A program made the position numbers and the translations under genes. The notes beneath the pieces were generated by a model. It saw nothing but the letters and a program-made list of their open reading frames with translations, was not told the DNA's origin and did no database searches. Shown here piece after piece: positions 1 through 64,000 of a stretch of 64,000 nucleotides of DNA (positions are counted from its first letter, which is position 1; every line of letters starts with the position of its first letter). Source of the DNA: Spirosoma luteum DSM 19990. GTDB lineage: Bacteria > Bacteroidota > Bacteroidia > Cytophagales > Spirosomataceae. Location: positions 62,001 to 126,000 of the forward strand of contig NZ_KB893257.1 of NCBI RefSeq assembly GCF_000374065.1, in the 5' to 3' direction.

Positions 1-2
1 TG

Positions 3-206
3 TCCATTGAGCTAATGCTCAATTCGGTCAATCTGTTACTTATCGCTTTTTCGTCCTACCGGTCTGATTCAGCCGGTCAGGTATTTGTCTTTTTCATCAT
101 GGCCGTTGCTGCCGCCGAAGTATCGGTTGGGCTGGCTATTATTGTGATGATTTACCGCAACACCCGCTCTATTGATGTGGGTTTGCTCAATAAGTTGAAA
201 TGGTAG
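3..206 (+). CDS. nuoK: NADH-quinone oxidoreductase subunit K, C-terminal part
   Basis: This is the 3' end of a gene that begins before the window; the frame is open from base 3 and stops with TAG at 204-206. The visible residues start [13 protein letters not shown], which matches the membrane helix of NuoK that carries a conserved glutamate (IELMLN), and a second hydrophobic helix follows. NuoK is a small three-helix subunit of the proton-pumping membrane arm of complex I. The next genes are nuoL, nuoM and nuoN in the same direction, the usual end of a nuo operon. Identification is firm from context and the IELMLN motif; the start cannot be given. Confidence 0.9.
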
Positions 207-332
207 AATCAAATTTGACGTTCGTAGTTTGATGGTTGTGTTCCTTGCCAGAACAGATGCAAAGGCATTTCAACTAGTTCCGGCGGAGAACCACTACGAC
301 AAACAACAACCGTCAAACATCAAACCTTACCT
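207..332 (+). repeat. Hairpin-prone spacer between nuoK and nuoL
   Basis: This 126-nt spacer holds words that recur in inverted form: TTGACG and GTTTGATG near 217-236 on the left, and CGTCAAACATCAAAC at 311-325 on the right. Pairing is imperfect with gaps. It is the first of three consecutive nuo spacers with this character. Function is unknown; RNA stability or processing inside the operon is only a guess. Confidence 0.45.
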
Positions 333-2261
333 GTGTTCATGCAAATAGAATTACTCTGCGCGTTAATTCCGCTTCTCCCACTAATTGGCTTTCTGATTAA
401 TGGACTCGGCTTCCGCCGATTGCCAAACGGTCTGGCTGGCGCTGTGGCTACCGGGGCTGTACTGGCCTCCTTTGTACTCTCCATCTATCTGTTCAGTGCG
501 TTCAGTGCGTTCAGTGCGGGGGGGAGTCAACCGCTCATCGCTACCCTCTTCAACTGGATTAGCGTAGGCGATCTGCAAATCAATTTCTCGTTTCAGATTG
601 ATCAGCTATCGTTGCTTATGCTGCTGGTGGTAACTGGGGTTGGCTCATTGATTCACCTGTACAGTATTGGCTATATGAGTCACGATGCGGGTTTTGGTAA
701 GTTTATGGCTTTCCTAAACCTCTTTATCTTTTTTATGCTGCTGCTGGTGATGGGGTCAAACTACGTCATCATGTTTATCGGCTGGGAAGGGGTTGGGCTT
801 TGCTCGTACCTGCTCATTGGTTTCTGGAATACGAATACCAACTACAACAATGCCGCCCGTAAAGCTTTCGTCATGAACCGCATTGGCGACCTGGGCTTTC
901 TGCTGGGGATATTCATGCTTATCAACACGTTCGGTACGGTTGAGTATCTTGATGTTTTCAAACAGGCTACCAGTCTGGAAATGGGCGACACAACCGTACT
1001 GGCCATTACGCTCCTGCTGTTTGTAGGAGCTATGGGTAAATCGGCCCAAATTCCACTCTTCACCTGGCTACCCGATGCCATGGCCGGGCCTACACCCGTA
1101 TCTGCCCTGATTCACGCGGCAACCATGGTAACGGCGGGTATTTACATGGTCGTTCGCTCCAACGTGCTCTACACGCTGTCTCCGCTTACGCTCGAAATAA
1201 TTGGCGGCATCGCCATTGCAACAGCATTACTGGCCGCATCCATTGGGTTGCTGCAAAACGATATCAAGAAAGTACTGGCTTACTCCACCGTGTCGCAACT
1301 GGGCTATATGTTCCTGGGGTTGAGTGCCACGGCCTACACGGCGGGTATGTTCCACGTTATTACCCACGCGTTCTTCAAAGCCCTGTTGTTCCTGGGGGCC
1401 GGCAGCGTTATCCACGCCATGTCCGACGAGCAGGATATTCGGAAGATGGGTGGTTTGCGGAAAGCGTTACCCGTTACGTTCATTACCTTTTTGATTGGTA
1501 CTATTGCTATATCGGGTTTGCCCCCCTTTGCCGGTTTCTTCTCGAAAGATGAAATTCTGGCCCACGTGTTTAACCACAACAAATTGCTTTGGGCGTTAGG
1601 CGTTTTCGGTTCCGGCCTGACGTCGTTCTATATGTTCCGGCTACTATTCCTAACCTTTTTTGGTGAATTCCGGGGAACGGACGAACAAAAGCATCACCTC
1701 CACGAGTCGCCGGTGAGCATGACGGCTCCGCTGGTGATACTAGCTATTTTGTCGGCGGTTGGTGGTGTACTCAATCTGCCCGGTAGCGGCTGGCTGGGCG
1801 ATTTCATGGCACCTCTGTTTGAAGGCTCCCGGCAGGTAAACCCGGAAGCGTTTGCCGAATCAACGATTGAGCATAGCACAGAATACATACTAATGGCCGT
1901 TTCGGCCGGGGTGGCTTTGCTGGCCCTAGTCATCGCCTATGTCATGTACATCAGTCGTCAGGCCGTTCCTGCGCCCGAAACGGCTCAGCGTTCGCTGCCA
2001 GAACAGGTTATTTATAATAAGTACTACGTAGATGAACTGTACGAAACCGTTGTTGTTCGCCCAATTCGTGGCATGGGCGATGCCCTGTACAGCTTCGGCG
2101 AAGGACTGATTGATGGAGTCGTAAACGGTGTGGCCTGGCTGGTGCAGAAAAGCTCGGCGCAGTTGCGGCTGGTACAGAACGGCTCCATTGGCTTCTACGT
2201 CCTGGCCATGGTGGTTAGTATTGTCGTTATTTTTGCCCTTCGTTTTTTCATTCGATTATAA
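333..2261 (+). CDS. nuoL: NADH-quinone oxidoreductase subunit L
   Basis: NuoL is the distal antiporter-like subunit of complex I, embedded in the inner membrane and linked to proton pumping during NADH:quinone electron transfer. The 642-residue product has the expected length and a run of transmembrane helices. The conserved glutamate sits in GWEGVGLCSYLL (about residue 152), and the segment GKSAQIPLFTWLPDAM followed by GPTPVSALIHAATMV is the family's signature proton-channel region. A long amphipathic helix and a terminal membrane helix close the protein. Start is GTG at 333 or ATG at 339; no ribosome site decides between them. Codons 54-62 are a threefold repeat of Phe-Ser-Ala made by a 9-bp tandem repeat at 492-518. 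Confidence 0.97.
   Translation: MFMQIELLCALIPLLPLIGFLINGLGFRRLPNGLAGAVATGAVLASFVLSIYLFSAFSAFSAGGSQPLIATLFNWISVGDLQINFSFQIDQLSLLMLLVVTGVGSLIHLYSIGYMSHDAGFGKFMAFLNLFIFFMLLLVMGSNYVIMFIGWEGVGLCSYLLIGFWNTNTNYNNAARKAFVMNRIGDLGFLLGIFMLINTFGTVEYLDVFKQATSLEMGDTTVLAITLLLFVGAMGKSAQIPLFTWLPDAMAGPTPVSALIHAATMVTAGIYMVVRSNVLYTLSPLTLEIIGGIAIATALLAASIGLLQNDIKKVLAYSTVSQLGYMFLGLSATAYTAGMFHVITHAFFKALLFLGAGSVIHAMSDEQDIRKMGGLRKALPVTFITFLIGTIAISGLPPFAGFFSKDEILAHVFNHNKLLWALGVFGSGLTSFYMFRLLFLTFFGEFRGTDEQKHHLHESPVSMTAPLVILAILSAVGGVLNLPGSGWLGDFMAPLFEGSRQVNPEAFAESTIEHSTEYILMAVSAGVALLALVIAYVMYISRQAVPAPETAQRSLPEQVIYNKYYVDELYETVVVRPIRGMGDALYSFGEGLIDGVVNGVAWLVQKSSAQLRLVQNGSIGFYVLAMVVSIVVIFALRFFIRL
492..518 (+). repeat. Three tandem 9-bp units inside nuoL
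   Basis: TTCAGTGCG occurs three times head to tail, in frame, and encodes Phe-Ser-Ala three times. It is followed directly by a run of seven G residues (518-524). Loss or gain of a unit would keep the frame, so length variation between strains would be tolerated at the protein level. Confidence 0.9.
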
Positions 2262-2265
2262 AACG

Positions 2266-2377
2266 GTTTATGGGATTCGGTTTATGGTTTACGGTGTGCA
2301 ATGCAGTCTTATAGTTAGTACATCTGTGGAATTAGACCGCACCGCGCACCGCAAACCATAAACTGAAAATCGTAAAC
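2266..2377 (+). repeat. Imperfect inverted repeat in nuoL-nuoM spacer
   Basis: The arms 2280-2299 and 2344-2363 pair over 20 nt with two mismatches (left arm GTTTATGGTTTACGGTGTGC). Weaker matching continues outward to 2266 and 2377. The arms are separated by about 44 nt. There is no T-tract, so a simple terminator is unlikely within an operon; an mRNA structure is the more natural reading, but its role is not known. Confidence 0.75.
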
Positions 2378-2386
2378 ACACGCTAC

Positions 2387-3865
2387 ATGCTTACACTACT
2401 CCTGATTCTTTTCCCTGTTGTAGCCGCTACGCTGATTCTGATGATTCGGGGAGAACGGGTAAAACAGGCTGCTTTTGTAGCCGCGCTGGTCGAGTTTGCT
2501 TTTGCGGGCTACGCCTTCGTCGGTTTTAAACCGGATGCCAGTTCGCAGTTTGGTTTCGACTATGCCTGGATTAGGTCGCTGGGAATTCGGTTTAGTGCCG
2601 GTATCGACGGAATCAGCATTTTGCTGGTGCTGCTAACGGGACTATTAGTTCCGCTTATTGTGCTCTCTACGTTCAAGCGCAGCTATAAGCAATCGTCCCT
2701 TTTCTACGCGCTGATGTTGTACATGCAGGCCGCGCTGATGGGCGTTTTCACGGCGCGGGATGGGTTCCTGTTCTATTTTTTCTTCGAAGCCGCGCTGATT
2801 CCAATCTACTTCCTGGCAGCCATGTGGGGTGGGAGCAACCGGGTGGCGGTTACGTTTAAATTCTTCGTATACACGATATTCGGTAGCCTGTTTATGCTAC
2901 TGGCCCTTGTTTATCTGTATTACCAGACACCCGCCACGGAATTGTCGGCTCACTCGGCGGCTATTGCTGATTTTTATAAGCTCAACCTGACTCCGGGTGC
3001 CCAAAACTGGCTTTTCTGGGCGTTCTTTATCGCCTTTGCCATTAAAATGCCGGTGTTTCCTTTTCACACCTGGCAACCCGACACCTACGTTGAATCACCT
3101 ACCCCAGCCACGATGTTATTGGCGGGTATTATGCTCAAAATGGGTGTTTATGGGCTAATTCGCTTTATCCTGCCTGTTGTGCCATTGGGTGTAGAGACCT
3201 GGGGAAAGACGGCCATAATTCTGTCGGTTATCGGTATTGTATACGGGTCAATCATTGCCATCCGGCAGCGGGACATGAAGCGCCTTATTGCTTATTCGTC
3301 GTTTTCGCACGTTGGCCTGATGGCGGCCGGGGTGTTTTCACAAACGGAAACGGGTATGCAGGGCGCATTGATTCAAATGCTGGCACACGGAATCAATGTG
3401 GTCGGGATGTTTTTCGTGGCCGACATAATTTTCTCGCGTACCAGCACGAACCAGCTTGACCAACTGGGCGGCATAACTAAGTCGACGCCCAAACTGACGG
3501 TCTTTTTCATGATTATGTTGCTGGGAAGCGTTGCCCTGCCGCTTACGAATGGGTTCATCGGCGAGTTCCTGCTACTGCACGGTGTTTTTACGTACAATCA
3601 TTATCTGGGATTAGCCGCCGGATTTACCATTATTTTTGGGGCGGTTTACATGCTGCGAATGTTCCAGAAAAGTATGTTCGGTATGCCTTCGTCACGAACG
3701 GAGTCGTTCGTTGATTTGAGCCGTACCGAGAGCCTGGTGTTTATTCCGCTGGTAATTCTGATTTTCTGGATAGGCGTCTATCCGCAGGCGTTCTTAAAAG
3801 TAACCGAGCCTTCTGTTGTCAGCATCATGAAGTACATCGGTACAACAGCGGTATCATTGAAATAA
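2387..3865 (+). CDS. nuoM: NADH-quinone oxidoreductase subunit M
   Basis: NuoM is the second antiporter-like subunit of complex I in the membrane arm. The product has 492 residues, close to the usual length, and about 14 predicted helices. The family's key glutamate is in FYFFFEAALIPIYFLAAMWGG, and the channel segment reads FAIKMPVFPFHTWQPDTYVESPTPATMLLAGIMLK in two adjoining pieces. ATG at 2387 follows the nuoL-nuoM spacer. It lies between nuoL and nuoN in the same direction, as expected. No defects are visible. Confidence 0.97.
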   Translation: MLTLLLILFPVVAATLILMIRGERVKQAAFVAALVEFAFAGYAFVGFKPDASSQFGFDYAWIRSLGIRFSAGIDGISILLVLLTGLLVPLIVLSTFKRSYKQSSLFYALMLYMQAALMGVFTARDGFLFYFFFEAALIPIYFLAAMWGGSNRVAVTFKFFVYTIFGSLFMLLALVYLYYQTPATELSAHSAAIADFYKLNLTPGAQNWLFWAFFIAFAIKMPVFPFHTWQPDTYVESPTPATMLLAGIMLKMGVYGLIRFILPVVPLGVETWGKTAIILSVIGIVYGSIIAIRQRDMKRLIAYSSFSHVGLMAAGVFSQTETGMQGALIQMLAHGINVVGMFFVADIIFSRTSTNQLDQLGGITKSTPKLTVFFMIMLLGSVALPLTNGFIGEFLLLHGVFTYNHYLGLAAGFTIIFGAVYMLRMFQKSMFGMPSSRTESFVDLSRTESLVFIPLVILIFWIGVYPQAFLKVTEPSVVSIMKYIGTTAVSLK

Positions 3866-3873
3866 GTTATATA

Positions 3874-3923
3874 GTTTGTTGTTTGAAGTTCAATCCTGTG
3901 ATTGGTAACAACAAACAATAAAC
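3874..3923 (+). repeat. Inverted repeat in nuoM-nuoN spacer
   Basis: GTTTGTTGTTTG at 3874-3885 pairs with CAAACAATAAAC at 3912-3923, with one G-U position. An inner CAAT/ATTG pair (3891-3894 and 3901-3904) extends the hairpin. It occupies most of the 89-nt spacer, has no poly-T tail, and uses the same GTTT-rich words as the nuoL-nuoM element. Confidence 0.7.
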
Positions 3924-3954
3924 CGCCCCGGCGGACCGGGTCAAACCAAAAGTT

Positions 3955-5358
3955 ATGCTTCCCATCATTCTATTGTCGGTTTTAGGTGTTGTACTCCTTT
4001 TTCTGGGCTTTCTTAAATCGAGAGCTGTACTCTTACCGGCTACGCTACTATTCCTGGCCGTTACACTGGCCGTCAACTTCCTCGACTGGAACAAAACGTA
4101 CCTGTATTTCAACGATATGTTGCGGACCAACAACCTGTCTATGGTTTTTACGGCCATTATGCTGGGATCGGCCTTTATGGTGGTGGCTTTGTCGGGTAGT
4201 TTTATGGATACCGATGAAGCGCAACCCGCCGAATATTACGCCCTGATGCTTTTCTCGCTGGTAGGGGCCATCATGATGGTTGGCTTCGAGAATCTGATAA
4301 TGCTTTTTGTGGGGGTTGAAATTTTATCGGTGGCCATGTACGTCCTGACCGGTAGTGATAAGCGTAACCTTCGGTCGAATGAAGCGGCCCTCAAATATTT
4401 TCTCATGGGGGCCTTTGCTACAGGTATTATGCTGTTCGGGATGGCCTTACTCTACGGAGCAACGGGGTCCTTCACTATTGCCGGTATTGGTGCTTACGCG
4501 GCTAATCAGCAGGGGCTTTCGCTGTTGTTGTACGTTGGTCTGCTGATGCTGCTGATTGGGTTGCTTTTCAAAGTATCGGCGGCTCCATTCCACTTCTGGA
4601 CGCCCGATGTGTACGACGGTGCGCCCACTATCTTTACCGCTTTCATGTCTACGGTGGTGAAAACCGCTGGTTTTGCTGCGCTGTTCCGGTTGTTATCGGT
4701 CTCTTTCGAAGGGGTTTACGGTTTCTGGTGGACGATAATGGCGATTATTGCTGCCCTGACACTGGTGGTTGGTAACCTCACCGCCGTATACCAGAATAGC
4801 TTCAAACGGATGATGGCTTACTCCAGCATTTCGCATGCCGGTTATCTGCTCATCGGATTGGCTGCGCTGGGGGTGCAAACGAAGCAGGCTATTGTCTTTT
4901 ATTCGCTGGCTTACTCCGTTGCTACTATTTCTGCCTTTGGTGTTCTGTTACTGGTGGCCCAGCAGCGAAGTACCCAAACGATTACGCGCGAAGGGGTAAA
5001 TAGTGAGAACTTTGACTCGTTCAACGGGCTGGCCCGCAAAAACCCACTCCTGGGCTTTACAATGGCCGTTTCTATGCTTTCCCTGGCGGGTATTCCACTG
5101 ACAGCCGGATTCTGGGGTAAGTTCTACATGTTTTCAACCGCTGTCGAACGGGGTCAAATCTGGTTATTGGTCGTGGCTGTTTTGATGTCGGCGGTGGGCA
5201 TATACTATTACTTTCGGGTTATCATTGCCATGTACTTTCGCGATGGTGCAACGGAAACGATTCCGGTTGCTCCTTTTTATCAATATGTGCTGTTGGGTGC
5301 TACTATTATCACGATAGGTTTGGGTATCGCACCGGGTTTGTTACAGGGACTTTTCTAG
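3955..5358 (+). CDS. nuoN: NADH-quinone oxidoreductase subunit N
   Basis: NuoN is the third antiporter-like subunit of complex I. The 467-residue product carries the channel motif GLLFKVSAAPFHFWTPDVYDG followed by APTIFTAFMSTVVK, and the earlier membrane glutamate in MLFVGVEILSVAMYVL. Start ATG 3955 is well placed after the spacer. It is the last nuo gene here; the next gene begins about 150 nt later with its own promoter-like box, so the operon probably ends at nuoN. Confidence 0.97.
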   Translation: MLPIILLSVLGVVLLFLGFLKSRAVLLPATLLFLAVTLAVNFLDWNKTYLYFNDMLRTNNLSMVFTAIMLGSAFMVVALSGSFMDTDEAQPAEYYALMLFSLVGAIMMVGFENLIMLFVGVEILSVAMYVLTGSDKRNLRSNEAALKYFLMGAFATGIMLFGMALLYGATGSFTIAGIGAYAANQQGLSLLLYVGLLMLLIGLLFKVSAAPFHFWTPDVYDGAPTIFTAFMSTVVKTAGFAALFRLLSVSFEGVYGFWWTIMAIIAALTLVVGNLTAVYQNSFKRMMAYSSISHAGYLLIGLAALGVQTKQAIVFYSLAYSVATISAFGVLLLVAQQRSTQTITREGVNSENFDSFNGLARKNPLLGFTMAVSMLSLAGIPLTAGFWGKFYMFSTAVERGQIWLLVVAVLMSAVGIYYYFRVIIAMYFRDGATETIPVAPFYQYVLLGATIITIGLGIAPGLLQGLF

Positions 5359-5434
5359 TCAACAGATAAGGGAAGCCCCGTACCATATACTAAGTAATGA
5401 CTTCTGGTAACAAACAGATTTGCTGTCAAGTTTG

Positions 5435-5442
5435 TACTTTTG
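5435..5442 (+). promoter_or_regulatory. Bacteroidota -7 box TACTTTTG
   Basis: TACTTTTG fits the Bacteroidota consensus TAnnTTTG. No good TTTG is found 19 nt upstream. It lies 62 nt before a GTG codon at 5504, which supports that GTG as the start of the GtrA-like gene over upstream codons in the same frame. Confidence 0.5.
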
Positions 5443-5503
5443 GGTTTGCCAGGCAGTCAGCTACCGCAAAATAGTCTACTCTTCGTCCGGTAAATCAGTC
5501 AAC

Positions 5504-5992
5504 GTGAACGCCATCGAACAGCCAAAATCAACCAGCTACAAGAGTTTTTTCTCGTTTTTCCTAACGGCTCTGTTTGGTGCTTCCGTTAATTTTTTCAGCC
5601 AGATTCTTTATCGTAAATACTTCGATTACTCAAACAGTGTTCTTCTGGGGTATCTGACTGCTACGGTCGTTAGCTTTCTGCCAACCAAACTATTTGCGTT
5701 TTCGGCACAGCAAACGGGTAACACAGGCCGAGAAATGGTTAAGTTCGTTATCATTGCGCTGGTAGCCTGGGGGGTTCAGGTAGGTGTAGCTGTCACTACA
5801 CTCGAATGGATTGCCAATCCTTATTTTTCCAACGTATCCGAGTTCTGGCGTGAGAAAGGGTCACACGTGGTCGGGATGGGGTTCAGTTTTCTGGCCAACT
5901 ATTTCGGGCATAAGCTCCTGACATTCCGCACAACGGGGGTTTATGATAGAATTCGCTCCCGCTCATCCAGGGAACAGCAGGAACAATTATAA
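5504..5992 (+). CDS. GtrA-like small integral membrane protein
   Basis: The protein has about 162 residues when started at GTG 5504 and shows four hydrophobic segments (near FFSFFLTALFGASVNFF, LLGYLTATVVSFLPTKLFAF, MVKFVIIALVAWGVQVGVAV and the C-terminal VVGMGFSFLANYFGHKLLTF). This topology and the closing N-Y/F-x-x-x-K-x-x-T-F motif are typical of the GtrA family, which is linked to transfer of polyprenyl-linked sugars across the inner membrane. The frame is open upstream to 5420, but a promoter-like box at 5435 makes that start unlikely. Its sugar substrate cannot be told. It stands alone between nuo and a lipoprotein gene. Confidence 0.75.
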   Translation: MNAIEQPKSTSYKSFFSFFLTALFGASVNFFSQILYRKYFDYSNSVLLGYLTATVVSFLPTKLFAFSAQQTGNTGREMVKFVIIALVAWGVQVGVAVTTLEWIANPYFSNVSEFWREKGSHVVGMGFSFLANYFGHKLLTFRTTGVYDRIRSRSSREQQEQL

Positions 5993-6073
5993 AAGCCTTC
6001 CCAGATTAATCTTATTTTAAATTGTACTATATTTATGTGAAATCCATTTTAATGGATAAATTGGTCGTTTTTG

Positions 6074-6102
6074 TTGCATTCATCAGGAAAACGTTATATT
6101 TG
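6074..6102 (+). promoter_or_regulatory. Promoter of the small lipoprotein gene
   Basis: TTG at 6074-6076, an 18-nt spacer and TATATTTG at 6095-6102 make a close match to the Bacteroidota TTTG/TAnnTTTG promoter. The start codon of the lipoprotein gene is 27 nt downstream. Confidence 0.7.
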
Positions 6103-6129
6103 TCATTAAAACATAAAGTAGTTTACACT

Positions 6130-6300
6130 ATGAAAAAAGTATTATCGATCCTGTTCGTTGGTAGCATGCTAACCTTCGCAGCTTGTGAGAGCAAGAAAAC
6201 GGAAGAAACGACAACAACCGAAGAAACGACAATGTCGACAGACACAGCCACCATGATGGCTGACTCATCAACCATGATGTCTTCAGACACCGTGAAGTAA
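6130..6300 (+). CDS. Small Thr/Ser/Met-rich lipoprotein
   Basis: The 56-residue product begins MKKVLSILFVGSMLTFAAC, a lipoprotein signal peptide with the lipobox TFAAC and lipidation expected on the cysteine at residue 19. The mature part is short, acidic and rich in Thr, Ser and Met (ETTTTEETTMSTDTATMMAD), with no domain. ATG 6130 was chosen because the promoter box ends at 6102 and the signal peptide starts there; a longer in-frame reading from 6022 would run through the promoter. A terminator follows. Function is unknown; similar small lipoproteins occur in related genomes. Confidence 0.8.
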   Translation: MKKVLSILFVGSMLTFAACESKKTEETTTTEETTMSTDTATMMADSSTMMSSDTVK

Positions 6301-6326
6301 TAAGTAGTCTTCCTGAAATATGTAAG

Positions 6327-6358
6327 AAAAAGCCTTATTTTTATAGGGCTTTTTTGTT
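6327..6358 (+). terminator. Rho-independent terminator after lipoprotein gene
   Basis: AAAAAGCC (6327-6334) pairs with GGCTTTTT (6347-6354) around a 12-nt loop, and the run of T continues through 6355. It closes the single-gene lipoprotein transcript. Confidence 0.75.
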
Positions 6359-6367
6359 TTCAGGCCC

Positions 6368-7006
6368 TTGATAAATACATTCCTTACCCATGTCCCCCCA
6401 AAGGCAGTTGACTATTGCCAGCACCTTTGGCAGCAGTACAGTTTTCAGTTGCACATCGCAAAACCGCGCCGAACCCGCCTTGGCGATTTTCGGGTGCTGC
6501 CGAACAGGCAGACCAAAATTACCGTCAATGCCAATTTGAACCCGTACGCTTTTCTGATAACATATGTACATGAAGTAGCCCATGCCGATGTCCATGCTCA
6601 ATACGGATTACAACGGAGAAGCAGTTCTCTGAAGCCCCACGGCAAACCCTGGCAACTGGCTTTTCAGCGGCTCATGCAACCGTTGCTTACCGAAACGGTG
6701 TTTCCCGCTGCTATCCTGACCCCGCTCCGGCAGTACCTGAACCGACCAGCGGCTACAACGTACGCTTGTCCGGACCTTATGCTGGCAATAAGACAATTTG
6801 ATGGGGATAAACCAGATGAGCAACCGGCCAGTAAACGGCTACTTCGCGACTTGCCGGAGGGGAGTGTATTCAAACTTTCTCAAAAGAAGTACGTACGGGG
6901 TACGCTACGCCGAACCCGCATCGTTTGTAAGGAGTCTGTAACGGGTCGGTCATACGCTATTCTGGCTCACGCCCTGGTGACGGTAATGATGAATGATGAA
7001 TCATGA
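6368..7006 (+). CDS. SprT-like zinc metalloprotein
   Basis: The 212-residue protein has the SprT-type metal site in YVHEVAHADVH (about residues 67-77), where HExxH binds zinc, with a helical N-terminal part and a basic C-terminal part. SprT-like proteins are soluble cytoplasmic metalloproteins, some of them proteases acting on DNA-protein crosslinks in eukaryotes; the bacterial role is poorly defined. There is no ATG before the conserved N-terminus, and an in-frame stop lies at 6344, so TTG at 6368 is the likely start. Its stop overlaps the porU start by 4 nt (ATGA), so the two are probably translated from one message. The last codons contain the word AATGATGAATGATGAA seen elsewhere in a spacer hairpin. 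Confidence 0.8.
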   Translation: MINTFLTHVPPKAVDYCQHLWQQYSFQLHIAKPRRTRLGDFRVLPNRQTKITVNANLNPYAFLITYVHEVAHADVHAQYGLQRRSSSLKPHGKPWQLAFQRLMQPLLTETVFPAAILTPLRQYLNRPAATTYACPDLMLAIRQFDGDKPDEQPASKRLLRDLPEGSVFKLSQKKYVRGTLRRTRIVCKESVTGRSYAILAHALVTVMMNDES

Positions 7007-10000
7007 ATTATTGGTGTAAAATACATAAGCGGGTAAGTGCGGAGCGGTTTGGAAAGCAGCTGCTCTGCCTGGCTTTTTTATACATCTTTGGTCATTCATC
7101 CTTTATAACTACCTCAACAAAGGCCCAGTCGGTGCTGGCGCAGGGCTCATGGGTAAAAATTGGTGTGACGGAGTCGGGTGTGTATCGGCTTAGTCAGGCT
7201 CAGTTAGTACAGTTGAATCCTGCTTTTGCCACGGCTGACCCAAAGCGATTACGCCTTTACGGGAATGGTGGTGCGGTGCTACCCCAGCCGAACGGTACCC
7301 CCCGGCCAATTGATTTAACCGAGAATGCTATTCAGGTAGTGGGGGAGGCCGACGGGCGATTCGATGCCAGCGATGCGGTTCTTTTCTTCGGTCAAAGCCC
7401 CCGCGTTGTTCATTACGACTCAATAGCCCGGCGCTTTTCGCACCAGATCAACCCCTATTCCGATACCACTTTTTATTTTCTGGCCATTGGAACTTCGCCC
7501 GGTTTACGCCTGACCGACCGTCCGGCTGGCTCACTGACCAATACCCCGGCAATCACAACATTCGATGACTATCAGTTTCATGAACAGGAGCTTATGAAGG
7601 TTCCGGCGGTCCATTCCGGGCGGGAATGGTTTGGGGAATACCTAACGACTGATACCACAAAGGTTGTCCTGTTCAATGTGCCGGGTGCGTTGCCGAACAG
7701 CCCAGTACGGTTAACGGCTTCGGTGATGGCGGGTGCTACCGTATCGACACAGTTTCGCGTGCAGGTCAATGATCAGTTGGCGGGTGTTATGCCTGTTTAC
7801 GCCATTTCCGGGTATGAATACGACTATCAGGGCGTAGCCCGAACGGATACCTTCCTGGCTAAATTAATTACCGGCGACAATCCCCTTCGGGTAGCGGTTA
7901 CGTTTCGGAAGAACGGCTTATATTCAGCCCAAGGGTACCTGAATTACCTGGGTGTGCAAACGCAGCGCGAACTTCGGCAGTATGATAAACCGGTCTGGAT
8001 GCGCAGGCTGGGAAAGGGGCAATATGCGGTAAAGCAGGCCACGACCGGTTTGCGGGTCTGGAATGTTACTGACCCCCTCAAACCAGTGGCGCAGGCCTAT
8101 ACGCTATCGTTGGCGCAGGAAGCGGCCTGGGCGTCTGCTCAGGCCGGCGATTATTTTTTATTTACGGATGCGCAGATATTGTCGCCGGTATCGCTGGCAA
8201 TCGTTTCGAATCAGGATTTACACAGTCAGCCAACCCCCAACCTGATACTCGTCACGCCTGCTGCCTGGCGTGAACAGGCCGAACGGCTGGCTAAATTTCG
8301 GCGCGATAACGACCAGCTTACCGTTTTGGTCGTTACCACACAGCAGGTCTATAATGAATTTGGATCGGGCCAGCCGGATCCAACAGCCATCCGGGATATG
8401 GCCCGGTATTTTTATCAGAAACAGCCCGATAAACTACACTATCTGCTGCTTTTTGGCGATGCTACGTACGATTATCGGAACCTGGCAGGACAGGTCAACG
8501 CTACTCAGCTGGCCAATATGATTCCGGTATACGAAAGCCGTGAATCACTCCACCCGGTGCTGAGTTACTCCTCCGACGATTATTTTGGCTTCATGGATGC
8601 CGACGAGGGTGAGTGGACCGAAAATACCCTGGGCGACTACCGGCTGGATATTGGTGTGGGGCGACTACCGGTAAAATCAACCGATGAAGCCCGGACGATA
8701 GTCGATAAACTTATCCGGTATAGTTCGGATGCGTCGATTGCCGGCGACTGGCAAACGCGGGTGATGCTGGTAGCTGATGATGGCGATTATACTATTCATC
8801 AGCAGGATACCGACCAAATGGCCAAACTCGTGGAGAAAACGGCGCCTGCTTACCGGCCTGAGCGCATTTTTCTGGATGACTATCCGCAGGAGAACACGGC
8901 CAACGGACAAAAAGCGCCGATTATTAATAAACTCATCAATCAGGCGGTGGCCGATGGGCGATTAATTATCAATTACAGTGGTCACGGGGGAATAACAGGG
9001 CTGGCCGACGAGCAGATTGTGACGCTTCAGGATATACTCTCCTGGAAAAATGCGCGCTTACCGCTGTTCGTAACGGCCACCTGCCAGTTCGGCCGGTACG
9101 ATGACCCAAGCGTTATTTCCGGGGCTGAACTAACGCTGTTGAGCCGAACGGGGGGCGGTATTGGTCTGCTCACCACAACGCGCCCCGTATATGCCAATAC
9201 AAACCTGCTGCTGAATCAGGCGTTCTACAACGCTGTTTTTACCCCGATAAATGGGCAGATGCCGCGCCTGGGGGATGTCATGCAAGCCACAAAAAACAAT
9301 AGTCTGAGCGGGCCGGTCAATCGAAACTTTGCGCTGTTAGGCGATCCTTCGTTACGGCTGGCCTACCCAAAGGCACAGGCCATCCTGACGCAGGTAAACG
9401 GCAAAGCAATAACGCCCAATAGACTCGATACGTTACATGCCCTGCAACCAGTTGAATTAACAGGGGAAATCCGGCTACAGGGCCAGCGGCTCGCTGATTT
9501 TACGGGAACGGCGCAACTGTCTCTCTACGACAAAGCGACAAATCACACGACACTTGGCCTCGATGCCGCAAGCCCCAAAATGACCTATCAGGCGTTTAGT
9601 AATCCGATTTTTACGGGTCAGGTAGCGGTACGGCAGGGCCAGTTTACAGCCCGCTTCACCGTGCCCAAAGATATTGATTACGCGGTAGGCAGCGGAAAAC
9701 TGTATTTGTATGCTGTGCGGGCAGATAGTACACAGGATGCAACGGGGAGCTACGATAGTTTGCGGATAGGTGGCAGTGTTTTTGCTGATAGTATTGACAC
9801 CGACCCGCCCAAAGTAGCTCTGTCCATTGTTGATGGTACTAGTAACACAGATGTTGTGCAGGTTGCCGGTCCGGATGTAACGCTGCGTGTTGATTTGGCT
9901 GATAATCAGGGTATCAACATTGCCCGGTCTGGTATAGGACACGAGCTGACCGCCCGGTTTGGGGATCAGCCGGTAGTCATACTGAATGAGTATTACGTGG

Positions 10001-10461
10001 CACAGGGTTCAGGGGGGCGTCAGGGAACTGTGAAATACACGTTCAGGCAGGTGCTTCCGGGTACGTACACGATTCGGGTCAAAGCCTGGGATATCAACAA
10101 TAATTCAACTGAGGGCACGTTGACCATAGTAGTTTCTGAGCGACCGGGGTTGGCGTTGCGGGCGTTTAAAGCCAGTCCAAATCCGGTTGTTGCCCAAACA
10201 TCGCTGACGGTTGAACTCAACCGTTCGGGTGAACCGCTCGACTGGACAGTTGGTGTCTACGACCTGAACAGTCGGTTACTCAGCCAGCAAACGGGGCAGT
10301 GTAGTAATTGTGAATCGACCGTAACCGTTGGCGAATGGAACGGCTCGGCGGGAGGAGGTCAGCCACTGGCCAACGGTTTGTATATCATTCGGGTCGACAT
10401 TCGGTCGGCAGTAGATGGCTCAGTTGCTACCGGCACCGGCCGAATTGTATTGACAAAATGA
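7003..10461 (+). CDS. porU: Type IX secretion system sortase PorU
   Basis: PorU is the outer-membrane-associated peptidase that cleaves the C-terminal sorting domain of type IX substrates and transfers them to lipopolysaccharide. The 1152-residue product has an N-terminal signal region ending near TSTKAQ, a gingipain-like C25 catalytic domain in the middle, and a C-terminal sorting-type domain ending NGLYIIRVDIRSAVDG. The catalytic histidine is H661 (NYSGHGGIT) and the cysteine is C694 (TATCQFGRYDD), spaced as in C25 peptidases. Start ATG 7003 overlaps the upstream SprT-like gene. The porV gene follows, the common Bacteroidota arrangement for these partners. Length fits PorU and no lesion is seen. 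Confidence 0.95.
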   Translation: MNYWCKIHKRVSAERFGKQLLCLAFLYIFGHSSFITTSTKAQSVLAQGSWVKIGVTESGVYRLSQAQLVQLNPAFATADPKRLRLYGNGGAVLPQPNGTPRPIDLTENAIQVVGEADGRFDASDAVLFFGQSPRVVHYDSIARRFSHQINPYSDTTFYFLAIGTSPGLRLTDRPAGSLTNTPAITTFDDYQFHEQELMKVPAVHSGREWFGEYLTTDTTKVVLFNVPGALPNSPVRLTASVMAGATVSTQFRVQVNDQLAGVMPVYAISGYEYDYQGVARTDTFLAKLITGDNPLRVAVTFRKNGLYSAQGYLNYLGVQTQRELRQYDKPVWMRRLGKGQYAVKQATTGLRVWNVTDPLKPVAQAYTLSLAQEAAWASAQAGDYFLFTDAQILSPVSLAIVSNQDLHSQPTPNLILVTPAAWREQAERLAKFRRDNDQLTVLVVTTQQVYNEFGSGQPDPTAIRDMARYFYQKQPDKLHYLLLFGDATYDYRNLAGQVNATQLANMIPVYESRESLHPVLSYSSDDYFGFMDADEGEWTENTLGDYRLDIGVGRLPVKSTDEARTIVDKLIRYSSDASIAGDWQTRVMLVADDGDYTIHQQDTDQMAKLVEKTAPAYRPERIFLDDYPQENTANGQKAPIINKLINQAVADGRLIINYSGHGGITGLADEQIVTLQDILSWKNARLPLFVTATCQFGRYDDPSVISGAELTLLSRTGGGIGLLTTTRPVYANTNLLLNQAFYNAVFTPINGQMPRLGDVMQATKNNSLSGPVNRNFALLGDPSLRLAYPKAQAILTQVNGKAITPNRLDTLHALQPVELTGEIRLQGQRLADFTGTAQLSLYDKATNHTTLGLDAASPKMTYQAFSNPIFTGQVAVRQGQFTARFTVPKDIDYAVGSGKLYLYAVRADSTQDATGSYDSLRIGGSVFADSIDTDPPKVALSIVDGTSNTDVVQVAGPDVTLRVDLADNQGINIARSGIGHELTARFGDQPVVILNEYYVAQGSGGRQGTVKYTFRQVLPGTYTIRVKAWDINNNSTEGTLTIVVSERPGLALRAFKASPNPVVAQTSLTVELNRSGEPLDWTVGVYDLNSRLLSQQTGQCSNCESTVTVGEWNGSAGGGQPLANGLYIIRVDIRSAVDGSVATGTGRIVLTK

Positions 10462-10511
10462 ATTAAAGCGACTTAAAACGGTCACGTTTTTTCTAATCCG
10501 ACGTTTACTTG

Positions 10512-10519
10512 TAATTTTG
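10512..10519 (+). promoter_or_regulatory. Bacteroidota -7 box before porV
   Basis: TAATTTTG fits TAnnTTTG and is preceded at the right distance by a T-rich stretch (10487-10492). It lies 60 nt before the porV start, so porV may be transcribed on its own as well as with porU. Confidence 0.55.
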
Positions 10520-10579
10520 GCCGCACAGCACGGTCATACTCACCATAATTAACTGCTGTTGTTGACCAACACTTATTAT

Positions 10580-11764
10580 ATGAAGCACAATTTTCTTCGT
10601 GTTCTTCTGGGCGTTTGCACCTTCCTCCCCCTTGCAGTATCGGCCCAAACCACGCTTAACGGCACACCGCTTAATATTCCTACGTCATCCGTACCTTTTC
10701 TGAATTTTACGCCTGATGCCCGGTCGGGGGCGTTAGGGGATGCGGGGGTGGCATTGGGCGACCCTGATGCAAACGCCGTTTACTGGAATCCATCAAAGCT
10801 TGTCTTTGCCAAGCAGAGTAAAGGTGCTTCACTATCGTATACACCCTGGTTGCGCAACCTGATTGGCGATATGTACTACACGTACCTGAGCGGTTATTCA
10901 AAGGTGGGCAAAAACTCGGTTGTGGCGGGTTCGCTGTTATATTTTGACCTGGGAACGGTCGATTTCACGACGGCAACGGGCGTAGCGGCCGGTACGTTTA
11001 ATTCCCGTGAGTATGCCGTGACGGCTTCGTTCGCCCAAAAGCTTTCGCAAAACTTCTCCCTGGCTGTCGACCTCAAATACCTGAATTCCAATCTGGCGGC
11101 TGGTAGCAGCAATCCGGGTCTGAAACCAGGTGCTACGGCAGCGGCTGACATTAGCACCTACTACCAAAACGAATACCGCGATAATGCCACGGGCAAAGGG
11201 ATTGGCTGGGCTTTTGGCGGTATGATTTCAAACCTCGGGGGGCGTATCAATTACGGCGGTACCCAGAGTTACTTCATTCCTACGAATCTGCGTCTTGGAA
11301 CCCGGCTTACCATATTCTCGGATCAATACAACAAATTCAACTTTGTGGTGGATGTCAACAAACTGATGGTGCCAACCCCCAATATTGTTAATGGTGTTAA
11401 TCTGAATGCCAACAAAGATTACTTCAGTTCGGTCTTTGGTTCATTTGCCGATGCACCGGGTGGCTTTAGCGAAGAACTGAAAGAAATTACAATCTCATCA
11501 GGCGTTGAATACTGGTATAACGACCAGTTTGCGGCCCGCGTTGGCTATTTCAACGAGTCGAATGAAAAAGGTGGTCGCAAATACGCAACCGCTGGCATAG
11601 GGTTACGGCTTCAGCAGCGGTTTGGGGTCGATTTTTCGTACCTGATTCCGATAAAACAGGGCAACCCGCTTGCCGATACCTTCCGGATTTCATTATTGCT
11701 GAACTTGACCGGAGCCAACCGGGTTGGTGGAGATGATGAATTGACAAACGACGATTTTAACTAA
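10580..11764 (+). CDS. porV: Type IX secretion outer membrane protein PorV
   Basis: PorV (also LptO) is an outer-membrane beta-barrel of the FadL fold that works with PorU in the attachment complex of type IX secretion. The 394-residue product starts MKHNFLRVLLGVCTFLPLAVSAQ, a clear signal peptide, and continues with the family's LNFTPDARSGALGDAGVA segment followed by ANAVYWNPSKL. Later parts alternate as expected for barrel strands. ATG 10580 was preferred over an upstream TTG at 10559 in the same frame because the signal peptide begins there. It lies directly after porU. A strong hairpin follows the stop. Confidence 0.95.
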   Translation: MKHNFLRVLLGVCTFLPLAVSAQTTLNGTPLNIPTSSVPFLNFTPDARSGALGDAGVALGDPDANAVYWNPSKLVFAKQSKGASLSYTPWLRNLIGDMYYTYLSGYSKVGKNSVVAGSLLYFDLGTVDFTTATGVAAGTFNSREYAVTASFAQKLSQNFSLAVDLKYLNSNLAAGSSNPGLKPGATAAADISTYYQNEYRDNATGKGIGWAFGGMISNLGGRINYGGTQSYFIPTNLRLGTRLTIFSDQYNKFNFVVDVNKLMVPTPNIVNGVNLNANKDYFSSVFGSFADAPGGFSEELKEITISSGVEYWYNDQFAARVGYFNESNEKGGRKYATAGIGLRLQQRFGVDFSYLIPIKQGNPLADTFRISLLLNLTGANRVGGDDELTNDDFN

Positions 11765-11768
11765 CTAT

Positions 11769-11846
11769 AAAGAGTGAAAGGGCGAAAGAGCAAAAGAATG
11801 AAGGCCATCAGGTTCATTTTTTTGCTCTTTCGCCCTTTCACTCTTT
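11769..11846 (+). repeat. Perfect 27-bp inverted repeat between porV and M16 gene
   Basis: Bases 11769-11795 pair without mismatch to 11820-11846 (left arm begins AAAGAGTGAAAGGGCGAAAG). The loop has a further short match. The left arm starts 5 nt after the porV stop and the right arm ends 8 nt before the next ATG, so the hairpin fills the whole spacer. The right strand is T-rich but there is no clean poly-T tail. It could end porV transcription or shield the transcript end. Confidence 0.85.
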
Positions 11847-11853
11847 CGCATTT

Positions 11854-13134
11854 ATGACCCTCAACAGAACCCAGCCGCCTGCTTTTCAGACTATCCACGA
11901 AATACAACTACCCGCCGTAGTGTCAAATCGACTGGATAATGGTATTCCATTACACATGATTACGGTAGCGCAGCAGCCAGTGCTGCGTTTGGAGTTTATT
12001 TTCGATGCCGGAACTTGGCATGAACAAGTCCCGGGAAGTGCCTTTTTTGCCATGAAAATGCTGGCCGAGGGAACCGCATCCCGCTCATCTGCCCAGATAA
12101 GTGAGTATATAGACCGATACGGGGCATTCATTGAACTGAACAGCGGGCCAGACCGGGCCAGCCTTGTCATCTATTGCCTGACCAAGTTTCTGCCCGACAT
12201 CCTGCCCCTGATACAGGAACTCCTGAACGAACCCACTTTTCCGGAGAAAGAACTGGACGACCTGCGGAATATTACCCTGCAAAATCTGCGGGTTAACTAC
12301 GAAAAAAATGCCTATTTGGCGGGTGTACTGTTCCGAGAAAAACTGTTTGGCTACGATCATCCATATGGCCGCAGTCAGAAACCCGAAGCCGTGGAGCAGC
12401 TTACGCAGGCCAGTGTTGTCGAGTTCTATGAACGGGTTATCCGGAACCGGCCTTTTCAGCTCATTCTGGCCGGTCATGCGACAGAAAACGATGTGTTACT
12501 GATTAACCGGGTACTGGGCCAATCCCCCATCAGAACGGATACCTTACCCAGCTATTCGGCCCCCATAGTAGTAGAAAATGATGCTGTTACGCTCGCCGAA
12601 AAGCCGGATAGCAGTCAATCATCCATCCGGCTGGGCCGTCGGCTTTTTACCCGTTCTCACCCTGACTATTTCAGGATGCTGGTGATGAATGAAGTATTCG
12701 GGGGGTATTTTGGCTCCCGGTTGATGAAGAACATTCGCGAAGAAAAGGGCTTTACCTATGGCATCTCGTCGAACATGCCCTCATTTCGGCAGGACGGGTA
12801 TTTTCTGATCGGAACGGATGTAAACAAAGAAAATACCCAGCAAACGCTGGACGAAATTCAAAAGGAGATTCATATCCTGCAAACAGTTCCTGTGTTGGAG
12901 GATGAACTGGAAACTGTGAAAAACTACATGGCTGGAGAATTTGTAGGGTCACTCAATACCCCTTTCGAAATAGCCGACCGATACAAAGTGATTTTGCTGG
13001 ACCAGTTGCCTGCCGATTTTTTGACTACCTACATTCAAAAAATTCGGGCTGTGTCACCTGTCGACATTATGGAAACGGCTAATCAGTACCTGAAAATGGG
13101 TAGCCTGATGGAAATAGTTGTTGGCGGTAAATAA
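11854..13134 (+). CDS. M16 (insulinase-like) family protein lacking the zinc motif
   Basis: The 426-residue protein has the two-half fold of M16 peptidases. The N-terminal half reads FIFDAGTWHEQVPGSAFFAMKMLAEGT at the place where active members have HxxEH; here that position is AFFAMKM, so the zinc ligands are missing. The C-terminal half has FGSRLMKNIREEKGFTYGIS, the arginine/tyrosine motif of the non-catalytic subunit. Such proteins normally pair with an active M16 subunit, but none lies nearby. No signal peptide is evident. Proteolytic activity by itself is doubtful. Confidence 0.8.
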   Translation: MTLNRTQPPAFQTIHEIQLPAVVSNRLDNGIPLHMITVAQQPVLRLEFIFDAGTWHEQVPGSAFFAMKMLAEGTASRSSAQISEYIDRYGAFIELNSGPDRASLVIYCLTKFLPDILPLIQELLNEPTFPEKELDDLRNITLQNLRVNYEKNAYLAGVLFREKLFGYDHPYGRSQKPEAVEQLTQASVVEFYERVIRNRPFQLILAGHATENDVLLINRVLGQSPIRTDTLPSYSAPIVVENDAVTLAEKPDSSQSSIRLGRRLFTRSHPDYFRMLVMNEVFGGYFGSRLMKNIREEKGFTYGISSNMPSFRQDGYFLIGTDVNKENTQQTLDEIQKEIHILQTVPVLEDELETVKNYMAGEFVGSLNTPFEIADRYKVILLDQLPADFLTTYIQKIRAVSPVDIMETANQYLKMGSLMEIVVGGK

Positions 13135-13211
13135 CAAAACCGGCAATCAATCCGGAAATCAGGCTAGTTACGCACAAGATAAAAAACATTGGCTGTTTGG
13201 TAACAATCTAT

Positions 13212-13219
13212 TAATTTTG
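13212..13219 (+). promoter_or_regulatory. Bacteroidota -7 box before plsY
   Basis: TAATTTTG fits TAnnTTTG; TTGG at 13190-13193 lies near the expected upstream distance. The plsY start is 82 nt downstream. Confidence 0.5.
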
Positions 13220-13301
13220 GGGTTACATTCTTCTCAAATAGATAAAGATTCGTTTGAATCACGTTTTTTTTGTCGTGTCACTGTTTGCCTGAACCCAATT
13301 A

Positions 13302-13958
13302 ATGAACGTTCTATTAATTAGCATCACGGTTGTAGTAGCTTACCTATTGGGATCAATCCCGACTGCCGTCTGGTATGGTCAGGGATTTTTCAATCTCGAT
13401 ATTCGTAAGTACGGAAGTGGCAACGCGGGGGCCACCAATACCTTTCGGGTACTGGGCAAACGCGCTGGTACTATTGTTATGCTGGTCGATGTTATGAAGG
13501 GGTACACAGCCGCTATTTTAGCCACCCTGCTCTGGTATTTCAACATTATTTCCGAAACAGAGATTCTGACATTCAAGATCGTTTTCGGTCTGGTCGCCGT
13601 AATAGGGCATTTGTACCCTCTTTTTGCCGGTTTTAAGGGTGGTAAAGGCGTGGCAACCTTATTAGGAATGATGCTGGCTACGCACCCCGAAATGGCCGCT
13701 GTCTGTATCGGTGTTTTTCTACTGGTGGTTATTGCCTCACAGTATGTTTCGCTGGGGTCAATCATTGCCGCCCTGGCCTTTCCGGTCCTGTTGTTACTTC
13801 GGATTTTTGGCCAGCAGGAAAGCCCGGTATTGATCGTTTTTGGCTTCGTCGTATTTTTACTGGTCGTGCTGACTCACCAGAAAAATATTGCCCGCTTGCT
13901 GCGGGGGGAAGAAAGCCGTACGATACTTTTCCGCTTTCGTAAAAAAGAAGGGGAGTAA
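13302..13958 (+). CDS. plsY: Acyl-phosphate glycerol-3-phosphate acyltransferase
   Basis: PlsY is an inner-membrane enzyme that transfers an acyl group from acyl-phosphate to glycerol-3-phosphate, the first step of phospholipid synthesis. The 218-residue product has five or more hydrophobic helices and the three family motifs: GSIPTAVWYG near the N-terminus, RKYGSGNAGATNTFRVLGK, and GHLYPLFAGFKGGKGVAT. Start ATG 13302 gives the usual N-terminus. A terminator-like hairpin follows 24 nt after the stop, so it is probably transcribed alone. Confidence 0.95.
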   Translation: MNVLLISITVVVAYLLGSIPTAVWYGQGFFNLDIRKYGSGNAGATNTFRVLGKRAGTIVMLVDVMKGYTAAILATLLWYFNIISETEILTFKIVFGLVAVIGHLYPLFAGFKGGKGVATLLGMMLATHPEMAAVCIGVFLLVVIASQYVSLGSIIAALAFPVLLLLRIFGQQESPVLIVFGFVVFLLVVLTHQKNIARLLRGEESRTILFRFRKKEGE

Positions 13959-13982
13959 ATTCCCTGGTTTGATAGAAATCAA

Positions 13983-14028
13983 CGCCCCGACGTTGCGCGA
14001 AAAAGGCGTAACTTCGGGGCGAACTTTT
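13983..14028 (+). terminator. Terminator-like hairpin after plsY
   Basis: CGCCCCGACGTTGCG (13983-13997) pairs with CGTAACTTCGGGGCG (14007-14021) with two mismatches around a 9-nt loop, then AACTTTTTG follows. A second hairpin, AGAAAATACG/CGTATTTTCT (14090-14099 and 14115-14124), lies between it and the next gene. Confidence 0.65.
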
Positions 14029-14198
14029 TGATGGATGACCAACATGAGGCCTACAAGGCCTATTTTATAGGGAAATGGTGAGAAATAACAGAAAATACGA
14101 ACGGCACTGTCATCCGTATTTTCTCGTACATCCTTACAAATATAACATCGTATATCACCCCAAATCTGACAGGCCAATCTGCCATAGTAAGCCCGGAT

Positions 14199-15560
14199 AT
14201 GACTAACTACCTTGAAACAAATAAGCAGCGGTTCCTGGACGAATTGCTTGATTTACTCCGAATCCCGTCGGTTTCTGCCGACTCGAAATTCAAAGGCGAT
14301 GTACGCCGGGCCGCCGAGTTTGTAAAAGATAAATTGACCGCTGCGGGTCTGGATAGCGCAACACTCTATGAAACGCCGGGCCACCCCATCGTGTACGCCG
14401 AAAAAATAGTGGATGCCAGTAAGCCAACAGTACTGGTGTACGGGCACTACGACGTACAACCCGCCGACCCGTACGAGCTTTGGAAAACACCCCCTTTTGA
14501 ACCCACTATTCGCAACGAACGGATTTACGCACGGGGAGCGTGCGATGATAAAGGGCAGTTTTATATGCATATCAAAGCCATTGAAGCAATGATGGCTACG
14601 GATGGATTACCCTGCAATGTGAAGGTGATGATTGAGGGGGAGGAAGAAGTTGGGTCCGACCATCTGGGCGAATTTGTGAAGGAGCATAAGGACATGCTCA
14701 AGGGGGATGTGATTCTGATTTCGGATACGAGTATCATATCCAACGAGACACCATCGCTCGAAACCGGGTTGCGTGGTCTGTCCTATGTGGAGGTGAAAGT
14801 TACGGGTCCCAATCGTGATTTGCATTCCGGCGTGTACGGTGGGGGAGTAGCAAACCCAATCAACGTACTGTGCCAAATGATTGCTTCTCTACATGATGAA
14901 AACGGTCGTATCACCCTGCCTGGTTTCTATGATAAGGTGACCGATTTGAATGACGACGAGCGGGCCGAATTGGCCAAGGCTCCTTTCGATCTGGAAGAGT
15001 ATAAACGCGATTTAGCTGTTGGCGATGTAATGGGTGAGGTTGGTTATTCGACCAACGAACGCACGTCTATCCGGCCAACTCTCGATGTAAACGGCATTTG
15101 GGGTGGCTACACGGGCGAGGGGGCCAAAACGGTACTGCCCTCCACGGCATCGGCTAAAATCAGTATGCGGTTAGTACCCAATCAGACACCCGATGAAATT
15201 ACGGAGCTGTTCACGACTCATTTTGTGTCTATTGCACCCGCCGGGGTCAGCGTAACAGTAACACCCCACCATGGTGGTATGCCGTACGTAACGCCCGTCG
15301 ATTCGGTTGAGTTTGAAGCAGCCAGCAAAGCATTTGAAGATGCCTGGGGCAAGAAACCTATTCCAACCCGCGGTGGGGGTAGTATTCCCATTACGGCATT
15401 ATTTGAGAAAGAGCTGGGTATCAAGTCTATTCTGATGGGTTTCGGCCTGGATAGCGATGCCCTGCACTCGCCCAATGAAAGTTATGGCCTGTTCAACTTC
15501 TACAAAGGCATCGAAACAATTCCCTATTTCTATAAACATTACGCAGCCCTGAAACAGTAA
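14199..15560 (+). CDS. M20 family dipeptidase
   Basis: The 453-residue protein is a di-zinc M20 peptidase of the dipeptidase type. Metal and catalytic residues can be placed in VYGHYDVQPADP (His, and Asp of HxD), GACDDKGQF (bridging Asp), EGEEEVGSDHL (catalytic Glu pair) and ISDTS (Asp); the last ligand is in LDSDALHSPNE. It lacks a signal peptide and should act in the cytoplasm on short peptides. The dimerisation domain with LHSGVYGG lies in the middle. Start ATG 14199 gives a full-length N-terminus. Substrate preference cannot be told. Confidence 0.92.
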   Translation: MTNYLETNKQRFLDELLDLLRIPSVSADSKFKGDVRRAAEFVKDKLTAAGLDSATLYETPGHPIVYAEKIVDASKPTVLVYGHYDVQPADPYELWKTPPFEPTIRNERIYARGACDDKGQFYMHIKAIEAMMATDGLPCNVKVMIEGEEEVGSDHLGEFVKEHKDMLKGDVILISDTSIISNETPSLETGLRGLSYVEVKVTGPNRDLHSGVYGGGVANPINVLCQMIASLHDENGRITLPGFYDKVTDLNDDERAELAKAPFDLEEYKRDLAVGDVMGEVGYSTNERTSIRPTLDVNGIWGGYTGEGAKTVLPSTASAKISMRLVPNQTPDEITELFTTHFVSIAPAGVSVTVTPHHGGMPYVTPVDSVEFEAASKAFEDAWGKKPIPTRGGGSIPITALFEKELGIKSILMGFGLDSDALHSPNESYGLFNFYKGIETIPYFYKHYAALKQ

Positions 15561-15610
15561 TTTCTTCGGAAACTGCAAAAATTACTGGCGTTAGAACCTC
15601 TGTTTCCTCC

Positions 15611-16948
15611 ATGAAAAAAACTGTATTGGTCCTTTTCCTGAGTTTTTTTGCCGTAAGCTGGGCTTCGGCGCAACAAGCCTTAACGCCTGCCCAACAGCGA
15701 CAAAAAGAAAAAATAGCGGAAGAAATTCAGCGTCAACAAAAAATAAAGGCTGAAACGGCCCAAAAGCAGCGGGAGTACGAAGCTAAACAGGCCGAAAAGG
15801 AACGTCAGCGGCAGGCTAAAAATGCGGCAAGGGAAGGAAATCAAGCGCAACCTGCCCCGGCACCCGTTACCAATACACCGCCCGTTAGCCAGCCGAATGC
15901 GGTAGTAAACACTCCGACAGAACCGGTAGAAAAGGAAAAAAAAGTAAAGCGTAAAAAAGAGAAAACACCGGAACCAACCCCTGTTACCATCCCCGCCGAA
16001 GTAACACCAACCCCTACTCCGGTTGATACGCCTGCCACCACGACGGAGAAACCCGCTGAAGCGGAAGGCCGGGTTCGACGGGAGAAAAAAGCCGTCCGCA
16101 AGTCGGTTGATCCAAGAAGTATGGAGCCGGGAACGGCCATTACGGTTGCGCCAGCCGTAGTACGGGCGCAAGGGGAATTTCTGCCGAAGGGGCACTTGTT
16201 CGAGCCAATAATACTGGACCCGCTGGAGGCCCAGACGTACGGGAGTTTCCTGCCTGGCTACTGGACAGAAGGCCAGAAATACAAGGGCAGTTTTGTGCCG
16301 TTTGCTTTTGGCTTTGCCAAGCCTATTTACCGGCGTACTACCCAGCCCGGCCAATCGGAAGAATGGGTACTGGATTTGGCTTCCTTTACCCAGTTTGAAG
16401 CTTTTCATGATGACGTGACTAACAAAGCTGCCCGGCGCATTGTCAATACGGATTATAAAGTCAGCATCATTTATAACATCCGCCGAAACGAAAACAACTA
16501 CCGTATCCGGGTTTATCACCTGTCGTCGCATCTGGGCGATGATTACATCTTTAGAAACAAGCTAACGGCACCTTCGCCCAACTCGGTCAATTATGAGTTG
16601 CTGGACTTCACTTACAGCCGTACCGTAACTAACTGGCGGCTGTACGGCGGGGCCGGTATCGTACTACGAAAAACGGAGGAGCGAAAGCCCCTGAGTGCGC
16701 AGATTGGCACTTTCTACAAAAGGCCGTCTATGAAAGCAACCCGGCTGGTGGGTGGCGTTGATGTGAAATTCTGGCAGCAAACCGATTTCAGACCCGGTAT
16801 TCACGGGGGGATTGGATTCGAGTTGGGCCGGACGCAGAATAACCTGACGTTCATGCTCGAAGGTTACTCCGGATTTCGCCCCTATAGCCAGTTTGAACAA
16901 CAGCAAACCTCCTGGATGGGGATTGGCCTGTACCTGAATCCTTTTTGA
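15611..16948 (+). CDS. Secreted Lys/Glu/Pro-rich protein with beta-rich C-terminal domain (DUF1207-like)
   Basis: The 445-residue product starts with a signal peptide (MKKTVLVLFLSFFAVSWASAQ). Residues about 25-75 are a charged, Gln/Lys/Glu-rich helix, and about 75-175 are low-complexity Pro/Thr/Val/Lys stretches. The C-terminal 270 residues are beta-rich, with LFEPIILDPLEAQTYGSF and VYHLSSHLGDDYIFRN, the latter resembling DUF1207-type outer-membrane proteins, and the chain ends in an aromatic phenylalanine as barrels do. I infer an outer-membrane barrel with a periplasmic spacer. Role unknown. A hairpin separates it from purB. Confidence 0.65.
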   Translation: MKKTVLVLFLSFFAVSWASAQQALTPAQQRQKEKIAEEIQRQQKIKAETAQKQREYEAKQAEKERQRQAKNAAREGNQAQPAPAPVTNTPPVSQPNAVVNTPTEPVEKEKKVKRKKEKTPEPTPVTIPAEVTPTPTPVDTPATTTEKPAEAEGRVRREKKAVRKSVDPRSMEPGTAITVAPAVVRAQGEFLPKGHLFEPIILDPLEAQTYGSFLPGYWTEGQKYKGSFVPFAFGFAKPIYRRTTQPGQSEEWVLDLASFTQFEAFHDDVTNKAARRIVNTDYKVSIIYNIRRNENNYRIRVYHLSSHLGDDYIFRNKLTAPSPNSVNYELLDFTYSRTVTNWRLYGGAGIVLRKTEERKPLSAQIGTFYKRPSMKATRLVGGVDVKFWQQTDFRPGIHGGIGFELGRTQNNLTFMLEGYSGFRPYSQFEQQQTSWMGIGLYLNPF

Positions 16949-16968
16949 CGAGTTTGGTTTATGATGTC

Positions 16969-17036
16969 TGATTTATGGTGCCTGTTTTATGACTGGCGCA
17001 CGAATCGCGCAACTATAAACCAGACACCATAAATCA
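16969..17036 (+). repeat. Long hairpin between the outer-membrane gene and purB
   Basis: Arms 16969-16999 and 17007-17036 pair over about 30 nt with a few mismatches around a 7-nt loop (left arm starts TGATTTATGGTGCCTG). It fills most of the 97-nt spacer and ends 9 nt before the purB start. The words TTTATGG and CCATAAA also occur in the nuoL-nuoM spacer. Confidence 0.75.
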
Positions 17037-17045
17037 AATACCCAA

Positions 17046-18386
17046 ATGACTCTTTCCCCATTAACGGCTATTTCGCCGATTGACGGTCGTTACCGGTCGC
17101 AGGTTGATACCCTGGCTCCCTATTTTTCAGAATTAGGCTTAATCCACTACCGCGTACGTATTGAAATTGAGTACTTTATTGCGCTTCGCGAGTGGCCCAT
17201 CCCCCAATTGACGGGTGTGGATTCTGCTGAGTTTCCAGCCCTACGGGCGTTGTATGAAAACTTTACCGAAGCGGATGCCCTGCGGATTAAAGAAATCGAG
17301 CGAACGACCAATCACGACGTAAAAGCAGTTGAGTATTTTATCAAAGAAAAGCTGAAGGGGTCACCGGTAGAACCTTTTCTGGAGTTTATTCACTTCGGTC
17401 TGACCTCACAGGATATCAACAACACGGCTATTCCGCTGCTGTTGCGCGACGCCCTCGACACCGAAATTGAACCCCTTTATCGGCAGGTATACATGCGGCT
17501 GCAAACGATGGCCGAACAGTGGAAGGATATTCCTATGCTGGCCCGTACGCACGGTCAGCCTGCTTCGCCAACCCGGCTGGGTAAGGAGATTTCGGTATTT
17601 GTGGAGCGGATTGAGAAGCAGTTACATCTACTGGCCGAAATTCCAACGGCGGCCAAGTTTGGCGGGGCAACCGGAAATTTTAATGCCCATCATGTGGCGT
17701 ACCCCAACGAGGACTGGAAACGGTTTGGGGATACGTTTGTAGAAAGTCTGGGCATGGTTCGCAGTCAGTTCACAACCCAGATTGAACACTACGACATGCT
17801 GGCCGCTGCACTCGATGCGTTCAAACGGCTTAACAACATCCTGGTTAACCTCGACCGCGATATGTGGACTTACGTGTCCATGAACTATTTCAAGCAGAAG
17901 CTGAAAGAAGGGGAGGTTGGCTCATCGGCCATGCCGCACAAAGTGAATCCGATTGACTTCGAAAATTCGGAGGGGAATCTGGGTATTGCCAATGCGCTGT
18001 TTGAACACCTGTCGGCGAAACTACCCATCTCCCGGCTCCAACGCGACCTGACCGACTCGACCGTTTTGCGTAACATCGGTATCCCATTTGCCCATTCGGT
18101 CATTGCGCTGAAATCGCTCCTGAAAGGCCTGGATAAACTGGAGTTGAACGTTGCAGCCCTGAATGCCGATTTAGAAGACAACTGGGCGGTAGTAGCTGAA
18201 GGCATCCAAACCGTTCTCCGGCGCGAAGGCTATCCGCAACCTTACGAAGCCCTGAAAGCACTGACCCGTACCAATCAGAAAATTACGGCCGACACAATCC
18301 GGCAATTTATTGATGAATTAACCGTATCGGATGCCGTTAAAACCGAACTCAGCGCTATCACGCCGTTTAGCTATACGGGGCTGTAA
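17046..18386 (+). CDS. purB: Adenylosuccinate lyase
   Basis: PurB cleaves fumarate from SAICAR and from adenylosuccinate in purine synthesis, as a cytoplasmic tetramer. The 446-residue product carries the fumarase/lyase signature GSSAMPHKVNPIDFENSEGN near residue 295, the T-S-Q-D segment HFGLTSQDINNT, and ARTHGQPASPTRLGKE with the catalytic histidine. Length and N-terminus (TAISPIDGRY) are of the E. coli-like type. It is not next to other pur genes; purD and a PurF-type gene lie about 26-34 kb away in this window. Confidence 0.97.
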   Translation: MTLSPLTAISPIDGRYRSQVDTLAPYFSELGLIHYRVRIEIEYFIALREWPIPQLTGVDSAEFPALRALYENFTEADALRIKEIERTTNHDVKAVEYFIKEKLKGSPVEPFLEFIHFGLTSQDINNTAIPLLLRDALDTEIEPLYRQVYMRLQTMAEQWKDIPMLARTHGQPASPTRLGKEISVFVERIEKQLHLLAEIPTAAKFGGATGNFNAHHVAYPNEDWKRFGDTFVESLGMVRSQFTTQIEHYDMLAAALDAFKRLNNILVNLDRDMWTYVSMNYFKQKLKEGEVGSSAMPHKVNPIDFENSEGNLGIANALFEHLSAKLPISRLQRDLTDSTVLRNIGIPFAHSVIALKSLLKGLDKLELNVAALNADLEDNWAVVAEGIQTVLRREGYPQPYEALKALTRTNQKITADTIRQFIDELTVSDAVKTELSAITPFSYTGL

Positions 18387-18506
18387 TGCCCTGTGTTTTC
18401 GTCCATTATTAACTGATTTGTCCTTTTATCGACTGGTGCTCCCTTGTCATAAAACAAATTGATTTATCTGGATGTATTGATTTCTGTACGCTTCGCTGAG
18501 AGTGAA

Positions 18507-18568
18507 TTGTGCGCTGCAACAGTATATAAAAATTCATTAATGATTTTCAATATACAGTCGCAGCGCAA
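18507..18568. repeat. 62-nt imperfect palindrome between purB and the first subtilase
   Basis: TTGTGCGCTGC on the left pairs with GCAGCGCAA on the right, AGTATAT pairs with ATATAC, and the centre is CATTAATG. With a one-base bulge the whole 62 nt can form one hairpin or cruciform. It lies about 70 nt upstream of the subtilase start. A role as operator, attenuator or purB transcript end is possible. Confidence 0.7.
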
Positions 18569-18636
18569 CGGGCGGTATCCTTTTATCGTATGTACTGTAT
18601 ATAATTGATAGGCGGCCGTCAGGTGCTTTTTATGCT

Positions 18637-21600
18637 ATGTGTAAGCGTTTACAGTTGTCAAAGCCCTGGATACAGAGTACTCTTTTTCTGCTCTTCATCA
18701 GTACCCGTTTGCTGGCTCAACCCCAGCCACTTCCTCAGTATAGTGCCCGGCAACAGGCGATTCAAAAGGGCCTGCAACAAGCCGTTGAGCAATACCGGAT
18801 TGAAAATTACCGACAGGCAGTGGCGGAGGCACAACGGCTAAACCGCCCGCTCGAACAGCGTTCGCCGACGGGCAGGGTGATGGTCCTGCGGGGTATTACC
18901 AACACCGGCGAATTACTATACGATGCTACATACAGTGCCACACAGGCAGCTATCAGCACCCGTACCAATTCGCTGTATGCCGGTGGGAGCCTGGGTGTTT
19001 CACTCTCGGGCAGTACATTGAAAGATAAACTGGGCATTTGGGACGGGGGGAAAGTACGCTCAACGCACGTTGAGTTCAGTAACGGTACAACCGCTAGCCG
19101 CGTTGCCCAGATTGATAACGCCACTACCTTATCCAGCCACGCCACGCACGTGTCGGGTATCATGATGGCGGCAGGCGTGAATCCTTTGGTAAAGGGAATG
19201 GCATTCGGTACCAATTTGCGGGCCTATGACTTCAATAATGACGTCAGCGAGATGAGCGCGGCTGCGCCTAACCTGTTGGTATCCAACCATTCCTACGGTT
19301 CTAATGCCGGTTGGGTATTCAGTGATACCCGTACGGGGTCCATACAATGGGAATGGTGGGGTGATACACTAATCAGTAAAACAGAGGATTATAAGTTCGG
19401 TCTGTACAATAATTCGGCCGTTACCTGGGACCAGATTGCTCAAAATGCTCCCTACTACCTCATCGTAAAATCATCTGGTAACACGCACGGCTCCAATGGA
19501 CCAGCCGCCGGGCAGCCCTATTATTTCGGCAGTAGTAACAAAACCAGTACGGATGCCCGCGCCAATCAAAATGGGTACGATCAAATTCCTACGTATGGTA
19601 ACGCAAAGAATATCCTGACCGTATCAGCCATCAGTAACCTGAATTATGGGTATAATCAACCCTCCGACGTTGTTTTGAGTGGTTTTACCAGTTGGGGCCC
19701 TTCGGACGATGGCCGGATTAAGCCTGACCTGGCGGGTATAGGGGTCAGTGTTTTGTCAACCAGTTCGGAGAGCGATAGTGCTTATGCCATACTAAGTGGC
19801 ACATCCATGTCATCGCCCAACGTAGCAGGGTCAATATTGCTCTTGCAGGAACTGTTTTCGCAGCGGAATAATGGGCAGTTCCTGCGTTCTTCCACGCTGA
19901 AAGGGCTGGCACTCCACACCGCCGATGAGGCCGGTTCGGCACCTGGTCCCGACTATCAGAATGGCTGGGGCCTGCTGAATATGGAACGGGCGGGGAGGGT
20001 TATTCTGAATACGGATAACAACCACCTGCTCAACGAACGAACGCTCACGCAGGGACAGACCTACTCGTTCACTATGGTCGCTTCGGGGCGGGGGCCGCTT
20101 GTAGCAACCATCTGCTGGACTGACCCGGCTGGTACGGCCGCTGCAACGCTTAATGATCGAACGCCCAAACTTGTCAATGACCTTGATATTCGTATCAGCG
20201 ATGGTACAACGACTACGTTACCCTGGGTACTCGATCCGGCTAATCCGGACAATGCTGCTACAAGGGGCGATAACATTCGTGACAACGTAGAGCAGGTACT
20301 CCTGGCTACACCCGTTCCGGGGAAAAGCTATACGGTGACAGTTACGCATAAAGGTACGCTGAACGATGCCAAACAGGATTATGCCCTGTTGATGAGTGGT
20401 ATTGGTGGTGCAGCTTATTGCGCATCGGCACCAGCTTCAACCACCGACACAAAAATAAATCGGGTGCAGCTTGGCGGCATTGATCAGGCTGGAGCGTCTG
20501 GCTGTACATCATACAACAGTTTTACGCAAACCGCTACGGTTCAATCCAGTCAGCAGATTCCGCTGGCAGTAACGCTTGGTACGTGTGGAATAGCCAAAAA
20601 CGCCGTCGTCAAAGCGTTTGCCGATTGGAACCTGAATGGTAGTTTCGATGATGCTGGCGAAACTGCAGCTACGTCGGGCGTATTGACCAATGCGGGGGTT
20701 TTCTCGACAACGGTTGCCATCCCGACCAGCGTCCAGAACGGGCAGATTATTCGGTTCAGGATCGTAGCGGTTGAGACCGATAATGCCGCTGCTGTAACAG
20801 CCTGTGGTAACTATGGAAACGGCGAAACCCAGGACTATTCGCTCAATATTGTCCAGACGAGCAATGACGTAGGCGTTGCGGCACTCTTATCGCCCGAAGC
20901 CGGTTTTTGTGGGCAAACGAATAGTGATGTGACCATTTCGGTGCGCGTCCATAACTATGGAGCGACCAGTCAGACCAATGTGCCAGTAAGCCTGACCATT
21001 ACTGATGCCAATAACGCCCCGTTAACGACGCTAACGGGTGTAGTGCCTAACCTGCTGGCTTTCCGGGATGGTTTACTGGCGCTAACCTTACCGGCAACGG
21101 TCGCTTTGTCCCCCGGCCAGACGTACAAATTTATTGTAGCAACCGGGCTGCCCACCGACCAAAACGCAGCTAACAATAGCCTTACTGAAACCCGTACCAG
21201 TGCGTCTGTTGCGAACAACGGTATTTTCTCCGTGACCCGCTGTGGTACGGATTCCGTTTTCTCTTTGCTGAACACGGGTGGAGGAACTGCTTTCTGGTAT
21301 GATAGTCCAACAGGGGGAAACCTGTTGGCAGCTGGAAACCGGATTTCGGTAAAAACATTACCCGCCACCGGTCAGTTTTACGCTGCGCTGAATGATTTGT
21401 CGGGAGTTGTTGGGCCGGTTGACAAAACCGTATTTACGGGGGGGACCTACAGCGGGAACTTCGGCCCGGCTCCGCTCATTTCAACCGCTGTTCCCATCGT
21501 TATTCAGAGTGCCCGGCTGTATATTGGAACGCCCGGCCAACTGACGTTTACGGTGCGGAAATACGACAATACGGCTATTTCAAGTGTAACGCTGGATGTG

Positions 21601-22689
21601 AATCCGACCCGGAATCAGAGCCTTACGGCCACCACGAATAGTCAGTTGGTCGATGACCCTGATGACCAGGGGGCAGTGTACGCCTTGAACTTGAAAATAC
21701 CTACAGCGGGCGACTATAAAATAACCATCGAGTACGCTGGTGGAGCCTCTATTTTTCGCAGTAATAGTGGAGTTAGTGGCTTCCCGTACCAGCTGAAAAC
21801 ACAGACGGGCCAACCTGTCGTTACAATTAAGGGGTCATTGTTTACCACTGGCACAACCACCGATACGCTGAAAACAGCCTGGTATTATTTCTATAATATG
21901 AAAATCAGGTCGCTCGATTGCGCCAGTCCGCAACGAACCCCCGTTGTTTCAACGACCAGTACGGCAGCAACCGCCACGATTACACCGGGCGGGTCGGCCA
22001 GTATTTGCCAGGGATCGGGTCTAACTATTCAGGCCAATATAGGTGCCGGATTAGCCTATCAGTGGTTTCTCAACGGACAAGCCATTGCCGGGGCAACCGG
22101 AACGAGCTTTTCGGCCGTTACGGCGGGCAGTTATACCGTACAGGTAGCCAACACCTGTGCTCCCGTTCGTTCATCGGCGCTGGTCGTGTCCGTAAATTCG
22201 CCCCAAACACCCATGTTAACGGCCAGTGGTTTTACACTGATGACCAATGCTGTTTCGTCTATTCAATGGCTAAAGAACGGCGTTCCCATTCCGGGCGCTA
22301 CGGGTACTACCTACGCTGTTGTGCAATCGGGCCGGTATTCGGTGCAGGGAAATGTGAACGGCTGTGGAGTCGCTATTTCCAGCGAAGTGGTTCTGACGAT
22401 TCTGGCAACGGAGCCCACCACGAGTGATGAGGATATAACCGTTTACCCGAACCCGGCCACCAAGCTATTGACTATTTCTATACCCGCTACAGTATCCTTT
22501 TTGCAGCCACCCACGTTCCAACTAACCGATTTGAACGGAAGAACGCTTCATACGGCCACACTGGAGCGGACCGGAAAAATTTATTCGGCGGTAGTCGATG
22601 TGAGCAGCTTGCCGGGCGGTACGTTTTTTGTGGTTATAACGGATGAACGGATGCAACGTGTCCGGGTCAAACGGATTTACAAACACTAA
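18637..22689 (+). CDS. Secreted S8 (subtilisin-like) peptidase with GEVED, Ig-like and type IX sorting domains
   Basis: The 1350-residue product has a signal peptide (FLLFISTRLLAQ near residues 17-28), a prodomain-like region, and a subtilase domain with catalytic triad D136 (LGIWDGGKV), H168 (SSHATHVSG) and S390 (LSGTSMSSPNVAG). A beta-sandwich follows, then a GEVED-type domain (FADWNLNGSFDDAGE to GNYGNGETQDYSL), a CARDB-like part, Ig-like repeats (YQWFLNGQAIAGATG) and a C-terminal sorting domain beginning VYPNPATKLL. It should be exported by type IX secretion and trimmed by a PorU-type sortase. A paralogous protease follows in the same frame after one TAA. Substrate unknown. Confidence 0.92.
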   Translation: MCKRLQLSKPWIQSTLFLLFISTRLLAQPQPLPQYSARQQAIQKGLQQAVEQYRIENYRQAVAEAQRLNRPLEQRSPTGRVMVLRGITNTGELLYDATYSATQAAISTRTNSLYAGGSLGVSLSGSTLKDKLGIWDGGKVRSTHVEFSNGTTASRVAQIDNATTLSSHATHVSGIMMAAGVNPLVKGMAFGTNLRAYDFNNDVSEMSAAAPNLLVSNHSYGSNAGWVFSDTRTGSIQWEWWGDTLISKTEDYKFGLYNNSAVTWDQIAQNAPYYLIVKSSGNTHGSNGPAAGQPYYFGSSNKTSTDARANQNGYDQIPTYGNAKNILTVSAISNLNYGYNQPSDVVLSGFTSWGPSDDGRIKPDLAGIGVSVLSTSSESDSAYAILSGTSMSSPNVAGSILLLQELFSQRNNGQFLRSSTLKGLALHTADEAGSAPGPDYQNGWGLLNMERAGRVILNTDNNHLLNERTLTQGQTYSFTMVASGRGPLVATICWTDPAGTAAATLNDRTPKLVNDLDIRISDGTTTTLPWVLDPANPDNAATRGDNIRDNVEQVLLATPVPGKSYTVTVTHKGTLNDAKQDYALLMSGIGGAAYCASAPASTTDTKINRVQLGGIDQAGASGCTSYNSFTQTATVQSSQQIPLAVTLGTCGIAKNAVVKAFADWNLNGSFDDAGETAATSGVLTNAGVFSTTVAIPTSVQNGQIIRFRIVAVETDNAAAVTACGNYGNGETQDYSLNIVQTSNDVGVAALLSPEAGFCGQTNSDVTISVRVHNYGATSQTNVPVSLTITDANNAPLTTLTGVVPNLLAFRDGLLALTLPATVALSPGQTYKFIVATGLPTDQNAANNSLTETRTSASVANNGIFSVTRCGTDSVFSLLNTGGGTAFWYDSPTGGNLLAAGNRISVKTLPATGQFYAALNDLSGVVGPVDKTVFTGGTYSGNFGPAPLISTAVPIVIQSARLYIGTPGQLTFTVRKYDNTAISSVTLDVNPTRNQSLTATTNSQLVDDPDDQGAVYALNLKIPTAGDYKITIEYAGGASIFRSNSGVSGFPYQLKTQTGQPVVTIKGSLFTTGTTTDTLKTAWYYFYNMKIRSLDCASPQRTPVVSTTSTAATATITPGGSASICQGSGLTIQANIGAGLAYQWFLNGQAIAGATGTSFSAVTAGSYTVQVANTCAPVRSSALVVSVNSPQTPMLTASGFTLMTNAVSSIQWLKNGVPIPGATGTTYAVVQSGRYSVQGNVNGCGVAISSEVVLTILATEPTTSDEDITVYPNPATKLLTISIPATVSFLQPPTFQLTDLNGRTLHTATLERTGKIYSAVVDVSSLPGGTFFVVITDERMQRVRVKRIYKH

Positions 22690-22701
22690 CCTTTACCGCT
22701 T

Positions 22702-25557
22702 CTGACGCATATTTATCTGCCTGGTCTAATAGGCCAGAAGAAGGCACTGTATAGAGGTAGATGGCTTTTTTGGCTGTTACTATGCCTGATTCTGGCGTCC
22801 ATTAACGGTGTCGATAACCGCGTTCAGGCCCAGTCTACGGTTGTTGATGAGCCTTTGCTTTGGCAAAAAGAGATTATCAATCGGTACAGTCAGTTACGGA
22901 AAGAGACTATTCGCTTAGCAAAGCAACACACCTGGGAGCTCCGCAAAAACTATTCCAACCAGCGTATTCTGCAACTTCAGGGAGTTGATGCATTTGGCCA
23001 GCCAATTTATTATACCCTCCATAATGTTGAAGCAGCCCGTGGAACGCGAACACTTGCCTTGCAGGATGGCGGGGCGATACCCATCAATGTTTCGGGAAGT
23101 TTACCTGGCATGGCGGGCCGATTGGGTTTATGGGATGGCGGTCGTGTACTGGAATCTCACCAGGAGTTTGGTAATGCTGCGGGCAAATCGAGGGTACGCC
23201 AAAAAGATAGTGGAGCCTCCGTCAACAACCACGCAACGCACCTAGCGGGTACGCTTATTGGGCGAGGTGTTAATGAGCAGGCGAGGGGTATGGCGAATGA
23301 GGCTCAGTTATCCGTCTGGGACTATACAAATGACTTGGCTGAACTGGCTGTTGCGGCTCCCAATCTATTGGTTTCAAATCATGCTTACGGCCCTGTAACG
23401 GGCTGGGTATACAATGCGTCTCGGCCCGGCACTAACCCAGACCTTAAATGGGAGTGGTGGGGTAACACGGCCATTAGTACCACCGATGATTACCTGTTTG
23501 GATTTTATAATACCACCGTTCAGGACCTGGATCGACTGGGGTACAATAACCCGTTTTTTCTGATGGTTCGGTCGGCGGATAACAAACGGACGGAAACCGG
23601 ACCACCCGCCGGAAGCCCCTATTTTCTAAAAGATTCAGCCGTTAAAAGCACTATTGTCCGTAATAGAAATGCTGATTACGATGTAATCCCAGCCGATGCT
23701 ACGGCGAAAAACGTACTGACCGTTGGCGCGGCCGAGGTAAATTTTACCAGCCAGAATCAACCCGTTCTGATCGGGTCAACAGCTTATAGCGGCTGGGGAC
23801 CGACGGATGATGGACGAATCAAACCCGATTTACTGGGCATTGGCTCGGATGTAATCTCGTCGGTAGCAACGGATGATGTAGCGTATGGCACGTATAGTGG
23901 TACCTCGATGGCATCAGCCAACGTATCGGGCTCCCTATTCCTGTTACAGGAATTGTATGCCCGCCAGCGGGCGGCCGGGTTACCGCAGAATGGTCAGTTT
24001 ATGCGGGCGGCTACGCTGAAGGGGCTGGTTCTCCACACGGCCGACCGGCCTAATCCGGCCGCTGGTCCAGATTACAGGCAGGGCTGGGGTTTATTGAATA
24101 CCGAAGCAGCCGCCCGGCTTTTACTGAATGAAAATCAGGCACATCTGGTACTGGAACAAAGTTTAGCTGCTGGTAAAACGATTAGCCGTAGTGTGATTGC
24201 GCAGGGAAATGAACCGCTTGTGATCACCTTAAGCTGGACCGATCCGGAAGGAATACCTACTCCTGTTGGCACGGGCGCGTTGAATAATCGTACTCCCAAG
24301 CTTGTTAACGACCTCGATGTTCGGTTAAGTGACGGTGTACGTACTACCTTTCCTTTCTCGCTTAATCCTGCTTATCCTGATAGAGCCGCTGGTCAAACCG
24401 ATAATTTTCGTGACAATGTCGAGCAGATTTACCTGACTAACCCTGTTCCGGGAAAAACCTATACGCTTACGGTTTCACACAAGGGTACTATGCAGTACGC
24501 GAGCCAACCCTTTTCGCTTATTATTAGTGGTCAGAAGCGAGTGAACTGCCAGTTGGCCGTTTCTATCCAACCGGCAAAGGATACAGTCATCTGTAATGGA
24601 ACCGTACTGCCATTACAGGCATCCACCACATCCGGAAATCTTAGTTATCAATGGCTGCGTGATGGTGTTATCGATGTAGCAACGACAGCTTCTGTCTATC
24701 AGGCAACAAAAGCGGGGACGTACATTCTGCGAATAACAAACAAAAATGGTTGCTCCGCTACTTCCCAGCCGGTACATGTGAAGACTGCAGCCGTTGACCT
24801 TAACCCACTGGGTAATCAGTGGCTCTGTAATCCAGATGAGTCTGTTCAGTTGAAAGCTATTCCCGTAAATGGTGTAACCATGCCGGGTGCCACGTTTAGC
24901 TGGTTGCTGAATAATACGGTTATTCCTCACGCAGCCGATAGCACATTCCGTGTTACCCAACCCGGGCGGTATCGGGTGAGGGTAGTTTATAAAGCGTGTC
25001 AGGTACTATCTGACGAAAAAACGGTTCTGGCCAGTTCGGTCAACAACCTTGATCTTGTTCCGGCAGGAGCAGAATTCAGGCTTCCTCCGGGCGCTACGCT
25101 AACGCTGAAAGTACCACAGGATACCTCTTACCAGTATCAATGGTATCGTAATAATGATTTGCTACCCAACGCTCGTACGTATTCACTGCTGGTTTCTCAG
25201 GCGGGTACGTACAGGGTGAGGGTAACGCAACATGCCTGCGTGGGCTATTCGACCGACCGAACTATATTGACAACTGTGTTGACGGCTACGGTCCCTGACC
25301 CAACCGGGCATTTTGGGATTTATCCCAATCCGGCAGAAACGATGCTGTATGTTCGTTACGCAAATCCGACGGCAAAACAGGTTCATCTTCAGGTCGTTGA
25401 TTTGCAGGGCCGAGCATGGAACACGCCGGTTTCGCTGAATAACCAACTGGGAGAAACGCACGGTGCTATCACTATACAGTACTTACCACCCGGAGTCTAC
25501 ATCCTACAACTTTCGGAGGGAGACAAGACACAAACGGAACGATTTCTAAAAAATTAA
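22702..25557 (+). CDS. Second S8 peptidase with type IX sorting domain; start codon unclear
   Basis: This paralogue has the triad Asp at 23134-23136 (GLWDGGRV), His at 23230-23232 (NNHATHLAG) and Ser at 23905-23907 (YSGTSMASANVSG), Ig-like repeats and a sorting tail beginning YPNPAETMLYV. A good signal peptide (RGRWLFWLLLCLILASI, ending near VQAQS) is encoded at 22753-22836, but the frame has no ATG, GTG or TTG between the TAA of the upstream gene (22687-22689) and TTG 22855, which is after the signal peptide. Candidates are CTG 22702 or 22747, ATT 22711 or ATA 22729. Readthrough or a sequence error is also possible. The start given is therefore only an outer estimate. Confidence 0.8.
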   Translation: MTHIYLPGLIGQKKALYRGRWLFWLLLCLILASINGVDNRVQAQSTVVDEPLLWQKEIINRYSQLRKETIRLAKQHTWELRKNYSNQRILQLQGVDAFGQPIYYTLHNVEAARGTRTLALQDGGAIPINVSGSLPGMAGRLGLWDGGRVLESHQEFGNAAGKSRVRQKDSGASVNNHATHLAGTLIGRGVNEQARGMANEAQLSVWDYTNDLAELAVAAPNLLVSNHAYGPVTGWVYNASRPGTNPDLKWEWWGNTAISTTDDYLFGFYNTTVQDLDRLGYNNPFFLMVRSADNKRTETGPPAGSPYFLKDSAVKSTIVRNRNADYDVIPADATAKNVLTVGAAEVNFTSQNQPVLIGSTAYSGWGPTDDGRIKPDLLGIGSDVISSVATDDVAYGTYSGTSMASANVSGSLFLLQELYARQRAAGLPQNGQFMRAATLKGLVLHTADRPNPAAGPDYRQGWGLLNTEAAARLLLNENQAHLVLEQSLAAGKTISRSVIAQGNEPLVITLSWTDPEGIPTPVGTGALNNRTPKLVNDLDVRLSDGVRTTFPFSLNPAYPDRAAGQTDNFRDNVEQIYLTNPVPGKTYTLTVSHKGTMQYASQPFSLIISGQKRVNCQLAVSIQPAKDTVICNGTVLPLQASTTSGNLSYQWLRDGVIDVATTASVYQATKAGTYILRITNKNGCSATSQPVHVKTAAVDLNPLGNQWLCNPDESVQLKAIPVNGVTMPGATFSWLLNNTVIPHAADSTFRVTQPGRYRVRVVYKACQVLSDEKTVLASSVNNLDLVPAGAEFRLPPGATLTLKVPQDTSYQYQWYRNNDLLPNARTYSLLVSQAGTYRVRVTQHACVGYSTDRTILTTVLTATVPDPTGHFGIYPNPAETMLYVRYANPTAKQVHLQVVDLQGRAWNTPVSLNNQLGETHGAITIQYLPPGVYILQLSEGDKTQTERFLKN

Positions 25558-25604
25558 GCCGGGAGTTTACTATCATTTTTGTACGATAGCAACGCCCGGC
25601 TTTT
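25556..25604 (+). terminator. Terminator hairpin between convergent protease genes
   Basis: AAGCCGGG (25556-25563) pairs with CCCGGCTT (25595-25602), and CTATC/GATAG pairs inside; T residues follow at 25601-25604. It starts within the stop codon of the upstream protease gene and can serve that gene; the minus-strand protease ends at 25650, so it may act for both. Confidence 0.75.
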
Positions 25605-25649
25605 GTCTTACATAAACAGAATTTCGACTCCTGTTATACAGGTAACAAC

Positions 25650-27260
25650 TTATTTGACTTTACTCGTACCCGTGCCCGACTCCTGGGCAATGGCCATTTT
25701 AACCGCATCGTACAGGTTAACGATTCCCCCCGATATCGATAGCGTATTGAATGCTACCGTATCCTCCGATTCGGGGCGGCTCACTTTCGTCGTATAAGGC
25801 GTTGACGATTGCATAATGATGCGTTTAATGTCGGCATACGTCAGCTTTGGAAAGTATGATTTCAGCACAGCCGCTACGCCCGCTACCACCGGCGAGGCCA
25901 TGCTGGTACCGCTATTGTTTTCGTATTTGCTGCCCGGAACAGTTGAGTAAATATCTTTGCCCGGCGCAAACACGTCCACGTTTTGTTTGCCATAGTTGGA
26001 AAAACTGGCAATCAAATCAGGGGTGTTCGGCTCGGCACTGGCTCCCACTGTAATAACATTGGGAATGGCGGAACCATCAATAAACCGGGGCGATGGGTAG
26101 TTGGCCGCTGTGTCTATATCCTTGCCGTCATTCCCGGCGGCATGAATCATCAAAACACCTTTGGTAAGCGCATAGCGCTCGGCATCTTCAACGGTTTTGC
26201 GCTGGGGCGAATAGTCTTTCCCAAAACTCATGTTGATAATCTGGGCGCCATTGTCAACGGCGTACCGGATAGCATTGGCTACGTCCTTATCCCGTTCGTC
26301 GCCATCGGGAACGGCCCGAACCCCCATAATCTGCACGGCATCCGCTATGCCCATTATACCCAGGTTATTTGTCCGGTCGGCGCCAATAATGCCCGAAACG
26401 TGCGTACCATGATCGGGGTTCGCGCCGGAGATGTCAGCATTGCCGTAATCACGCTGGTTCATATCGTCCAGGTTGTCTCCTACTACAGAACGACCATCGA
26501 AGTCAGGATTGTAGTTGTACTCGGCGCGGGATTTTAACTGCTCGTTGGCTTTTTCAAGCTCAGCCATGACCACATCTGTATCGGCAGCTCCCTGCTGGCG
26601 TAGCAGGCGTAATATACCCTGTATTGGCCGTTTCAGAGCCGCATCCGATAGGGTATCGGCTGCTTTGCTCAAAGTCAGCGTATCGAGTTTGGTTACTTTC
26701 AATGCTTGTTTCAGGTTATCGACCGCCGTTGAAAACTGCGTATAAAACTGGCCTATTCCCTGATACTGCGCTTTGTACTGGGCTTGATTTTTTTCAAGCT
26801 CAGCCTTAACTTTCGTGTACAGATCGTATTCTTTCTGCTGATCTGGCTTTAGTGATTTCCGGTCTTTCCCCTCATAAGTGGGCTTGAGTTGCACATACAG
26901 CCGGGTTACTTCGGCTGTTTCGTGATCGACGTTACGACCGTCTTTACCACCGATGAAATTCCAGCCGTGTATGTCGTCTACATAGCCATTTTTATCATCG
27001 TCTTTGCCGTTGCCGGCTATTTCCTTCGGATTGACCCATAGTACCCGGCGGAGGTCTTCGTGCGTAGTGTCAATTCCGCCATCAATAACCGCCACCACAA
27101 CGGGAGTTGGTTTGCGGTCTTTAAGCAATTCGCGATACGTCCGTTCAACGCTGATTCCAGCTGTTTTGTCGGTTTTATCCTGTAGGTACCACTGGGTTTG
27201 CTGCGCGGATGCGGCCATTGAAAGCAGGCAAATCGACGCGCTGATAAGGTGTTTCTTCAT
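25650..27260 (-). CDS. S8 (subtilisin-like) peptidase with a long insert, no sorting domain
   Basis: The 536-residue protein has a signal peptide (MKKHLISASICLLSMAASAQ) and the subtilase triad D60 (VAVIDGGID), H284 (PDHGTHVSG) and S453 (NNSGTSMASP). The gap of about 220 residues between Asp and His is unusual; residues ~120-250 are charged and helical (KVKAELEKNQAQYKAQYQ), like an inserted coiled coil. There is no prodomain of normal size and no C-terminal sorting domain, so a periplasmic location is likely. It is convergent with the two secreted subtilases and co-oriented with, downstream of, the DUF3500 gene. Substrate unknown. Confidence 0.9.
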   Translation of the reverse strand: MKKHLISASICLLSMAASAQQTQWYLQDKTDKTAGISVERTYRELLKDRKPTPVVVAVIDGGIDTTHEDLRRVLWVNPKEIAGNGKDDDKNGYVDDIHGWNFIGGKDGRNVDHETAEVTRLYVQLKPTYEGKDRKSLKPDQQKEYDLYTKVKAELEKNQAQYKAQYQGIGQFYTQFSTAVDNLKQALKVTKLDTLTLSKAADTLSDAALKRPIQGILRLLRQQGAADTDVVMAELEKANEQLKSRAEYNYNPDFDGRSVVGDNLDDMNQRDYGNADISGANPDHGTHVSGIIGADRTNNLGIMGIADAVQIMGVRAVPDGDERDKDVANAIRYAVDNGAQIINMSFGKDYSPQRKTVEDAERYALTKGVLMIHAAGNDGKDIDTAANYPSPRFIDGSAIPNVITVGASAEPNTPDLIASFSNYGKQNVDVFAPGKDIYSTVPGSKYENNSGTSMASPVVAGVAAVLKSYFPKLTYADIKRIIMQSSTPYTTKVSRPESEDTVAFNTLSISGGIVNLYDAVKMAIAQESGTGTSKVK

Positions 27261-27333
27261 GAATTTGGAACAAAAAATCTCGACAAATTAAGAAGAAACA
27301 ATCGAATTTTTTGGTTAAAAGTTGTTAAACGGA

Positions 27334-28452
27334 CTAGGGTTTGCCATGCGTTACGTTCTTGTAGTGCTCCTGTAATAAATCTTCCCCAAAATCATTGGTC
27401 AAATCGCGCACAACTGTATGAATATGGTTGGCATTTGTTTGAGTGTTGTCGTACTCGATCAGAATCGTGGGGCCATGAATGCGGTAGTACCAGCCTTTTC
27501 CATCGCCCAGTTCTGGAGTCAGGTCACCAGCCCAGGCAAAACGAAGCTCATCCAGACCTGTCTTCTTGAGCTTGTCTAATTGTTGTTTAGCCAGGGTAAC
27601 ATGGTAGTTTTTCAGGTACGCCTGAAGCAGATCCATGAATAAGGCGCGTTGGTCCGGCTTCATATCGGCCATTTTTACCCCATCCATTCGCTCCATCGAC
27701 GCTTTCCGTTTGTTACTGGTCATGATTTCGGGGTAAGCGACTGCATTTACAATGGCTTGCTTAAGCTGGTCCTGACTGAGTGATTTTAGCAGAGTAAACG
27801 CCTTATCGGTTTCCTGCCGCATAATTTGCCGGCCTTTCTGTGATAAATCGACGATACGCGGGTTTTGCATGCGTTTGTCGGCCATGCTGGAATCAAAAGC
27901 GAGAATAGCCGGATTAGTACCGAAAAAAGTTGGCGTCTGGGCGATTACCTTACCGGTTTGAGACAAAAAATGCAATGACAGATGGTGCCCTTCAATGCGC
28001 CAGCTCCAGGGGTTCTTATCGTCCGGGTCGCCGAAAATGGTGAACGAATAGTTTTCGGGGTCCCGATAAGTATCATTGGGAGGCCGGTTGTCAATTACCC
28101 GAAGCACGTTTTCGTTATCCATGATTGAGGTAACTTTATCGTATCCCTGCTGACTCAACCCCGTTTTGAGCATCGCCATTGCCGCGCTCTGTTGCTCCTT
28201 CGTCATTTGTTTTAGTGGCAGTCCTTTCCGTTCGCGGGGAACGAAGTGCCAGTTAAACCGTTCCTCATCGTTCAAAGGATAGGTGGCCTGCTTCTTTTGC
28301 TCAGGCGTAAGCTTGGTCATAAAGGCCGTTACAGCGTCCAGCATGTCATCTTTCACCCGTTTTTGAGCGGGGGAAGGGGCTACCTGCCCAATGGCTGGCG
28401 GGGCAAATGGACTGGCCAACAGGCAACTGCAAAATAAAAAAATGTACTTCAT
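27334..28452 (-). CDS. DUF3500 domain protein, exported
   Basis: The 372-residue product has a signal peptide (MKYIFLFCSCLLASPFAPPAIGQ) and one domain that I recognise as DUF3500. Typical segments are ERFNWHFVPRERKGLPLKQM, PWSWRIEGHHLSLHFL and RFAWAGDLTPELGDGKGWYY. Proteins of this family are exported and of unknown function; the conserved His, Trp and acidic residues hint at an enzyme, but that is inference. It lies upstream of the S8 protease on the same strand, 73 nt apart, so co-transcription is possible. It is divergent from the next gene. Confidence 0.85.
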   Translation of the reverse strand: MKYIFLFCSCLLASPFAPPAIGQVAPSPAQKRVKDDMLDAVTAFMTKLTPEQKKQATYPLNDEERFNWHFVPRERKGLPLKQMTKEQQSAAMAMLKTGLSQQGYDKVTSIMDNENVLRVIDNRPPNDTYRDPENYSFTIFGDPDDKNPWSWRIEGHHLSLHFLSQTGKVIAQTPTFFGTNPAILAFDSSMADKRMQNPRIVDLSQKGRQIMRQETDKAFTLLKSLSQDQLKQAIVNAVAYPEIMTSNKRKASMERMDGVKMADMKPDQRALFMDLLQAYLKNYHVTLAKQQLDKLKKTGLDELRFAWAGDLTPELGDGKGWYYRIHGPTILIEYDNTQTNANHIHTVVRDLTNDFGEDLLQEHYKNVTHGKP

Positions 28453-28628
28453 AAGAGAACTGGTTTATACGCTACCCTGTAAAGTATCCCAAACGCTGCA
28501 TTTACCTATTTACCCTTTAAGCAGAAGATACCAGTTCTACAGTGCCTGATTTATTATATCAGGCTGTTTGCCAACAACATCAGTGCTTTGGTAGTTTAAC
28601 TAGGCAAGCCACCACCCGAATAGAAACT

Positions 28629-29738
28629 ATGTCTACCCGGCCACCTGACAATAACACCGGTCCATTCGACCATCTGTCAATGCGCTATCTGCGGCAGGCA
28701 CTCGAGATGCCTCATCCGACTGATGAGCCGTATGTGTTGAATGATTTCGAATACCGGGTTGTTCGTCGTACGAAGAATCTTGTTTTGACCTTGTCTGTTT
28801 TGCTGGGGTCGTTAGGTGTTTTGGCCTTTTTTCTGCCGCAGCAAAACTGGCCCGATACATTCAGCACTACGTCAATTTCTATTCTTGGTCAACCTTACCA
28901 ATTGCCCCTTGTCAACTCACTATACGCTCTGCTACTGGCTTACCTGGAAGTGAACATTTTATTGTCGTTAAGCGGCTGGGGAGTGAAGATGATTATGGAG
29001 GTGTGCCAGTTTCCCCGTGCTCATGATGCCCAGTACGAACGTCATATACAGGCACTGGCCGATGAAACGCCCGGTAAGTCACGGGCAGGTTTTTTCCGTT
29101 TGGGGCTTGACCCGTACCTGACAATGCCCCGGTGGGGATTACCTATTTTCTTTCTGATCAATATCCTGAAAGCAACCTTCACTATGCTGGTTATACAGCT
29201 TGTGCTGGGGCAGTTTTTAGATGCGTATACACTGCGTCAAACTATTGAGTCGTTGTCAGTACCTGTTTTCGCGTTCTGGAATGGTTGGGCTGCCTGGCAG
29301 GTGTTGCACGAAGCACAAATCAGGGTAATGGCCCCCACTACAATCCGGGAGTTTGTCCATGAACTACACGAAGAGTGGGGTAAGAACGATCAGTTTTCCC
29401 CAATAATTATGGAAGCGTTGCAGTATACGTGTATTCTGACGGGTCCGGTTAGTTATGCCCACTTCCTGTTGACTGAAACGATTGTAAACCAATTTGGCCT
29501 TTCGGCTGATGCACCATTGAAGGGCCACTTCACTGAACAGCTACGCACATTACCCCTCCCGGTACGCCATAGTCTGGAACGACTTGTTGTTTTTGCCTCC
29601 CTGGTTGACGGGCGATTATCTTGGAGCGAAAAAAGGCGTTTGCGAATCCTGCGGCAAAGAGGGTTTCTAACTTACTCGGCTAATGAAATTCAGCGTATCA
29701 GTACCGACTATAATCAGGGCAGAGGGTTATGGGTGTGA
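28629..29738 (+). CDS. Unrecognised membrane protein
   Basis: I do not recognise a family with confidence. Started at ATG 28629 it has 369 residues. Two hydrophobic helices lie near LVLTLSVLLGSLGVLAFFL and YALLLAYLEVNILLSLSGW, then a third and perhaps a fourth near PIFFLINILKATFTMLVIQLVLG and SVPVFAFWNGWAAW. The C-terminal 130 residues are soluble and charged, with a helical ending LVVFASLVDGRLSWSEKRRLRILRQRG that resembles a regulatory or TerB-like helical segment only loosely. The frame extends back to a GTG at 28542 but the ATG seems better. It is convergent with gldE. Confidence 0.55.
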   Translation: MSTRPPDNNTGPFDHLSMRYLRQALEMPHPTDEPYVLNDFEYRVVRRTKNLVLTLSVLLGSLGVLAFFLPQQNWPDTFSTTSISILGQPYQLPLVNSLYALLLAYLEVNILLSLSGWGVKMIMEVCQFPRAHDAQYERHIQALADETPGKSRAGFFRLGLDPYLTMPRWGLPIFFLINILKATFTMLVIQLVLGQFLDAYTLRQTIESLSVPVFAFWNGWAAWQVLHEAQIRVMAPTTIREFVHELHEEWGKNDQFSPIIMEALQYTCILTGPVSYAHFLLTETIVNQFGLSADAPLKGHFTEQLRTLPLPVRHSLERLVVFASLVDGRLSWSEKRRLRILRQRGFLTYSANEIQRISTDYNQGRGLWV

Positions 29739-29756
29739 GTACCATGATCCCGGCGA

Positions 29757-31097
29757 CTATGTCTTTTCAACCAGGTCGTTCTTTCTGACACGAACTTCAT
29801 TAATACGCTTATCATCGGCTGACAGTACCTGGAAAACAAAGCCTTCGTAGTTAATTTCTTCACCAGCCTGGGGAAGATTTTTGAATAGTTCGAGCAACAA
29901 CCCACCCAGCGATTCACTATCTCCCTGAACAGCTTCAAAGGTGGTAGCTTCTACATTTAGTACCCGGCACACATCAGATATCGACATTTTTCCTTCGAAT
30001 ACCACCGTACGGGCATCCTCTCGCCGGTAACCAACGGCTGTATCATCGTCAAACTCATCATTGATGTCGCCAAAAATTTCCTCGATAATGTCTTCCAGCG
30101 TTACCAGACCGCGAGTTCCTCCATATTCATCAACTACGATGGCCATGTGAACCCGCCGTTTTTGAAAATCCTGAAGTAAGTCGTCTACTTTCTTGTTCTC
30201 AGGAATAAAAAAGGCGGGGCGTACCAACGATTTCCATTGAAACGAGTCATCCTGATAAATGTGGGGGAGCAGGTCTTTTATGTATAGAACGCCTTCAATC
30301 TGATCCAGGGATTCGCCGTAAACTGGCACGCGTGAGTAACCCGATGCATTTATTTGAGCTAATAGCTCACTAAACACCAGATTATCGGTCACTGCCGATA
30401 TATCCAGCCTTGCCCGCATCACCTGCCGGGCTGTTAGATTACTAAAGTTAACAATACCTTTTAAAATTTCCTTCTCCTCATTTGTGGCACTGGCCCCCGT
30501 TAACTCGACGGCCTGACTTAGCTCTTCCACGGATAGTTTATATCCGCGTCGCTGTATTCGCTTATCAATCTGATTGCTCAAGTTAACCAGCAGTATAGCA
30601 AGCGGACGGAAGATAGCCAGCCCAATCTGGGCCAGTCGGGCTGTTCGGCGGGCCACGGTCAGATTATTCTGACTGGCATACACCTTTGGTATTATTTCGC
30701 CAAACAGTACGATTGCTATCGTTATAGCTACCGTCATGGCAGTAAGTATCCAGCCCGACCCTCGCGATAGCTGGGAAAACTCCCAGGTGAGGTAAGTGAC
30801 AATAACAACAATGGCAATATTCAGCAAATTATTGAAAATGACCAGCGAAGCCAACAGCCGTTTGGGGCGTTCCAGGAGTACGGCAATGCGTTGGTCGGCG
30901 GGCTGACTACTGGAGCGGCAGGCAGTCCGGTCGTCGGGTGAAAGCGAAAAAAAAGCAGCTTCTGAGGCTGATATCAAACCGGCTACAGTTACCAGCAGGA
31001 GTACCAACGCCGTGTAGGGGCCGTATAAATCAAAATAGGTGCCCAAGCCATCAGCGGCTTGGAGCACCTGTCGAGGAAGGGGGTCACCAGGATCCAT
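29757..31097 (-). CDS. gldE: Gliding motility-associated protein GldE (CNNM/CorC-type)
   Basis: The 446-residue membrane protein has an N-terminal DUF21/CNNM domain with four hydrophobic segments, a CBS pair (TARQVMRARLDISAV, PVYGESLDQIEGVLYIKDLL, VDEYGGTRGLVTLEDIIEEI) and a C-terminal CorC/HlyC domain (FEGKMSISDVCRVLNVE). The order ssb-gldE is the Bacteroidota arrangement in which this hemolysin-like protein is called GldE; it supports gliding and type IX secretion. gldD, which commonly follows, is not here. Start ATG 31097 was chosen over TTG 31106. It lies 41 nt after ssb, in one likely operon. Confidence 0.85.
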   Translation of the reverse strand: MDPGDPLPRQVLQAADGLGTYFDLYGPYTALVLLLVTVAGLISASEAAFFSLSPDDRTACRSSSQPADQRIAVLLERPKRLLASLVIFNNLLNIAIVVIVTYLTWEFSQLSRGSGWILTAMTVAITIAIVLFGEIIPKVYASQNNLTVARRTARLAQIGLAIFRPLAILLVNLSNQIDKRIQRRGYKLSVEELSQAVELTGASATNEEKEILKGIVNFSNLTARQVMRARLDISAVTDNLVFSELLAQINASGYSRVPVYGESLDQIEGVLYIKDLLPHIYQDDSFQWKSLVRPAFFIPENKKVDDLLQDFQKRRVHMAIVVDEYGGTRGLVTLEDIIEEIFGDINDEFDDDTAVGYRREDARTVVFEGKMSISDVCRVLNVEATTFEAVQGDSESLGGLLLELFKNLPQAGEEINYEGFVFQVLSADDKRINEVRVRKNDLVEKT

Positions 31098-31138
31098 GTA
31101 TATCAAATCTCGTTCAACAATCGGAAGCGCGGGACGGA

Positions 31139-31672
31139 TTAAAAGGGTAAATCATCATCGCCACTGTTGCTCTCAAACTGTACCGGCTCCGGTTCCCGAC
31201 GGCGATCCGGCGTTGCGGCAGGCTGTTGCCTAGAAGCCGCAGCAGCGGGTTGCTGGCGAGCCTGTTGGGGCGCGGGTGCTGCCTGCGCTGGGGCCGCCTG
31301 CTGGCGGGGGGCTTCGTACGAATTTTCTTCTTGACGCTCATTGGGGCTTCCCAGCAGTTGCATTGTACTGGCCCGAACGCGCAGCGATGTTCGCTCTTTT
31401 CCTTCTTTGTCCGTCCACAACTCCGTCCGAAGCCGACCTTCGACATAAACGGAATTGCCTTTCTTTAAAAATTTCTCAGCCACCTTAGCCTGCTCATTCC
31501 ATAGTTCAACCCGAAACCATTCTGTCTGCTCAACTTTCTCTCCACTCCGGTTGGTATATTTTTCGGTGGTAGCCACATTGAAGGTCGCTACTACAGCCCC
31601 TCCATCCAGATACCGTACTTCAGGATCGGCACCCAGGTTGCCGATTATTGTCATTTTGTTAAGACTGGCCAT
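31139..31672 (-). CDS. ssb: Single-stranded DNA-binding protein
   Basis: The 177-residue protein has an N-terminal OB fold (residues ~1-105) beginning MASLNKMTIIGNLGADPEVR with WFRVELWNEQAKVAEKFLKKG and YVEGRLRTELW, then a Gln/Ala/Pro-rich linker, and ends in the acidic tail DDDLPF that binds partner proteins. It coats single-stranded DNA in replication and repair. It sits between mutY and gldE on the same strand, about 70 nt after mutY. Confidence 0.97.
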   Translation of the reverse strand: MASLNKMTIIGNLGADPEVRYLDGGAVVATFNVATTEKYTNRSGEKVEQTEWFRVELWNEQAKVAEKFLKKGNSVYVEGRLRTELWTDKEGKERTSLRVRASTMQLLGSPNERQEENSYEAPRQQAAPAQAAPAPQQARQQPAAAASRQQPAATPDRRREPEPVQFESNSGDDDLPF

Positions 31673-31743
31673 ACACTTTTTTTGAATAATTACGGAGAAA
31701 ATCGTAGTGTTTAAGAAGACTAAAGATACTGAAATATACCGAC

Positions 31744-32844
31744 TTATCCAAACAGGGTATCCAAATAGTTTGTGACGATTACTGGCTTGGGAAGTTGGTT
31801 GATTTCATCACGATTATACCACGTCAAATAAGGTGGTAAATCTACGGTTGGTACGTCGATAAGGTAGAATCGGGCGTTGATTCGCTGGTGCGATAATAAC
31901 TGAACTGCTTCTATCGGTGAAGCGGCTAAGTCACCCCCCTGCACTAACGCGTAAACAGGATCAGGAGAGGGTATATGCTGTATAAGGTCGGTGATGTTTA
32001 GAACTTTAGGTTGTTCGAACTCGTGTTCAATCAGGTAAAAATCATACAGATTTTGCCATACATCACGGGTCGTTCGTTCTCTAAGTGCGAGTTTTCCATT
32101 GTGCCTGAGAACAAGATACGTGAAGAATCGTTGACGGACGGATGGTTTTTTCGATTTTACGGGCAAGCGATGCTGGCTTCCGGTTAGATAGGCAACGCAG
32201 GCCTGCTGTAAAGGGCACAATAAACAATCGGGGCCGGTAGGAGTACACTGGATAGCACCGAACTCCATAATGGCCTGGTTATAGGTGGCCGGATCGGTAG
32301 CTGATTGAATCAACCGCGCAGCTAACGCAGCAAATGTCTTTTTTGCGGTCGTCGTGGTAATGTCTTCTTTGATGCCATATACCCGGGCCAGTACCCTATA
32401 AACGTTCCCATCGACAACCGGCACTCGCTCACCAAAAGCAAACGAAGCAATAGCGGCAGCTGTATAAACGCCTATACCCTTCATTTTCAGTAAGTCATGA
32501 TAATTTGAGGGGAACTTTTTATCTAAATGTGTCGTTATAAATCGAGCCGTCTGATGCAGGTTTCGGGCGCGGGAATAGTAACCCAGTCCCTGCCATAAAC
32601 GGAGTAATTCACGCTCATCTGCCTGAGCCATATGGGCAACAGTTGGATAAGCATCCACAAACCGTTCGTAGTACGGTTTTCCCTGGGCTACGCGGGTTTG
32701 TTGTAGGATTACTTCCGACAACCAGATGCGGTAAGGGTCTGTGGTGTGACGCCAGGGCAGGTTTCGTTTATGAATAGTGTACCACTGCTCAAGAGTGGGA
32801 GCGAACGTGGTTTCGATGTCGTTAAGGTCTGATTGCCAATTCAA
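31744..32844 (-). CDS. mutY: A/G-specific adenine glycosylase
   Basis: MutY removes adenine mispaired with 8-oxoguanine. The 366-residue protein starts with the NLPWRH segment, has the helix-hairpin-helix LLKMKGIGVYTAAAIASFAFG followed by the catalytic aspartate in VPVVDGNVYRVLARV, and the Fe-S ligands CTPTGPDCLLCPLQQAC (Cys-x6-Cys-x2-Cys-x5-Cys). The C-terminal NUDIX-like domain reads RFYLIDVPTVDLPPYLTWY. The start appears to be TTG 32844, as no ATG lies before the conserved N-terminus. It is divergent from the HU gene. Confidence 0.96.
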   Translation of the reverse strand: MNWQSDLNDIETTFAPTLEQWYTIHKRNLPWRHTTDPYRIWLSEVILQQTRVAQGKPYYERFVDAYPTVAHMAQADERELLRLWQGLGYYSRARNLHQTARFITTHLDKKFPSNYHDLLKMKGIGVYTAAAIASFAFGERVPVVDGNVYRVLARVYGIKEDITTTTAKKTFAALAARLIQSATDPATYNQAIMEFGAIQCTPTGPDCLLCPLQQACVAYLTGSQHRLPVKSKKPSVRQRFFTYLVLRHNGKLALRERTTRDVWQNLYDFYLIEHEFEQPKVLNITDLIQHIPSPDPVYALVQGGDLAASPIEAVQLLSHQRINARFYLIDVPTVDLPPYLTWYNRDEINQLPKPVIVTNYLDTLFG

Positions 32845-32913
32845 AATAAAAGAAAAAAACGGCTGATAGCCGGAAAAACGTAAGTCAGGATTTTTAAAGT
32901 TAGGGGAAAGCTC

Positions 32914-32921
32914 TACCTTTG
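32914..32921 (+). promoter_or_regulatory. Bacteroidota -7 box before the HU gene
   Basis: TACCTTTG is an exact TAnnTTTG match; a T-run (32891-32895) lies at the -33 distance. The HU start codon is 61 nt downstream. Confidence 0.6.
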
Positions 32922-32981
32922 TGCTCCCATTTTGAGACCCAAATTTTCAACAATACAGTAAACGTTAAAGTTTAAGAAGTC

Positions 32982-33284
32982 GTGACGAAAGCAGATGTAA
33001 TTGCCGAGATCGCCGATAAGACCGGTATTGATAAGGCAGAAGTAACAAATACCCTAGAGACTTTCTTTTCAGTAGTTAAGGACTCATTGGCCGAAGGAGA
33101 GAATATTTACGTGAGGGGGTTCGGCAGTTTCATCAATAAGAAACGCGCTCAGAAGGTTGCCAGGAACATTTCCAAGAATACCGCTATGGTAATTGAAGAA
33201 CATTTTATTCCCAGCTTTAAACCAGCGAAAGTTTTTGTAGAGCAGGTTAAAACCAGTGACAAAGCTAAAGTAGCTGCTGAATAG
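32982..33284 (+). CDS. HU/IHF family DNA-binding protein
   Basis: The 100-residue basic protein has the HU fold: MTKADVIAEIADKTGIDKAEV dimerisation helices, then YVRGFGSFINKKR and the arm region with FIPSFKPAKVFVEQV. It bends and compacts DNA as a dimer. The start is GTG 32982, the only suitable codon before the conserved N-terminus. It has its own promoter and is divergent from mutY; a TPR protein, a COX24-type peptide and rng follow on the same strand, a common Bacteroidota order. Confidence 0.95.
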   Translation: MTKADVIAEIADKTGIDKAEVTNTLETFFSVVKDSLAEGENIYVRGFGSFINKKRAQKVARNISKNTAMVIEEHFIPSFKPAKVFVEQVKTSDKAKVAAE

Positions 33285-33337
33285 CCAAATCTGTTAGACT
33301 TGTGAAGCCAGGCGTTTTCTGGTAGTTGATACCCATT

Positions 33338-34192
33338 ATGAATAAATTCGTTTTGCTTGTTGTCCTTTTAGCTGCGTCCCTGACGGTAGGATTGTATACC
33401 CTGCCAACAGTGGTCGTGCAAAATGAAAATAAACAAATTGAAGGGGGGCATACTGCACAAACGCCTGGCTCTGGTCAGTCTGGTACTGATTCGCCCGAAA
33501 TAACTGGTAATGGTTCACCAGCTCACGAGAAACCGCTGGAGCCAAAACAACAAAAACAGTTAGAAACGCTACAGGCTGAGTTTGCCAGTGCCAGTTCAGC
33601 CCAGAAAGAAAGTGTTGGTGAAAAGCTGATTGCTCTGTTTCGGGATGTAACACGGTATGACAGTGCTGCACATTACGCCGATTTACTGGCGCAGGTGCAG
33701 CCAACGGAGAAAAACCTGCTGCGGGCTGGAGATAGTTATTTTGAAGCCTATACGTTTGCTGTCGATGCTAAGAAAACAGCATTTCTGGGCGAGAAAACGC
33801 GGGACTTCTATGGGCAGGCGCTGGCTAAAAATCCAGACTTGCTGTCGGCAAAGGCTAATATGGCAATGACTTACGTAAACACAGAAAACCCGATGCAGGG
33901 AATTATGCTGTTGCGTGAGGTGATTAAGCAGGATCCAACCAATGAGTTAGCCCTCTTTAATTTAGGATTGCTGGCCATGCGCTCTAATCAACATGAAAAA
34001 GCAGTTGAGCGATTCCGGCAAATTTTGGTGAACAACCCATCGAGCCGGAAAGCGCAGTTTTATTTGGGCATCAGTTTAGCGGAAGCCGGCCAGAAAGTGG
34101 AAGCGAGGCAGGTACTCGCCCAGGTGAAGAAACAGGAAAAAGATCCGCAAATTCTTGCCGCAGTGCGCGAGTACGAAGAGCGGCTAAAGTGA
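33338..34192 (+). CDS. TPR-repeat protein, membrane anchored
   Basis: The 284-residue protein has an N-terminal hydrophobic segment (FVLLVVLLAASLTVGLYTL) that may be an uncleaved anchor, a Gly/Thr/Ser-rich linker, and a helical C-terminal part with TPR repeats around LLSAKANMAMTYVNTENPMQG, LALFNLGLLAMRSNQHEKAVE and RKAQFYLGISLAEAGQKVEAR. TPR repeats bind partners; no enzymatic motif is seen. Start ATG 33338 was preferred to TTG 33326. It lies 53 nt after HU and 109 nt before the COX24-type peptide. Function unknown. Confidence 0.8.
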   Translation: MNKFVLLVVLLAASLTVGLYTLPTVVVQNENKQIEGGHTAQTPGSGQSGTDSPEITGNGSPAHEKPLEPKQQKQLETLQAEFASASSAQKESVGEKLIALFRDVTRYDSAAHYADLLAQVQPTEKNLLRAGDSYFEAYTFAVDAKKTAFLGEKTRDFYGQALAKNPDLLSAKANMAMTYVNTENPMQGIMLLREVIKQDPTNELALFNLGLLAMRSNQHEKAVERFRQILVNNPSSRKAQFYLGISLAEAGQKVEARQVLAQVKKQEKDPQILAAVREYEERLK

Positions 34193-34301
34193 GTTCAACC
34201 GGTTATTGCGTAACGTAAGGTTACCGATAAACGAAAAAGTAGAAAGGGTCATACCGAGTGGTGGGCCGACATGTATTTCAACCATTAAATTTTCATACAC
34301 T

Positions 34302-34391
34302 ATGCCTTGCGGTAAAAAACGGAAACGGCACAAGATTGCCACGCACAAGCGGAAAAAACGGCTAAGAAAAAATCGGCATAAGAAGAAATAG
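34302..34391 (+). CDS. COX24/AURKAIP1-type small basic ribosomal protein
   Basis: This 29-residue gene encodes MPCGKKRKRHKIATHKRKKR followed by LRKNRHKKK, almost entirely Lys, Arg and His. It matches the small basic COX24-type peptide conserved in Bacteroidota, a form of which has been described as part of a Bacteroidota ribosome; I recall that description but cannot verify it here. The ATG at 34302 begins the conserved MPxGKKRKRHK motif; the longer frame upstream is not needed. It is upstream of rng, which fits an RNA-related role. Confidence 0.85.
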   Translation: MPCGKKRKRHKIATHKRKKRLRKNRHKKK

Positions 34392-34397
34392 TTATTA

Positions 34398-34456
34398 GTT
34401 TGTCGTGTATGATTGATTGTTCTGCGTAAGCCAGCTATCAGCCATATACGACAAAC
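34398..34456 (+). repeat. Imperfect inverted repeat between the COX24-type gene and rng
   Basis: GTTTGTCGTGTATG (34398-34411) pairs with CATATACGACAAAC (34443-34456), with one mismatch; the pairing continues imperfectly into the loop. A second hairpin at 34472-34519 (GAAGC...GCTTC) is followed by TTTCTTTTTAT and could be the terminator. Confidence 0.65.
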
Positions 34457-34550
34457 AGTAAACTTGCTCGCGGAAGCTTCGGCCGGTCTGTAAAGCCCGA
34501 ACGTGGCTTCTTTCTTTTTATATAGCCATTCTTAACCGTACATTCATCTT

Positions 34551-36113
34551 GTGAGTAATGAATTAGTTATCAGTTCGACTCAGAAAGGTGATCGGATTGC
34601 GCTCTTGCAAAACAAGAGATTGCTGGAGTATCACGAAGAAGAGTTAGACAGCAGCTTTACCGTTGGCGATCTATACTTAGGAACAGTCAAAAAATTATCA
34701 TCGGGACTTAACGCTGCTTTTGTAGATGTAGGTCACGAGAAAGACGGTTTCCTGCATTATCAGGACTTAGGGCCGAATGTTAATTCGCTCAATAAGCTTG
34801 TTAAAGATGTAATTGCCAAGCGAGTCAGTACAGGGCGTATCAGTGGTATGACTCTGGAACCACCCATCGATAAAATAGGCAAAATCGACAAGGTACTGAC
34901 TAAAAATGCGCCTATTCTGGTTCAGGTGGTCAAAGAACCCATCTCAACCAAAGGGCCACGCCTTTCCTGCGACATTTCAATAGCGGGCCGGTACTTAGTC
35001 CTGGTCCCCTTCTCTGACGGTGTAAACCTTTCCAAGAAAATTACTGATCGCGCTGAGCGCTCGCGTCTTATACGCCTGATGTCGTCGTTAAAACCGCAGA
35101 ACTTCGGTGTTATCGTTCGAACTGTAGCACAGGATAAGGACGTAGAAGAACTTGACCGCGATTTGCAAAATTCACTCGCCAAGTGGGATCAGGCCATACA
35201 ATCACTGGCCGATGCCAAACCCCGGGACCGGGTACTGGGCGAAATGAATCGGGCATCGTCTATTCTGCGCGATATGCTCAATGAATCGTTTGAGAGTATT
35301 ACGGTCGATACAAAGGAGTCCTTCGACGAAATCAGAGATTTCATTCATACTATTGCCCCTGACAAGGAGAAAATTGTAAAACTTTACAATGGTAAATCTA
35401 AGGTTTTCGAAGCATTAGGCCTCGAAAAACAACTAAAGTCGTTATTTGGTCGATCCGTAAGCTTGCCCGGTGGCGGTTATCTGATTATTGAGCATACAGA
35501 AGCCCTACACGTTATTGATGTCAATAGCGGCAATAAATCAAATTCTGAAGAGGATCAGGAAGCAACGGCCATCAGCGTAAACCGTGAGGCTGCGAAAGAG
35601 ATTGCCCGGCAACTTCGGTTGCGTGACATGGGAGGGATTATAGTGGTCGATTTCATCGACATGAAGAAAGCAGAGAACAAAAAGTTACTGCAGGATATCA
35701 TGCGGGATGAAATGAAACCGGAACGCTCGAAATTTACGATTCTTCCCCTCACCAAATTTGGGCTGATGCAGATTACCCGTCAGCGCGTCCGGCCCGAAAT
35801 GAACATTGTTACCAGGGAAGTATGTCCAACTTGTGGTGGTACGGGAACTATCCAGGCCAGCGTTCTGGTAACGGATATAATTGAAAACAACCTTGATTAT
35901 ATTCTCACGAAGCAGAATGAGCAGGGTATCTCTATTTCAATGAACCCGTTTCTTTATGCGTACTATACCAAAGGTATTTACTCAAAGCAGATACAGTGGT
36001 ACGTGAAGTACAAGACCTGGATTAAATTGGTCAGAGATAGCTCACTGGGGATGGTCAACTTCAAGTTCTTCAACAAATTAGGGGATGAGATTGAAGTAAG
36101 CAGTAATACCTGA
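34551..36113 (+). CDS. rng: Ribonuclease G
   Basis: RNase G/E processes 16S rRNA precursors and degrades mRNA. The 520-residue product has the N-terminal S1 domain (GDLYLGTVKKLSSGLNAAFVDVG followed by FLHYQDLG), the catalytic DNase I-like domain with metal-binding aspartates in HVIDVNSG and IIVVDFIDMKK, and the zinc-link CPTCGGTG. Length is typical of RNase G rather than the longer RNase E. Start is GTG 34551, right after the preceding spacer. The gene ends 20 nt before a very strong hairpin. Confidence 0.95.
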   Translation: MSNELVISSTQKGDRIALLQNKRLLEYHEEELDSSFTVGDLYLGTVKKLSSGLNAAFVDVGHEKDGFLHYQDLGPNVNSLNKLVKDVIAKRVSTGRISGMTLEPPIDKIGKIDKVLTKNAPILVQVVKEPISTKGPRLSCDISIAGRYLVLVPFSDGVNLSKKITDRAERSRLIRLMSSLKPQNFGVIVRTVAQDKDVEELDRDLQNSLAKWDQAIQSLADAKPRDRVLGEMNRASSILRDMLNESFESITVDTKESFDEIRDFIHTIAPDKEKIVKLYNGKSKVFEALGLEKQLKSLFGRSVSLPGGGYLIIEHTEALHVIDVNSGNKSNSEEDQEATAISVNREAAKEIARQLRLRDMGGIIVVDFIDMKKAENKKLLQDIMRDEMKPERSKFTILPLTKFGLMQITRQRVRPEMNIVTREVCPTCGGTGTIQASVLVTDIIENNLDYILTKQNEQGISISMNPFLYAYYTKGIYSKQIQWYVKYKTWIKLVRDSSLGMVNFKFFNKLGDEIEVSSNT

Positions 36114-36133
36114 CGATATAGTAAAAATTTACT

Positions 36134-36203
36134 ATACCCTATACTTAAAACACCGGGCCTGATTTACTAATAAATCAGGCCCGGTGTTTTAAGTATAGGG
36201 TAT
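36134..36203. terminator. 33-bp perfect hairpin between convergent genes
   Basis: Bases 36134-36166 pair without mismatch to 36171-36203 around the 4-nt loop CTAA. The stem core is ACACCGGGCCTGATTTA. It lies between the rng stop (36113) and the stop of the minus-strand acyltransferase gene (36212), so it can end transcription from both sides, although the flanks are A/T-rich rather than clean T-tracts. Confidence 0.85.
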
Positions 36204-36211
36204 GAGAATAA

Positions 36212-37327
36212 TTAATGAATTATCTCCATGCTTACTAACTCAGTAAATATTTCTTCACCCACTACTTCTTCGACTGAATCTACCGTATGGATGTTCAGCA
36301 GTAGGTCCTTTAAATCTTCTGTAATCTCAAACGTTTGGTAAAGCTGCCGGTCGAACAGGATAGGGGCCTGCTCAAAATCACACAACGTGTAGCGTTTCTC
36401 ATTGAACGTGAGACGCTCGCTAGGATAGCCAAAGAAGGGGTTTTTACGAACTTCTGGTTGTAAAAACAAATGAATGTAGTTCCAGCCTTCCCATTGGCCT
36501 GGATACCGCTTTAGGTATGACCAAAAACCATCGTAAAGCTGTTGCATAACCTCCTGGCAGTACATCTCCCGATCACTTTTAGTAATGGGGCGAATCGGCT
36601 TGAGACAGTGCAGCACATTTGTCATATCATTCTCCCGATAATTTACTACCGGTACGATAGGTACATTTGTGGCGTGCGATAAATACCCAACCCCTTTCCG
36701 CGTGAGCAGCTGTCGTGAACCAAAGCGAACCGACAAAAACTGCGATTCTTCTCCTGCTTCAGGACCCGTTTCCGGGCTACCGTCTACATACACGATTAAT
36801 GATTTCCCGGCCTTTAGTTCCCGCATTATGGTTAAGCCAGCTGCGGGACTCCCAGCCTCAACTACCCGGAAAACATTTGTTAGACTATGCTTCCTGCGTA
36901 GTGCCTCAATATGCTCCGTCATGTCACCCCCCTGGGTACGGTTCATGTTGTTACCAACAAGTAGAACACAGTCGACACCGTTTCTAAAAAGCACACTTGT
37001 CAACAATCGGTAGGAACCGAGATGGTAGGTGCAGTAAATTTTAGGACTGGACTCTTTTTTCAGTAAATAATGATCACCCCGGACCTTTATCAGTTCAGCA
37101 GCCGTGAGGCACTGCTGATCGAATGTTGTATATATTTGCTGCAGCAATAACTCCCTGAAAAGGCTCTTATGATCCTCGCGGGGTATTAAGGGCATAATAT
37201 TCTCAACATTGGCGGAGAAAGTGGTGAACTTCATTAGGTAGCCCCGCTCCTTTGACAGGTCTATCTTTTCGAATTGTTCACGACAGCGCGCTAACTCCTG
37301 GTCATAAAGTTGCCGTGTAGTTAGCAT
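36212..37327 (-). CDS. LpxL-like acyltransferase with C-terminal PqqD-like domain
   Basis: The 371-residue protein has an LPLAT fold of the lauroyl/myristoyl acyltransferase type: HLGSYRLLTSVLF (102-114), IVYVDGSPETG (178-188), LSVRFGSRQLLTRKGVGYLS (198-217) and VPIVPVVNYR (222-231). The usual H-x4-E/D pair reads H102-x4-R107, so the acid is replaced. Residues ~308-371 (YTLCDFEQAPILFDR, TEDLKDLLLNIHTVDSVEEV, FTELVSMEII) resemble a PqqD-like RiPP recognition element. It starts 18 nt after a 54-codon peptide gene on the same strand. I infer that it fatty-acylates that peptide; a lipid-only role or a chance C-terminal tail are alternatives. No transmembrane helix is evident. Confidence 0.65.
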   Translation of the reverse strand: MLTTRQLYDQELARCREQFEKIDLSKERGYLMKFTTFSANVENIMPLIPREDHKSLFRELLLQQIYTTFDQQCLTAAELIKVRGDHYLLKKESSPKIYCTYHLGSYRLLTSVLFRNGVDCVLLVGNNMNRTQGGDMTEHIEALRRKHSLTNVFRVVEAGSPAAGLTIMRELKAGKSLIVYVDGSPETGPEAGEESQFLSVRFGSRQLLTRKGVGYLSHATNVPIVPVVNYRENDMTNVLHCLKPIRPITKSDREMYCQEVMQQLYDGFWSYLKRYPGQWEGWNYIHLFLQPEVRKNPFFGYPSERLTFNEKRYTLCDFEQAPILFDRQLYQTFEITEDLKDLLLNIHTVDSVEEVVGEEIFTELVSMEIIH

Positions 37328-37345
37328 GATTTTTGCTGGCTAAGA

Positions 37346-37510
37346 TTAAAGGGAGAAAACGGGAGTTGAAAACCGATTTAGGTCTGGCCCCATTGCACAG
37401 CATTCTGAAAGAAGTGAAAATTTTAGGATGCTGTTCCGTTCTTTTTTTGCTGTCAAAGAGTTGATTTTTTTCAGTGACTGGGCTGGCTTGATGCTGAATT
37501 GATTTTTCAT
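37346..37510 (-). CDS. Candidate ribosomal peptide precursor
   Basis: This 54-residue gene starts MKNQFSIKPAQSLKKINSLT and ends near LLSECCAMGPDLNRF followed by STPVFSL. The N-terminal half looks like a leader (KNQFSIKPAQSL, charged, helical), and the C-terminal half is hydrophobic with a Cys-Cys pair, Ser and Thr. It lacks a signal peptide. It lies 18 nt upstream of the acyltransferase gene, co-oriented, with a promoter-like TAGCTTTG (37580-37587) upstream. The ATG at 37510 was preferred to a longer frame up to 37600 because the promoter box lies inside that extension. Its being a RiPP precursor is an inference from size and context, without a family match. Confidence 0.55.
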   Translation of the reverse strand: MKNQFSIKPAQSLKKINSLTAKKERNSILKFSLLSECCAMGPDLNRFSTPVFSL

Positions 37511-37579
37511 GATATGTTTAATTAGAATGATTTGATTGCTTTGTTTATCAAGGTGGCGTTGCCTACCTTTTTGTTGATA

Positions 37580-37587
37580 CAAAGCTA
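37580..37587 (-). promoter_or_regulatory. -7 box for the peptide-acyltransferase operon
   Basis: On the minus strand TAGCTTTG fits TAnnTTTG; an ATTG lies near the -33 distance (37608-37611). It would give a leader of about 65 nt before the peptide start at 37510. Confidence 0.5.
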
Positions 37588-37681
37588 CTGGCCATTCCAA
37601 GGGGCATCAATCACAAAAAAGTCACATTGGACAGTTGTGTTTAGTTAAATATTACTACTATATTAGTCTCTGATTTTATTA

Positions 37682-38692
37682 ATGTACCCAATGAAAGAGA
37701 TTCGCCTTACCAAGAGCTTCCTGCGCAATCCGATGAACAGTGTGTATATACTGCTGGTCATCTATTTGCTATTGGAAGCTGCATCCTGGTCTATAGGCTC
37801 TGATATTAAAGTTGCCCGGGTACAGGAAGCAGGTGGCTTTTTAAAGTACATTGGGCGCGTTAGTCGGGAAATACTCTTTCCTGAGTTATGTACCTTATTT
37901 ATCGTTATTTCTCTTCTCAATCGGACTCACACGTGGTTGAAACTGAAAACCGTCAAGTACAAATGGGAGGCCATTGGACAATATGAATTGAAATTTTTCC
38001 CTTTTCTGCTTGTTTCATTCCTTGTATTTAATCCTGTTACCCAGAGTGTACGGTATCTCTTAGAACAATATCAAGCTTACTCATTCGACGATTATTGGAA
38101 TAACTACATGCTGAAAACATTTACCTGGCACTACTATTTTCTGTACCTGTTGCCTGTTTTGCTAATTGGCTATACTTCACTCAATATTTCACTCCTCCAG
38201 GACTATCTAAAACAGCGTCGGGAAGCGCAGGAAGCTGCCGAAGCCGAAGCCGCCAAAGCTGCTCAAAAGGTCCTGGCTTTATCTGAAACCTTCTCTCCAA
38301 AGCCGACCGTTGCTTCATCCCATCTATCGTACCTTAAAGGTAAGAGTGCGTTGGGTGAACTGGATTTTCCGGTCAATGAAGTGTACTACTTTACCGTCGA
38401 AGATCGTTTTTACTATGCTGAATCCATAAAAGAGCGGTATATGGTCAGTAAGACATTGAATGAACTCGAAACTGAACTAGACCCTACCCAATTCTTTCGG
38501 ATTAAGCGCGATTATATTGTTAACCGGCAGGCTGTATTACATTATTCCTACTGGGAAAATGGCAAGTATATCGTTAACTTGAACACGCCTGATCAACACG
38601 AAATAATTGTTCCTCGTGTTCGGATGCATGAGTTCAGAGAATGGCTTCAAGGACGTGATGCCAGTAAGACCGAGCCTGCCAATTTGGTCTAA
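37682..38692 (+). CDS. Membrane-bound LytTR-family regulator
   Basis: The 336-residue protein has four hydrophobic helices in its N-terminal half (VYILLVIYLLLEAASW, LFPELCTLFIVISLL, FFPFLLVSFLVFNPVTQ, YFLYLLPVLLIGYTSLNI), an Ala/Glu-rich helical linker (AQEAAEAEAAKAAQKVLAL), and a C-terminal LytTR DNA-binding domain (VNEVYYFTVEDRFYYAES, FFRIKRDYIVNRQAV, IIVPRVRMHEFREWL). It should bind DNA as a membrane-anchored regulator. It is divergent from the peptide-acyltransferase operon, 82 nt from the -7 box region, so it may control that operon. No histidine kinase or receiver domain is adjacent. Start ATG 37682 or 37691. Confidence 0.85.
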   Translation: MYPMKEIRLTKSFLRNPMNSVYILLVIYLLLEAASWSIGSDIKVARVQEAGGFLKYIGRVSREILFPELCTLFIVISLLNRTHTWLKLKTVKYKWEAIGQYELKFFPFLLVSFLVFNPVTQSVRYLLEQYQAYSFDDYWNNYMLKTFTWHYYFLYLLPVLLIGYTSLNISLLQDYLKQRREAQEAAEAEAAKAAQKVLALSETFSPKPTVASSHLSYLKGKSALGELDFPVNEVYYFTVEDRFYYAESIKERYMVSKTLNELETELDPTQFFRIKRDYIVNRQAVLHYSYWENGKYIVNLNTPDQHEIIVPRVRMHEFREWLQGRDASKTEPANLV

Positions 38693-39202
38693 ATAGCTGC
38701 CGTTTCCGGCAACTCGTCCATTCACCTTCGCCCTAAACGCCGACTAGTTCTCCAGGGTAATAGTAAGTAAGTTTCCTGCACCTTTCTGAGCGAATATCGT
38801 TCGTCACTTTATTCTAACATATGATTACCGTTTGAAATCACCCATTTTATGTGTGATTTCACCTATTTTGACAGAATCTATTATTATTCAATCAGGCGAA
38901 ATAGCCTTTTCACATAAGGACAATTTGATTCCTACTTTCAAAACTCTCTGTTTTTAACTGAGTAAACTACCTATTCTGCCTGGTTAGAACCACCTTTGGA
39001 TTTTGAACCATCTATTACCCGTTAGCCCCGGTAGATCAGCTATCCTTTGCCTGGAAAAAGCAATAGCACCCTTCCATTGAAAGAAGGATGCTACGATGCA
39101 GGGTTGCTAAATTTCCTACCCTGTACTATTAGGTACGCAATGTAAAGGAGGATGGAAAAGCCTGGAAAAGGAGTAGATGAAAAGCACAATCACTCACCTA
39201 TA
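38693..39202. other. Long intergenic stretch with a repeated regulatory-like element
   Basis: Between the convergent ends of the LytTR and response-regulator genes I see no convincing gene. At 38833-38863 lies a 31-nt element whose reverse complement matches 40068-40098 at 26 of 31 positions. Downstream are several small hairpins (for example CCTTC/GAAGG around 39071-39087, and GCAGGG/CCCTGT around 39100-39125). The stretch could hold a small RNA or a promoter region of an unrecognised short gene. Confidence 0.45.
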
Positions 39203-39886
39203 TCAGAGGTAATTCCTAACGGAAACACTATAACGCGGCAATTGTCGACAACTATCCAAATTTAGTTTGTGAGTAATATTGGCCTTATGGTTCACAGCTG
39301 TTCGGTAACTAATATTTAATTGATCAGCGATTTCGCCGGACGTAAATCCGCTGGCAATCATGCGTAATACTTCCCGTTCGCGTTCTGATAGACGATTCAG
39401 CTCTTCACGGGTAGACTCTGAAATCACATCGACACCAAAATTTCGAAGTAAATTCATGAATCCATTACTGTAGTAGCAACCTCCGTTACTAACTGTTTGA
39501 AAGCATTGGTACAATTCGTCCAATCCGTCCGTAGCATATAGAAAACCGTAGAAGCCTTTTTGCATAGCCTTCGCCAACATCCTAAAGTCAGGCTTGCGTG
39601 TGTAAAGGATGAACTTTGTTGCTTGCATCTGCTCAACAATGTCGAAACCGTGTTCATACGAGATGTCTGATTCCAGAATGACACAGTTGGGACGCTTTAC
39701 TCTTATCTGTCGAAGAGTGTCTTCTAACTCAACAGCCCGGCCAACTACGTTATAGCCTTGCTCTTTCAATAGTTGACTCAACACTTCACAGTTAAAGATT
39801 TCAGATTGGGCGACAAGGATTGAAAAGTCCCTACGACGAATAGCAAATTGTCTAGCGCCCTCCTGGACACTGGTAGATGGATTCAT
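39203..39886 (-). CDS. LuxR-type response regulator
   Basis: The 227-residue protein has an N-terminal receiver domain (FSILVAQSEIFNCEVLSQLL; phosphoacceptor aspartate probably in VILESDIS; FILYTRKPDFRMLAKAMQKG) and a C-terminal LuxR/NarL helix-turn-helix (LSEREREVLRMIASGFTSGE followed by IADQLNISYRTAVNHKANI). It should bind DNA as a dimer after phosphorylation. No kinase lies beside it, so the partner is unknown. The 5' region has a TACCAAAAT/ATTTTGGTA palindrome 34 nt before the start and a GTGATTTCA repeat array further upstream. It faces the unknown gene at 40183. Confidence 0.85.
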   Translation of the reverse strand: MNPSTSVQEGARQFAIRRRDFSILVAQSEIFNCEVLSQLLKEQGYNVVGRAVELEDTLRQIRVKRPNCVILESDISYEHGFDIVEQMQATKFILYTRKPDFRMLAKAMQKGFYGFLYATDGLDELYQCFQTVSNGGCYYSNGFMNLLRNFGVDVISESTREELNRLSEREREVLRMIASGFTSGEIADQLNISYRTAVNHKANITHKLNLDSCRQLPRYSVSVRNYL

Positions 39887-39919
39887 GATGGTTTACATAT
39901 TATGGGTGCATGAATGTAA

Positions 39920-39941
39920 TACCAAAATGATGATTTTGGTA
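39920..39941. promoter_or_regulatory. Operator-like palindrome before the response regulator
   Basis: TACCAAAAT and ATTTTGGTA form a perfect 9-bp inverted repeat with a 4-nt spacer GATG. It lies 34 nt upstream of the response regulator start, in or near its 5' leader. A dimeric regulator binding site or a leader hairpin are both possible. Confidence 0.55.
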
Positions 39942-40049
39942 ACACTATATAAATAAAATTCCTATTTCCTTCATGAGGAACAGGAAACCTAGCTTGAATG
40001 GAATGACGTGACTTGAATGAAAAAAGGTTATTTAAGCCCTTGGCTCACG

Positions 40050-40111
40050 GTGATTTCAGGCTTTTTAGGTGATTTCACACCCAAAATGAGTGATTTCACG
40101 CAAAGTGATTT
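40050..40111. promoter_or_regulatory. Array of GTGATTTCA direct repeats
   Basis: GTGATTTCA occurs at 40050-40058, 40069-40077 and 40090-40098, with a partial GTGATTT at 40105-40111. The first three are spaced 19 and 21 nt apart, about two helical turns, as for cooperative binding on one face of the DNA. The array lies between the divergent response regulator and the gene at 40183, so it may serve either. Confidence 0.65.
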
Positions 40112-40182
40112 GCTTTAACCTCTACTAGCATGATATTTTTGATTGACTCAAACGAAAATAGTATATTTAATTTAGTAGGGTA

Positions 40183-40572
40183 ATGAATCAACAAGAATCA
40201 GCAATCGTCTCTGGCTACGAAGCCTCAGTTGAGGAAGTTCAGAAGGTAGTCAAAGAGTGGGCAACTGTAACAGAAGCATTTCATCGTCGTTATGCCAAAC
40301 TGAATCAAGTTATCAATTCATTACACACTACAGCTCGTCAGCAGCCTAATGCTACGGTTAACCGGGTCCGGTTACGCAAACTCATGGAGTTACGTGACCA
40401 TATGAGTGATATTCTGATGACATTACTACTGGATATGTCAGGCAAAAAACCTGGTCGTTCTTTGCAACCTTCCAAATCTGGTCAGCTTCACTCCCATGTT
40501 AGTCTACTCGATGAGATGAACCGGAAAATCGATGCTGAATTGATTAGCTTTACCACGGTAGCGCAGGCATAG
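40183..40572 (+). CDS. Unrecognised small helical protein
   Basis: The 129-residue product is predicted mainly helical and charged (ASVEEVQKVVKEWATVTEAF, TVNRVRLRKLMELRDHMSD, LLDEMNRKIDAELISF). I do not recognise the family, and no signal peptide or membrane helix is seen. It starts 84 nt after the GTGATTTCA array and is followed by a clear terminator, so it is transcribed alone and probably regulated by the factor that binds the array. It is divergent from the response regulator and convergent with dnaG. Confidence 0.6.
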   Translation: MNQQESAIVSGYEASVEEVQKVVKEWATVTEAFHRRYAKLNQVINSLHTTARQQPNATVNRVRLRKLMELRDHMSDILMTLLLDMSGKKPGRSLQPSKSGQLHSHVSLLDEMNRKIDAELISFTTVAQA

Positions 40573-40599
40573 CGTTCACCTTTCCTTTTTGATAGAAGT

Positions 40600-40636
40600 A
40601 AGTTCCAGCCGGTAAGACTGGAACTTTTCCTTTTTA
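40600..40636 (+). terminator. Terminator after the 40183 gene
   Basis: AAGTTCCAG (40600-40608) pairs perfectly with CTGGAACTT (40618-40626) around a 9-nt loop, followed by TTCCTTTTT. It also lies just before the dnaG stop on the other strand. Confidence 0.8.
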
Positions 40637-40644
40637 TGGGCGCT

Positions 40645-42741
40645 TCATCCTGAGATAACAGTGCCCAGAAGGCTGGAAATTTCGATATCTATCCGTTTAA
40701 AGTGCATAAACTCTATCAATAGCTGATCCGCTTCTTCAGGCTTCTTATTACCTGATTCACGGATTAACTGTTGCAGAACAGCCATTCGTTGTTCGGCGAG
40801 CATCTTCTTAATCCGCAAGATATTCCGATAGGCCGCATCAGCCAGAATACCAATTTCTGCTTCCGATGGCACAAAGATTTCGTGCTTTTGCCAGCCATCA
40901 CTGATTTCGTAGCGAGGAGTAGTCAGGTGAATGGCCTGATGCTGAAGTTCGTTCTCGTTAAGCTGTTCGGTACTATCTGATGGGTAATTTAGAAAGTCAC
41001 TGGCTGTCAGAATGGTGCCTTTATTATACGCTTCCCTGTATAAAGTAAGAATAATAGAGAACGGTGATGTTTGAAATTCAATGTCGTGCAGTTCACTTAA
41101 CACGTATTGACACAGCGTGATACCCTGTTCCAGTTCACGACTGCCATAGTTCATCAACAACCTCACGCATTCTTCCTCCTGATACGATAGAGGTGTTCTA
41201 ACCAGCTTTTCTGACGGTCGGGGTGCCTGCGTAACAAACTCGGCTAACGGTCTGGATTCATCGCTTACGGGGGTTTCAATGCTCAATCCCTCAAGCAGTG
41301 CATTGATATCGTCGAGGGAAGGGTCGGCTGAACTTAAAGTATTACTTGAAGCAGTCTGTTGTTTATTTAGTCCTGCTGTTCGCTGCTGTCGCTCGGCATC
41401 TTTTTGGTTTTGATCCTGCTGTTTACGGAGCAGTCGGTTGATTTCAGAAATAACTGATTGTTCGCTGACATGAAACAGTTGAGCGACACGCTGCGATAAG
41501 GTCTGACGCTTGAGTGGGTCTGGTATTTTGGTGATGCTGCTGCACACATCTGAAATGCCCTCCGCTCTTTTAAGTGGATTATCTCCGGCTTCGGTCAACC
41601 ACCTGCTGGCTTTAAAGTCAATAAAATCCTGCGAATGCTCACTGATATATGATGTGAAGGCATCGGCCCCAATTTTATGAACGTAGCTATCAGGGTCTTC
41701 ACCATCGGGCAGTAATAGCAACCTGAGGTTAAGGCCCTCTTCAAGCACCATATCAAGTCCACGGAGAGCCGCTTTAATCCCGGCGGCATCACCATCGTAA
41801 AGAATAGTAACGTTCGGTGTGAAGCGGGAAATGAGCCTGATCTGCTCCGTTGTGAGTGAGGTGCCGGAGGAAGCAACTACGTTTTTTATACCCGCCTGAT
41901 GCAGCGAAATGACATCCGTATACCCTTCGGTTAGGTAGCAGACATCCGCCTGCCGAATAGCCTGCTTCGCCTGGAAGATGCCGTACAAGACCTGGCTCTT
42001 GTGGTATACCGGTGTTTCGGGTGAGTTTAGGTACTTTGGCTGGTTTTTATCTACTTTAAGAATTCGCGCACCAAAAGCTATCACCCGACCTGATACGTTG
42101 TGAATGGGGAACATAACGCGCCCCCGAAACCGGTCGAACTGCTTACGGTCAATACCTGATGTTCCCTCTTTGGTCAGAATAAGGCCGGCTTTCTCTAGCA
42201 ACTCGCGGCTGTGCCCTCTGCGTAGTCCCTCTTGCAGCAAAGCATCCCACTGATCGAGGGTATAGCCCAGTTCAAAGGCTTCGATAGTAGGATTAGTAAA
42301 TCCCCGTTCGCGAAAATAGCTTAAGCCAATGCTTTTCCCCTCGTCAGTAGTGAGCAGCGTTTCCCGGAAAAAGGTTTTGGCAAAGTTTAGGACGATCAAC
42401 AGACTTTCCCGCTCGTTCTGCCGCAGGAGATCTTCCGGTGTCTGCTCCTGCTCTTCAATTTCTATACCGTACTTTTTTGCCAGATACCGGAGCGCTTCCC
42501 CATACCCTACATTTTCAATGTCCATCACAAAGCGAACGGCATCACCCGCTTTGCCACAACCAAAGCACTTATAGATCTGCCGGGTGGGATTTACGTTGAA
42601 TGATGGTGACTTCTCATTGTGGAACGGACAGCAGGCTATATAATTACTACCTCGTTTCTTGAGGGAAACGAAGTCATTTATAACCTCCAGAATGTCGGCA
42701 GACTGACGAATTCGTTCAACTGTTTCTTCGGGAATACGCAT
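40645..42741 (-). CDS. dnaG: DNA primase
   Basis: DnaG makes RNA primers at replication forks. The 698-residue protein has the N-terminal CHC2 zinc-binding domain (CCPFHNEKSPSFNVNP to IYKCFGCGKAGD), the catalytic core with the TOPRIM motifs (CYLTEGYTDVISLHQAG and LYDGDAAGIKAALRG), and a C-terminal helicase-binding region with helical segments. The linker around residues 430-500 is Gln/Ala/Ser-rich and low in conservation. ATG 42741 gives a complete N-terminus (MRIPEETVERIRQSADILEV). It is not next to rpsU or rpoD here. Confidence 0.96.
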   Translation of the reverse strand: MRIPEETVERIRQSADILEVINDFVSLKKRGSNYIACCPFHNEKSPSFNVNPTRQIYKCFGCGKAGDAVRFVMDIENVGYGEALRYLAKKYGIEIEEQEQTPEDLLRQNERESLLIVLNFAKTFFRETLLTTDEGKSIGLSYFRERGFTNPTIEAFELGYTLDQWDALLQEGLRRGHSRELLEKAGLILTKEGTSGIDRKQFDRFRGRVMFPIHNVSGRVIAFGARILKVDKNQPKYLNSPETPVYHKSQVLYGIFQAKQAIRQADVCYLTEGYTDVISLHQAGIKNVVASSGTSLTTEQIRLISRFTPNVTILYDGDAAGIKAALRGLDMVLEEGLNLRLLLLPDGEDPDSYVHKIGADAFTSYISEHSQDFIDFKASRWLTEAGDNPLKRAEGISDVCSSITKIPDPLKRQTLSQRVAQLFHVSEQSVISEINRLLRKQQDQNQKDAERQQRTAGLNKQQTASSNTLSSADPSLDDINALLEGLSIETPVSDESRPLAEFVTQAPRPSEKLVRTPLSYQEEECVRLLMNYGSRELEQGITLCQYVLSELHDIEFQTSPFSIILTLYREAYNKGTILTASDFLNYPSDSTEQLNENELQHQAIHLTTPRYEISDGWQKHEIFVPSEAEIGILADAAYRNILRIKKMLAEQRMAVLQQLIRESGNKKPEEADQLLIEFMHFKRIDIEISSLLGTVISG

Positions 42742-42766
42742 CGGTAAACAACAGTTCTTGAGTTAT

Positions 42767-42774
42767 CAAATGTA
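42767..42774 (-). promoter_or_regulatory. -7 box before dnaG
   Basis: On the minus strand TACATTTG fits TAnnTTTG, 25 nt upstream of the dnaG start; no clear TTTG is seen 19 nt further up. Confidence 0.45.
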
Positions 42775-42910
42775 CTGCGAAAGTTAACCAGATAATAATC
42801 TGACTTTACCCTAACAAGGCTCCTCAGTCAATGTGGCAACGTTTTTGCTACTTTAGCATTGGTTCTGAGTCATATAGGAAAACTCGCTGGCCTATTTCCC
42901 TACATACACT

Positions 42911-44335
42911 ATGAAAAAAAGTTTCTACCCTTTTTTTACAAAACCAATCAAACGATTCGTGTTCTCCCGGAGCAGCTCCAACTACGGGCGGGAGTTGGTT
43001 TGCTTACTCTTTGTATTTCTGCTGCAAGCTTGTCAGGTGCAACCTGCCGACGATGTTCAACCCGGGCTGACGGGGGGTAAAGCTGCCGATCAATACTCGA
43101 ACGAAGTGGCCGTCAAATGGGCAATGTTGCAGTTAAACCTCACAAAAATAACAACTGGTTTTACTCCCCCGGTGGCTGCCCGTGCTTTTGGCTATGCCGG
43201 ATTAACAATGTATGAGTCGGTAGTTCCTGGCATTGCTTCCCGTAAATCACTGGCGGGGCAATTACAGGGCCTGCCAGCGCTGCCCAGGCCCGAAGCAGGC
43301 AAAGTGTATAACTGGGCATTGAGTGCCAATGCCGCACAGGCCGACATCTTACGTAGTTTATATTTGAACATGAGTGCATCGTCCAAAGCTACGGTTGATT
43401 CTCTCGAAGCGACAGTTCGCATTGCCTTCAGGGATACTGACGAAACGGTGAATGAACGGTCGGTAGCTTTTGGCAAACGTATTGCCCGTACAGTGTACGA
43501 ATGGTCGAAAACAGATGGCGGTGATGCCGGGTACGACCGTAATTTCCCCACAAACTACGTAGTGCCAACGGGGGCTGGTATGTGGCAACCTACCGAAAAT
43601 GGTATCAGGATTCCTATGCAACCCTACTGGGGAGCCGTCAGGACATTTGTAAAGGCAAATAACGAGTTAACGATGCCCAAACCATTAGCGTACTCAACCG
43701 ATACCAAATCAGAAATTTTTGGTCAGTATCTGGATGTGTATAAAAAGTCGAAAAGCCTGACCCAGACCGAAAAAGAAATAGCCCTTTGGTGGTCTGACAA
43801 CCCCGGCGATTCATTCACTCCTCCTGGCCATTCATACAATCTGGGTCGAATCGCCGTGTTAACCTCTAAAGCGGATCTGGCTAAAGCCGCCGAGACCTTT
43901 GCACGTACGGGCATTTCGATTGCTGATGCCTTTGTGCTATGCTGGCGGTGTAAATATGTCTATACTAACTTGCGGCCTTACACGTACGTACGGCTGGCTA
44001 TTGACCCTAACTGGACTCCTTTTTGGCCCGCCCCTCCCTTTCCCGGCTACCCGTCGGGTCATGCTACCCAGTCTTCATCGGCCGCTACTGTTCTGACAGC
44101 TTTGTATGGCGAAAATTTTGCATTTGTGGATGATTCGCATATAGGCCGAATCAATGATCCAATGCGTAATGTGGCGTTCAAAGCCCGGCCCTTTACCTCG
44201 TTTGCTCAATCTGCTCAGGAATCGGCAGATTCACGCTTCTATGGGAATATCCATACCCGGCAGGATAATGAGACTGGCTTAACCGAAGGAAAGAAAATTG
44301 GTGCCAATGTAAATGCGTTGCAATGGAGCAGGTAG
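42911..44335 (+). CDS. Vanadium haloperoxidase-like PAP2 lipoprotein
   Basis: The 474-residue product has a lipoprotein signal (LFVFLLQACQVQ, lipobox LQAC) and the vanadium haloperoxidase/PAP2 active-site motifs: RCKYVYTNLRPYTYVR (K and RP), YPSGHATQSS (PSGH) and SRFYGNIHTRQDNETG (SRxxxGxH-like). Family members oxidise halides with peroxide or remove phosphate; this sequence alone does not decide which. It is anchored to a membrane facing outside the cytoplasm. Start ATG 42911. It is convergent with the PurF-type gene, with a strong hairpin between them. Confidence 0.85.
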   Translation: MKKSFYPFFTKPIKRFVFSRSSSNYGRELVCLLFVFLLQACQVQPADDVQPGLTGGKAADQYSNEVAVKWAMLQLNLTKITTGFTPPVAARAFGYAGLTMYESVVPGIASRKSLAGQLQGLPALPRPEAGKVYNWALSANAAQADILRSLYLNMSASSKATVDSLEATVRIAFRDTDETVNERSVAFGKRIARTVYEWSKTDGGDAGYDRNFPTNYVVPTGAGMWQPTENGIRIPMQPYWGAVRTFVKANNELTMPKPLAYSTDTKSEIFGQYLDVYKKSKSLTQTEKEIALWWSDNPGDSFTPPGHSYNLGRIAVLTSKADLAKAAETFARTGISIADAFVLCWRCKYVYTNLRPYTYVRLAIDPNWTPFWPAPPFPGYPSGHATQSSSAATVLTALYGENFAFVDDSHIGRINDPMRNVAFKARPFTSFAQSAQESADSRFYGNIHTRQDNETGLTEGKKIGANVNALQWSR

Positions 44336-44349
44336 TCGTGAAAAAAGAA

Positions 44350-44424
44350 GCGAGGGGTTATAATTAAGACTAACGACGCGCATTAATATTGATGCGTCAG
44401 CCAGTCTCAATTATAACCCCTCGC
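44350..44424. terminator. Bidirectional hairpin between convergent genes
   Basis: Bases 44350-44371 pair with 44403-44424 over 22 nt with one mismatch (GCGAGGGGTTATAATT on the left arm), and GACGC/GCGTC pairs further inside. It lies between the haloperoxidase-like gene and the PurF-type gene, whose stops face each other. Confidence 0.8.
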
Positions 44425-44440
44425 TCGTTAATACGTCAGA

Positions 44441-46333
44441 TTAATAGGCCCGTACCAATTTGCCTTCCATAAAGTTTACGAAAGCTTTGTTGACGACATT
44501 ATTACCACCGGGGGTTGGGTAATTGCCGGTGAAATACCAGTCGCCGGTGTGATTAGGACAGGCAACGTGCAGATTTTCAACGGTTTGATACACCACCGCT
44601 ACTTCGGCGTTCAGGTCGGCAGGGGTAATGATTTGCGCTACTTTTTTAGATAACTCTACGTGTGTAAAGGGATCGAACAGCGCCTTTACATAGTTTTCCT
44701 GACTGGCATTACCCGACTCGATAGCGGCTACGCACAACGCGTACACCTCATCGAGTAAGCTATCCAGGCCCCGCTCACGAATCAGTTCCAGAGCGGCCCT
44801 AAATCCGATAAACTCCTTAAACTTCGACATGTCGATGCCGTAGCAATCGGGGAAGCGAATCTGGGGTGCTGAGGAAACGATAACAATTTTCTTGGGACCC
44901 AACCGGTCCAGCATCCGCAGAATGCTCTTTTCCAGTGTGGTACCGCGTACGATTGAGTCATCGACGACCACTATCGTATCTTTCCCCTTTTTTATAACCT
45001 CGAAGGTAGTATCGTACACATGGGCTACCATATCGTCGCGCTGGGCATCATCGGCGATGAATGTCCGTAATTTAACGTCTTTAGCAACCAGTTTTTCGAT
45101 GCGGGGGCGGAATGAAAGAACCCTGTCCAGTTCCTCCTCGAACAAAATGCCCTCCATAATCGCTTTCTTCCGCTGTTTATAGAGGTATTCTTCCAATCCT
45201 TCAACCATGCCAAAAAAAGCCGTTTCGGCGGTGTTGGGGATGTAGGAGAAGACAGTATTTTCGAGATCGTAGTCGATTTCTTTGAGAATCTGCGGAATTA
45301 ACAGTTTCCCCAGCGTTTTACGCTCATTGTAGATGTCAGGGTCGGTAGCCCTTGAGAAGTAGATACGTTCAAAACTGCACGATTTCTTCTCGATGGGTCG
45401 GACGAATTCCTGCTCCCGATACTCACCATATTTGTCAACGATGAGCGCATGGCCGGGTTTTACCTCCTGAATAGCACTGTATTCGGCATTGAAGGCGGCT
45501 TTGATGGCTGGTTTTTCCGAAGCCACTACTACTACTTCATCGTCTGCATAGTAATAAGCCGGACGAATACCAGCCGGGTCGCGGGCTACGAAAGCTGCCC
45601 CGTAGCCAGTCATACCTACCATAGCATAGCCCCCGTCGAAATCGCGGCAGGAGCGATGCAGAACGCGCTGAAGATTAACGTTGTCCTCAATGATGTCCGA
45701 TAGCTCCGGGTTTTCGTAAATCCCCTTGAATCGCTCGAACACGCGCTGATTTTCTTCATCCAGAAAGTGGCCGATTTTTTCCATCACCGTTACGGTGTCA
45801 ACTTTATCTTTCGGATGCTGACCCAGGGAAACGAGTTTGCCAAACAGTTCGTCAACATTCGTCATGTTGAAGTTTCCGGCCACCACTAGATTCCGACTGC
45901 GCCAGTTGCTCTGCCGAAGCATGGGATGGCAGTTCTCTATCTCGTTGGAGCCATGAGTGCCATACCGCAGGTGACCCATCCAGACCTCACCCGTGAAGGC
46001 GATGTTTTCCTGGAGCCATTGGGCATCCTTTGCTTTTTCTTTGTTGCCTTTGAGGGCCTTCCGGAATTTCTTGTTAACCTTTTCGAAGATGTCCGCTACG
46101 GGGCGCTGGTCGACGGAGCGGTAGCGGCTAATGTAGCGACGGCCCGCCGGAACGTCCAGTTTGATGTTGGCGATGCCCGCACCATCCTGCCCCCGGTTCA
46201 CCTGCTTTTCCATGAGCAGGTACAGCTTATTGGCACCGTAAAGTGCTGTGCCGTACTTATCGATGTAATACTGGTAGGGTTTGCGGAGCCGAATCAGGGC
46301 TATACCGCACTCATGTTTGATAGCGTCACTCAT
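44441..46333 (-). CDS. Amidophosphoribosyltransferase-type enzyme, long form
   Basis: The 630-residue protein has an N-terminal Ntn glutaminase domain and a C-terminal phosphoribosyltransferase domain with the PRPP motif TIVVVDDSIVRGTT. The likely nucleophile is Cys9 in KHECGIALI, so eight residues would be removed, as with propeptide-type PurF. Conserved glutaminase segments are MGHLRYGTHGSNEIENCHP and FDGGYAMVGM. It is about 120 residues longer than ordinary PurF, with extra sequence near residues 85-115 and at the C-terminus. It may make phosphoribosylamine from PRPP and glutamine, or be a Bacteroidota paralogue with a different acceptor; a second, normal PurF cannot be checked here. Confidence 0.85.
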   Translation of the reverse strand: MSDAIKHECGIALIRLRKPYQYYIDKYGTALYGANKLYLLMEKQVNRGQDGAGIANIKLDVPAGRRYISRYRSVDQRPVADIFEKVNKKFRKALKGNKEKAKDAQWLQENIAFTGEVWMGHLRYGTHGSNEIENCHPMLRQSNWRSRNLVVAGNFNMTNVDELFGKLVSLGQHPKDKVDTVTVMEKIGHFLDEENQRVFERFKGIYENPELSDIIEDNVNLQRVLHRSCRDFDGGYAMVGMTGYGAAFVARDPAGIRPAYYYADDEVVVVASEKPAIKAAFNAEYSAIQEVKPGHALIVDKYGEYREQEFVRPIEKKSCSFERIYFSRATDPDIYNERKTLGKLLIPQILKEIDYDLENTVFSYIPNTAETAFFGMVEGLEEYLYKQRKKAIMEGILFEEELDRVLSFRPRIEKLVAKDVKLRTFIADDAQRDDMVAHVYDTTFEVIKKGKDTIVVVDDSIVRGTTLEKSILRMLDRLGPKKIVIVSSAPQIRFPDCYGIDMSKFKEFIGFRAALELIRERGLDSLLDEVYALCVAAIESGNASQENYVKALFDPFTHVELSKKVAQIITPADLNAEVAVVYQTVENLHVACPNHTGDWYFTGNYPTPGGNNVVNKAFVNFMEGKLVRAY

Positions 46334-46418
46334 GAGAGAGAGTTTGTAGAAGCGTATTGATTGTATTCAATGACGAAGTAACGGCTCAGCCCGGGCAATG
46401 GTTCGGCGAAGCTCTGAG

Positions 46419-46426
46419 CAAATATA
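46419..46426 (-). promoter_or_regulatory. -7 box before the PurF-type gene
   Basis: On the minus strand TATATTTG fits TAnnTTTG, 85 nt before the start codon at 46333. The -33 position has no good TTTG. Confidence 0.5.
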
Positions 46427-46439
46427 GGCAAACGGGTGG

Positions 46440-47111
46440 CTAATTATCGTCGGCTGGCGTTTTCTTCAAGGCCCAAGAATGGAGGGCTACATAAACAATA
46501 GCGGAGGAAATAGTGCCCACCAGTGATCCTACGTAGGCATCTTCAACAAAGTGCTGAAATAAATAAACCCGCGAATAGCCTGTTAGAAAAGCCAGGAGGA
46601 GAAAAAAAAGACTTCTGCTTTTTCGCTCGTCCAGAAAAGCAAACAGGCTGAATAGGGCAAAAGCCGTTGTGGTATGGCCAGACGGAAAACTGTTATAACT
46701 GTAAATCTCCAGGCCCTTTATAATATGATACTGATACGTTGAGTGTTCGAAATAAAGCAGGGGCCGGGGTGAGTTGGGAAATACAATTGTTTTTAGAAAC
46801 AACGAAGCCAACGAGGATAAGGCAAAGCTCGCCAAAGCCATCCCGCCGATACGACGGTTGTAAACCAGTGCAATAAGGCAGATGAGAACGAAAAATCCGC
46901 CATCGCCCAGATAGGTAATGTAGGGGAAAAGTAGATCGCCTGCCGGGGTGTTGCGGATGTTAACCCATTGCATTAGCTGTTCCTGCGTGTAGATCAACTG
47001 CAGGATGCCCACAACGAGCAGCATCAGGCCATAGCCGAAAAAAAACAAGCGATTCCGGCGGAATAAATCGAGCAGCGGGGGCAATTTCTTGAGCGGATTA
47101 ATTGGGGGCAC
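46440..47111 (-). CDS. PAP2-type membrane phosphatase
   Basis: The 223-residue protein has five or six hydrophobic helices and the PAP2 motifs KTIVFPNSPRP (K-x6-RP type), YNSFPSGHTTTAFAL (PSGH) and YSRVYLFQHFVEDAYVG (SR-x5-H). It is an integral membrane enzyme likely to dephosphorylate a lipid phosphate such as phosphatidylglycerophosphate or undecaprenyl pyrophosphate. Start is GTG 47111, overlapping the end of gldH by 14 nt, so translation may be coupled. It is on the same strand as gldH and upstream of the PurF-type gene. Confidence 0.88.
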   Translation of the reverse strand: MPPINPLKKLPPLLDLFRRNRLFFFGYGLMLLVVGILQLIYTQEQLMQWVNIRNTPAGDLLFPYITYLGDGGFFVLICLIALVYNRRIGGMALASFALSSLASLFLKTIVFPNSPRPLLYFEHSTYQYHIIKGLEIYSYNSFPSGHTTTAFALFSLFAFLDERKSRSLFFLLLAFLTGYSRVYLFQHFVEDAYVGSLVGTISSAIVYVALHSWALKKTPADDN

Positions 47112-47574
47112 CAGCTTTCTCTACCGTAATACCCACGCTGAGAACATTGAGCAACGGGTCCTGACGCATGTATTGACGAATCTGCATAGTGTACTGACCG
47201 GGTTTCGGAAAACGGTAATTGCGCTTCATCAGAAACTTATGGTCGAAGATATCACCGATTCCATCGCCGTTGGGCTTCCCCGTTTTAGGGTCCATCAGGA
47301 TCAACTCATCCAGCCGGGATTCCAGTTCTTTGCCCGTAGAATCACGCAGATACCGGGTCAGGTAGAGGTTATAATACCCGTAAGACAGGCTGTTACGAAG
47401 GTTATAATAAATGTTGTAAGGAATCGACGCGTCCTTAATGTCAAAAGTGAACGAGGGGGTATTTTTAATGTACCACTTCCCGTCCTCTATGTCCGTGTAC
47501 TCTTTATACACCGCGTTTGTATCGCAACCAGCGACCAGCAATGCCATAAATACTACAAGTGCCAGTTGTTTCAT
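47098..47574 (-). CDS. gldH: Gliding motility lipoprotein GldH
   Basis: The 158-residue product starts MKQLALVVFMALLVAGCDTN, a lipoprotein signal with lipobox VAGC, and contains the GldH-type segments KWYIKNTPSFTFDIKD, SYGYYNLYLTRYLRDSTG and FLMKRNYRFPKPGQYTMQI. GldH is an envelope lipoprotein needed for gliding and type IX secretion in Flavobacterium; the exact role is unclear. The frame runs upstream to 47628 but the signal peptide starts at ATG 47574. In many relatives it follows ricT directly; here a divergent blaI/blaR1 pair lies between. Confidence 0.85.
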   Translation of the reverse strand: MKQLALVVFMALLVAGCDTNAVYKEYTDIEDGKWYIKNTPSFTFDIKDASIPYNIYYNLRNSLSYGYYNLYLTRYLRDSTGKELESRLDELILMDPKTGKPNGDGIGDIFDHKFLMKRNYRFPKPGQYTMQIRQYMRQDPLLNVLSVGITVEKAGAPN

Positions 47575-47585
47575 AAACTTCCCCA

Positions 47586-47593
47586 CAAAATTA
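47586..47593 (-). promoter_or_regulatory. -7 box before gldH
   Basis: On the minus strand TAATTTTG fits TAnnTTTG, 11 nt before the gldH start, which would give a very short leader. The -33 region is weak. Confidence 0.45.
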
Positions 47594-47636
47594 GCCCCAA
47601 AGCTACAACGGGGCGGTTGGCTTTTCAAATGCTAAA

Positions 47637-47682
47637 AAACTACTGAAATAGTTTGCAAACGAAAAAAATAGTTTTAGATTTG
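47637..47682 (+). promoter_or_regulatory. blaI promoter with overlapping operator
   Basis: TTTG (47652-47655), a spacer of exactly 19 nt and TAGATTTG (47675-47682) make a near-ideal Bacteroidota promoter. The inverted repeat AAACTA-N6-TAGTTT (47637-47654) overlaps the TTTG element, and AAATAGTTT is repeated at 47646-47654 and 47666-47674, 20 nt apart. TACTA/TAGT-type dyads are typical BlaI/MecI sites, so autorepression is likely. The start codon at 47687 lies about where transcription should begin, so the message may have almost no leader. Confidence 0.75.
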
Positions 47683-47686
47683 TTTT

Positions 47687-48046
47687 ATGGAAAAGCTAAC
47701 CGCCAAGGAAGAAGAAGTAATGCAGGTGCTCTGGAAAATGGAACAGGGTTATGTAAAGGATATGGTTCCGCAGTTTACCAATCCTCCACTGCATTATAAT
47801 ACCGTTTCCACCATTGTCCGTAACCTGGAAGAGAAGGGGTACATTGGGCACAAGGCGTATGGAAATACGCACGAATATTACCCCATCATCAGCAAGGAAG
47901 CTTACCAGAATAAATTCGTGCTGAAAAGAGTGGTCGATGAATACTTCGATAATTCGTATAAGAACCTGGTGAGCTATTTCGCTAAAAACGAGAAAATTTC
48001 GGCCGAAGAGCTTCGGGAAATACTGGCAATGATTGAGAAAAAGTAA
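47687..48046 (+). CDS. blaI: BlaI/MecI-family transcriptional repressor
   Basis: The 119-residue protein has the winged-helix of the BlaI/MecI family: KLTAKEEEVMQVLWKMEQGY, then YNTVSTIVRNLEEKGYIGH, with a C-terminal dimerisation part (ISAEELREILAMIEKK). Such repressors bind a dyad near their own promoter and are cleaved when a BlaR1-type protease is activated. The gene lies 107 nt upstream of the M56 peptidase gene on the same strand. The operator overlaps its own promoter. No beta-lactamase gene is adjacent, so the controlled target may be the pair itself or genes elsewhere. Confidence 0.93.
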   Translation: MEKLTAKEEEVMQVLWKMEQGYVKDMVPQFTNPPLHYNTVSTIVRNLEEKGYIGHKAYGNTHEYYPIISKEAYQNKFVLKRVVDEYFDNSYKNLVSYFAKNEKISAEELREILAMIEKK

Positions 48047-48153
48047 TCATTGCGCCGTCATTCATTGGTCATTTCCTCTTCGACTACCCATGCCTGTTGA
48101 ATGACAACAGATTGATTAGTGCCTGACCAAATCCAAACCAGCCCTTTTCAAGA

Positions 48154-49905
48154 ATGGAAACGCTTCGCTATGTCGTTTTGGTCAATGCGCTGTTGGCCGT
48201 CGTTAGTTTCGCATACTATGCGTTACTCCGGCGCGAAACGTTTTTCCGGACTAACCGGCTGGTTCTTTGGCTGGGGATAGTGGCTACCCTGCTGCTGCCC
48301 CTGCTTGAGCTGCCCGACTGGCGACCGCAACCCGTGCGCGCCGTTATGCACCGTACGGCTCAGGTAATCGTACCGAGAATCCTCGCCGGTGCTGGTGCGC
48401 CTAAACCCGACGTAACGATTACGTTTCCTGACCAGCGTACCTACCCGGCTTTTCAAAGTCAGTCCGCTGCCACCGGATGGTCGTGGCCGATGCTACTTCT
48501 ACTACTGTATACAGGGGGTGTTTTGGTATTGCTTATCCGACTGGGTGTGCAACTGAGTTCACTCAGACGATTGATTCGTCAGTCGGTGCATGAACCGTAT
48601 GATGGTTTTACGCTGGTACGAAACGAGAGCGTGACGGCACCTTTTTCCTTTTTCAACTGGGTAGTACTCAATCCCTCTCGTCACGCATCCGACGAGCTGG
48701 AACAGATTCTCCGGCACGAGCGAGTACATGTTCGGGAGCGGCACAGTCTGGATATGCTGGGGGCTGAGGTTATTTGTATCATTTTCTGGTTCAATCCAGC
48801 GGCCTATCTGTTCCGTCACTTGCTCCATCAAACGCTTGAGTTCAGTGCCGATCAGACTGTACTCGCCGAGGGTATCGATGCCAGAGCCTACCAGTATAAT
48901 CTAGTGAAAGTTAGCCTGGCGGCCGGGCAATTGGCGATTACCAACCAGTTTAGCGGGCCGAGCCTGCATCAGCGCGTGGGCATGATGAACGGGCAGCGTT
49001 CCGGCTTTTCGGCCTGCTGGCGGTATGGAATATGGGTATTGCTGCTGGGGATTATGGCGATAGCGTGTCGGCATCGTCAGTCTGACAATGAAGGTGCTGT
49101 TACAAATCCGTTGCCTTCTCCGCTGAGCAACGCGACACGGCGATTGGTAGCTGAACTAGAACACTCGAAACCCTGGTTTCTGCAGGCATCCCTGTTAACT
49201 TTTGGCGAAACATCCGTAATCAATGGGCGCAAAGTGGTTGTAATGCCAATGAACAGGTATTCTCCTATCCTTCGTTTGCAAAATAATTATCTGGCCCTGA
49301 AAATTCCTGCTGGCCAACAGGTAAAAGTGTTTATCAACGGGCAGATTGCCTCAGAAACAGCGCTCAAAAAATTGACCTTTGAACAGATCGATGATTTGTT
49401 TGTCTACCAGAAAATAGACGATTTTCCTGAAGCGGATGCCTTCCCTGAATCATACCGAGTGCTCATTAGCACAACCCACAGAACACCGGACGAAAATCCA
49501 CTGCGGGAAAAGTGGAAACAATACTTACAGGCTAACACGCTGTCAGACTATCCAGGTGGAAATTCCAGCACGTTTTCGATGAACAAACTGCTCGAAGCTA
49601 CTTTTTTCCACAACAAACTGGCGTTCGTCGAGCGAACGAAAGACGAACATCTACAGCTTTATGACGAGTACCGGAAGGACATTGATCTATTCGTCAATGG
49701 TATTCGGGTGGATGAAAAGCAGATAGCCGATATGCACGTTCGCGAAGTGGATAAACTCTATACCCGCGAACGCCCCTTCGATGAGTGGGCTGATGGGCCT
49801 GACCGCAAACCTCGCTATGTGCTATACATACAGACAGCACCAAACCGAGCCAAACGGGATAGTACGTATTACGTGTTCAGCCCCTTCTATTCCGGTGATT
49901 TTTGA
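48154..49905 (+). CDS. BlaR1-like M56 family membrane peptidase
   Basis: The 583-residue protein has N-terminal membrane helices (YVVLVNALLAVVSFAYYALL, VLWLGIVATLLLPLLEL, WPMLLLLLYTGGVLVLLIRL) and the M56 zinc site in QILRHERVHVRERHSLD (HExxH), with FSADQTVL nearby. A further helix near YGIWVLLLGIMAIACRH leads to a ~270-residue extracytoplasmic C-terminal domain I do not recognise; it is not a penicillin-binding sensor. It presumably senses an outside signal and triggers cleavage of the BlaI repressor. It is followed by a bidirectional terminator. Confidence 0.88.
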   Translation: METLRYVVLVNALLAVVSFAYYALLRRETFFRTNRLVLWLGIVATLLLPLLELPDWRPQPVRAVMHRTAQVIVPRILAGAGAPKPDVTITFPDQRTYPAFQSQSAATGWSWPMLLLLLYTGGVLVLLIRLGVQLSSLRRLIRQSVHEPYDGFTLVRNESVTAPFSFFNWVVLNPSRHASDELEQILRHERVHVRERHSLDMLGAEVICIIFWFNPAAYLFRHLLHQTLEFSADQTVLAEGIDARAYQYNLVKVSLAAGQLAITNQFSGPSLHQRVGMMNGQRSGFSACWRYGIWVLLLGIMAIACRHRQSDNEGAVTNPLPSPLSNATRRLVAELEHSKPWFLQASLLTFGETSVINGRKVVVMPMNRYSPILRLQNNYLALKIPAGQQVKVFINGQIASETALKKLTFEQIDDLFVYQKIDDFPEADAFPESYRVLISTTHRTPDENPLREKWKQYLQANTLSDYPGGNSSTFSMNKLLEATFFHNKLAFVERTKDEHLQLYDEYRKDIDLFVNGIRVDEKQIADMHVREVDKLYTRERPFDEWADGPDRKPRYVLYIQTAPNRAKRDSTYYVFSPFYSGDF

Positions 49906-49929
49906 GATGAGTCAGGCAAACGATAAAAC

Positions 49930-49963
49930 AAACAACCCCGGCCTTTCAGGACCGGGGTTGTTT
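49930..49963. terminator. Bidirectional terminator between blaR1-like gene and ricT
   Basis: AAACAACCCCGG (49930-49941) pairs perfectly with CCGGGGTTGTTT (49952-49963) around a 10-nt loop, and GATA/TATC extends it outside. The flanking T and A tracts suit termination on both strands. Confidence 0.85.
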
Positions 49964-49964
49964 A

Positions 49965-51158
49965 TCAGGATGGCTTGTTAGTAGGCGTGGGACGGGGTGA
50001 GCCGCCTTCCGGACCGCGTGGCTTCTTCTTTTTCTTGCCCGACCGGGCTGTGTATTTGGCATCCAGTTTTTGCAGGTCACTGTTGAGCGTTGCTGCTGTA
50101 AGATGCTCCTTCTCGCCAATGGGCGTCAAAACCTCGAACGACTCAGGAATAATGCCTCTTTTGTTCAAATCGACAATCTCGATCACGCGGGCAATCGGTA
50201 GGGGATGCCAGGTACTTTCTGCCCCGTACCCAAACCACATTTGTTTGCGGAAGATATCAGTCTTTTGAAGATAAGCCCGCCCTTTTTGCGTTTCCAGTGG
50301 CTTCTCGATGGTCGGAATGTCGCGTAGCGCATCCATATACGTGTCCAGCTCGTAATTCAGGCAACACTTCAACCGGCCGCACTGACCGGATAGTTTGGCC
50401 GGATTCAGGGACAGGTTTTGGTAGCGGGCTGCCGAGGTAGCGATGTTCTTGAAGTCCGTCAACCAGGTAGAGCAGCAGAGTTCGCGCCCGCAGGAGCCAA
50501 TACCGCCCAAGCGCCCGGCCTCCTGACGAAGGCTAATCTGCCGCATCTCGATCCGGGCCTTAAACTCACCGGCCAGCATCTTGATTAACTCCCGAAAATC
50601 GACCCGTTCTTCGGACGAATAATAAAAAGTGGCTTTAGTATTGTCGGACTGAAACTCAACGTCGGAGAGCTTCATGTTCAGTTTCAGGTCACGGCTGATT
50701 TCACGGGAGCGGTATAACGCAGGCAGGTCACGCAAAACGGCCTGTTCATGGCGGTCCATGTCTTTTTGGGTCGCTATCCGATGGATGACCTTAGTATCAT
50801 CATTGATTTTTACCGCCCGTTTTTTTACCTGTAATCTCACCAGTTCACCCTGGAGCGATACGGCCCCAATATGAAAACCGGAGGGCATTTCTACCACCAC
50901 ATAATCGCCCGTTGTCAGGTCGAGCTGATGAACGTTACGGTAGTACTCTTTCCGTCCGCCCTTAAATTTTACTTCAACTACATCGTACCGGTTCATGCCG
51001 GGCATAGCCACATCGCTCAACCAGTCGAACGAATTCAATTTATTACAACCGCCAGTGCTACATCCTCCACTTCCGCATCCGGTTGTAGCCGTTTTCTCCC
51101 CGTCAGATGTCCCTTTCTGGGTTCCACATCCGCCAGTGGCACAGGATTTACAACTCAT
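49965..51158 (-). CDS. ricT: PSP1-domain protein RicT
   Basis: The 397-residue protein starts with a Cys-rich tail (CKSCATGGCG, then GCGSGGCSTGGC) typical of Bacteroidota forms, has the PSP1 core (SCGRELCCSTWL and SGQCGRLKCCLNYE) and ends in a Lys/Pro-rich tail. In B. subtilis RicT, with RicA and RicF, forms an Fe-S complex that supports RNase Y-dependent mRNA processing; here the partners are not visible, so the role is by family. In relatives it commonly precedes gldH; here blaI/blaR1 intervene. It lies downstream of purD and recQ on the same strand. Confidence 0.9.
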   Translation of the reverse strand: MSCKSCATGGCGTQKGTSDGEKTATTGCGSGGCSTGGCNKLNSFDWLSDVAMPGMNRYDVVEVKFKGGRKEYYRNVHQLDLTTGDYVVVEMPSGFHIGAVSLQGELVRLQVKKRAVKINDDTKVIHRIATQKDMDRHEQAVLRDLPALYRSREISRDLKLNMKLSDVEFQSDNTKATFYYSSEERVDFRELIKMLAGEFKARIEMRQISLRQEAGRLGGIGSCGRELCCSTWLTDFKNIATSAARYQNLSLNPAKLSGQCGRLKCCLNYELDTYMDALRDIPTIEKPLETQKGRAYLQKTDIFRKQMWFGYGAESTWHPLPIARVIEIVDLNKRGIIPESFEVLTPIGEKEHLTAATLNSDLQKLDAKYTARSGKKKKKPRGPEGGSPRPTPTNKPS

Positions 51159-51169
51159 ACATTTTTCAG

Positions 51170-51227
51170 TTTACGGTTTATAGTTTTCAGCATCGGCAAA
51201 CTACGTCAGAACCATCTGCTGAAAACT
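51170..51227 (-). repeat. Small inverted repeat between purD and ricT
   Basis: AGTTTTCAGCA (51182-51192) pairs with TGCTGAAAACT (51217-51227), 11 bp without mismatch. The left side is preceded by CAGTTTACGGTTTATAG, a word like those in the nuoL-nuoM hairpin. It fills most of the spacer between the purD stop and the ricT start. Confidence 0.6.
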
Positions 51228-52513
51228 CAATCTGCGTACCGAATCAGGTCGACCCCAATATCTTTACGGTACTGCTTTCCTTCAAATTGCACCATCCGGG
51301 CCGCTTCCTGCGACTTCCTGACAGCATTTTCGAGCGAGTTGGCCTGCGCCGTTATGGCCAGAACCCGACCGCCATTTGTTAGCACCTGCCCGTCTTGATT
51401 GAGCGTTCCGCCATGAAATACCATTATATCTTCTAAACGCTCAAGGTCAGAAATGATTTTACCCGTAGTGTACTCGCCGGGATAACCCCCCGATACCAGT
51501 ACCGTTGTAACAGCTGTTTGGGGGGATATGCGGATGGGAATTTTATCGAGTTCGCCATCAGCCGTAGCCACCATCAGTTCAACAAAATCATTTTGAATAC
51601 GGGGCAGGACTACCTCCGTTTCCGGATCTCCCATACGGGTGTTGTATTCAATAACGAATGGTTCACTATTTACCTTCATCAAGCCTACGAAAATAAAGCC
51701 CTGGTAGTGAATTCCATCCTTCTGTAAGCCCAACAGAGTAGGCTTCACCACTTTCTCTTCCACCTTTTGCAGGAAGGAAGGATTGGCAAATACAACCGGC
51801 GATACGGCTCCCATACCACCCGTATTGGGGCCGGTGTCTTCTTCACCAATGCGCTTGTAATCTTTGGCTTCGGGGAGGATTTTATAATTTACGCCGTCGG
51901 TGAGCACGAATACGGATAGCTCGATACCCCGCAAAAACTGCTCAATAACAACTTTGCTACCCGCATCCCCAAACGTATGACCGGTAAGCATGTCCTTCAG
52001 GGTTCTCTGAGCTTCGGCTACCGTTTCGGCAATAATTACACCTTTACCAGCTGCCAAACCATCCGCCTTTAGCACCACCGGCAGCGCGTGCGTTTGTAGG
52101 TAGTCAAGCCCCTCTTGCAGGCTGTCTTTGGTAAAGGTACGTGAGGCTGCCGTTGGTATGCCGTGCCGCTGCATAAACTGCTTGGAGAAATCCTTACTGC
52201 CCTCCAGCTGCGCCCCCTGTGCGTTTGGCCCAACAATGCGCAGGTCGGCTAAATCAGGTTGTTGCCGCAGATAATCAACGATTCCCTTCACCAGAGGCTC
52301 TTCCGGACCAACAATCAGCAGCGCTATTTTTTCATCCCGAACGGCTTTGGCTACTGCCGGAAAGTCATTGTAAGAAATGGGTAAATTGGTTGCTGCCTGC
52401 GCTGTTCCGGCATTGCCCGGTGCTACAAACAGTGTGTCACATAATGGGCTTTGTGCCAGTTTCCACGCGAAGGCGTGTTCCCGGCCACCCGACCCCAGTA
52501 TAAGTATGTTCAT
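51227..52513 (-). CDS. purD: Phosphoribosylamine-glycine ligase
   Basis: PurD makes glycinamide ribonucleotide from phosphoribosylamine, glycine and ATP. The 428-residue protein has the ATP-grasp fold: MNILILGSGGREHAFAWKL at the N-terminus, PVVLKADGLAAGKGVIIAE, and the metal-binding FVIEYNTRMGDPETEVVLPR. Length is typical. It is followed by ricT and preceded by recQ on the same strand; hairpins occupy the spacers on both sides, so co-transcription is uncertain. Confidence 0.97.
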   Translation of the reverse strand: MNILILGSGGREHAFAWKLAQSPLCDTLFVAPGNAGTAQAATNLPISYNDFPAVAKAVRDEKIALLIVGPEEPLVKGIVDYLRQQPDLADLRIVGPNAQGAQLEGSKDFSKQFMQRHGIPTAASRTFTKDSLQEGLDYLQTHALPVVLKADGLAAGKGVIIAETVAEAQRTLKDMLTGHTFGDAGSKVVIEQFLRGIELSVFVLTDGVNYKILPEAKDYKRIGEEDTGPNTGGMGAVSPVVFANPSFLQKVEEKVVKPTLLGLQKDGIHYQGFIFVGLMKVNSEPFVIEYNTRMGDPETEVVLPRIQNDFVELMVATADGELDKIPIRISPQTAVTTVLVSGGYPGEYTTGKIISDLERLEDIMVFHGGTLNQDGQVLTNGGRVLAITAQANSLENAVRKSQEAARMVQFEGKQYRKDIGVDLIRYAD

Positions 52514-52542
52514 AATGAATAATAAATCGGTCCGCCGAAGCG

Positions 52543-52601
52543 GATGAATGGTAAATGATGAATGATGCTTGCCGGATGGTATTCATCATTTATCATTCAT
52601 C
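52543..52601 (-). repeat. Inverted repeat between recQ and purD
   Basis: Bases 52543-52563 pair with 52581-52601 over 21 nt with one mismatch; the right arm is ATTCATCATTTATCATTCAT plus one base. The word GGTAAATGATGAATGATG in the left arm is also found, with one base deleted, at the end of the SprT-like gene (6982-6998). Confidence 0.75.
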
Positions 52602-52603
52602 AC

Positions 52604-54814
52604 TCAGTTTGCTACTTCCGACAGGAATTTGATACGCATCAGTCGTAGATCCTGTTCTGTAAAATCGTCGCCCCCGAACTCACGCAGAGCAACGGCAATA
52701 TTGTCACTATCGGACCGCATGAAGTAATCGAAAATCTCATCCTGCCGGTCTTCGTCCATCACCTGATTGATGTAGTAATCAAGGTTAAGGCGTGTGCCAG
52801 AATAACAGATATGCTCAATTTCTTCCATCAGGTCTTCCATCGACAATGATTTCGCTTCGGCGATTTCGTCCAGGTCAACTTTGCGGTCGATCTGCTGAAT
52901 GATAAAAATCTTGACTTTCGATTTATTTACGGTCGATTTAACGACTACGTCCTGAGCCGTTTCAATCTCGTTGTCTTCTACATACTTGGCAATCAAATCG
53001 ACAAAAGGCCGTCCAAATTTCTGGACTTTACCCATACCCACTCCGTTGATCTGCGCCATTTCTTCGCGCGTGGTAGGGTATGTGGTGGCCATCTCTTCCA
53101 TAGATGTTTCCTGGAAGATTACATAGGGAGGAAGGTTCTTTTCTTTCGCAATCTTTTTGCGAAGGGCTTTCAGCAGGCCGAGCAACTCTTCGTCGTAGGC
53201 TACGCCACCGCCATTGGGTGTCGAATCCTTATCATCGTCTTCCTTCGTGTCGGCCGTGAGCTGTGCATAATCATGGTCTTTCGACAGCGTGACTGGATAG
53301 GGGTCTTCAATGTAGTTCATCCCCCTTTGCGACAATTTCAGGATTCCATAGTTGTCGACATCCTTTTCGAGGTACCCATAAATGGCAATTTGCTTGATGA
53401 GCGAGCACCAATAGTTGCAGTCCTCGCTGAATTCGCGCCCTTTGCCGTATACTGCCAGCCGGTCATGCTCGTAGCTGGTCACGTACTGATTTCCGGTTGC
53501 CGTTAACACGTCGGCCAGATGAGTCACGTCAAAACGCTGATCAGTTTGCAAGACCGTTTGCAAGGCCAGCACCACTTCATGCTGTACCTTCAGTTTCTCC
53601 GTCGGTTTCAGGCAGTTATCGCAGAAACCGCAGTCTTTATCCATGAACTCGCCGAAGTACCCCAGCAACTGCCGACGGCGGCAAACGCCCAGGTTCGAAT
53701 AGGAAACCATTTCGGCCAGCAGGTGCCGGGCATTGTCGCGTTCGGTAACGGGTTTGTCTTTGTTAAATTTCTCCAGTTTAACGATGTCGTCGTAGCTGTA
53801 GAACATCAGGCAGTTACCTTCCAGGCCATCGCGTCCGGCGCGACCCGTTTCCTGATAATAGCCTTCGAGTGATTTGGGGGCGTCGTAGTGAATCACGAAG
53901 CGAACATCAGGCTTGTCTATTCCCATACCGAAAGCAATCGTGGCGCAGATAACGTCGGCATCTTCGTTCAGGAATGCATCCTGATTGTGCATCCGGGTTT
54001 GGGGGTCCAGACCAGCGTGGTAGGGGAGTGCCTTCACGTCATTTACACTCAGTAATTCGGCAATTTCCTCCACCGTTTTCCGGCTCAGGCAATAGATAAT
54101 GCCCGACTTTCCTTTGTTCTGCTTAACGTACTTTATGAGTTGCTTTTTGGCGTCAACTTTCGGTTTTATTTCGTAGTATAAATTCTTCCGGTTGAACGAC
54201 GTTTTATACAGATTGGCGTCCTCCATCTGGAGGTTTTTCTGGATGTCCTGCTGTACTTTGGGGGTAGCCGTTGCGGTCAGCGCAATAACGGGCAGATTGC
54301 CGATATTGTCGACTATACCTCTTATTTTCCGGTACTCGGGCCGGAAGTCGTGCCCCCATTCCGAAATACAATGTGCTTCATCAATCGCAACAAAAGAGAT
54401 GTTGGCTTTCTTTAAAAAGTCCAAATTCTCTTCTTTCGTCAAGGATTCCGGAGCAATGTACAGTAGCTTGAGTGTGCCGTTCAGCGTGTCCTTCTTGACC
54501 TTGTTCATCTCGGCCTTGGAAAGCGTTGAATTCAGGAACTGAGCGTTGATACCAAACGCGTTCAACTGATCGACCTGGTTTTTCATCAGGGCAATAAGGG
54601 GCGAAATAACCACCGCTGTGCCATCGCTAACAATAGCAGGCAGTTGATAGCACAGCGACTTGCCGGCTCCGGTGGGCATAATAACGAACGTGTTACGTCC
54701 GGCCAGGATACTATATATAATAGCTTCCTGCTCACCCCGGAACTGACCATATCCAAAAATTTCCTTTAGTCGATCTCTTAATGTTGTATGGACCGACTCA
54801 TCAACCTGCATCAT
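52604..54814 (-). CDS. recQ: ATP-dependent DNA helicase RecQ
   Basis: RecQ unwinds DNA in recombination and repair. The 736-residue protein has the Walker A site MPTGAGKSLCYQLPA, the DEAH-type box AIDEAHCISEWGHDFRPEY, the zinc-binding RQC domain with cysteines in LGVCRRRQLLGYFGEFMDKD followed by CGFCDNC, the winged helix, and an HRDC domain (LLGLLKALRKKIAKEKNLPP). It is longer than E. coli RecQ because of a C-terminal extension of about 110 residues. It is divergent from kdsD, an order I have seen in related genomes but cannot verify here. Confidence 0.96.
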   Translation of the reverse strand: MMQVDESVHTTLRDRLKEIFGYGQFRGEQEAIIYSILAGRNTFVIMPTGAGKSLCYQLPAIVSDGTAVVISPLIALMKNQVDQLNAFGINAQFLNSTLSKAEMNKVKKDTLNGTLKLLYIAPESLTKEENLDFLKKANISFVAIDEAHCISEWGHDFRPEYRKIRGIVDNIGNLPVIALTATATPKVQQDIQKNLQMEDANLYKTSFNRKNLYYEIKPKVDAKKQLIKYVKQNKGKSGIIYCLSRKTVEEIAELLSVNDVKALPYHAGLDPQTRMHNQDAFLNEDADVICATIAFGMGIDKPDVRFVIHYDAPKSLEGYYQETGRAGRDGLEGNCLMFYSYDDIVKLEKFNKDKPVTERDNARHLLAEMVSYSNLGVCRRRQLLGYFGEFMDKDCGFCDNCLKPTEKLKVQHEVVLALQTVLQTDQRFDVTHLADVLTATGNQYVTSYEHDRLAVYGKGREFSEDCNYWCSLIKQIAIYGYLEKDVDNYGILKLSQRGMNYIEDPYPVTLSKDHDYAQLTADTKEDDDKDSTPNGGGVAYDEELLGLLKALRKKIAKEKNLPPYVIFQETSMEEMATTYPTTREEMAQINGVGMGKVQKFGRPFVDLIAKYVEDNEIETAQDVVVKSTVNKSKVKIFIIQQIDRKVDLDEIAEAKSLSMEDLMEEIEHICYSGTRLNLDYYINQVMDEDRQDEIFDYFMRSDSDNIAVALREFGGDDFTEQDLRLMRIKFLSEVAN

Positions 54815-54857
54815 TCTACAAATCGTACAAAAGTTACTTTACTCTACCTGCTTCCCG

Positions 54858-54865
54858 TATCTTTG
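54858..54865 (+). promoter_or_regulatory. Bacteroidota -7 box before kdsD
   Basis: TATCTTTG is an exact TAnnTTTG match, 57 nt before the TTG start of kdsD. A weak TTAC/TTT stretch lies at the -33 distance. Confidence 0.55.
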
Positions 54866-54921
54866 CTTAATAAAGTTAGCGAATATACATCGCAAACCAT
54901 TCCTGATTAGCAAAACTGACG

Positions 54922-55890
54922 TTGAAAGTAATAAAAAATCCTACGAGTATTGCGCGTTCGGTGCTTTTGGCCGAGGCCGATGCCATCCGTAACGCTGTCG
55001 ATTTGCTCGACGATCAATTTGACGCTGCGGTGGAAACGCTGCTGCATATGACGGGTCGTTTGGTGGTAACGGGCGTAGGTAAAAGTGCCCTGATCGGGCA
55101 GAAAATTGTAGCTACCATGAACTCCACCGGCACTCCTGCGCTATTCATGCACGCAGCCGATGCCATTCATGGTGATCTGGGAATGATTCAGACGAATGAC
55201 ATCGTTCTGATTATTTCCAAAAGTGGCAGCACCGCCGAGATAAAGGTGTTATTACCCCTGCTGAAGCGGGTGGGTGTTACGTTGATTGCGCTAGTTAGCG
55301 CACGGGATTCGTACCTGGCCCACCATGCCGATCATATAGTGCATGCGTATGCGGAGCACGAAGCCGACCCGCTTAATCTGGCTCCTACCACCAGTACAAC
55401 GGTAGCACTGGCCCTGGGCGATGCGCTGGCAGTCAGTTTGCTGGAGCTGCGGGGGTTTACCCGGCAGGATTTTGCCCGCTATCATCCCGGAGGTTCGCTG
55501 GGTAAAAAGCTGTACCTGAAAGTTGCCGACATTTTTCCCCACAATCAGTGCCCCAAGGTTTTAACGAGTACGTCAATCAAAGACGTGATATTTACTATTT
55601 CGGCTAACCGTTTGGGTGCTACAGCTGTAGTGAATGAAGCCGGTTTGCTGGCCGGAATTGTTACGGACGGCGACATTCGGCGTACTGCCTATAAACACGA
55701 GTCTTTCTGGCTGCTCAGTGCCCAGGACGTGATGACCGCAGGGCCGGTTTGTATAGCCCCTGACGACTACGCGGTGGCTGCTTTACAAGTAATGCAGGAG
55801 CGGGATATTACCCAGCTTGTCGTAGCGGAAGCCGGGCATGTTCACGGGTTCATTCATCTACACGATCTGTTAAGGGAAGGGCTGGTTTAA
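54922..55890 (+). CDS. kdsD: Arabinose-5-phosphate isomerase (KpsF/GutQ family)
   Basis: This family converts ribulose-5-phosphate to arabinose-5-phosphate, the precursor of Kdo for lipopolysaccharide. The 322-residue protein has an N-terminal SIS domain (TGVGKSALIGQKIVATMNST, IISKSGSTAEIKVLLPL, HPGGSLGKKLYLKV) and two C-terminal CBS domains (LLAGIVTDGDIRRTAY and VMQERDITQLVVAEAGHVHG). Start appears to be TTG 54922, as no ATG lies before the conserved N-terminus. It has its own promoter and faces recQ. Confidence 0.9.
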   Translation: MKVIKNPTSIARSVLLAEADAIRNAVDLLDDQFDAAVETLLHMTGRLVVTGVGKSALIGQKIVATMNSTGTPALFMHAADAIHGDLGMIQTNDIVLIISKSGSTAEIKVLLPLLKRVGVTLIALVSARDSYLAHHADHIVHAYAEHEADPLNLAPTTSTTVALALGDALAVSLLELRGFTRQDFARYHPGGSLGKKLYLKVADIFPHNQCPKVLTSTSIKDVIFTISANRLGATAVVNEAGLLAGIVTDGDIRRTAYKHESFWLLSAQDVMTAGPVCIAPDDYAVAALQVMQERDITQLVVAEAGHVHGFIHLHDLLREGLV

Positions 55891-56237
55891 CGCACGCTTT
55901 TTTTACGCCCGATAAGCCTCTCCAAAAATTAATTTATCCCATCCAGTACGATTAGTTGATGCCAAAAAATACCCCTCTTCCGATTTTGTTGAACAGATGT
56001 GTGTAAATGTTAAACAAAATCCCCACTGTGAATTCCCCATAATGGGGGAAATATTCCACACCTCACCAGTTCACACGAAAGTACATGCGGTTTTGGCACG
56101 TAAATTTATGTCTGTTAACTTTCTGGTAATTAGCTAGTTAATTATGCGTCTTTCGCCTGACAGGAAATGCTCGAAAATCGTGGTTGTTTTTTTGTCTTAG
56201 GGTATGCAAAAGAGCCTAACTGAAAAACAACGGAGCC
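55891..56237. other. Intergenic stretch before the sigma factor
   Basis: No gene is seen in these 347 nt. A hairpin, TTCCCCAT/ATGGGGGAA, lies at 56033-56050. The 18-bp near-palindrome TAATTAGCTAGTTAATTA lies at 56127-56144, about 95 nt before the sigma factor start; it could be an operator. The region is A/T-rich and probably holds the sigma gene's promoter. Confidence 0.5.
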
Positions 56238-56753
56238 ATGACAGCCATCGAATTTACAAACCATATCGGCAAAGTATCCAAATCACTACGCCCATTCGCC
56301 CTGCGCCTGACGAAAGATGTTGAAGACGCAAACGATCTGCTACAGGACACATTGCTGAAAGCTTTTACGAACCGCGATAAGTATACGGATGGTACGAATC
56401 TGAAGGCCTGGTTATATACAATCATGAAGAACACTTTTATCACCAACTATCAGCGTATGGTGCGTAAGAATACCTTCATAGACACGACTGATAATTTGCA
56501 CTACATTAACTCAATCGAGAGCAGCACGGATAACATGGCTTATTCGTCATTCGCCCAGAACGATATCAATCGGGCGGTGAACGGTCTCGACGACACGTAT
56601 AAAACACCGTTCATGATGCACTTCCGTGGTTTCAAGTACCACGAGATAGCGGCCAAACTGAACATCCCCATTGGTACAGTAAAAAACAGAATTCATATAG
56701 CCCGGAAGGAGTTGAAAGATCAGCTAAAAGTTTATGCCTATTTTAACGCATAA
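56238..56753 (+). CDS. ECF-type RNA polymerase sigma factor
   Basis: The 171-residue protein has sigma region 2 (FALRLTKDVEDANDLLQDTL and LKAWLYTIMKNTFITNYQR) and region 4 (NGLDDTYKTPFMMHFRGFKY, IPIGTVKNRIHIARKELKD). It lacks region 3, as extracytoplasmic-function sigma factors do. No anti-sigma gene is beside it. It lies upstream of crtI and crtB on the same strand, with a terminator between, so a link with carotenoid control is plausible but not shown. ATG 56238. Confidence 0.93.
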   Translation: MTAIEFTNHIGKVSKSLRPFALRLTKDVEDANDLLQDTLLKAFTNRDKYTDGTNLKAWLYTIMKNTFITNYQRMVRKNTFIDTTDNLHYINSIESSTDNMAYSSFAQNDINRAVNGLDDTYKTPFMMHFRGFKYHEIAAKLNIPIGTVKNRIHIARKELKDQLKVYAYFNA

Positions 56754-56830
56754 AGTGATACTTTTTGAGCACTACTCCGTCTAATGTATATTAATTGAGT
56801 AGTTTTTGGTTAAAAAAGAGGAAGGTTCAG

Positions 56831-56862
56831 AAAAGTCAAGTGGAATCCACTTGACTTTTTTT
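56831..56862 (+). terminator. Rho-independent terminator after the sigma factor gene
   Basis: AAGTCAAGTGGA pairs with TCCACTTGACTT with almost no loop, followed by a run of T (56856-56862). The remaining ~200 nt to crtI show only a weak promoter candidate (TTTG at 56949, 20-nt spacer, TATCTTGC at 56973). Confidence 0.85.
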
Positions 56863-57061
56863 GTGCTAAATTTTTTATAACCAAGTAGTTATCTGTAGCT
56901 GTACCGAATCTGGTGAAGGGGTGGGAATCTGCCCTTTCGTTCCCTGTTTTTGTTCTCTGCTCCCCTGCTGCCTATCTTGCCAATCGCTTTACTATGCATT
57001 CGTATAAACAAAGTGCTTCATCAGGTAATTATCTGTTGACTACATCAATACGTATAGACTG

Positions 57062-58534
57062 ATGCCGCAGCGTATCTTAGTTATAGGGGCCGGTTTTGCC
57101 GGACTGGCGGCCGCTACCAGTCTTGCCGATAAAGGGTACGACGTTACACTTCTCGAAAAAAACGATATGCCGGGGGGCCGGGCGCGCGTTTTCCAGACCG
57201 AAGGATTTACGTTCGATATGGGGCCAAGCTGGTATTGGATGCCCGACGTATTTGACACCTACTTTGCCCGATTTGGTAAAAAGCCATCCGATTACTATAA
57301 TCTTGTTCGGCTCGATCCTTCGTACTCCGTTATTTTTGGGCCGGACGAGGCCGTTGACCTGCCTGCTGGTGTCGATAAGCTGGAAGTACTTTTTGACCGA
57401 ATAGAGCCTGGAAGCGGGCTAAAACTACGTGCCTTTCTCAAACAGGCCGCCTACAAGTATGAGGTAGGTATGAAAAAGTTCGTTTGGAAACCCAGTCGTT
57501 CGGTTACTGAATTTATGAGCTTCAAGCTCCTGCTCGACGTTGCCCGTCTGGATGTTTTTCAGTCCTTTGCCACGCACGCCCGCAAGTTTTTTACCCATCC
57601 CCGTTTGCTCGAAATCGTCGAGTTTCCGGTGCTGTTCCTGGGGGCTACCCCTGATAATACCCCCGCTATGTATAGCCTGATGAACTACGCCGAAATGGCA
57701 CTGGGCACCTGGTACCCCATGGGGGGAATGCACGAAATTGTGAAGGCAATGGTTAGCCTGGCGCAGGAAAAAGGCGTTAAAATTTTACTGAACCAGACCG
57801 TTCAGAAAATTGAGGTTGTCGATAAAAAGGCGCAGCGGGTCGTTACCGATACCGGTATTTTCGAAACGGATGTGGTTATTGCGGGGGCCGACTATAACCA
57901 CGTTGAAACCACTCTGGTTGACCCAGCTCACCGAAATTACGACGATGCTTACTGGCAAAGCCGGGTTATGGCTCCTTCGTCGCTGTTATTCTATTTAGGA
58001 ATTAACAAGCGGGTGCCCCGTTTGCAGCATCACAACCTGTTTTTCGACGAGGATTTCAAGGTTCACGCCCAGGAAATTTATGAAACCCCCCGCTGGCCTT
58101 CCAAACCATTATTCTATGTGTCGGCTCCCTCTAAAACCGACCCTGGTGTAGCTCCCCAGGGGTGCGAAAACCTGTTTTTACTTATTCCGGTGGCTCCCGG
58201 TCTCACGGACGATGACGCTACCCGCGAACACTACTTCGACCTGATAATGACCCGCCTGGAAGCGTACGTTGGGGAGGATATCCGGGCTCATGTCGTGTTC
58301 AAACGGAGTTACGCGCATAATGATTTTCAGCAGGACTATAATGCTTTCCGGGGCAACGCCTACGGGCTTGCCAACACGCTTCGGCAAACGGCCCTGCTAA
58401 AGCCATCGCTGAAGAGTAAAGTAGTCGACAACCTGTTCTACACCGGTCAGCTGACAGTGCCCGGACCGGGCGTACCCCCGTCATTGATATCGGGGCTGGT
58501 AGTGGCTGATGAAGTTGCCAAAGAATTTGGTTAG
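57062..58534 (+). CDS. crtI: Phytoene desaturase
   Basis: CrtI introduces double bonds into phytoene to make lycopene-type carotenoids, using FAD. The 490-residue protein has the N-terminal dinucleotide-binding motif VIGAGFAGLAAATSLADKGY followed by an acidic residue (TLLEKND), FTFDMGPSWYWMPDVFD, and the C-terminal FAD-contact segment NLFYTGQLTVPGPGVPPSLI. Length is typical. crtB follows 129 nt downstream on the same strand. The number of desaturation steps cannot be told. Confidence 0.95.
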   Translation: MPQRILVIGAGFAGLAAATSLADKGYDVTLLEKNDMPGGRARVFQTEGFTFDMGPSWYWMPDVFDTYFARFGKKPSDYYNLVRLDPSYSVIFGPDEAVDLPAGVDKLEVLFDRIEPGSGLKLRAFLKQAAYKYEVGMKKFVWKPSRSVTEFMSFKLLLDVARLDVFQSFATHARKFFTHPRLLEIVEFPVLFLGATPDNTPAMYSLMNYAEMALGTWYPMGGMHEIVKAMVSLAQEKGVKILLNQTVQKIEVVDKKAQRVVTDTGIFETDVVIAGADYNHVETTLVDPAHRNYDDAYWQSRVMAPSSLLFYLGINKRVPRLQHHNLFFDEDFKVHAQEIYETPRWPSKPLFYVSAPSKTDPGVAPQGCENLFLLIPVAPGLTDDDATREHYFDLIMTRLEAYVGEDIRAHVVFKRSYAHNDFQQDYNAFRGNAYGLANTLRQTALLKPSLKSKVVDNLFYTGQLTVPGPGVPPSLISGLVVADEVAKEFG

Positions 58535-58663
58535 TTTTCACGTAGAATGGGCAGGGATGGCAGGGGTAGATATACCGCTACTCAATGCTTATCTGGTTTC
58601 CGGCTATCTCTTTCCTGCGTTTGATAAAAAAACTGTTGCTTAAACCCCTGTTGCTTACACATT

Positions 58664-59500
58664 ATGATGGCGTTGTTCAATAAAACCGCACTGGAATGCA
58701 GTAAATTAGTTACTGAACGGTACAGTACGTCGTTTACATTAGGCATCAAAACCCTGGATCGTAAGTTCCATCTGCCTATATACGCCATTTATGGATTTGT
58801 TCGGTACGCCGATGAAATTGTGGATACGTTCCACGAGTATGACAAGGAAACCCTGCTCAAACGCTTTCGGCACGATACGTACCAGGCTATTGCCGAAGGC
58901 ATTAGTTTAAATCCCATTCTGCAATCGTTTCAACTGATCGTCAACGAGTACCGGATTGAGCATACGTTGATCGAGGCCTTTCTGAAGAGTATGGAAATGG
59001 ATCTGTACAACCAGGACTATGACAAGGAAGGGTACAGCGAGTACATTTACGGCTCCGCCGAAGTAGTGGGCCTGATGTGCCTACGGGTATTCTGCGAAGG
59101 AGACAGTGCTGAGTTTGACCGGCTGCGGGAGCCTGCATCCCGCCTGGGAGCCGCCTTCCAGAAAGTAAACTTCCTGCGCGACATGAAGAGTGATTTCGTG
59201 GATCGGGGACGTACCTATTTCCCCGGTGTGGATTTTAGTAATTTTGGTGGTGATACAAAAGAATTAATCGAGCGGGACATTCAATGCGATTTCGATGCGG
59301 CTTATATTGGCATCCTGAATTTGCCTCGTGGTGCCCGGATGGGGGTTTACCTGGCTTACGTATATTATCAGACGCTGTTCAACAAAATAAAGCGGCTTCC
59401 GGCATCCCGCGTTCAAAATGAGCGGGTTCGTGTGCCGAACCCGCAAAAATTTGCCCTCCTGGCGCAGACCTACGTGAAGTACAGATTCAATGTACTATAA
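58664..59500 (+). CDS. crtB: Phytoene synthase
   Basis: CrtB joins two geranylgeranyl-diphosphates to phytoene, the first committed step to carotenoids. The 278-residue protein has the two Asp-rich motifs of squalene/phytoene synthases: YADEIVDTF near residue 48 and NFLRDMKSDFVDRGRTYFP near residue 172, plus YGSAEVVGLMCLRVF. It is a soluble or membrane-associated enzyme of usual length. Two ATG codons (58664 and 58667) are possible. It follows crtI; the JmjC-like cupin gene is convergent 15 nt after it. Confidence 0.95.
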   Translation: MMALFNKTALECSKLVTERYSTSFTLGIKTLDRKFHLPIYAIYGFVRYADEIVDTFHEYDKETLLKRFRHDTYQAIAEGISLNPILQSFQLIVNEYRIEHTLIEAFLKSMEMDLYNQDYDKEGYSEYIYGSAEVVGLMCLRVFCEGDSAEFDRLREPASRLGAAFQKVNFLRDMKSDFVDRGRTYFPGVDFSNFGGDTKELIERDIQCDFDAAYIGILNLPRGARMGVYLAYVYYQTLFNKIKRLPASRVQNERVRVPNPQKFALLAQTYVKYRFNVL

Positions 59501-59515
59501 CGGTCGGGTTGTTCG

Positions 59516-60412
59516 CTAGGCACTTACACCCGCTTTTTCGAGTGTTCCCAATACGCCCCCCAGTACCGATAAGTATGCCTGAACGGCTTTAGCCAGTCTG
59601 GGTTTTCGTTCCTGCATATTCATATCCACTTCGTGCATGAAATTGGTCCAGTTGGACGCATTCAGGCAGTCCAGCGCGACGGATATCGTTGGTGTCAGGG
59701 AGCGGGCCGTATGCCACCAGCCGCAGGGAATGAACAGGGTTTCGCCGGGGCCAACCACAAAGGTGACGGGGGTCGTTTTTGCGAATAACGGGTACTTCTC
59801 CAGGTCTGGATTACGAATGTCATTCACCTCCGAAACCCACAAATTATCTGGTTTTGGGTACACGTAGGGCGTTTGATCCGGTGGAATAACGGTAAATTCT
59901 TTCTGCCCGTACAACTGGGTGATGTACGCGTGCAAACTCATGTAATCGTAATGCACGTACGGAAACTGGGCCCCCGGGCTGCCAAAAAAAATCTCCAGCG
60001 TGTTTGCTCCGGATAACAGCCGATTAGGCAGAAGTTTACTCTTGATACGGTCGGGGAGGGCGTATTTGAGTCGGGGTAACACGTCGGGCATTAGCTCCGG
60101 GTAATCGCTTTCTATCTGCAGGGTGCAGGGGTAAGGGGCCGGGTTGGCTTCGGTGCCCGTCATCATCCAGTCGATATAATCGCCCAGCGTATAGGTTTTT
60201 CCGGCTATACTTACTTCCCGGTCGCTGTAGTTCTCCTTGAAGAAAGCAGGGGTAAATTTGCTTTTTGCTGACCAGGCAGCGCAGGCATCCCCAATCACGA
60301 CGGGGTAATTACCAAAAAGATGCTTTTTCTTAAACTCTTCGTAGCTCAGGTGGTACTTTTTTTCAACCACGATATCCTTGTCACGGGCTAGTTCAACAGT
60401 CTGGGTAGTCAT
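59516..60412 (-). CDS. Cupin-like (JmjC-type) oxygenase
   Basis: The 298-residue protein matches the cupin_8/JmjC type. The iron ligands are likely the HxD in VHYDYMSLH (around residue 155) and the distal histidine in FIPCGWWHTARSL. Segments YGQKEFTVIPPDQTPYVYP and PGETLFIPCGWWH are typical of Fe(II)/2-oxoglutarate hydroxylases acting on proteins or small molecules. The substrate is unknown. Start ATG 60412 was chosen over TTG 60418. It is convergent with crtB and divergent from gatB. Confidence 0.85.
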   Translation of the reverse strand: MTTQTVELARDKDIVVEKKYHLSYEEFKKKHLFGNYPVVIGDACAAWSAKSKFTPAFFKENYSDREVSIAGKTYTLGDYIDWMMTGTEANPAPYPCTLQIESDYPELMPDVLPRLKYALPDRIKSKLLPNRLLSGANTLEIFFGSPGAQFPYVHYDYMSLHAYITQLYGQKEFTVIPPDQTPYVYPKPDNLWVSEVNDIRNPDLEKYPLFAKTTPVTFVVGPGETLFIPCGWWHTARSLTPTISVALDCLNASNWTNFMHEVDMNMQERKPRLAKAVQAYLSVLGGVLGTLEKAGVSA

Positions 60413-60569
60413 TTTCAAAAGCTGGGTTAGTATTCGTGAAGCAACACGAACTTGGATTTAGACGATGAATCCCTGAAAAGTAGACACCTTATAGACTACG
60501 TATTTACTATTTGGTCAGTTTATACAGTTCTGAAAAGTCATCGGCACCCGGGTCTGTTTTATTTCTGCC

Positions 60570-60577
60570 TATCTTTG
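60570..60577 (+). promoter_or_regulatory. Bacteroidota -7 box before gatB
   Basis: TATCTTTG is an exact TAnnTTTG match, 24 nt before the gatB start. The -33 region is weak. Confidence 0.55.
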
Positions 60578-60600
60578 CTTAAAATTAGTACACTCTGCCA

Positions 60601-62079
60601 ATGGTCGTTGAAGCAACCCTTTCGTCAGCTATTCTCTCCCACTATGAAGTTGTTGTCGGGCTGGAAATACACTGTCAGTTGCTTACGGAAAGCAAAATTT
60701 TTGCGTCTGATGCCAATGCGTTTGGCGCTGAGCCGAACACCCATATCAGCGTTATTACCCTGGGGCATCCGGGTACATTACCCAAACTGAACCGGAAAGC
60801 GGTTGAGTACGCCATCCGGATGGGGCTGGCCTGTGGCAGCGAGATTACCCGCCATAACGTGTTTGCCCGGAAAAATTATTTTTACCCCGACCTGCCCAAA
60901 GGCTACCAGCTGTCGCAGGATAAAGGGCCGATTTGTGTAGGGGGCGGGATGCCGATCACGGCTAAAGACCCCCAAACCGGCACCCCGTATCAAACAACCA
61001 TTCAGCTTCACCACATTCATCTGGAAGAAGACGCCGGTAAATCCATTCATGATGATTCGGGGGTGACACGACTGGACTATAACCGGGCCGGAACACCCCT
61101 CATTGAAATGGTGACGGAACCCAGTATTCGCACCGCCGATGAAGCCGGGCAGTACCTGGCCGAGGTCAGGAAGCTCGTTCGTTACCTGGACATCTGCGAT
61201 GGGAACATGGAAGAAGGCTCGCTGCGCTGCGACGTGAATGTTTCTATCCGGCCTAAGGGAGCTACGCATCTCGGCACGAAGGTTGAAGTGAAAAACCTGA
61301 ACTCAATCCGAAATGTGATGCGGGCCGTTGACGGCGAATTTATCCGGCAGGTGCAGCTAACCGAAACGGGCGGACGTATCGTGCAGGAAACCCGCACCTT
61401 CGATGCCGCCACGGGCCTAAGCTATGCCATGCGCGAGAAAGAAACGATGAACGACTACCGCTACTTTCCTGACCCCGACCTCACCCCCGTAGTGGTATCG
61501 GACGAGTGGCTGGCCAGCGTTCGGGCAAGTATGCCCCTGCTTCCGGCAGCACGGTACCAGCAGTTTATGAGTACGTACGGCCTGCCCGATTATGATGCCT
61601 CGGTACTGACCGATGCCCGCGAGCTGGCCGATTATTTTGAAGCCGTTTGTGCACACACGACCAAGTACAAAGCGGTATCGAACTGGATAATGGGCCCGGT
61701 GAAAGGGCAGTTGACCGAAAAAATGCTGCGCGACCGTCAATTTCCGGTTTCTGCCGAACGACTGGCTACGCTGATTACGTTGATAGAGGAGGGAACCGTG
61801 AGTCAAACGGCTGCTCAGCAGGTATTTACGCTTATGGTCGATCAGCCGGACGCGTCACCTGTGGAACTGGCCCAACAGCGTGGCCTCATTCAGAACCGCA
61901 ATACCGATGCGCTCCAAACGTTGGTAGAAGAGGTGCTGGCAAGCTGGCCCGACAAAGTAGCCCAGTACCGAAAAGGCAAGAAAAACCTGTTCGGGCTGTT
62001 TGTGGGAGAGGTGATGAAAAAGTCGAAAGGCTCGGCCGACCCCAAACTGGTCAATGAGTTATTAACAAAGACATTATAG
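60601..62079 (+). CDS. gatB: Asp/Glu-tRNA amidotransferase subunit B
   Basis: GatB is the kinase/transamidase subunit of GatCAB, which makes Gln-tRNA(Gln) and Asn-tRNA(Asn) from misacylated tRNAs. The 492-residue protein has the signatures YEVVVGLEIHCQL, RKNYFYPDLPKGYQLSQDKG and the family signature LDYNRAGTPLIEMVTEPSI, then a helical and a C-terminal YqeY-like tail domain (NLFGLFVGEVMKKSKGSADP). Start ATG 60601 follows a promoter. Its stop is 5 nt before the next start, so gatB and the thioredoxin-like gene form one operon. gatA and gatC are not in this window. Confidence 0.97.
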   Translation: MVVEATLSSAILSHYEVVVGLEIHCQLLTESKIFASDANAFGAEPNTHISVITLGHPGTLPKLNRKAVEYAIRMGLACGSEITRHNVFARKNYFYPDLPKGYQLSQDKGPICVGGGMPITAKDPQTGTPYQTTIQLHHIHLEEDAGKSIHDDSGVTRLDYNRAGTPLIEMVTEPSIRTADEAGQYLAEVRKLVRYLDICDGNMEEGSLRCDVNVSIRPKGATHLGTKVEVKNLNSIRNVMRAVDGEFIRQVQLTETGGRIVQETRTFDAATGLSYAMREKETMNDYRYFPDPDLTPVVVSDEWLASVRASMPLLPAARYQQFMSTYGLPDYDASVLTDARELADYFEAVCAHTTKYKAVSNWIMGPVKGQLTEKMLRDRQFPVSAERLATLITLIEEGTVSQTAAQQVFTLMVDQPDASPVELAQQRGLIQNRNTDALQTLVEEVLASWPDKVAQYRKGKKNLFGLFVGEVMKKSKGSADPKLVNELLTKTL

Positions 62080-62084
62080 ACACG

Positions 62085-63221
62085 ATGAGAAACCTTATTT
62101 TTAGTCTGGCCGGTTTGCTGGTCATCAGCTTTACTGCCCGCGCCCAAACCCCGAAAACGTTTACCGTTACCGGGAAAGTAACGAAGGCAACGCCGGGCCG
62201 TTATGTGTATCTGGAAACCAACGCCCAGCCAACCCGTAAGCTCGATTCCGCCAAAGTAAACACCGACAATACGTTTACCTTGACCAGTAACGTGGCTGAG
62301 GGTGGGGAAGTGTTTATCCTCAATGTGGGTGGCGACCAGAAAATGGCCCTGCTGGCAGAAGGGGGCGAAACGCTGAACGTGCAGGCCGACGGGTACCGGA
62401 TGGATGGGAAAACCGGCCAACTGGGGAAATCAATCGTGACCGGCTCCAAAAATATGGAGTACTACGAAAAACTCATGGCTCTGCGGACCGAAATGGAAGC
62501 GAAAGTGACCAACTGGAACAAGCAGATTGCGGCTGCCACCGAGAAAAAAGACAACAAGAAAATTGCCCAGATCGAGCAGGAGTACCAGACGGCCGAACAG
62601 GAAGTTGTCAATAAAGTAAAGGCTATGCTGCCCGCCATGGGTACATCGCTGGCGTCGTTGTTTGCACTCAATTTCATCAATATCGACACGGACTTTGCCG
62701 TTTACGATGAGATGGCGCAACGCTTCGAAAAAGAAAACCCGAACAGTCCCCATGCCAAATCGCTGATTGGCCGGGTGGCCCGTATCAAAGGCGTGTCGGT
62801 GGGAGCACCGGCTCCCGAAATTGCCCTGAGTGACACGACCGGAATGCCCGTTCCGCTGTCGTCCCTGCGGGGTAAGTACGTACTGGTCGATTTCTGGGCT
62901 TCGTGGTGTGGTCCCTGCCGAAACGAAAATCCCAACGTGGTTCGGATGTATAACAAGTTTAAGGATAAGGGCTTTGCTATTTACAGCGTTTCGCTCGACA
63001 AGGATAAAAATAGCTGGACAAAAGCCATCCGTAACGACAACCTGATCTGGACGCATGTATCGGACCTGAAATTCTGGCAGTCGGCGGCAGCTCAGCAATA
63101 CGGTGTTCAGGCCATTCCCGCTACGTTCCTGCTCGACAGAACCGGTAAAATCATTGCCAAGAATCTGCGGGGAGATGCACTGGAGCAAAAACTGGAAGAA
63201 GTTCTCAAAGGAGGTCAGTGA
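62085..63221 (+). CDS. TlpA-type thioredoxin lipid-free periplasmic protein with DUF4369-like N-terminus
   Basis: The 378-residue product has a signal peptide (NLIFSLAGLLVISFTARAQ), a beta-rich DUF4369-like N-terminal domain (FTVTGKVTKATPGRYVYLE), a helical linker, and a C-terminal thioredoxin domain with the redox site C275-x-x-C278 in FWASWCGPCRNENPN. It should be a periplasmic disulfide reductant, as in other Bacteroidota TlpA-like proteins. It lies 5 nt after gatB, in the same operon, and is followed by a strong terminator. Confidence 0.92.
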   Translation: MRNLIFSLAGLLVISFTARAQTPKTFTVTGKVTKATPGRYVYLETNAQPTRKLDSAKVNTDNTFTLTSNVAEGGEVFILNVGGDQKMALLAEGGETLNVQADGYRMDGKTGQLGKSIVTGSKNMEYYEKLMALRTEMEAKVTNWNKQIAAATEKKDNKKIAQIEQEYQTAEQEVVNKVKAMLPAMGTSLASLFALNFINIDTDFAVYDEMAQRFEKENPNSPHAKSLIGRVARIKGVSVGAPAPEIALSDTTGMPVPLSSLRGKYVLVDFWASWCGPCRNENPNVVRMYNKFKDKGFAIYSVSLDKDKNSWTKAIRNDNLIWTHVSDLKFWQSAAAQQYGVQAIPATFLLDRTGKIIAKNLRGDALEQKLEEVLKGGQ

Positions 63222-63248
63222 GTTGGCCCTAAGTCATTAGTTTTGCAG

Positions 63249-63274
63249 GGTCGGGCGAAAGCCTGACCTTTTTT
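63249..63274 (+). terminator. Rho-independent terminator after the TlpA-type gene
   Basis: GGTCGGGC pairs with GCCTGACC (one mismatch) around GAAA, followed by TTTTTTG and more T. The sequence CATGGC-CGAA-GCCATG (63288-63303), a perfect 6-bp hairpin, lies just downstream and 8 nt before the proC start. Confidence 0.85.
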
Positions 63275-63311
63275 GTTTTGTCTCTGTCATGGCCGAAGCC
63301 ATGAAACAACT

Positions 63312-64000
63312 ATGAAAATTGCCATTGTAGGGTGCGGGAATATGGGCATGGCCTTTGCCAAATCGTTTTTACAGTACGATCTGGTGAAAAAAGATGACCT
63401 GCTCCTCATTGAGAAAAGCAGTGACCGTTCCGAGTCGTTGAAAGCCGAGAAAGCGGGGGTAGTGGTTGAAACTATCGGGCCGCACGTTGGCGAAGTGGAC
63501 CTGATTATTTTGTCGGTGAAACCGCAGGATTTCAATAGCGTACACGAGTCATTGCGGGCGGTGGTTCAGCCGCATCAGGTAATCCTGTCCATTATGGCGG
63601 GCATTCCCATCGGGCAGATTCAGGCGAAACTAGCTCATCCGCTGGTGGTGCGGGCCATGCCCAACACCCCGGCAATGCTTGGCATGGGTATCACGGGCTT
63701 TACGGCGGCCAAAGAAGTAGACTTAACCAGTCTGCGCCGGGTAGAGAACCTGATCAATGCCACAGGGCGGTCGATATTTCTGGAAGACGAAGCCATGCTC
63801 GATGCCGTTACCGCGCTGAGTGGCAGCGGCCCCGCTTATTTTTACTACGTGGTGAAGGCTATGGTCGAAGCCGGAAAACAAATGGGCTTCAGCGATGCAG
63901 TGGCTTCTCTGCTGGTAAAGCAAACGATGCTTGGCTCGTACCACCTGATCAACAATGCCGATAAATCGCTGGACGAACTGATCAAGGCGGTCGCTTCCAA
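63312..64000 (+). CDS. proC: Pyrroline-5-carboxylate reductase, N-terminal part
   Basis: ProC catalyses the last step of proline synthesis with NAD(P)H. The gene starts at ATG 63312 and runs off the window after 229 codons. The Rossmann motif VGCGNMGMAFAKSF is near the N-terminus, followed by VDLIILSVKPQDFN and the signature VRAMPNTPAMLGMGITGFT, and VTALSGSGPAYFYYVVKAM. The remaining part, around 40 residues, is not visible. Confidence 0.95.
   Translation, partial: MKIAIVGCGNMGMAFAKSFLQYDLVKKDDLLLIEKSSDRSESLKAEKAGVVVETIGPHVGEVDLIILSVKPQDFNSVHESLRAVVQPHQVILSIMAGIPIGQIQAKLAHPLVVRAMPNTPAMLGMGITGFTAAKEVDLTSLRRVENLINATGRSIFLEDEAMLDAVTALSGSGPAYFYYVVKAMVEAGKQMGFSDAVASLLVKQTMLGSYHLINNADKSLDELIKAVAS

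Follow-up and report, generated by a model that had tools for sequence, protein, structure and literature searches.

A conserved short peptide and an acyltransferase with a predicted RiPP recognition domain: a candidate peptide-lipidation system in Spirosomataceae

What is an acyltransferase of the LpxL type doing next to the gene of a very short peptide? The question is raised by a locus in the 64,000-nucleotide stretch of Spirosoma luteum DSM 19990 DNA that we analysed and call the window. A 54-codon peptide gene (37346..37510, minus strand) lies 18 nt upstream of an open reading frame for a 371-residue acyltransferase with an LpxL/PatA fold (36212..37327, minus strand), an arrangement that an earlier note on this DNA had reported and that we confirm. 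The note had also pointed to a strong hairpin at 36134, and computed folding agrees: the near-perfect inverted repeat at 36134..36203, which has no strand of its own, reaches −57.3 kcal/mol (z −14.2), parts the acyltransferase from the downstream, convergently oriented rng (PF10150), and is probably a bidirectional terminator of both genes. On the other side of the pair, TAnnTTTG at 37580..37587 (minus strand), with a TTG 20 nt upstream, is a candidate −7 element for the peptide-acyltransferase transcript; the motif, which follows the −7 consensus of Bacteroidota-type promoters, is present in 46/52 upstream regions of 200 nt.

A frame so small and so close to the next gene could be a leader or attenuator, or a chance open reading frame without a functional product. 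Its distribution argues otherwise. The enzyme has an orthologue in 35/36 genomes of the genus, and these same 35 genomes contain the 42 copies that a peptide profile detects, every one of them at the enzyme locus; the 36th genome (71% complete) has neither enzyme nor peptide. The peptide also stands upstream of the enzyme in each of 27 further family genomes, among them members of Fibrisoma, Larkinella, Runella, Rhabdobacter, Arundinibacter and Persicitalea (G160 is counted among them through record L130, matched by coordinates). All 62 Spirosomataceae genomes with an orthologous enzyme (62/62) thus have the peptide just upstream, which answers the earlier suggestion to look for short frames beside acyltransferase homologues. 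At 143 enzyme loci of the wider family (duplicates included) the peptide pattern is matched at 106; three more (L010 and L101, two copies of one locus, and L053) have a peptide with an F-x-L start motif, and the other 34, all paralogue loci, lack a peptide at that place. Tandem peptide copies occur at L014, L019, L030, L041, L042, L044 and L045. Among 16 close pairs of equal-length peptides dN/dS is 0.03-0.30, with two pairs saturated (dS above 2) and one further pair excluded for an undefined ratio; the peptide evolves under purifying selection, and a lack of conservation, named at the outset as fatal to the idea, is not what we find. Because of these ratios and the conservation of the frame we reject the chance-frame or attenuator reading, to which we give next to no weight.

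The peptide is conserved unevenly along its length. Five columns (M1, F5, I7, E24 and C38) are invariant in 40 aligned peptides, K22 and a Lys at column 3 are nearly so (the window peptide has Asn there), and the C-terminal tails vary. The residue before the last Cys is Cys in 44/54 distinct peptides, as in the 37-38 pair of the window peptide, and Ser in 10/54. A fixed N-terminal part with F5-x-I7, K22 and E24, followed by a variable tail that keeps one Cys, reads in the alignment as the layout of a leader plus core.

The enzyme appears to be built of two domains. Fold comparison assigns residues 1-295 (36443..37327, minus strand) to the LPLAT fold of LpxL, LpxM and PatA, with PatA and LpxM nearest; the window enzyme falls in no Pfam family, and an LPLAT profile run against the sequences of solved structures returned three chance matches and no LPLAT. 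Its nearest relative among named records, where the window's own species was perhaps left out, is from Spirosoma spitsbergense (88% identity). The enzyme family is not widespread in the class, since it is found in 6/396 genomes at 1e-25 when up to 4 candidates per genome are scored; an order-level sample has it in 26/291 genomes at 1e-10, paralogues included. The catalytic domain fold is that of LpxL, LpxM and PatA, but the window enzyme adds an RRE-like domain and carries HX4R instead of HX4(D/E): H102-LGSY-R107 stands where the genome's own LpxL has HQGNWE, and R107 is invariant in 34/34. The dyad has lost its acid, a change that the earlier note had missed.

This loss raises the possibility that catalysis has changed, such that the enzyme makes another bond (an Agr-like thiolactone, for example) or serves only as a scaffold that binds the leader. 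The step from HX4E to an invariant HX4R would fit such a change, and a Cys peptide beside a LytTR regulator resembles Agr. However, the motif His is pattern-matched in 133/145 family frames (duplicates included), fatty-acid synthesis genes lie near many relatives, the C-terminal ends of the peptides are unconserved, and Agr relies on a membrane protease. We therefore consider changed catalysis very unlikely.

The last 67 residues, 305-371 (36215..36415, minus strand), have a high-confidence predicted fold of three strands and three helices, a PqqD-like winged helix like that of RiPP recognition elements (RREs). The structural matches of the model are TbiB1, the lasso B1 protein of 6jx3, McbBCD, the sactipeptide enzymes 5why and 5v1s, and ThcOx, so that the window enzyme would share its C-terminal fold with RRE-bearing RiPP enzymes; we know of none among these that is fused to an acyltransferase. 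Sequence comparisons were negative (0 matches in a PF05402 search of the own genome, 0 matches of a domain profile to solved structures, and an hhalign probability of 0.7% against the N-terminal domains of neighbouring arginases and M50 proteins), and the RRE assignment is accordingly one from predicted structure, in agreement with the PqqD/RRE-like stretch that the earlier note had proposed for residues 308-371. In the models, LPLAT and RRE folds thus stand in one protein. Of the features of RRE-dependent RiPPs, linkage of a short precursor-like gene to a modifying enzyme is found in 62/62 genomes and the RRE fold is found in the predicted structure. A survey of the open-access literature by titles and term counts found, among the papers listed, none that joins an LPLAT/LpxL-type enzyme to a RiPP system.

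Remote relatives of the enzyme place it in a wider context. Among 33 remote-homologue loci, 13 have a RiPP maturase near, nine more have fatty-acid genes (ketoacyl synthase, FabG or FabZ, with no RiPP maturase seen) and 11 have neither in the stretch; of these 11, five belong to a single genus and three to a single genome. The RiPP-linked neighbours include arginases (PF00491 in L134, L136 and L140; by similarity in L138, L176 and L177), M50-like proteases akin to those of daptide and epipeptide systems, ATP-grasp and SPASM proteins of the grasp-with-spasm type (under the NCBIfam cut-offs in L136, by similarity in other loci) and LanB (PF04738/PF14028 in L137, by similarity in L139). A profile of the C-terminal domain matches 19/33 remote loci at 1e-3 or better, including 10/13 of the RiPP-linked ones, and is weak or absent in 14 (L140, L141, L142, L164, L167-L174, L176 and L178); the enzymes of L172-L174 are short (frames of 334-346 aa) and may be missing the greater part of this domain. 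Ten loci (L036, L037, L134, L135, L136, L138, L140, L164, L166 and L177) have precursor-like peptides whose leader is of the LEERLE type, mostly in tandem and each with a Cys in the core; in all but L135 and L140 they were found by a pattern composed after some leaders had already been inspected. Cys-less matches to the pattern in L174 and L176, one frame each, we take for chance; the L176 frame lies inside a longer frame. Putative short coding frames just upstream of or overlapping the enzyme frame in L172-L175 end in KCDFVIL, KCDIEIL, CEYWDL and SCCFDY. In a tree of 50 enzymes the peptide-linked ones come together on one branch (98/91) and those linked to fatty-acid genes on another (95/92); neither the arginase-linked nor the grasp-linked enzymes form a single group, and the placement of several long branches is uncertain. 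From these neighbourhoods the window enzyme appears to belong to a wider family also found in other RiPP clusters, which the earlier picture of an isolated peptide-acyltransferase pair had missed, although the pairing itself stands.

Several of these loci deserve mention in their own right. Two family LPLAT genes lie in tandem within clusters of fatty-acid synthesis and short-peptide genes at L140:4793-7140 and L135:4759-7143. LanB, an AMP-ligase, a ketoacyl synthase and a remote LPLAT share one cluster in L137, a metagenome-assembled genome (MAG) titled Thalassovita sp.; this alphaproteobacterial title is probably wrong, because the same enzyme frame is found in G387:C482, a genome of the window's order. 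Another record titled outside Bacteroidota, L141 (a MAG titled Lysobacter sp.), has a 50-aa frame ending ...YYCCECVGNPDCPSQS at 5653-5802, upstream of a remote LPLAT homologue (5806 onward) that the profile of the C-terminal domain does not clearly match.

It is also possible that the peptide is left unmodified and serves as a small regulatory subunit, bound to the C-terminal domain, of an enzyme that acylates a lipid or an outer-membrane component. The nearest folds, PatA and LpxM, have lipid substrates, and the four-gene module described below holds no export or peptidase genes. But relatives of the enzyme accompany RiPP maturases and tandem, near-identical peptides, as precursors do, and the C-terminal part, variable except for one fixed Cys, resembles a core and not a docking protein. 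We regard a purely regulatory peptide as unlikely.

If the peptide is indeed acylated, which residue takes the acyl group? Lipidated lanthipeptides described in PMC13060382 are made by GNATs and acylated on Orn or Lys side chains or at the N-terminus, and PMC12703449 gives Orn residues as acylation sites in selidamides. The window peptide might by analogy be acylated on Lys, on Ser or Thr, or at the N-terminus that loss of the leader would expose, as selidamides or lipoavitides are. Lys is present in 53/54 post-leader parts, and Arg precedes Cys in peptides of several arginase clusters: RC occurs in every recognised precursor of arginase loci L134, L136 and L177, whereas L138 has it in two peptides out of three and KC in the third. 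Arg before Cys is a tendency of arginase loci, not a rule, as L138 is mixed and L140 contradicts it, having AKCK in place of RC and a core free of Arg. L135 shows RC, and no arginase was seen before its record stops, directly after the peptides; L036, L037, L164 and L166, where no arginase was detected, have SC, VC and CC. Against an acceptor other than Cys, none of the post-leader Lys, Ser or Thr columns is invariant whereas the Cys column is, and the surroundings of the window pair show no arginase gene. We judge such an acceptor rather unlikely.

Comparison with known lipidated peptides sets the window pair apart in several respects. Selidamides and nostolysamides likewise combine a ribosomal, leader-bearing precursor with a fatty-acylating enzyme, which acts on core Orn or Lys (PMC12703449 and PMC13060382), but they use a GNAT. 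The window enzyme is not a GNAT and joins a predicted LPLAT fold to an RRE-like domain; its peptide has an invariant Cys, and no lanthionine synthetase gene lies alongside. Microvionin (a lipolanthine), goadvionins and lipoavitides are lipidated RiPPs, like the product proposed here, and according to PMC13060382 they are class III, N-terminally acylated and lipidated by GNATs; no class III lanthipeptide genes lie beside the window pair. Class I lanthipeptides have LanB in the cluster; by eye, the frame list for positions 32000-42000 of the window holds no LanB-sized frame besides rng, dnaG and the named genes, LanB being found instead beside the remote relatives L137 and L139. The DAG-RiPPs of Bacteroidota (DybA type, MNIO with Lgt/LspA/Lnt) are likewise ribosomal peptides, lipidated on Cys through the lipoprotein pathway, but these have a signal peptide and a lipobox (PMC12636315), and the lipobox pattern [LVI][ASTVI][GAS]C is matched by 0/54 window-type peptides.

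The pair does not stand by itself. Divergent from it lies a gene for a 336-aa regulator with four hydrophobic (membrane) segments and a LytTR DNA-binding domain (37682..38692, plus strand), followed by a gene for a 227-aa protein (39203..39886, minus strand) which, judging by its sequence, we take to be a NarL/LuxR-like regulator. In neighbour tests on 48 named loci the LytTR protein adjoins the pair in 38/38 orthologous loci (L096-L133) and the NarL-type regulator is near it in 37/38, the exception, L130, being a short record; these neighbours persist as far as Arundinibacter and Persicitalea, in whose stretches neither dnaG nor rng was found. Strong matches in 200 family genomes number 61 for the enzyme (<= 1e-67), 61 for the LytTR membrane domain (<= 1e-23) and 62 for the NarL-type regulator (<= 1e-18), with each cut-off set by eye at the gap in its list and weaker matches (4, 6 and 54 genomes, respectively) excluded as paralogues. 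The enzyme and LytTR sets are identical, and the NarL-type set adds G145, where a weak LytTR match and the NarL-type match share one contig. Peptide, enzyme, LytTR protein and NarL-type regulator therefore form a four-gene module, so that the unit first described was right in its pair and too narrow in its extent. Stand-alone copies of the LytTR membrane domain (about 180-200 aa, no DNA-binding domain) are found outside the module in several genomes of Spirosoma and of other members of the family (G076:C4:349857, G135:C1:551275, G050:C3:326500, G004:C1:4763945, G005:C1:455207 and others; loci L156-L163) and could be decoys or separate sensors; in the three of eight such loci that were inspected, no module-type peptide or acyltransferase was seen nearby. 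At L173:8087-9902, in a distant class member, what we take from sequence to be histidine kinase-like and LytTR-type response regulator-like genes follow a short Cys frame and LPLAT pair. To our knowledge, the ligands of membrane LytTR regulators are largely unknown.

We put at roughly 60% the reading that this is a two-gene RiPP-like system in which the leader is held by the RRE, the LPLAT domain fatty-acylates the core, most likely at the invariant Cys, and the product is perhaps sensed by the LytTR protein. The 54-aa peptide would be the precursor, its leader bound through the conserved F5-x-I7 motif by the C-terminal domain of the enzyme. The LPLAT domain would then move a fatty acyl group from the acyl-ACP or acyl-CoA pool of the cell onto the core, where Cys could be S-acylated or, after removal of the leader and an S-to-N shift, become N-acyl-Cys. 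The product might remain in the membrane or pass through it, with the divergent LytTR protein and its four helices as the reader and the NarL-type regulator perhaps in the same circuit. More speculatively, and we think this well short of an even bet, LPLAT-RRE proteins may be RiPP maturases of a new class, S-acylating Cys in short peptides of several Bacteroidota systems, with the membrane-anchored LytTR protein as receptor for the Spirosomataceae lipopeptide in a four-gene, Gram-negative signalling circuit.

Why would such a system matter? If the acylation proves true, the LPLAT would be a second dedicated enzyme fold, besides GNAT, for attaching lipid to ribosomal peptides. Leader recognition and catalysis would be united in one 371-aa protein, and the system is therefore testable with two genes in E. 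coli. The family would also help to find lipidated RiPPs of Bacteroidota by genome mining, including those of arginase, grasp-with-spasm and LanB clusters, and the peptide would be a candidate signal for membrane LytTR regulators.
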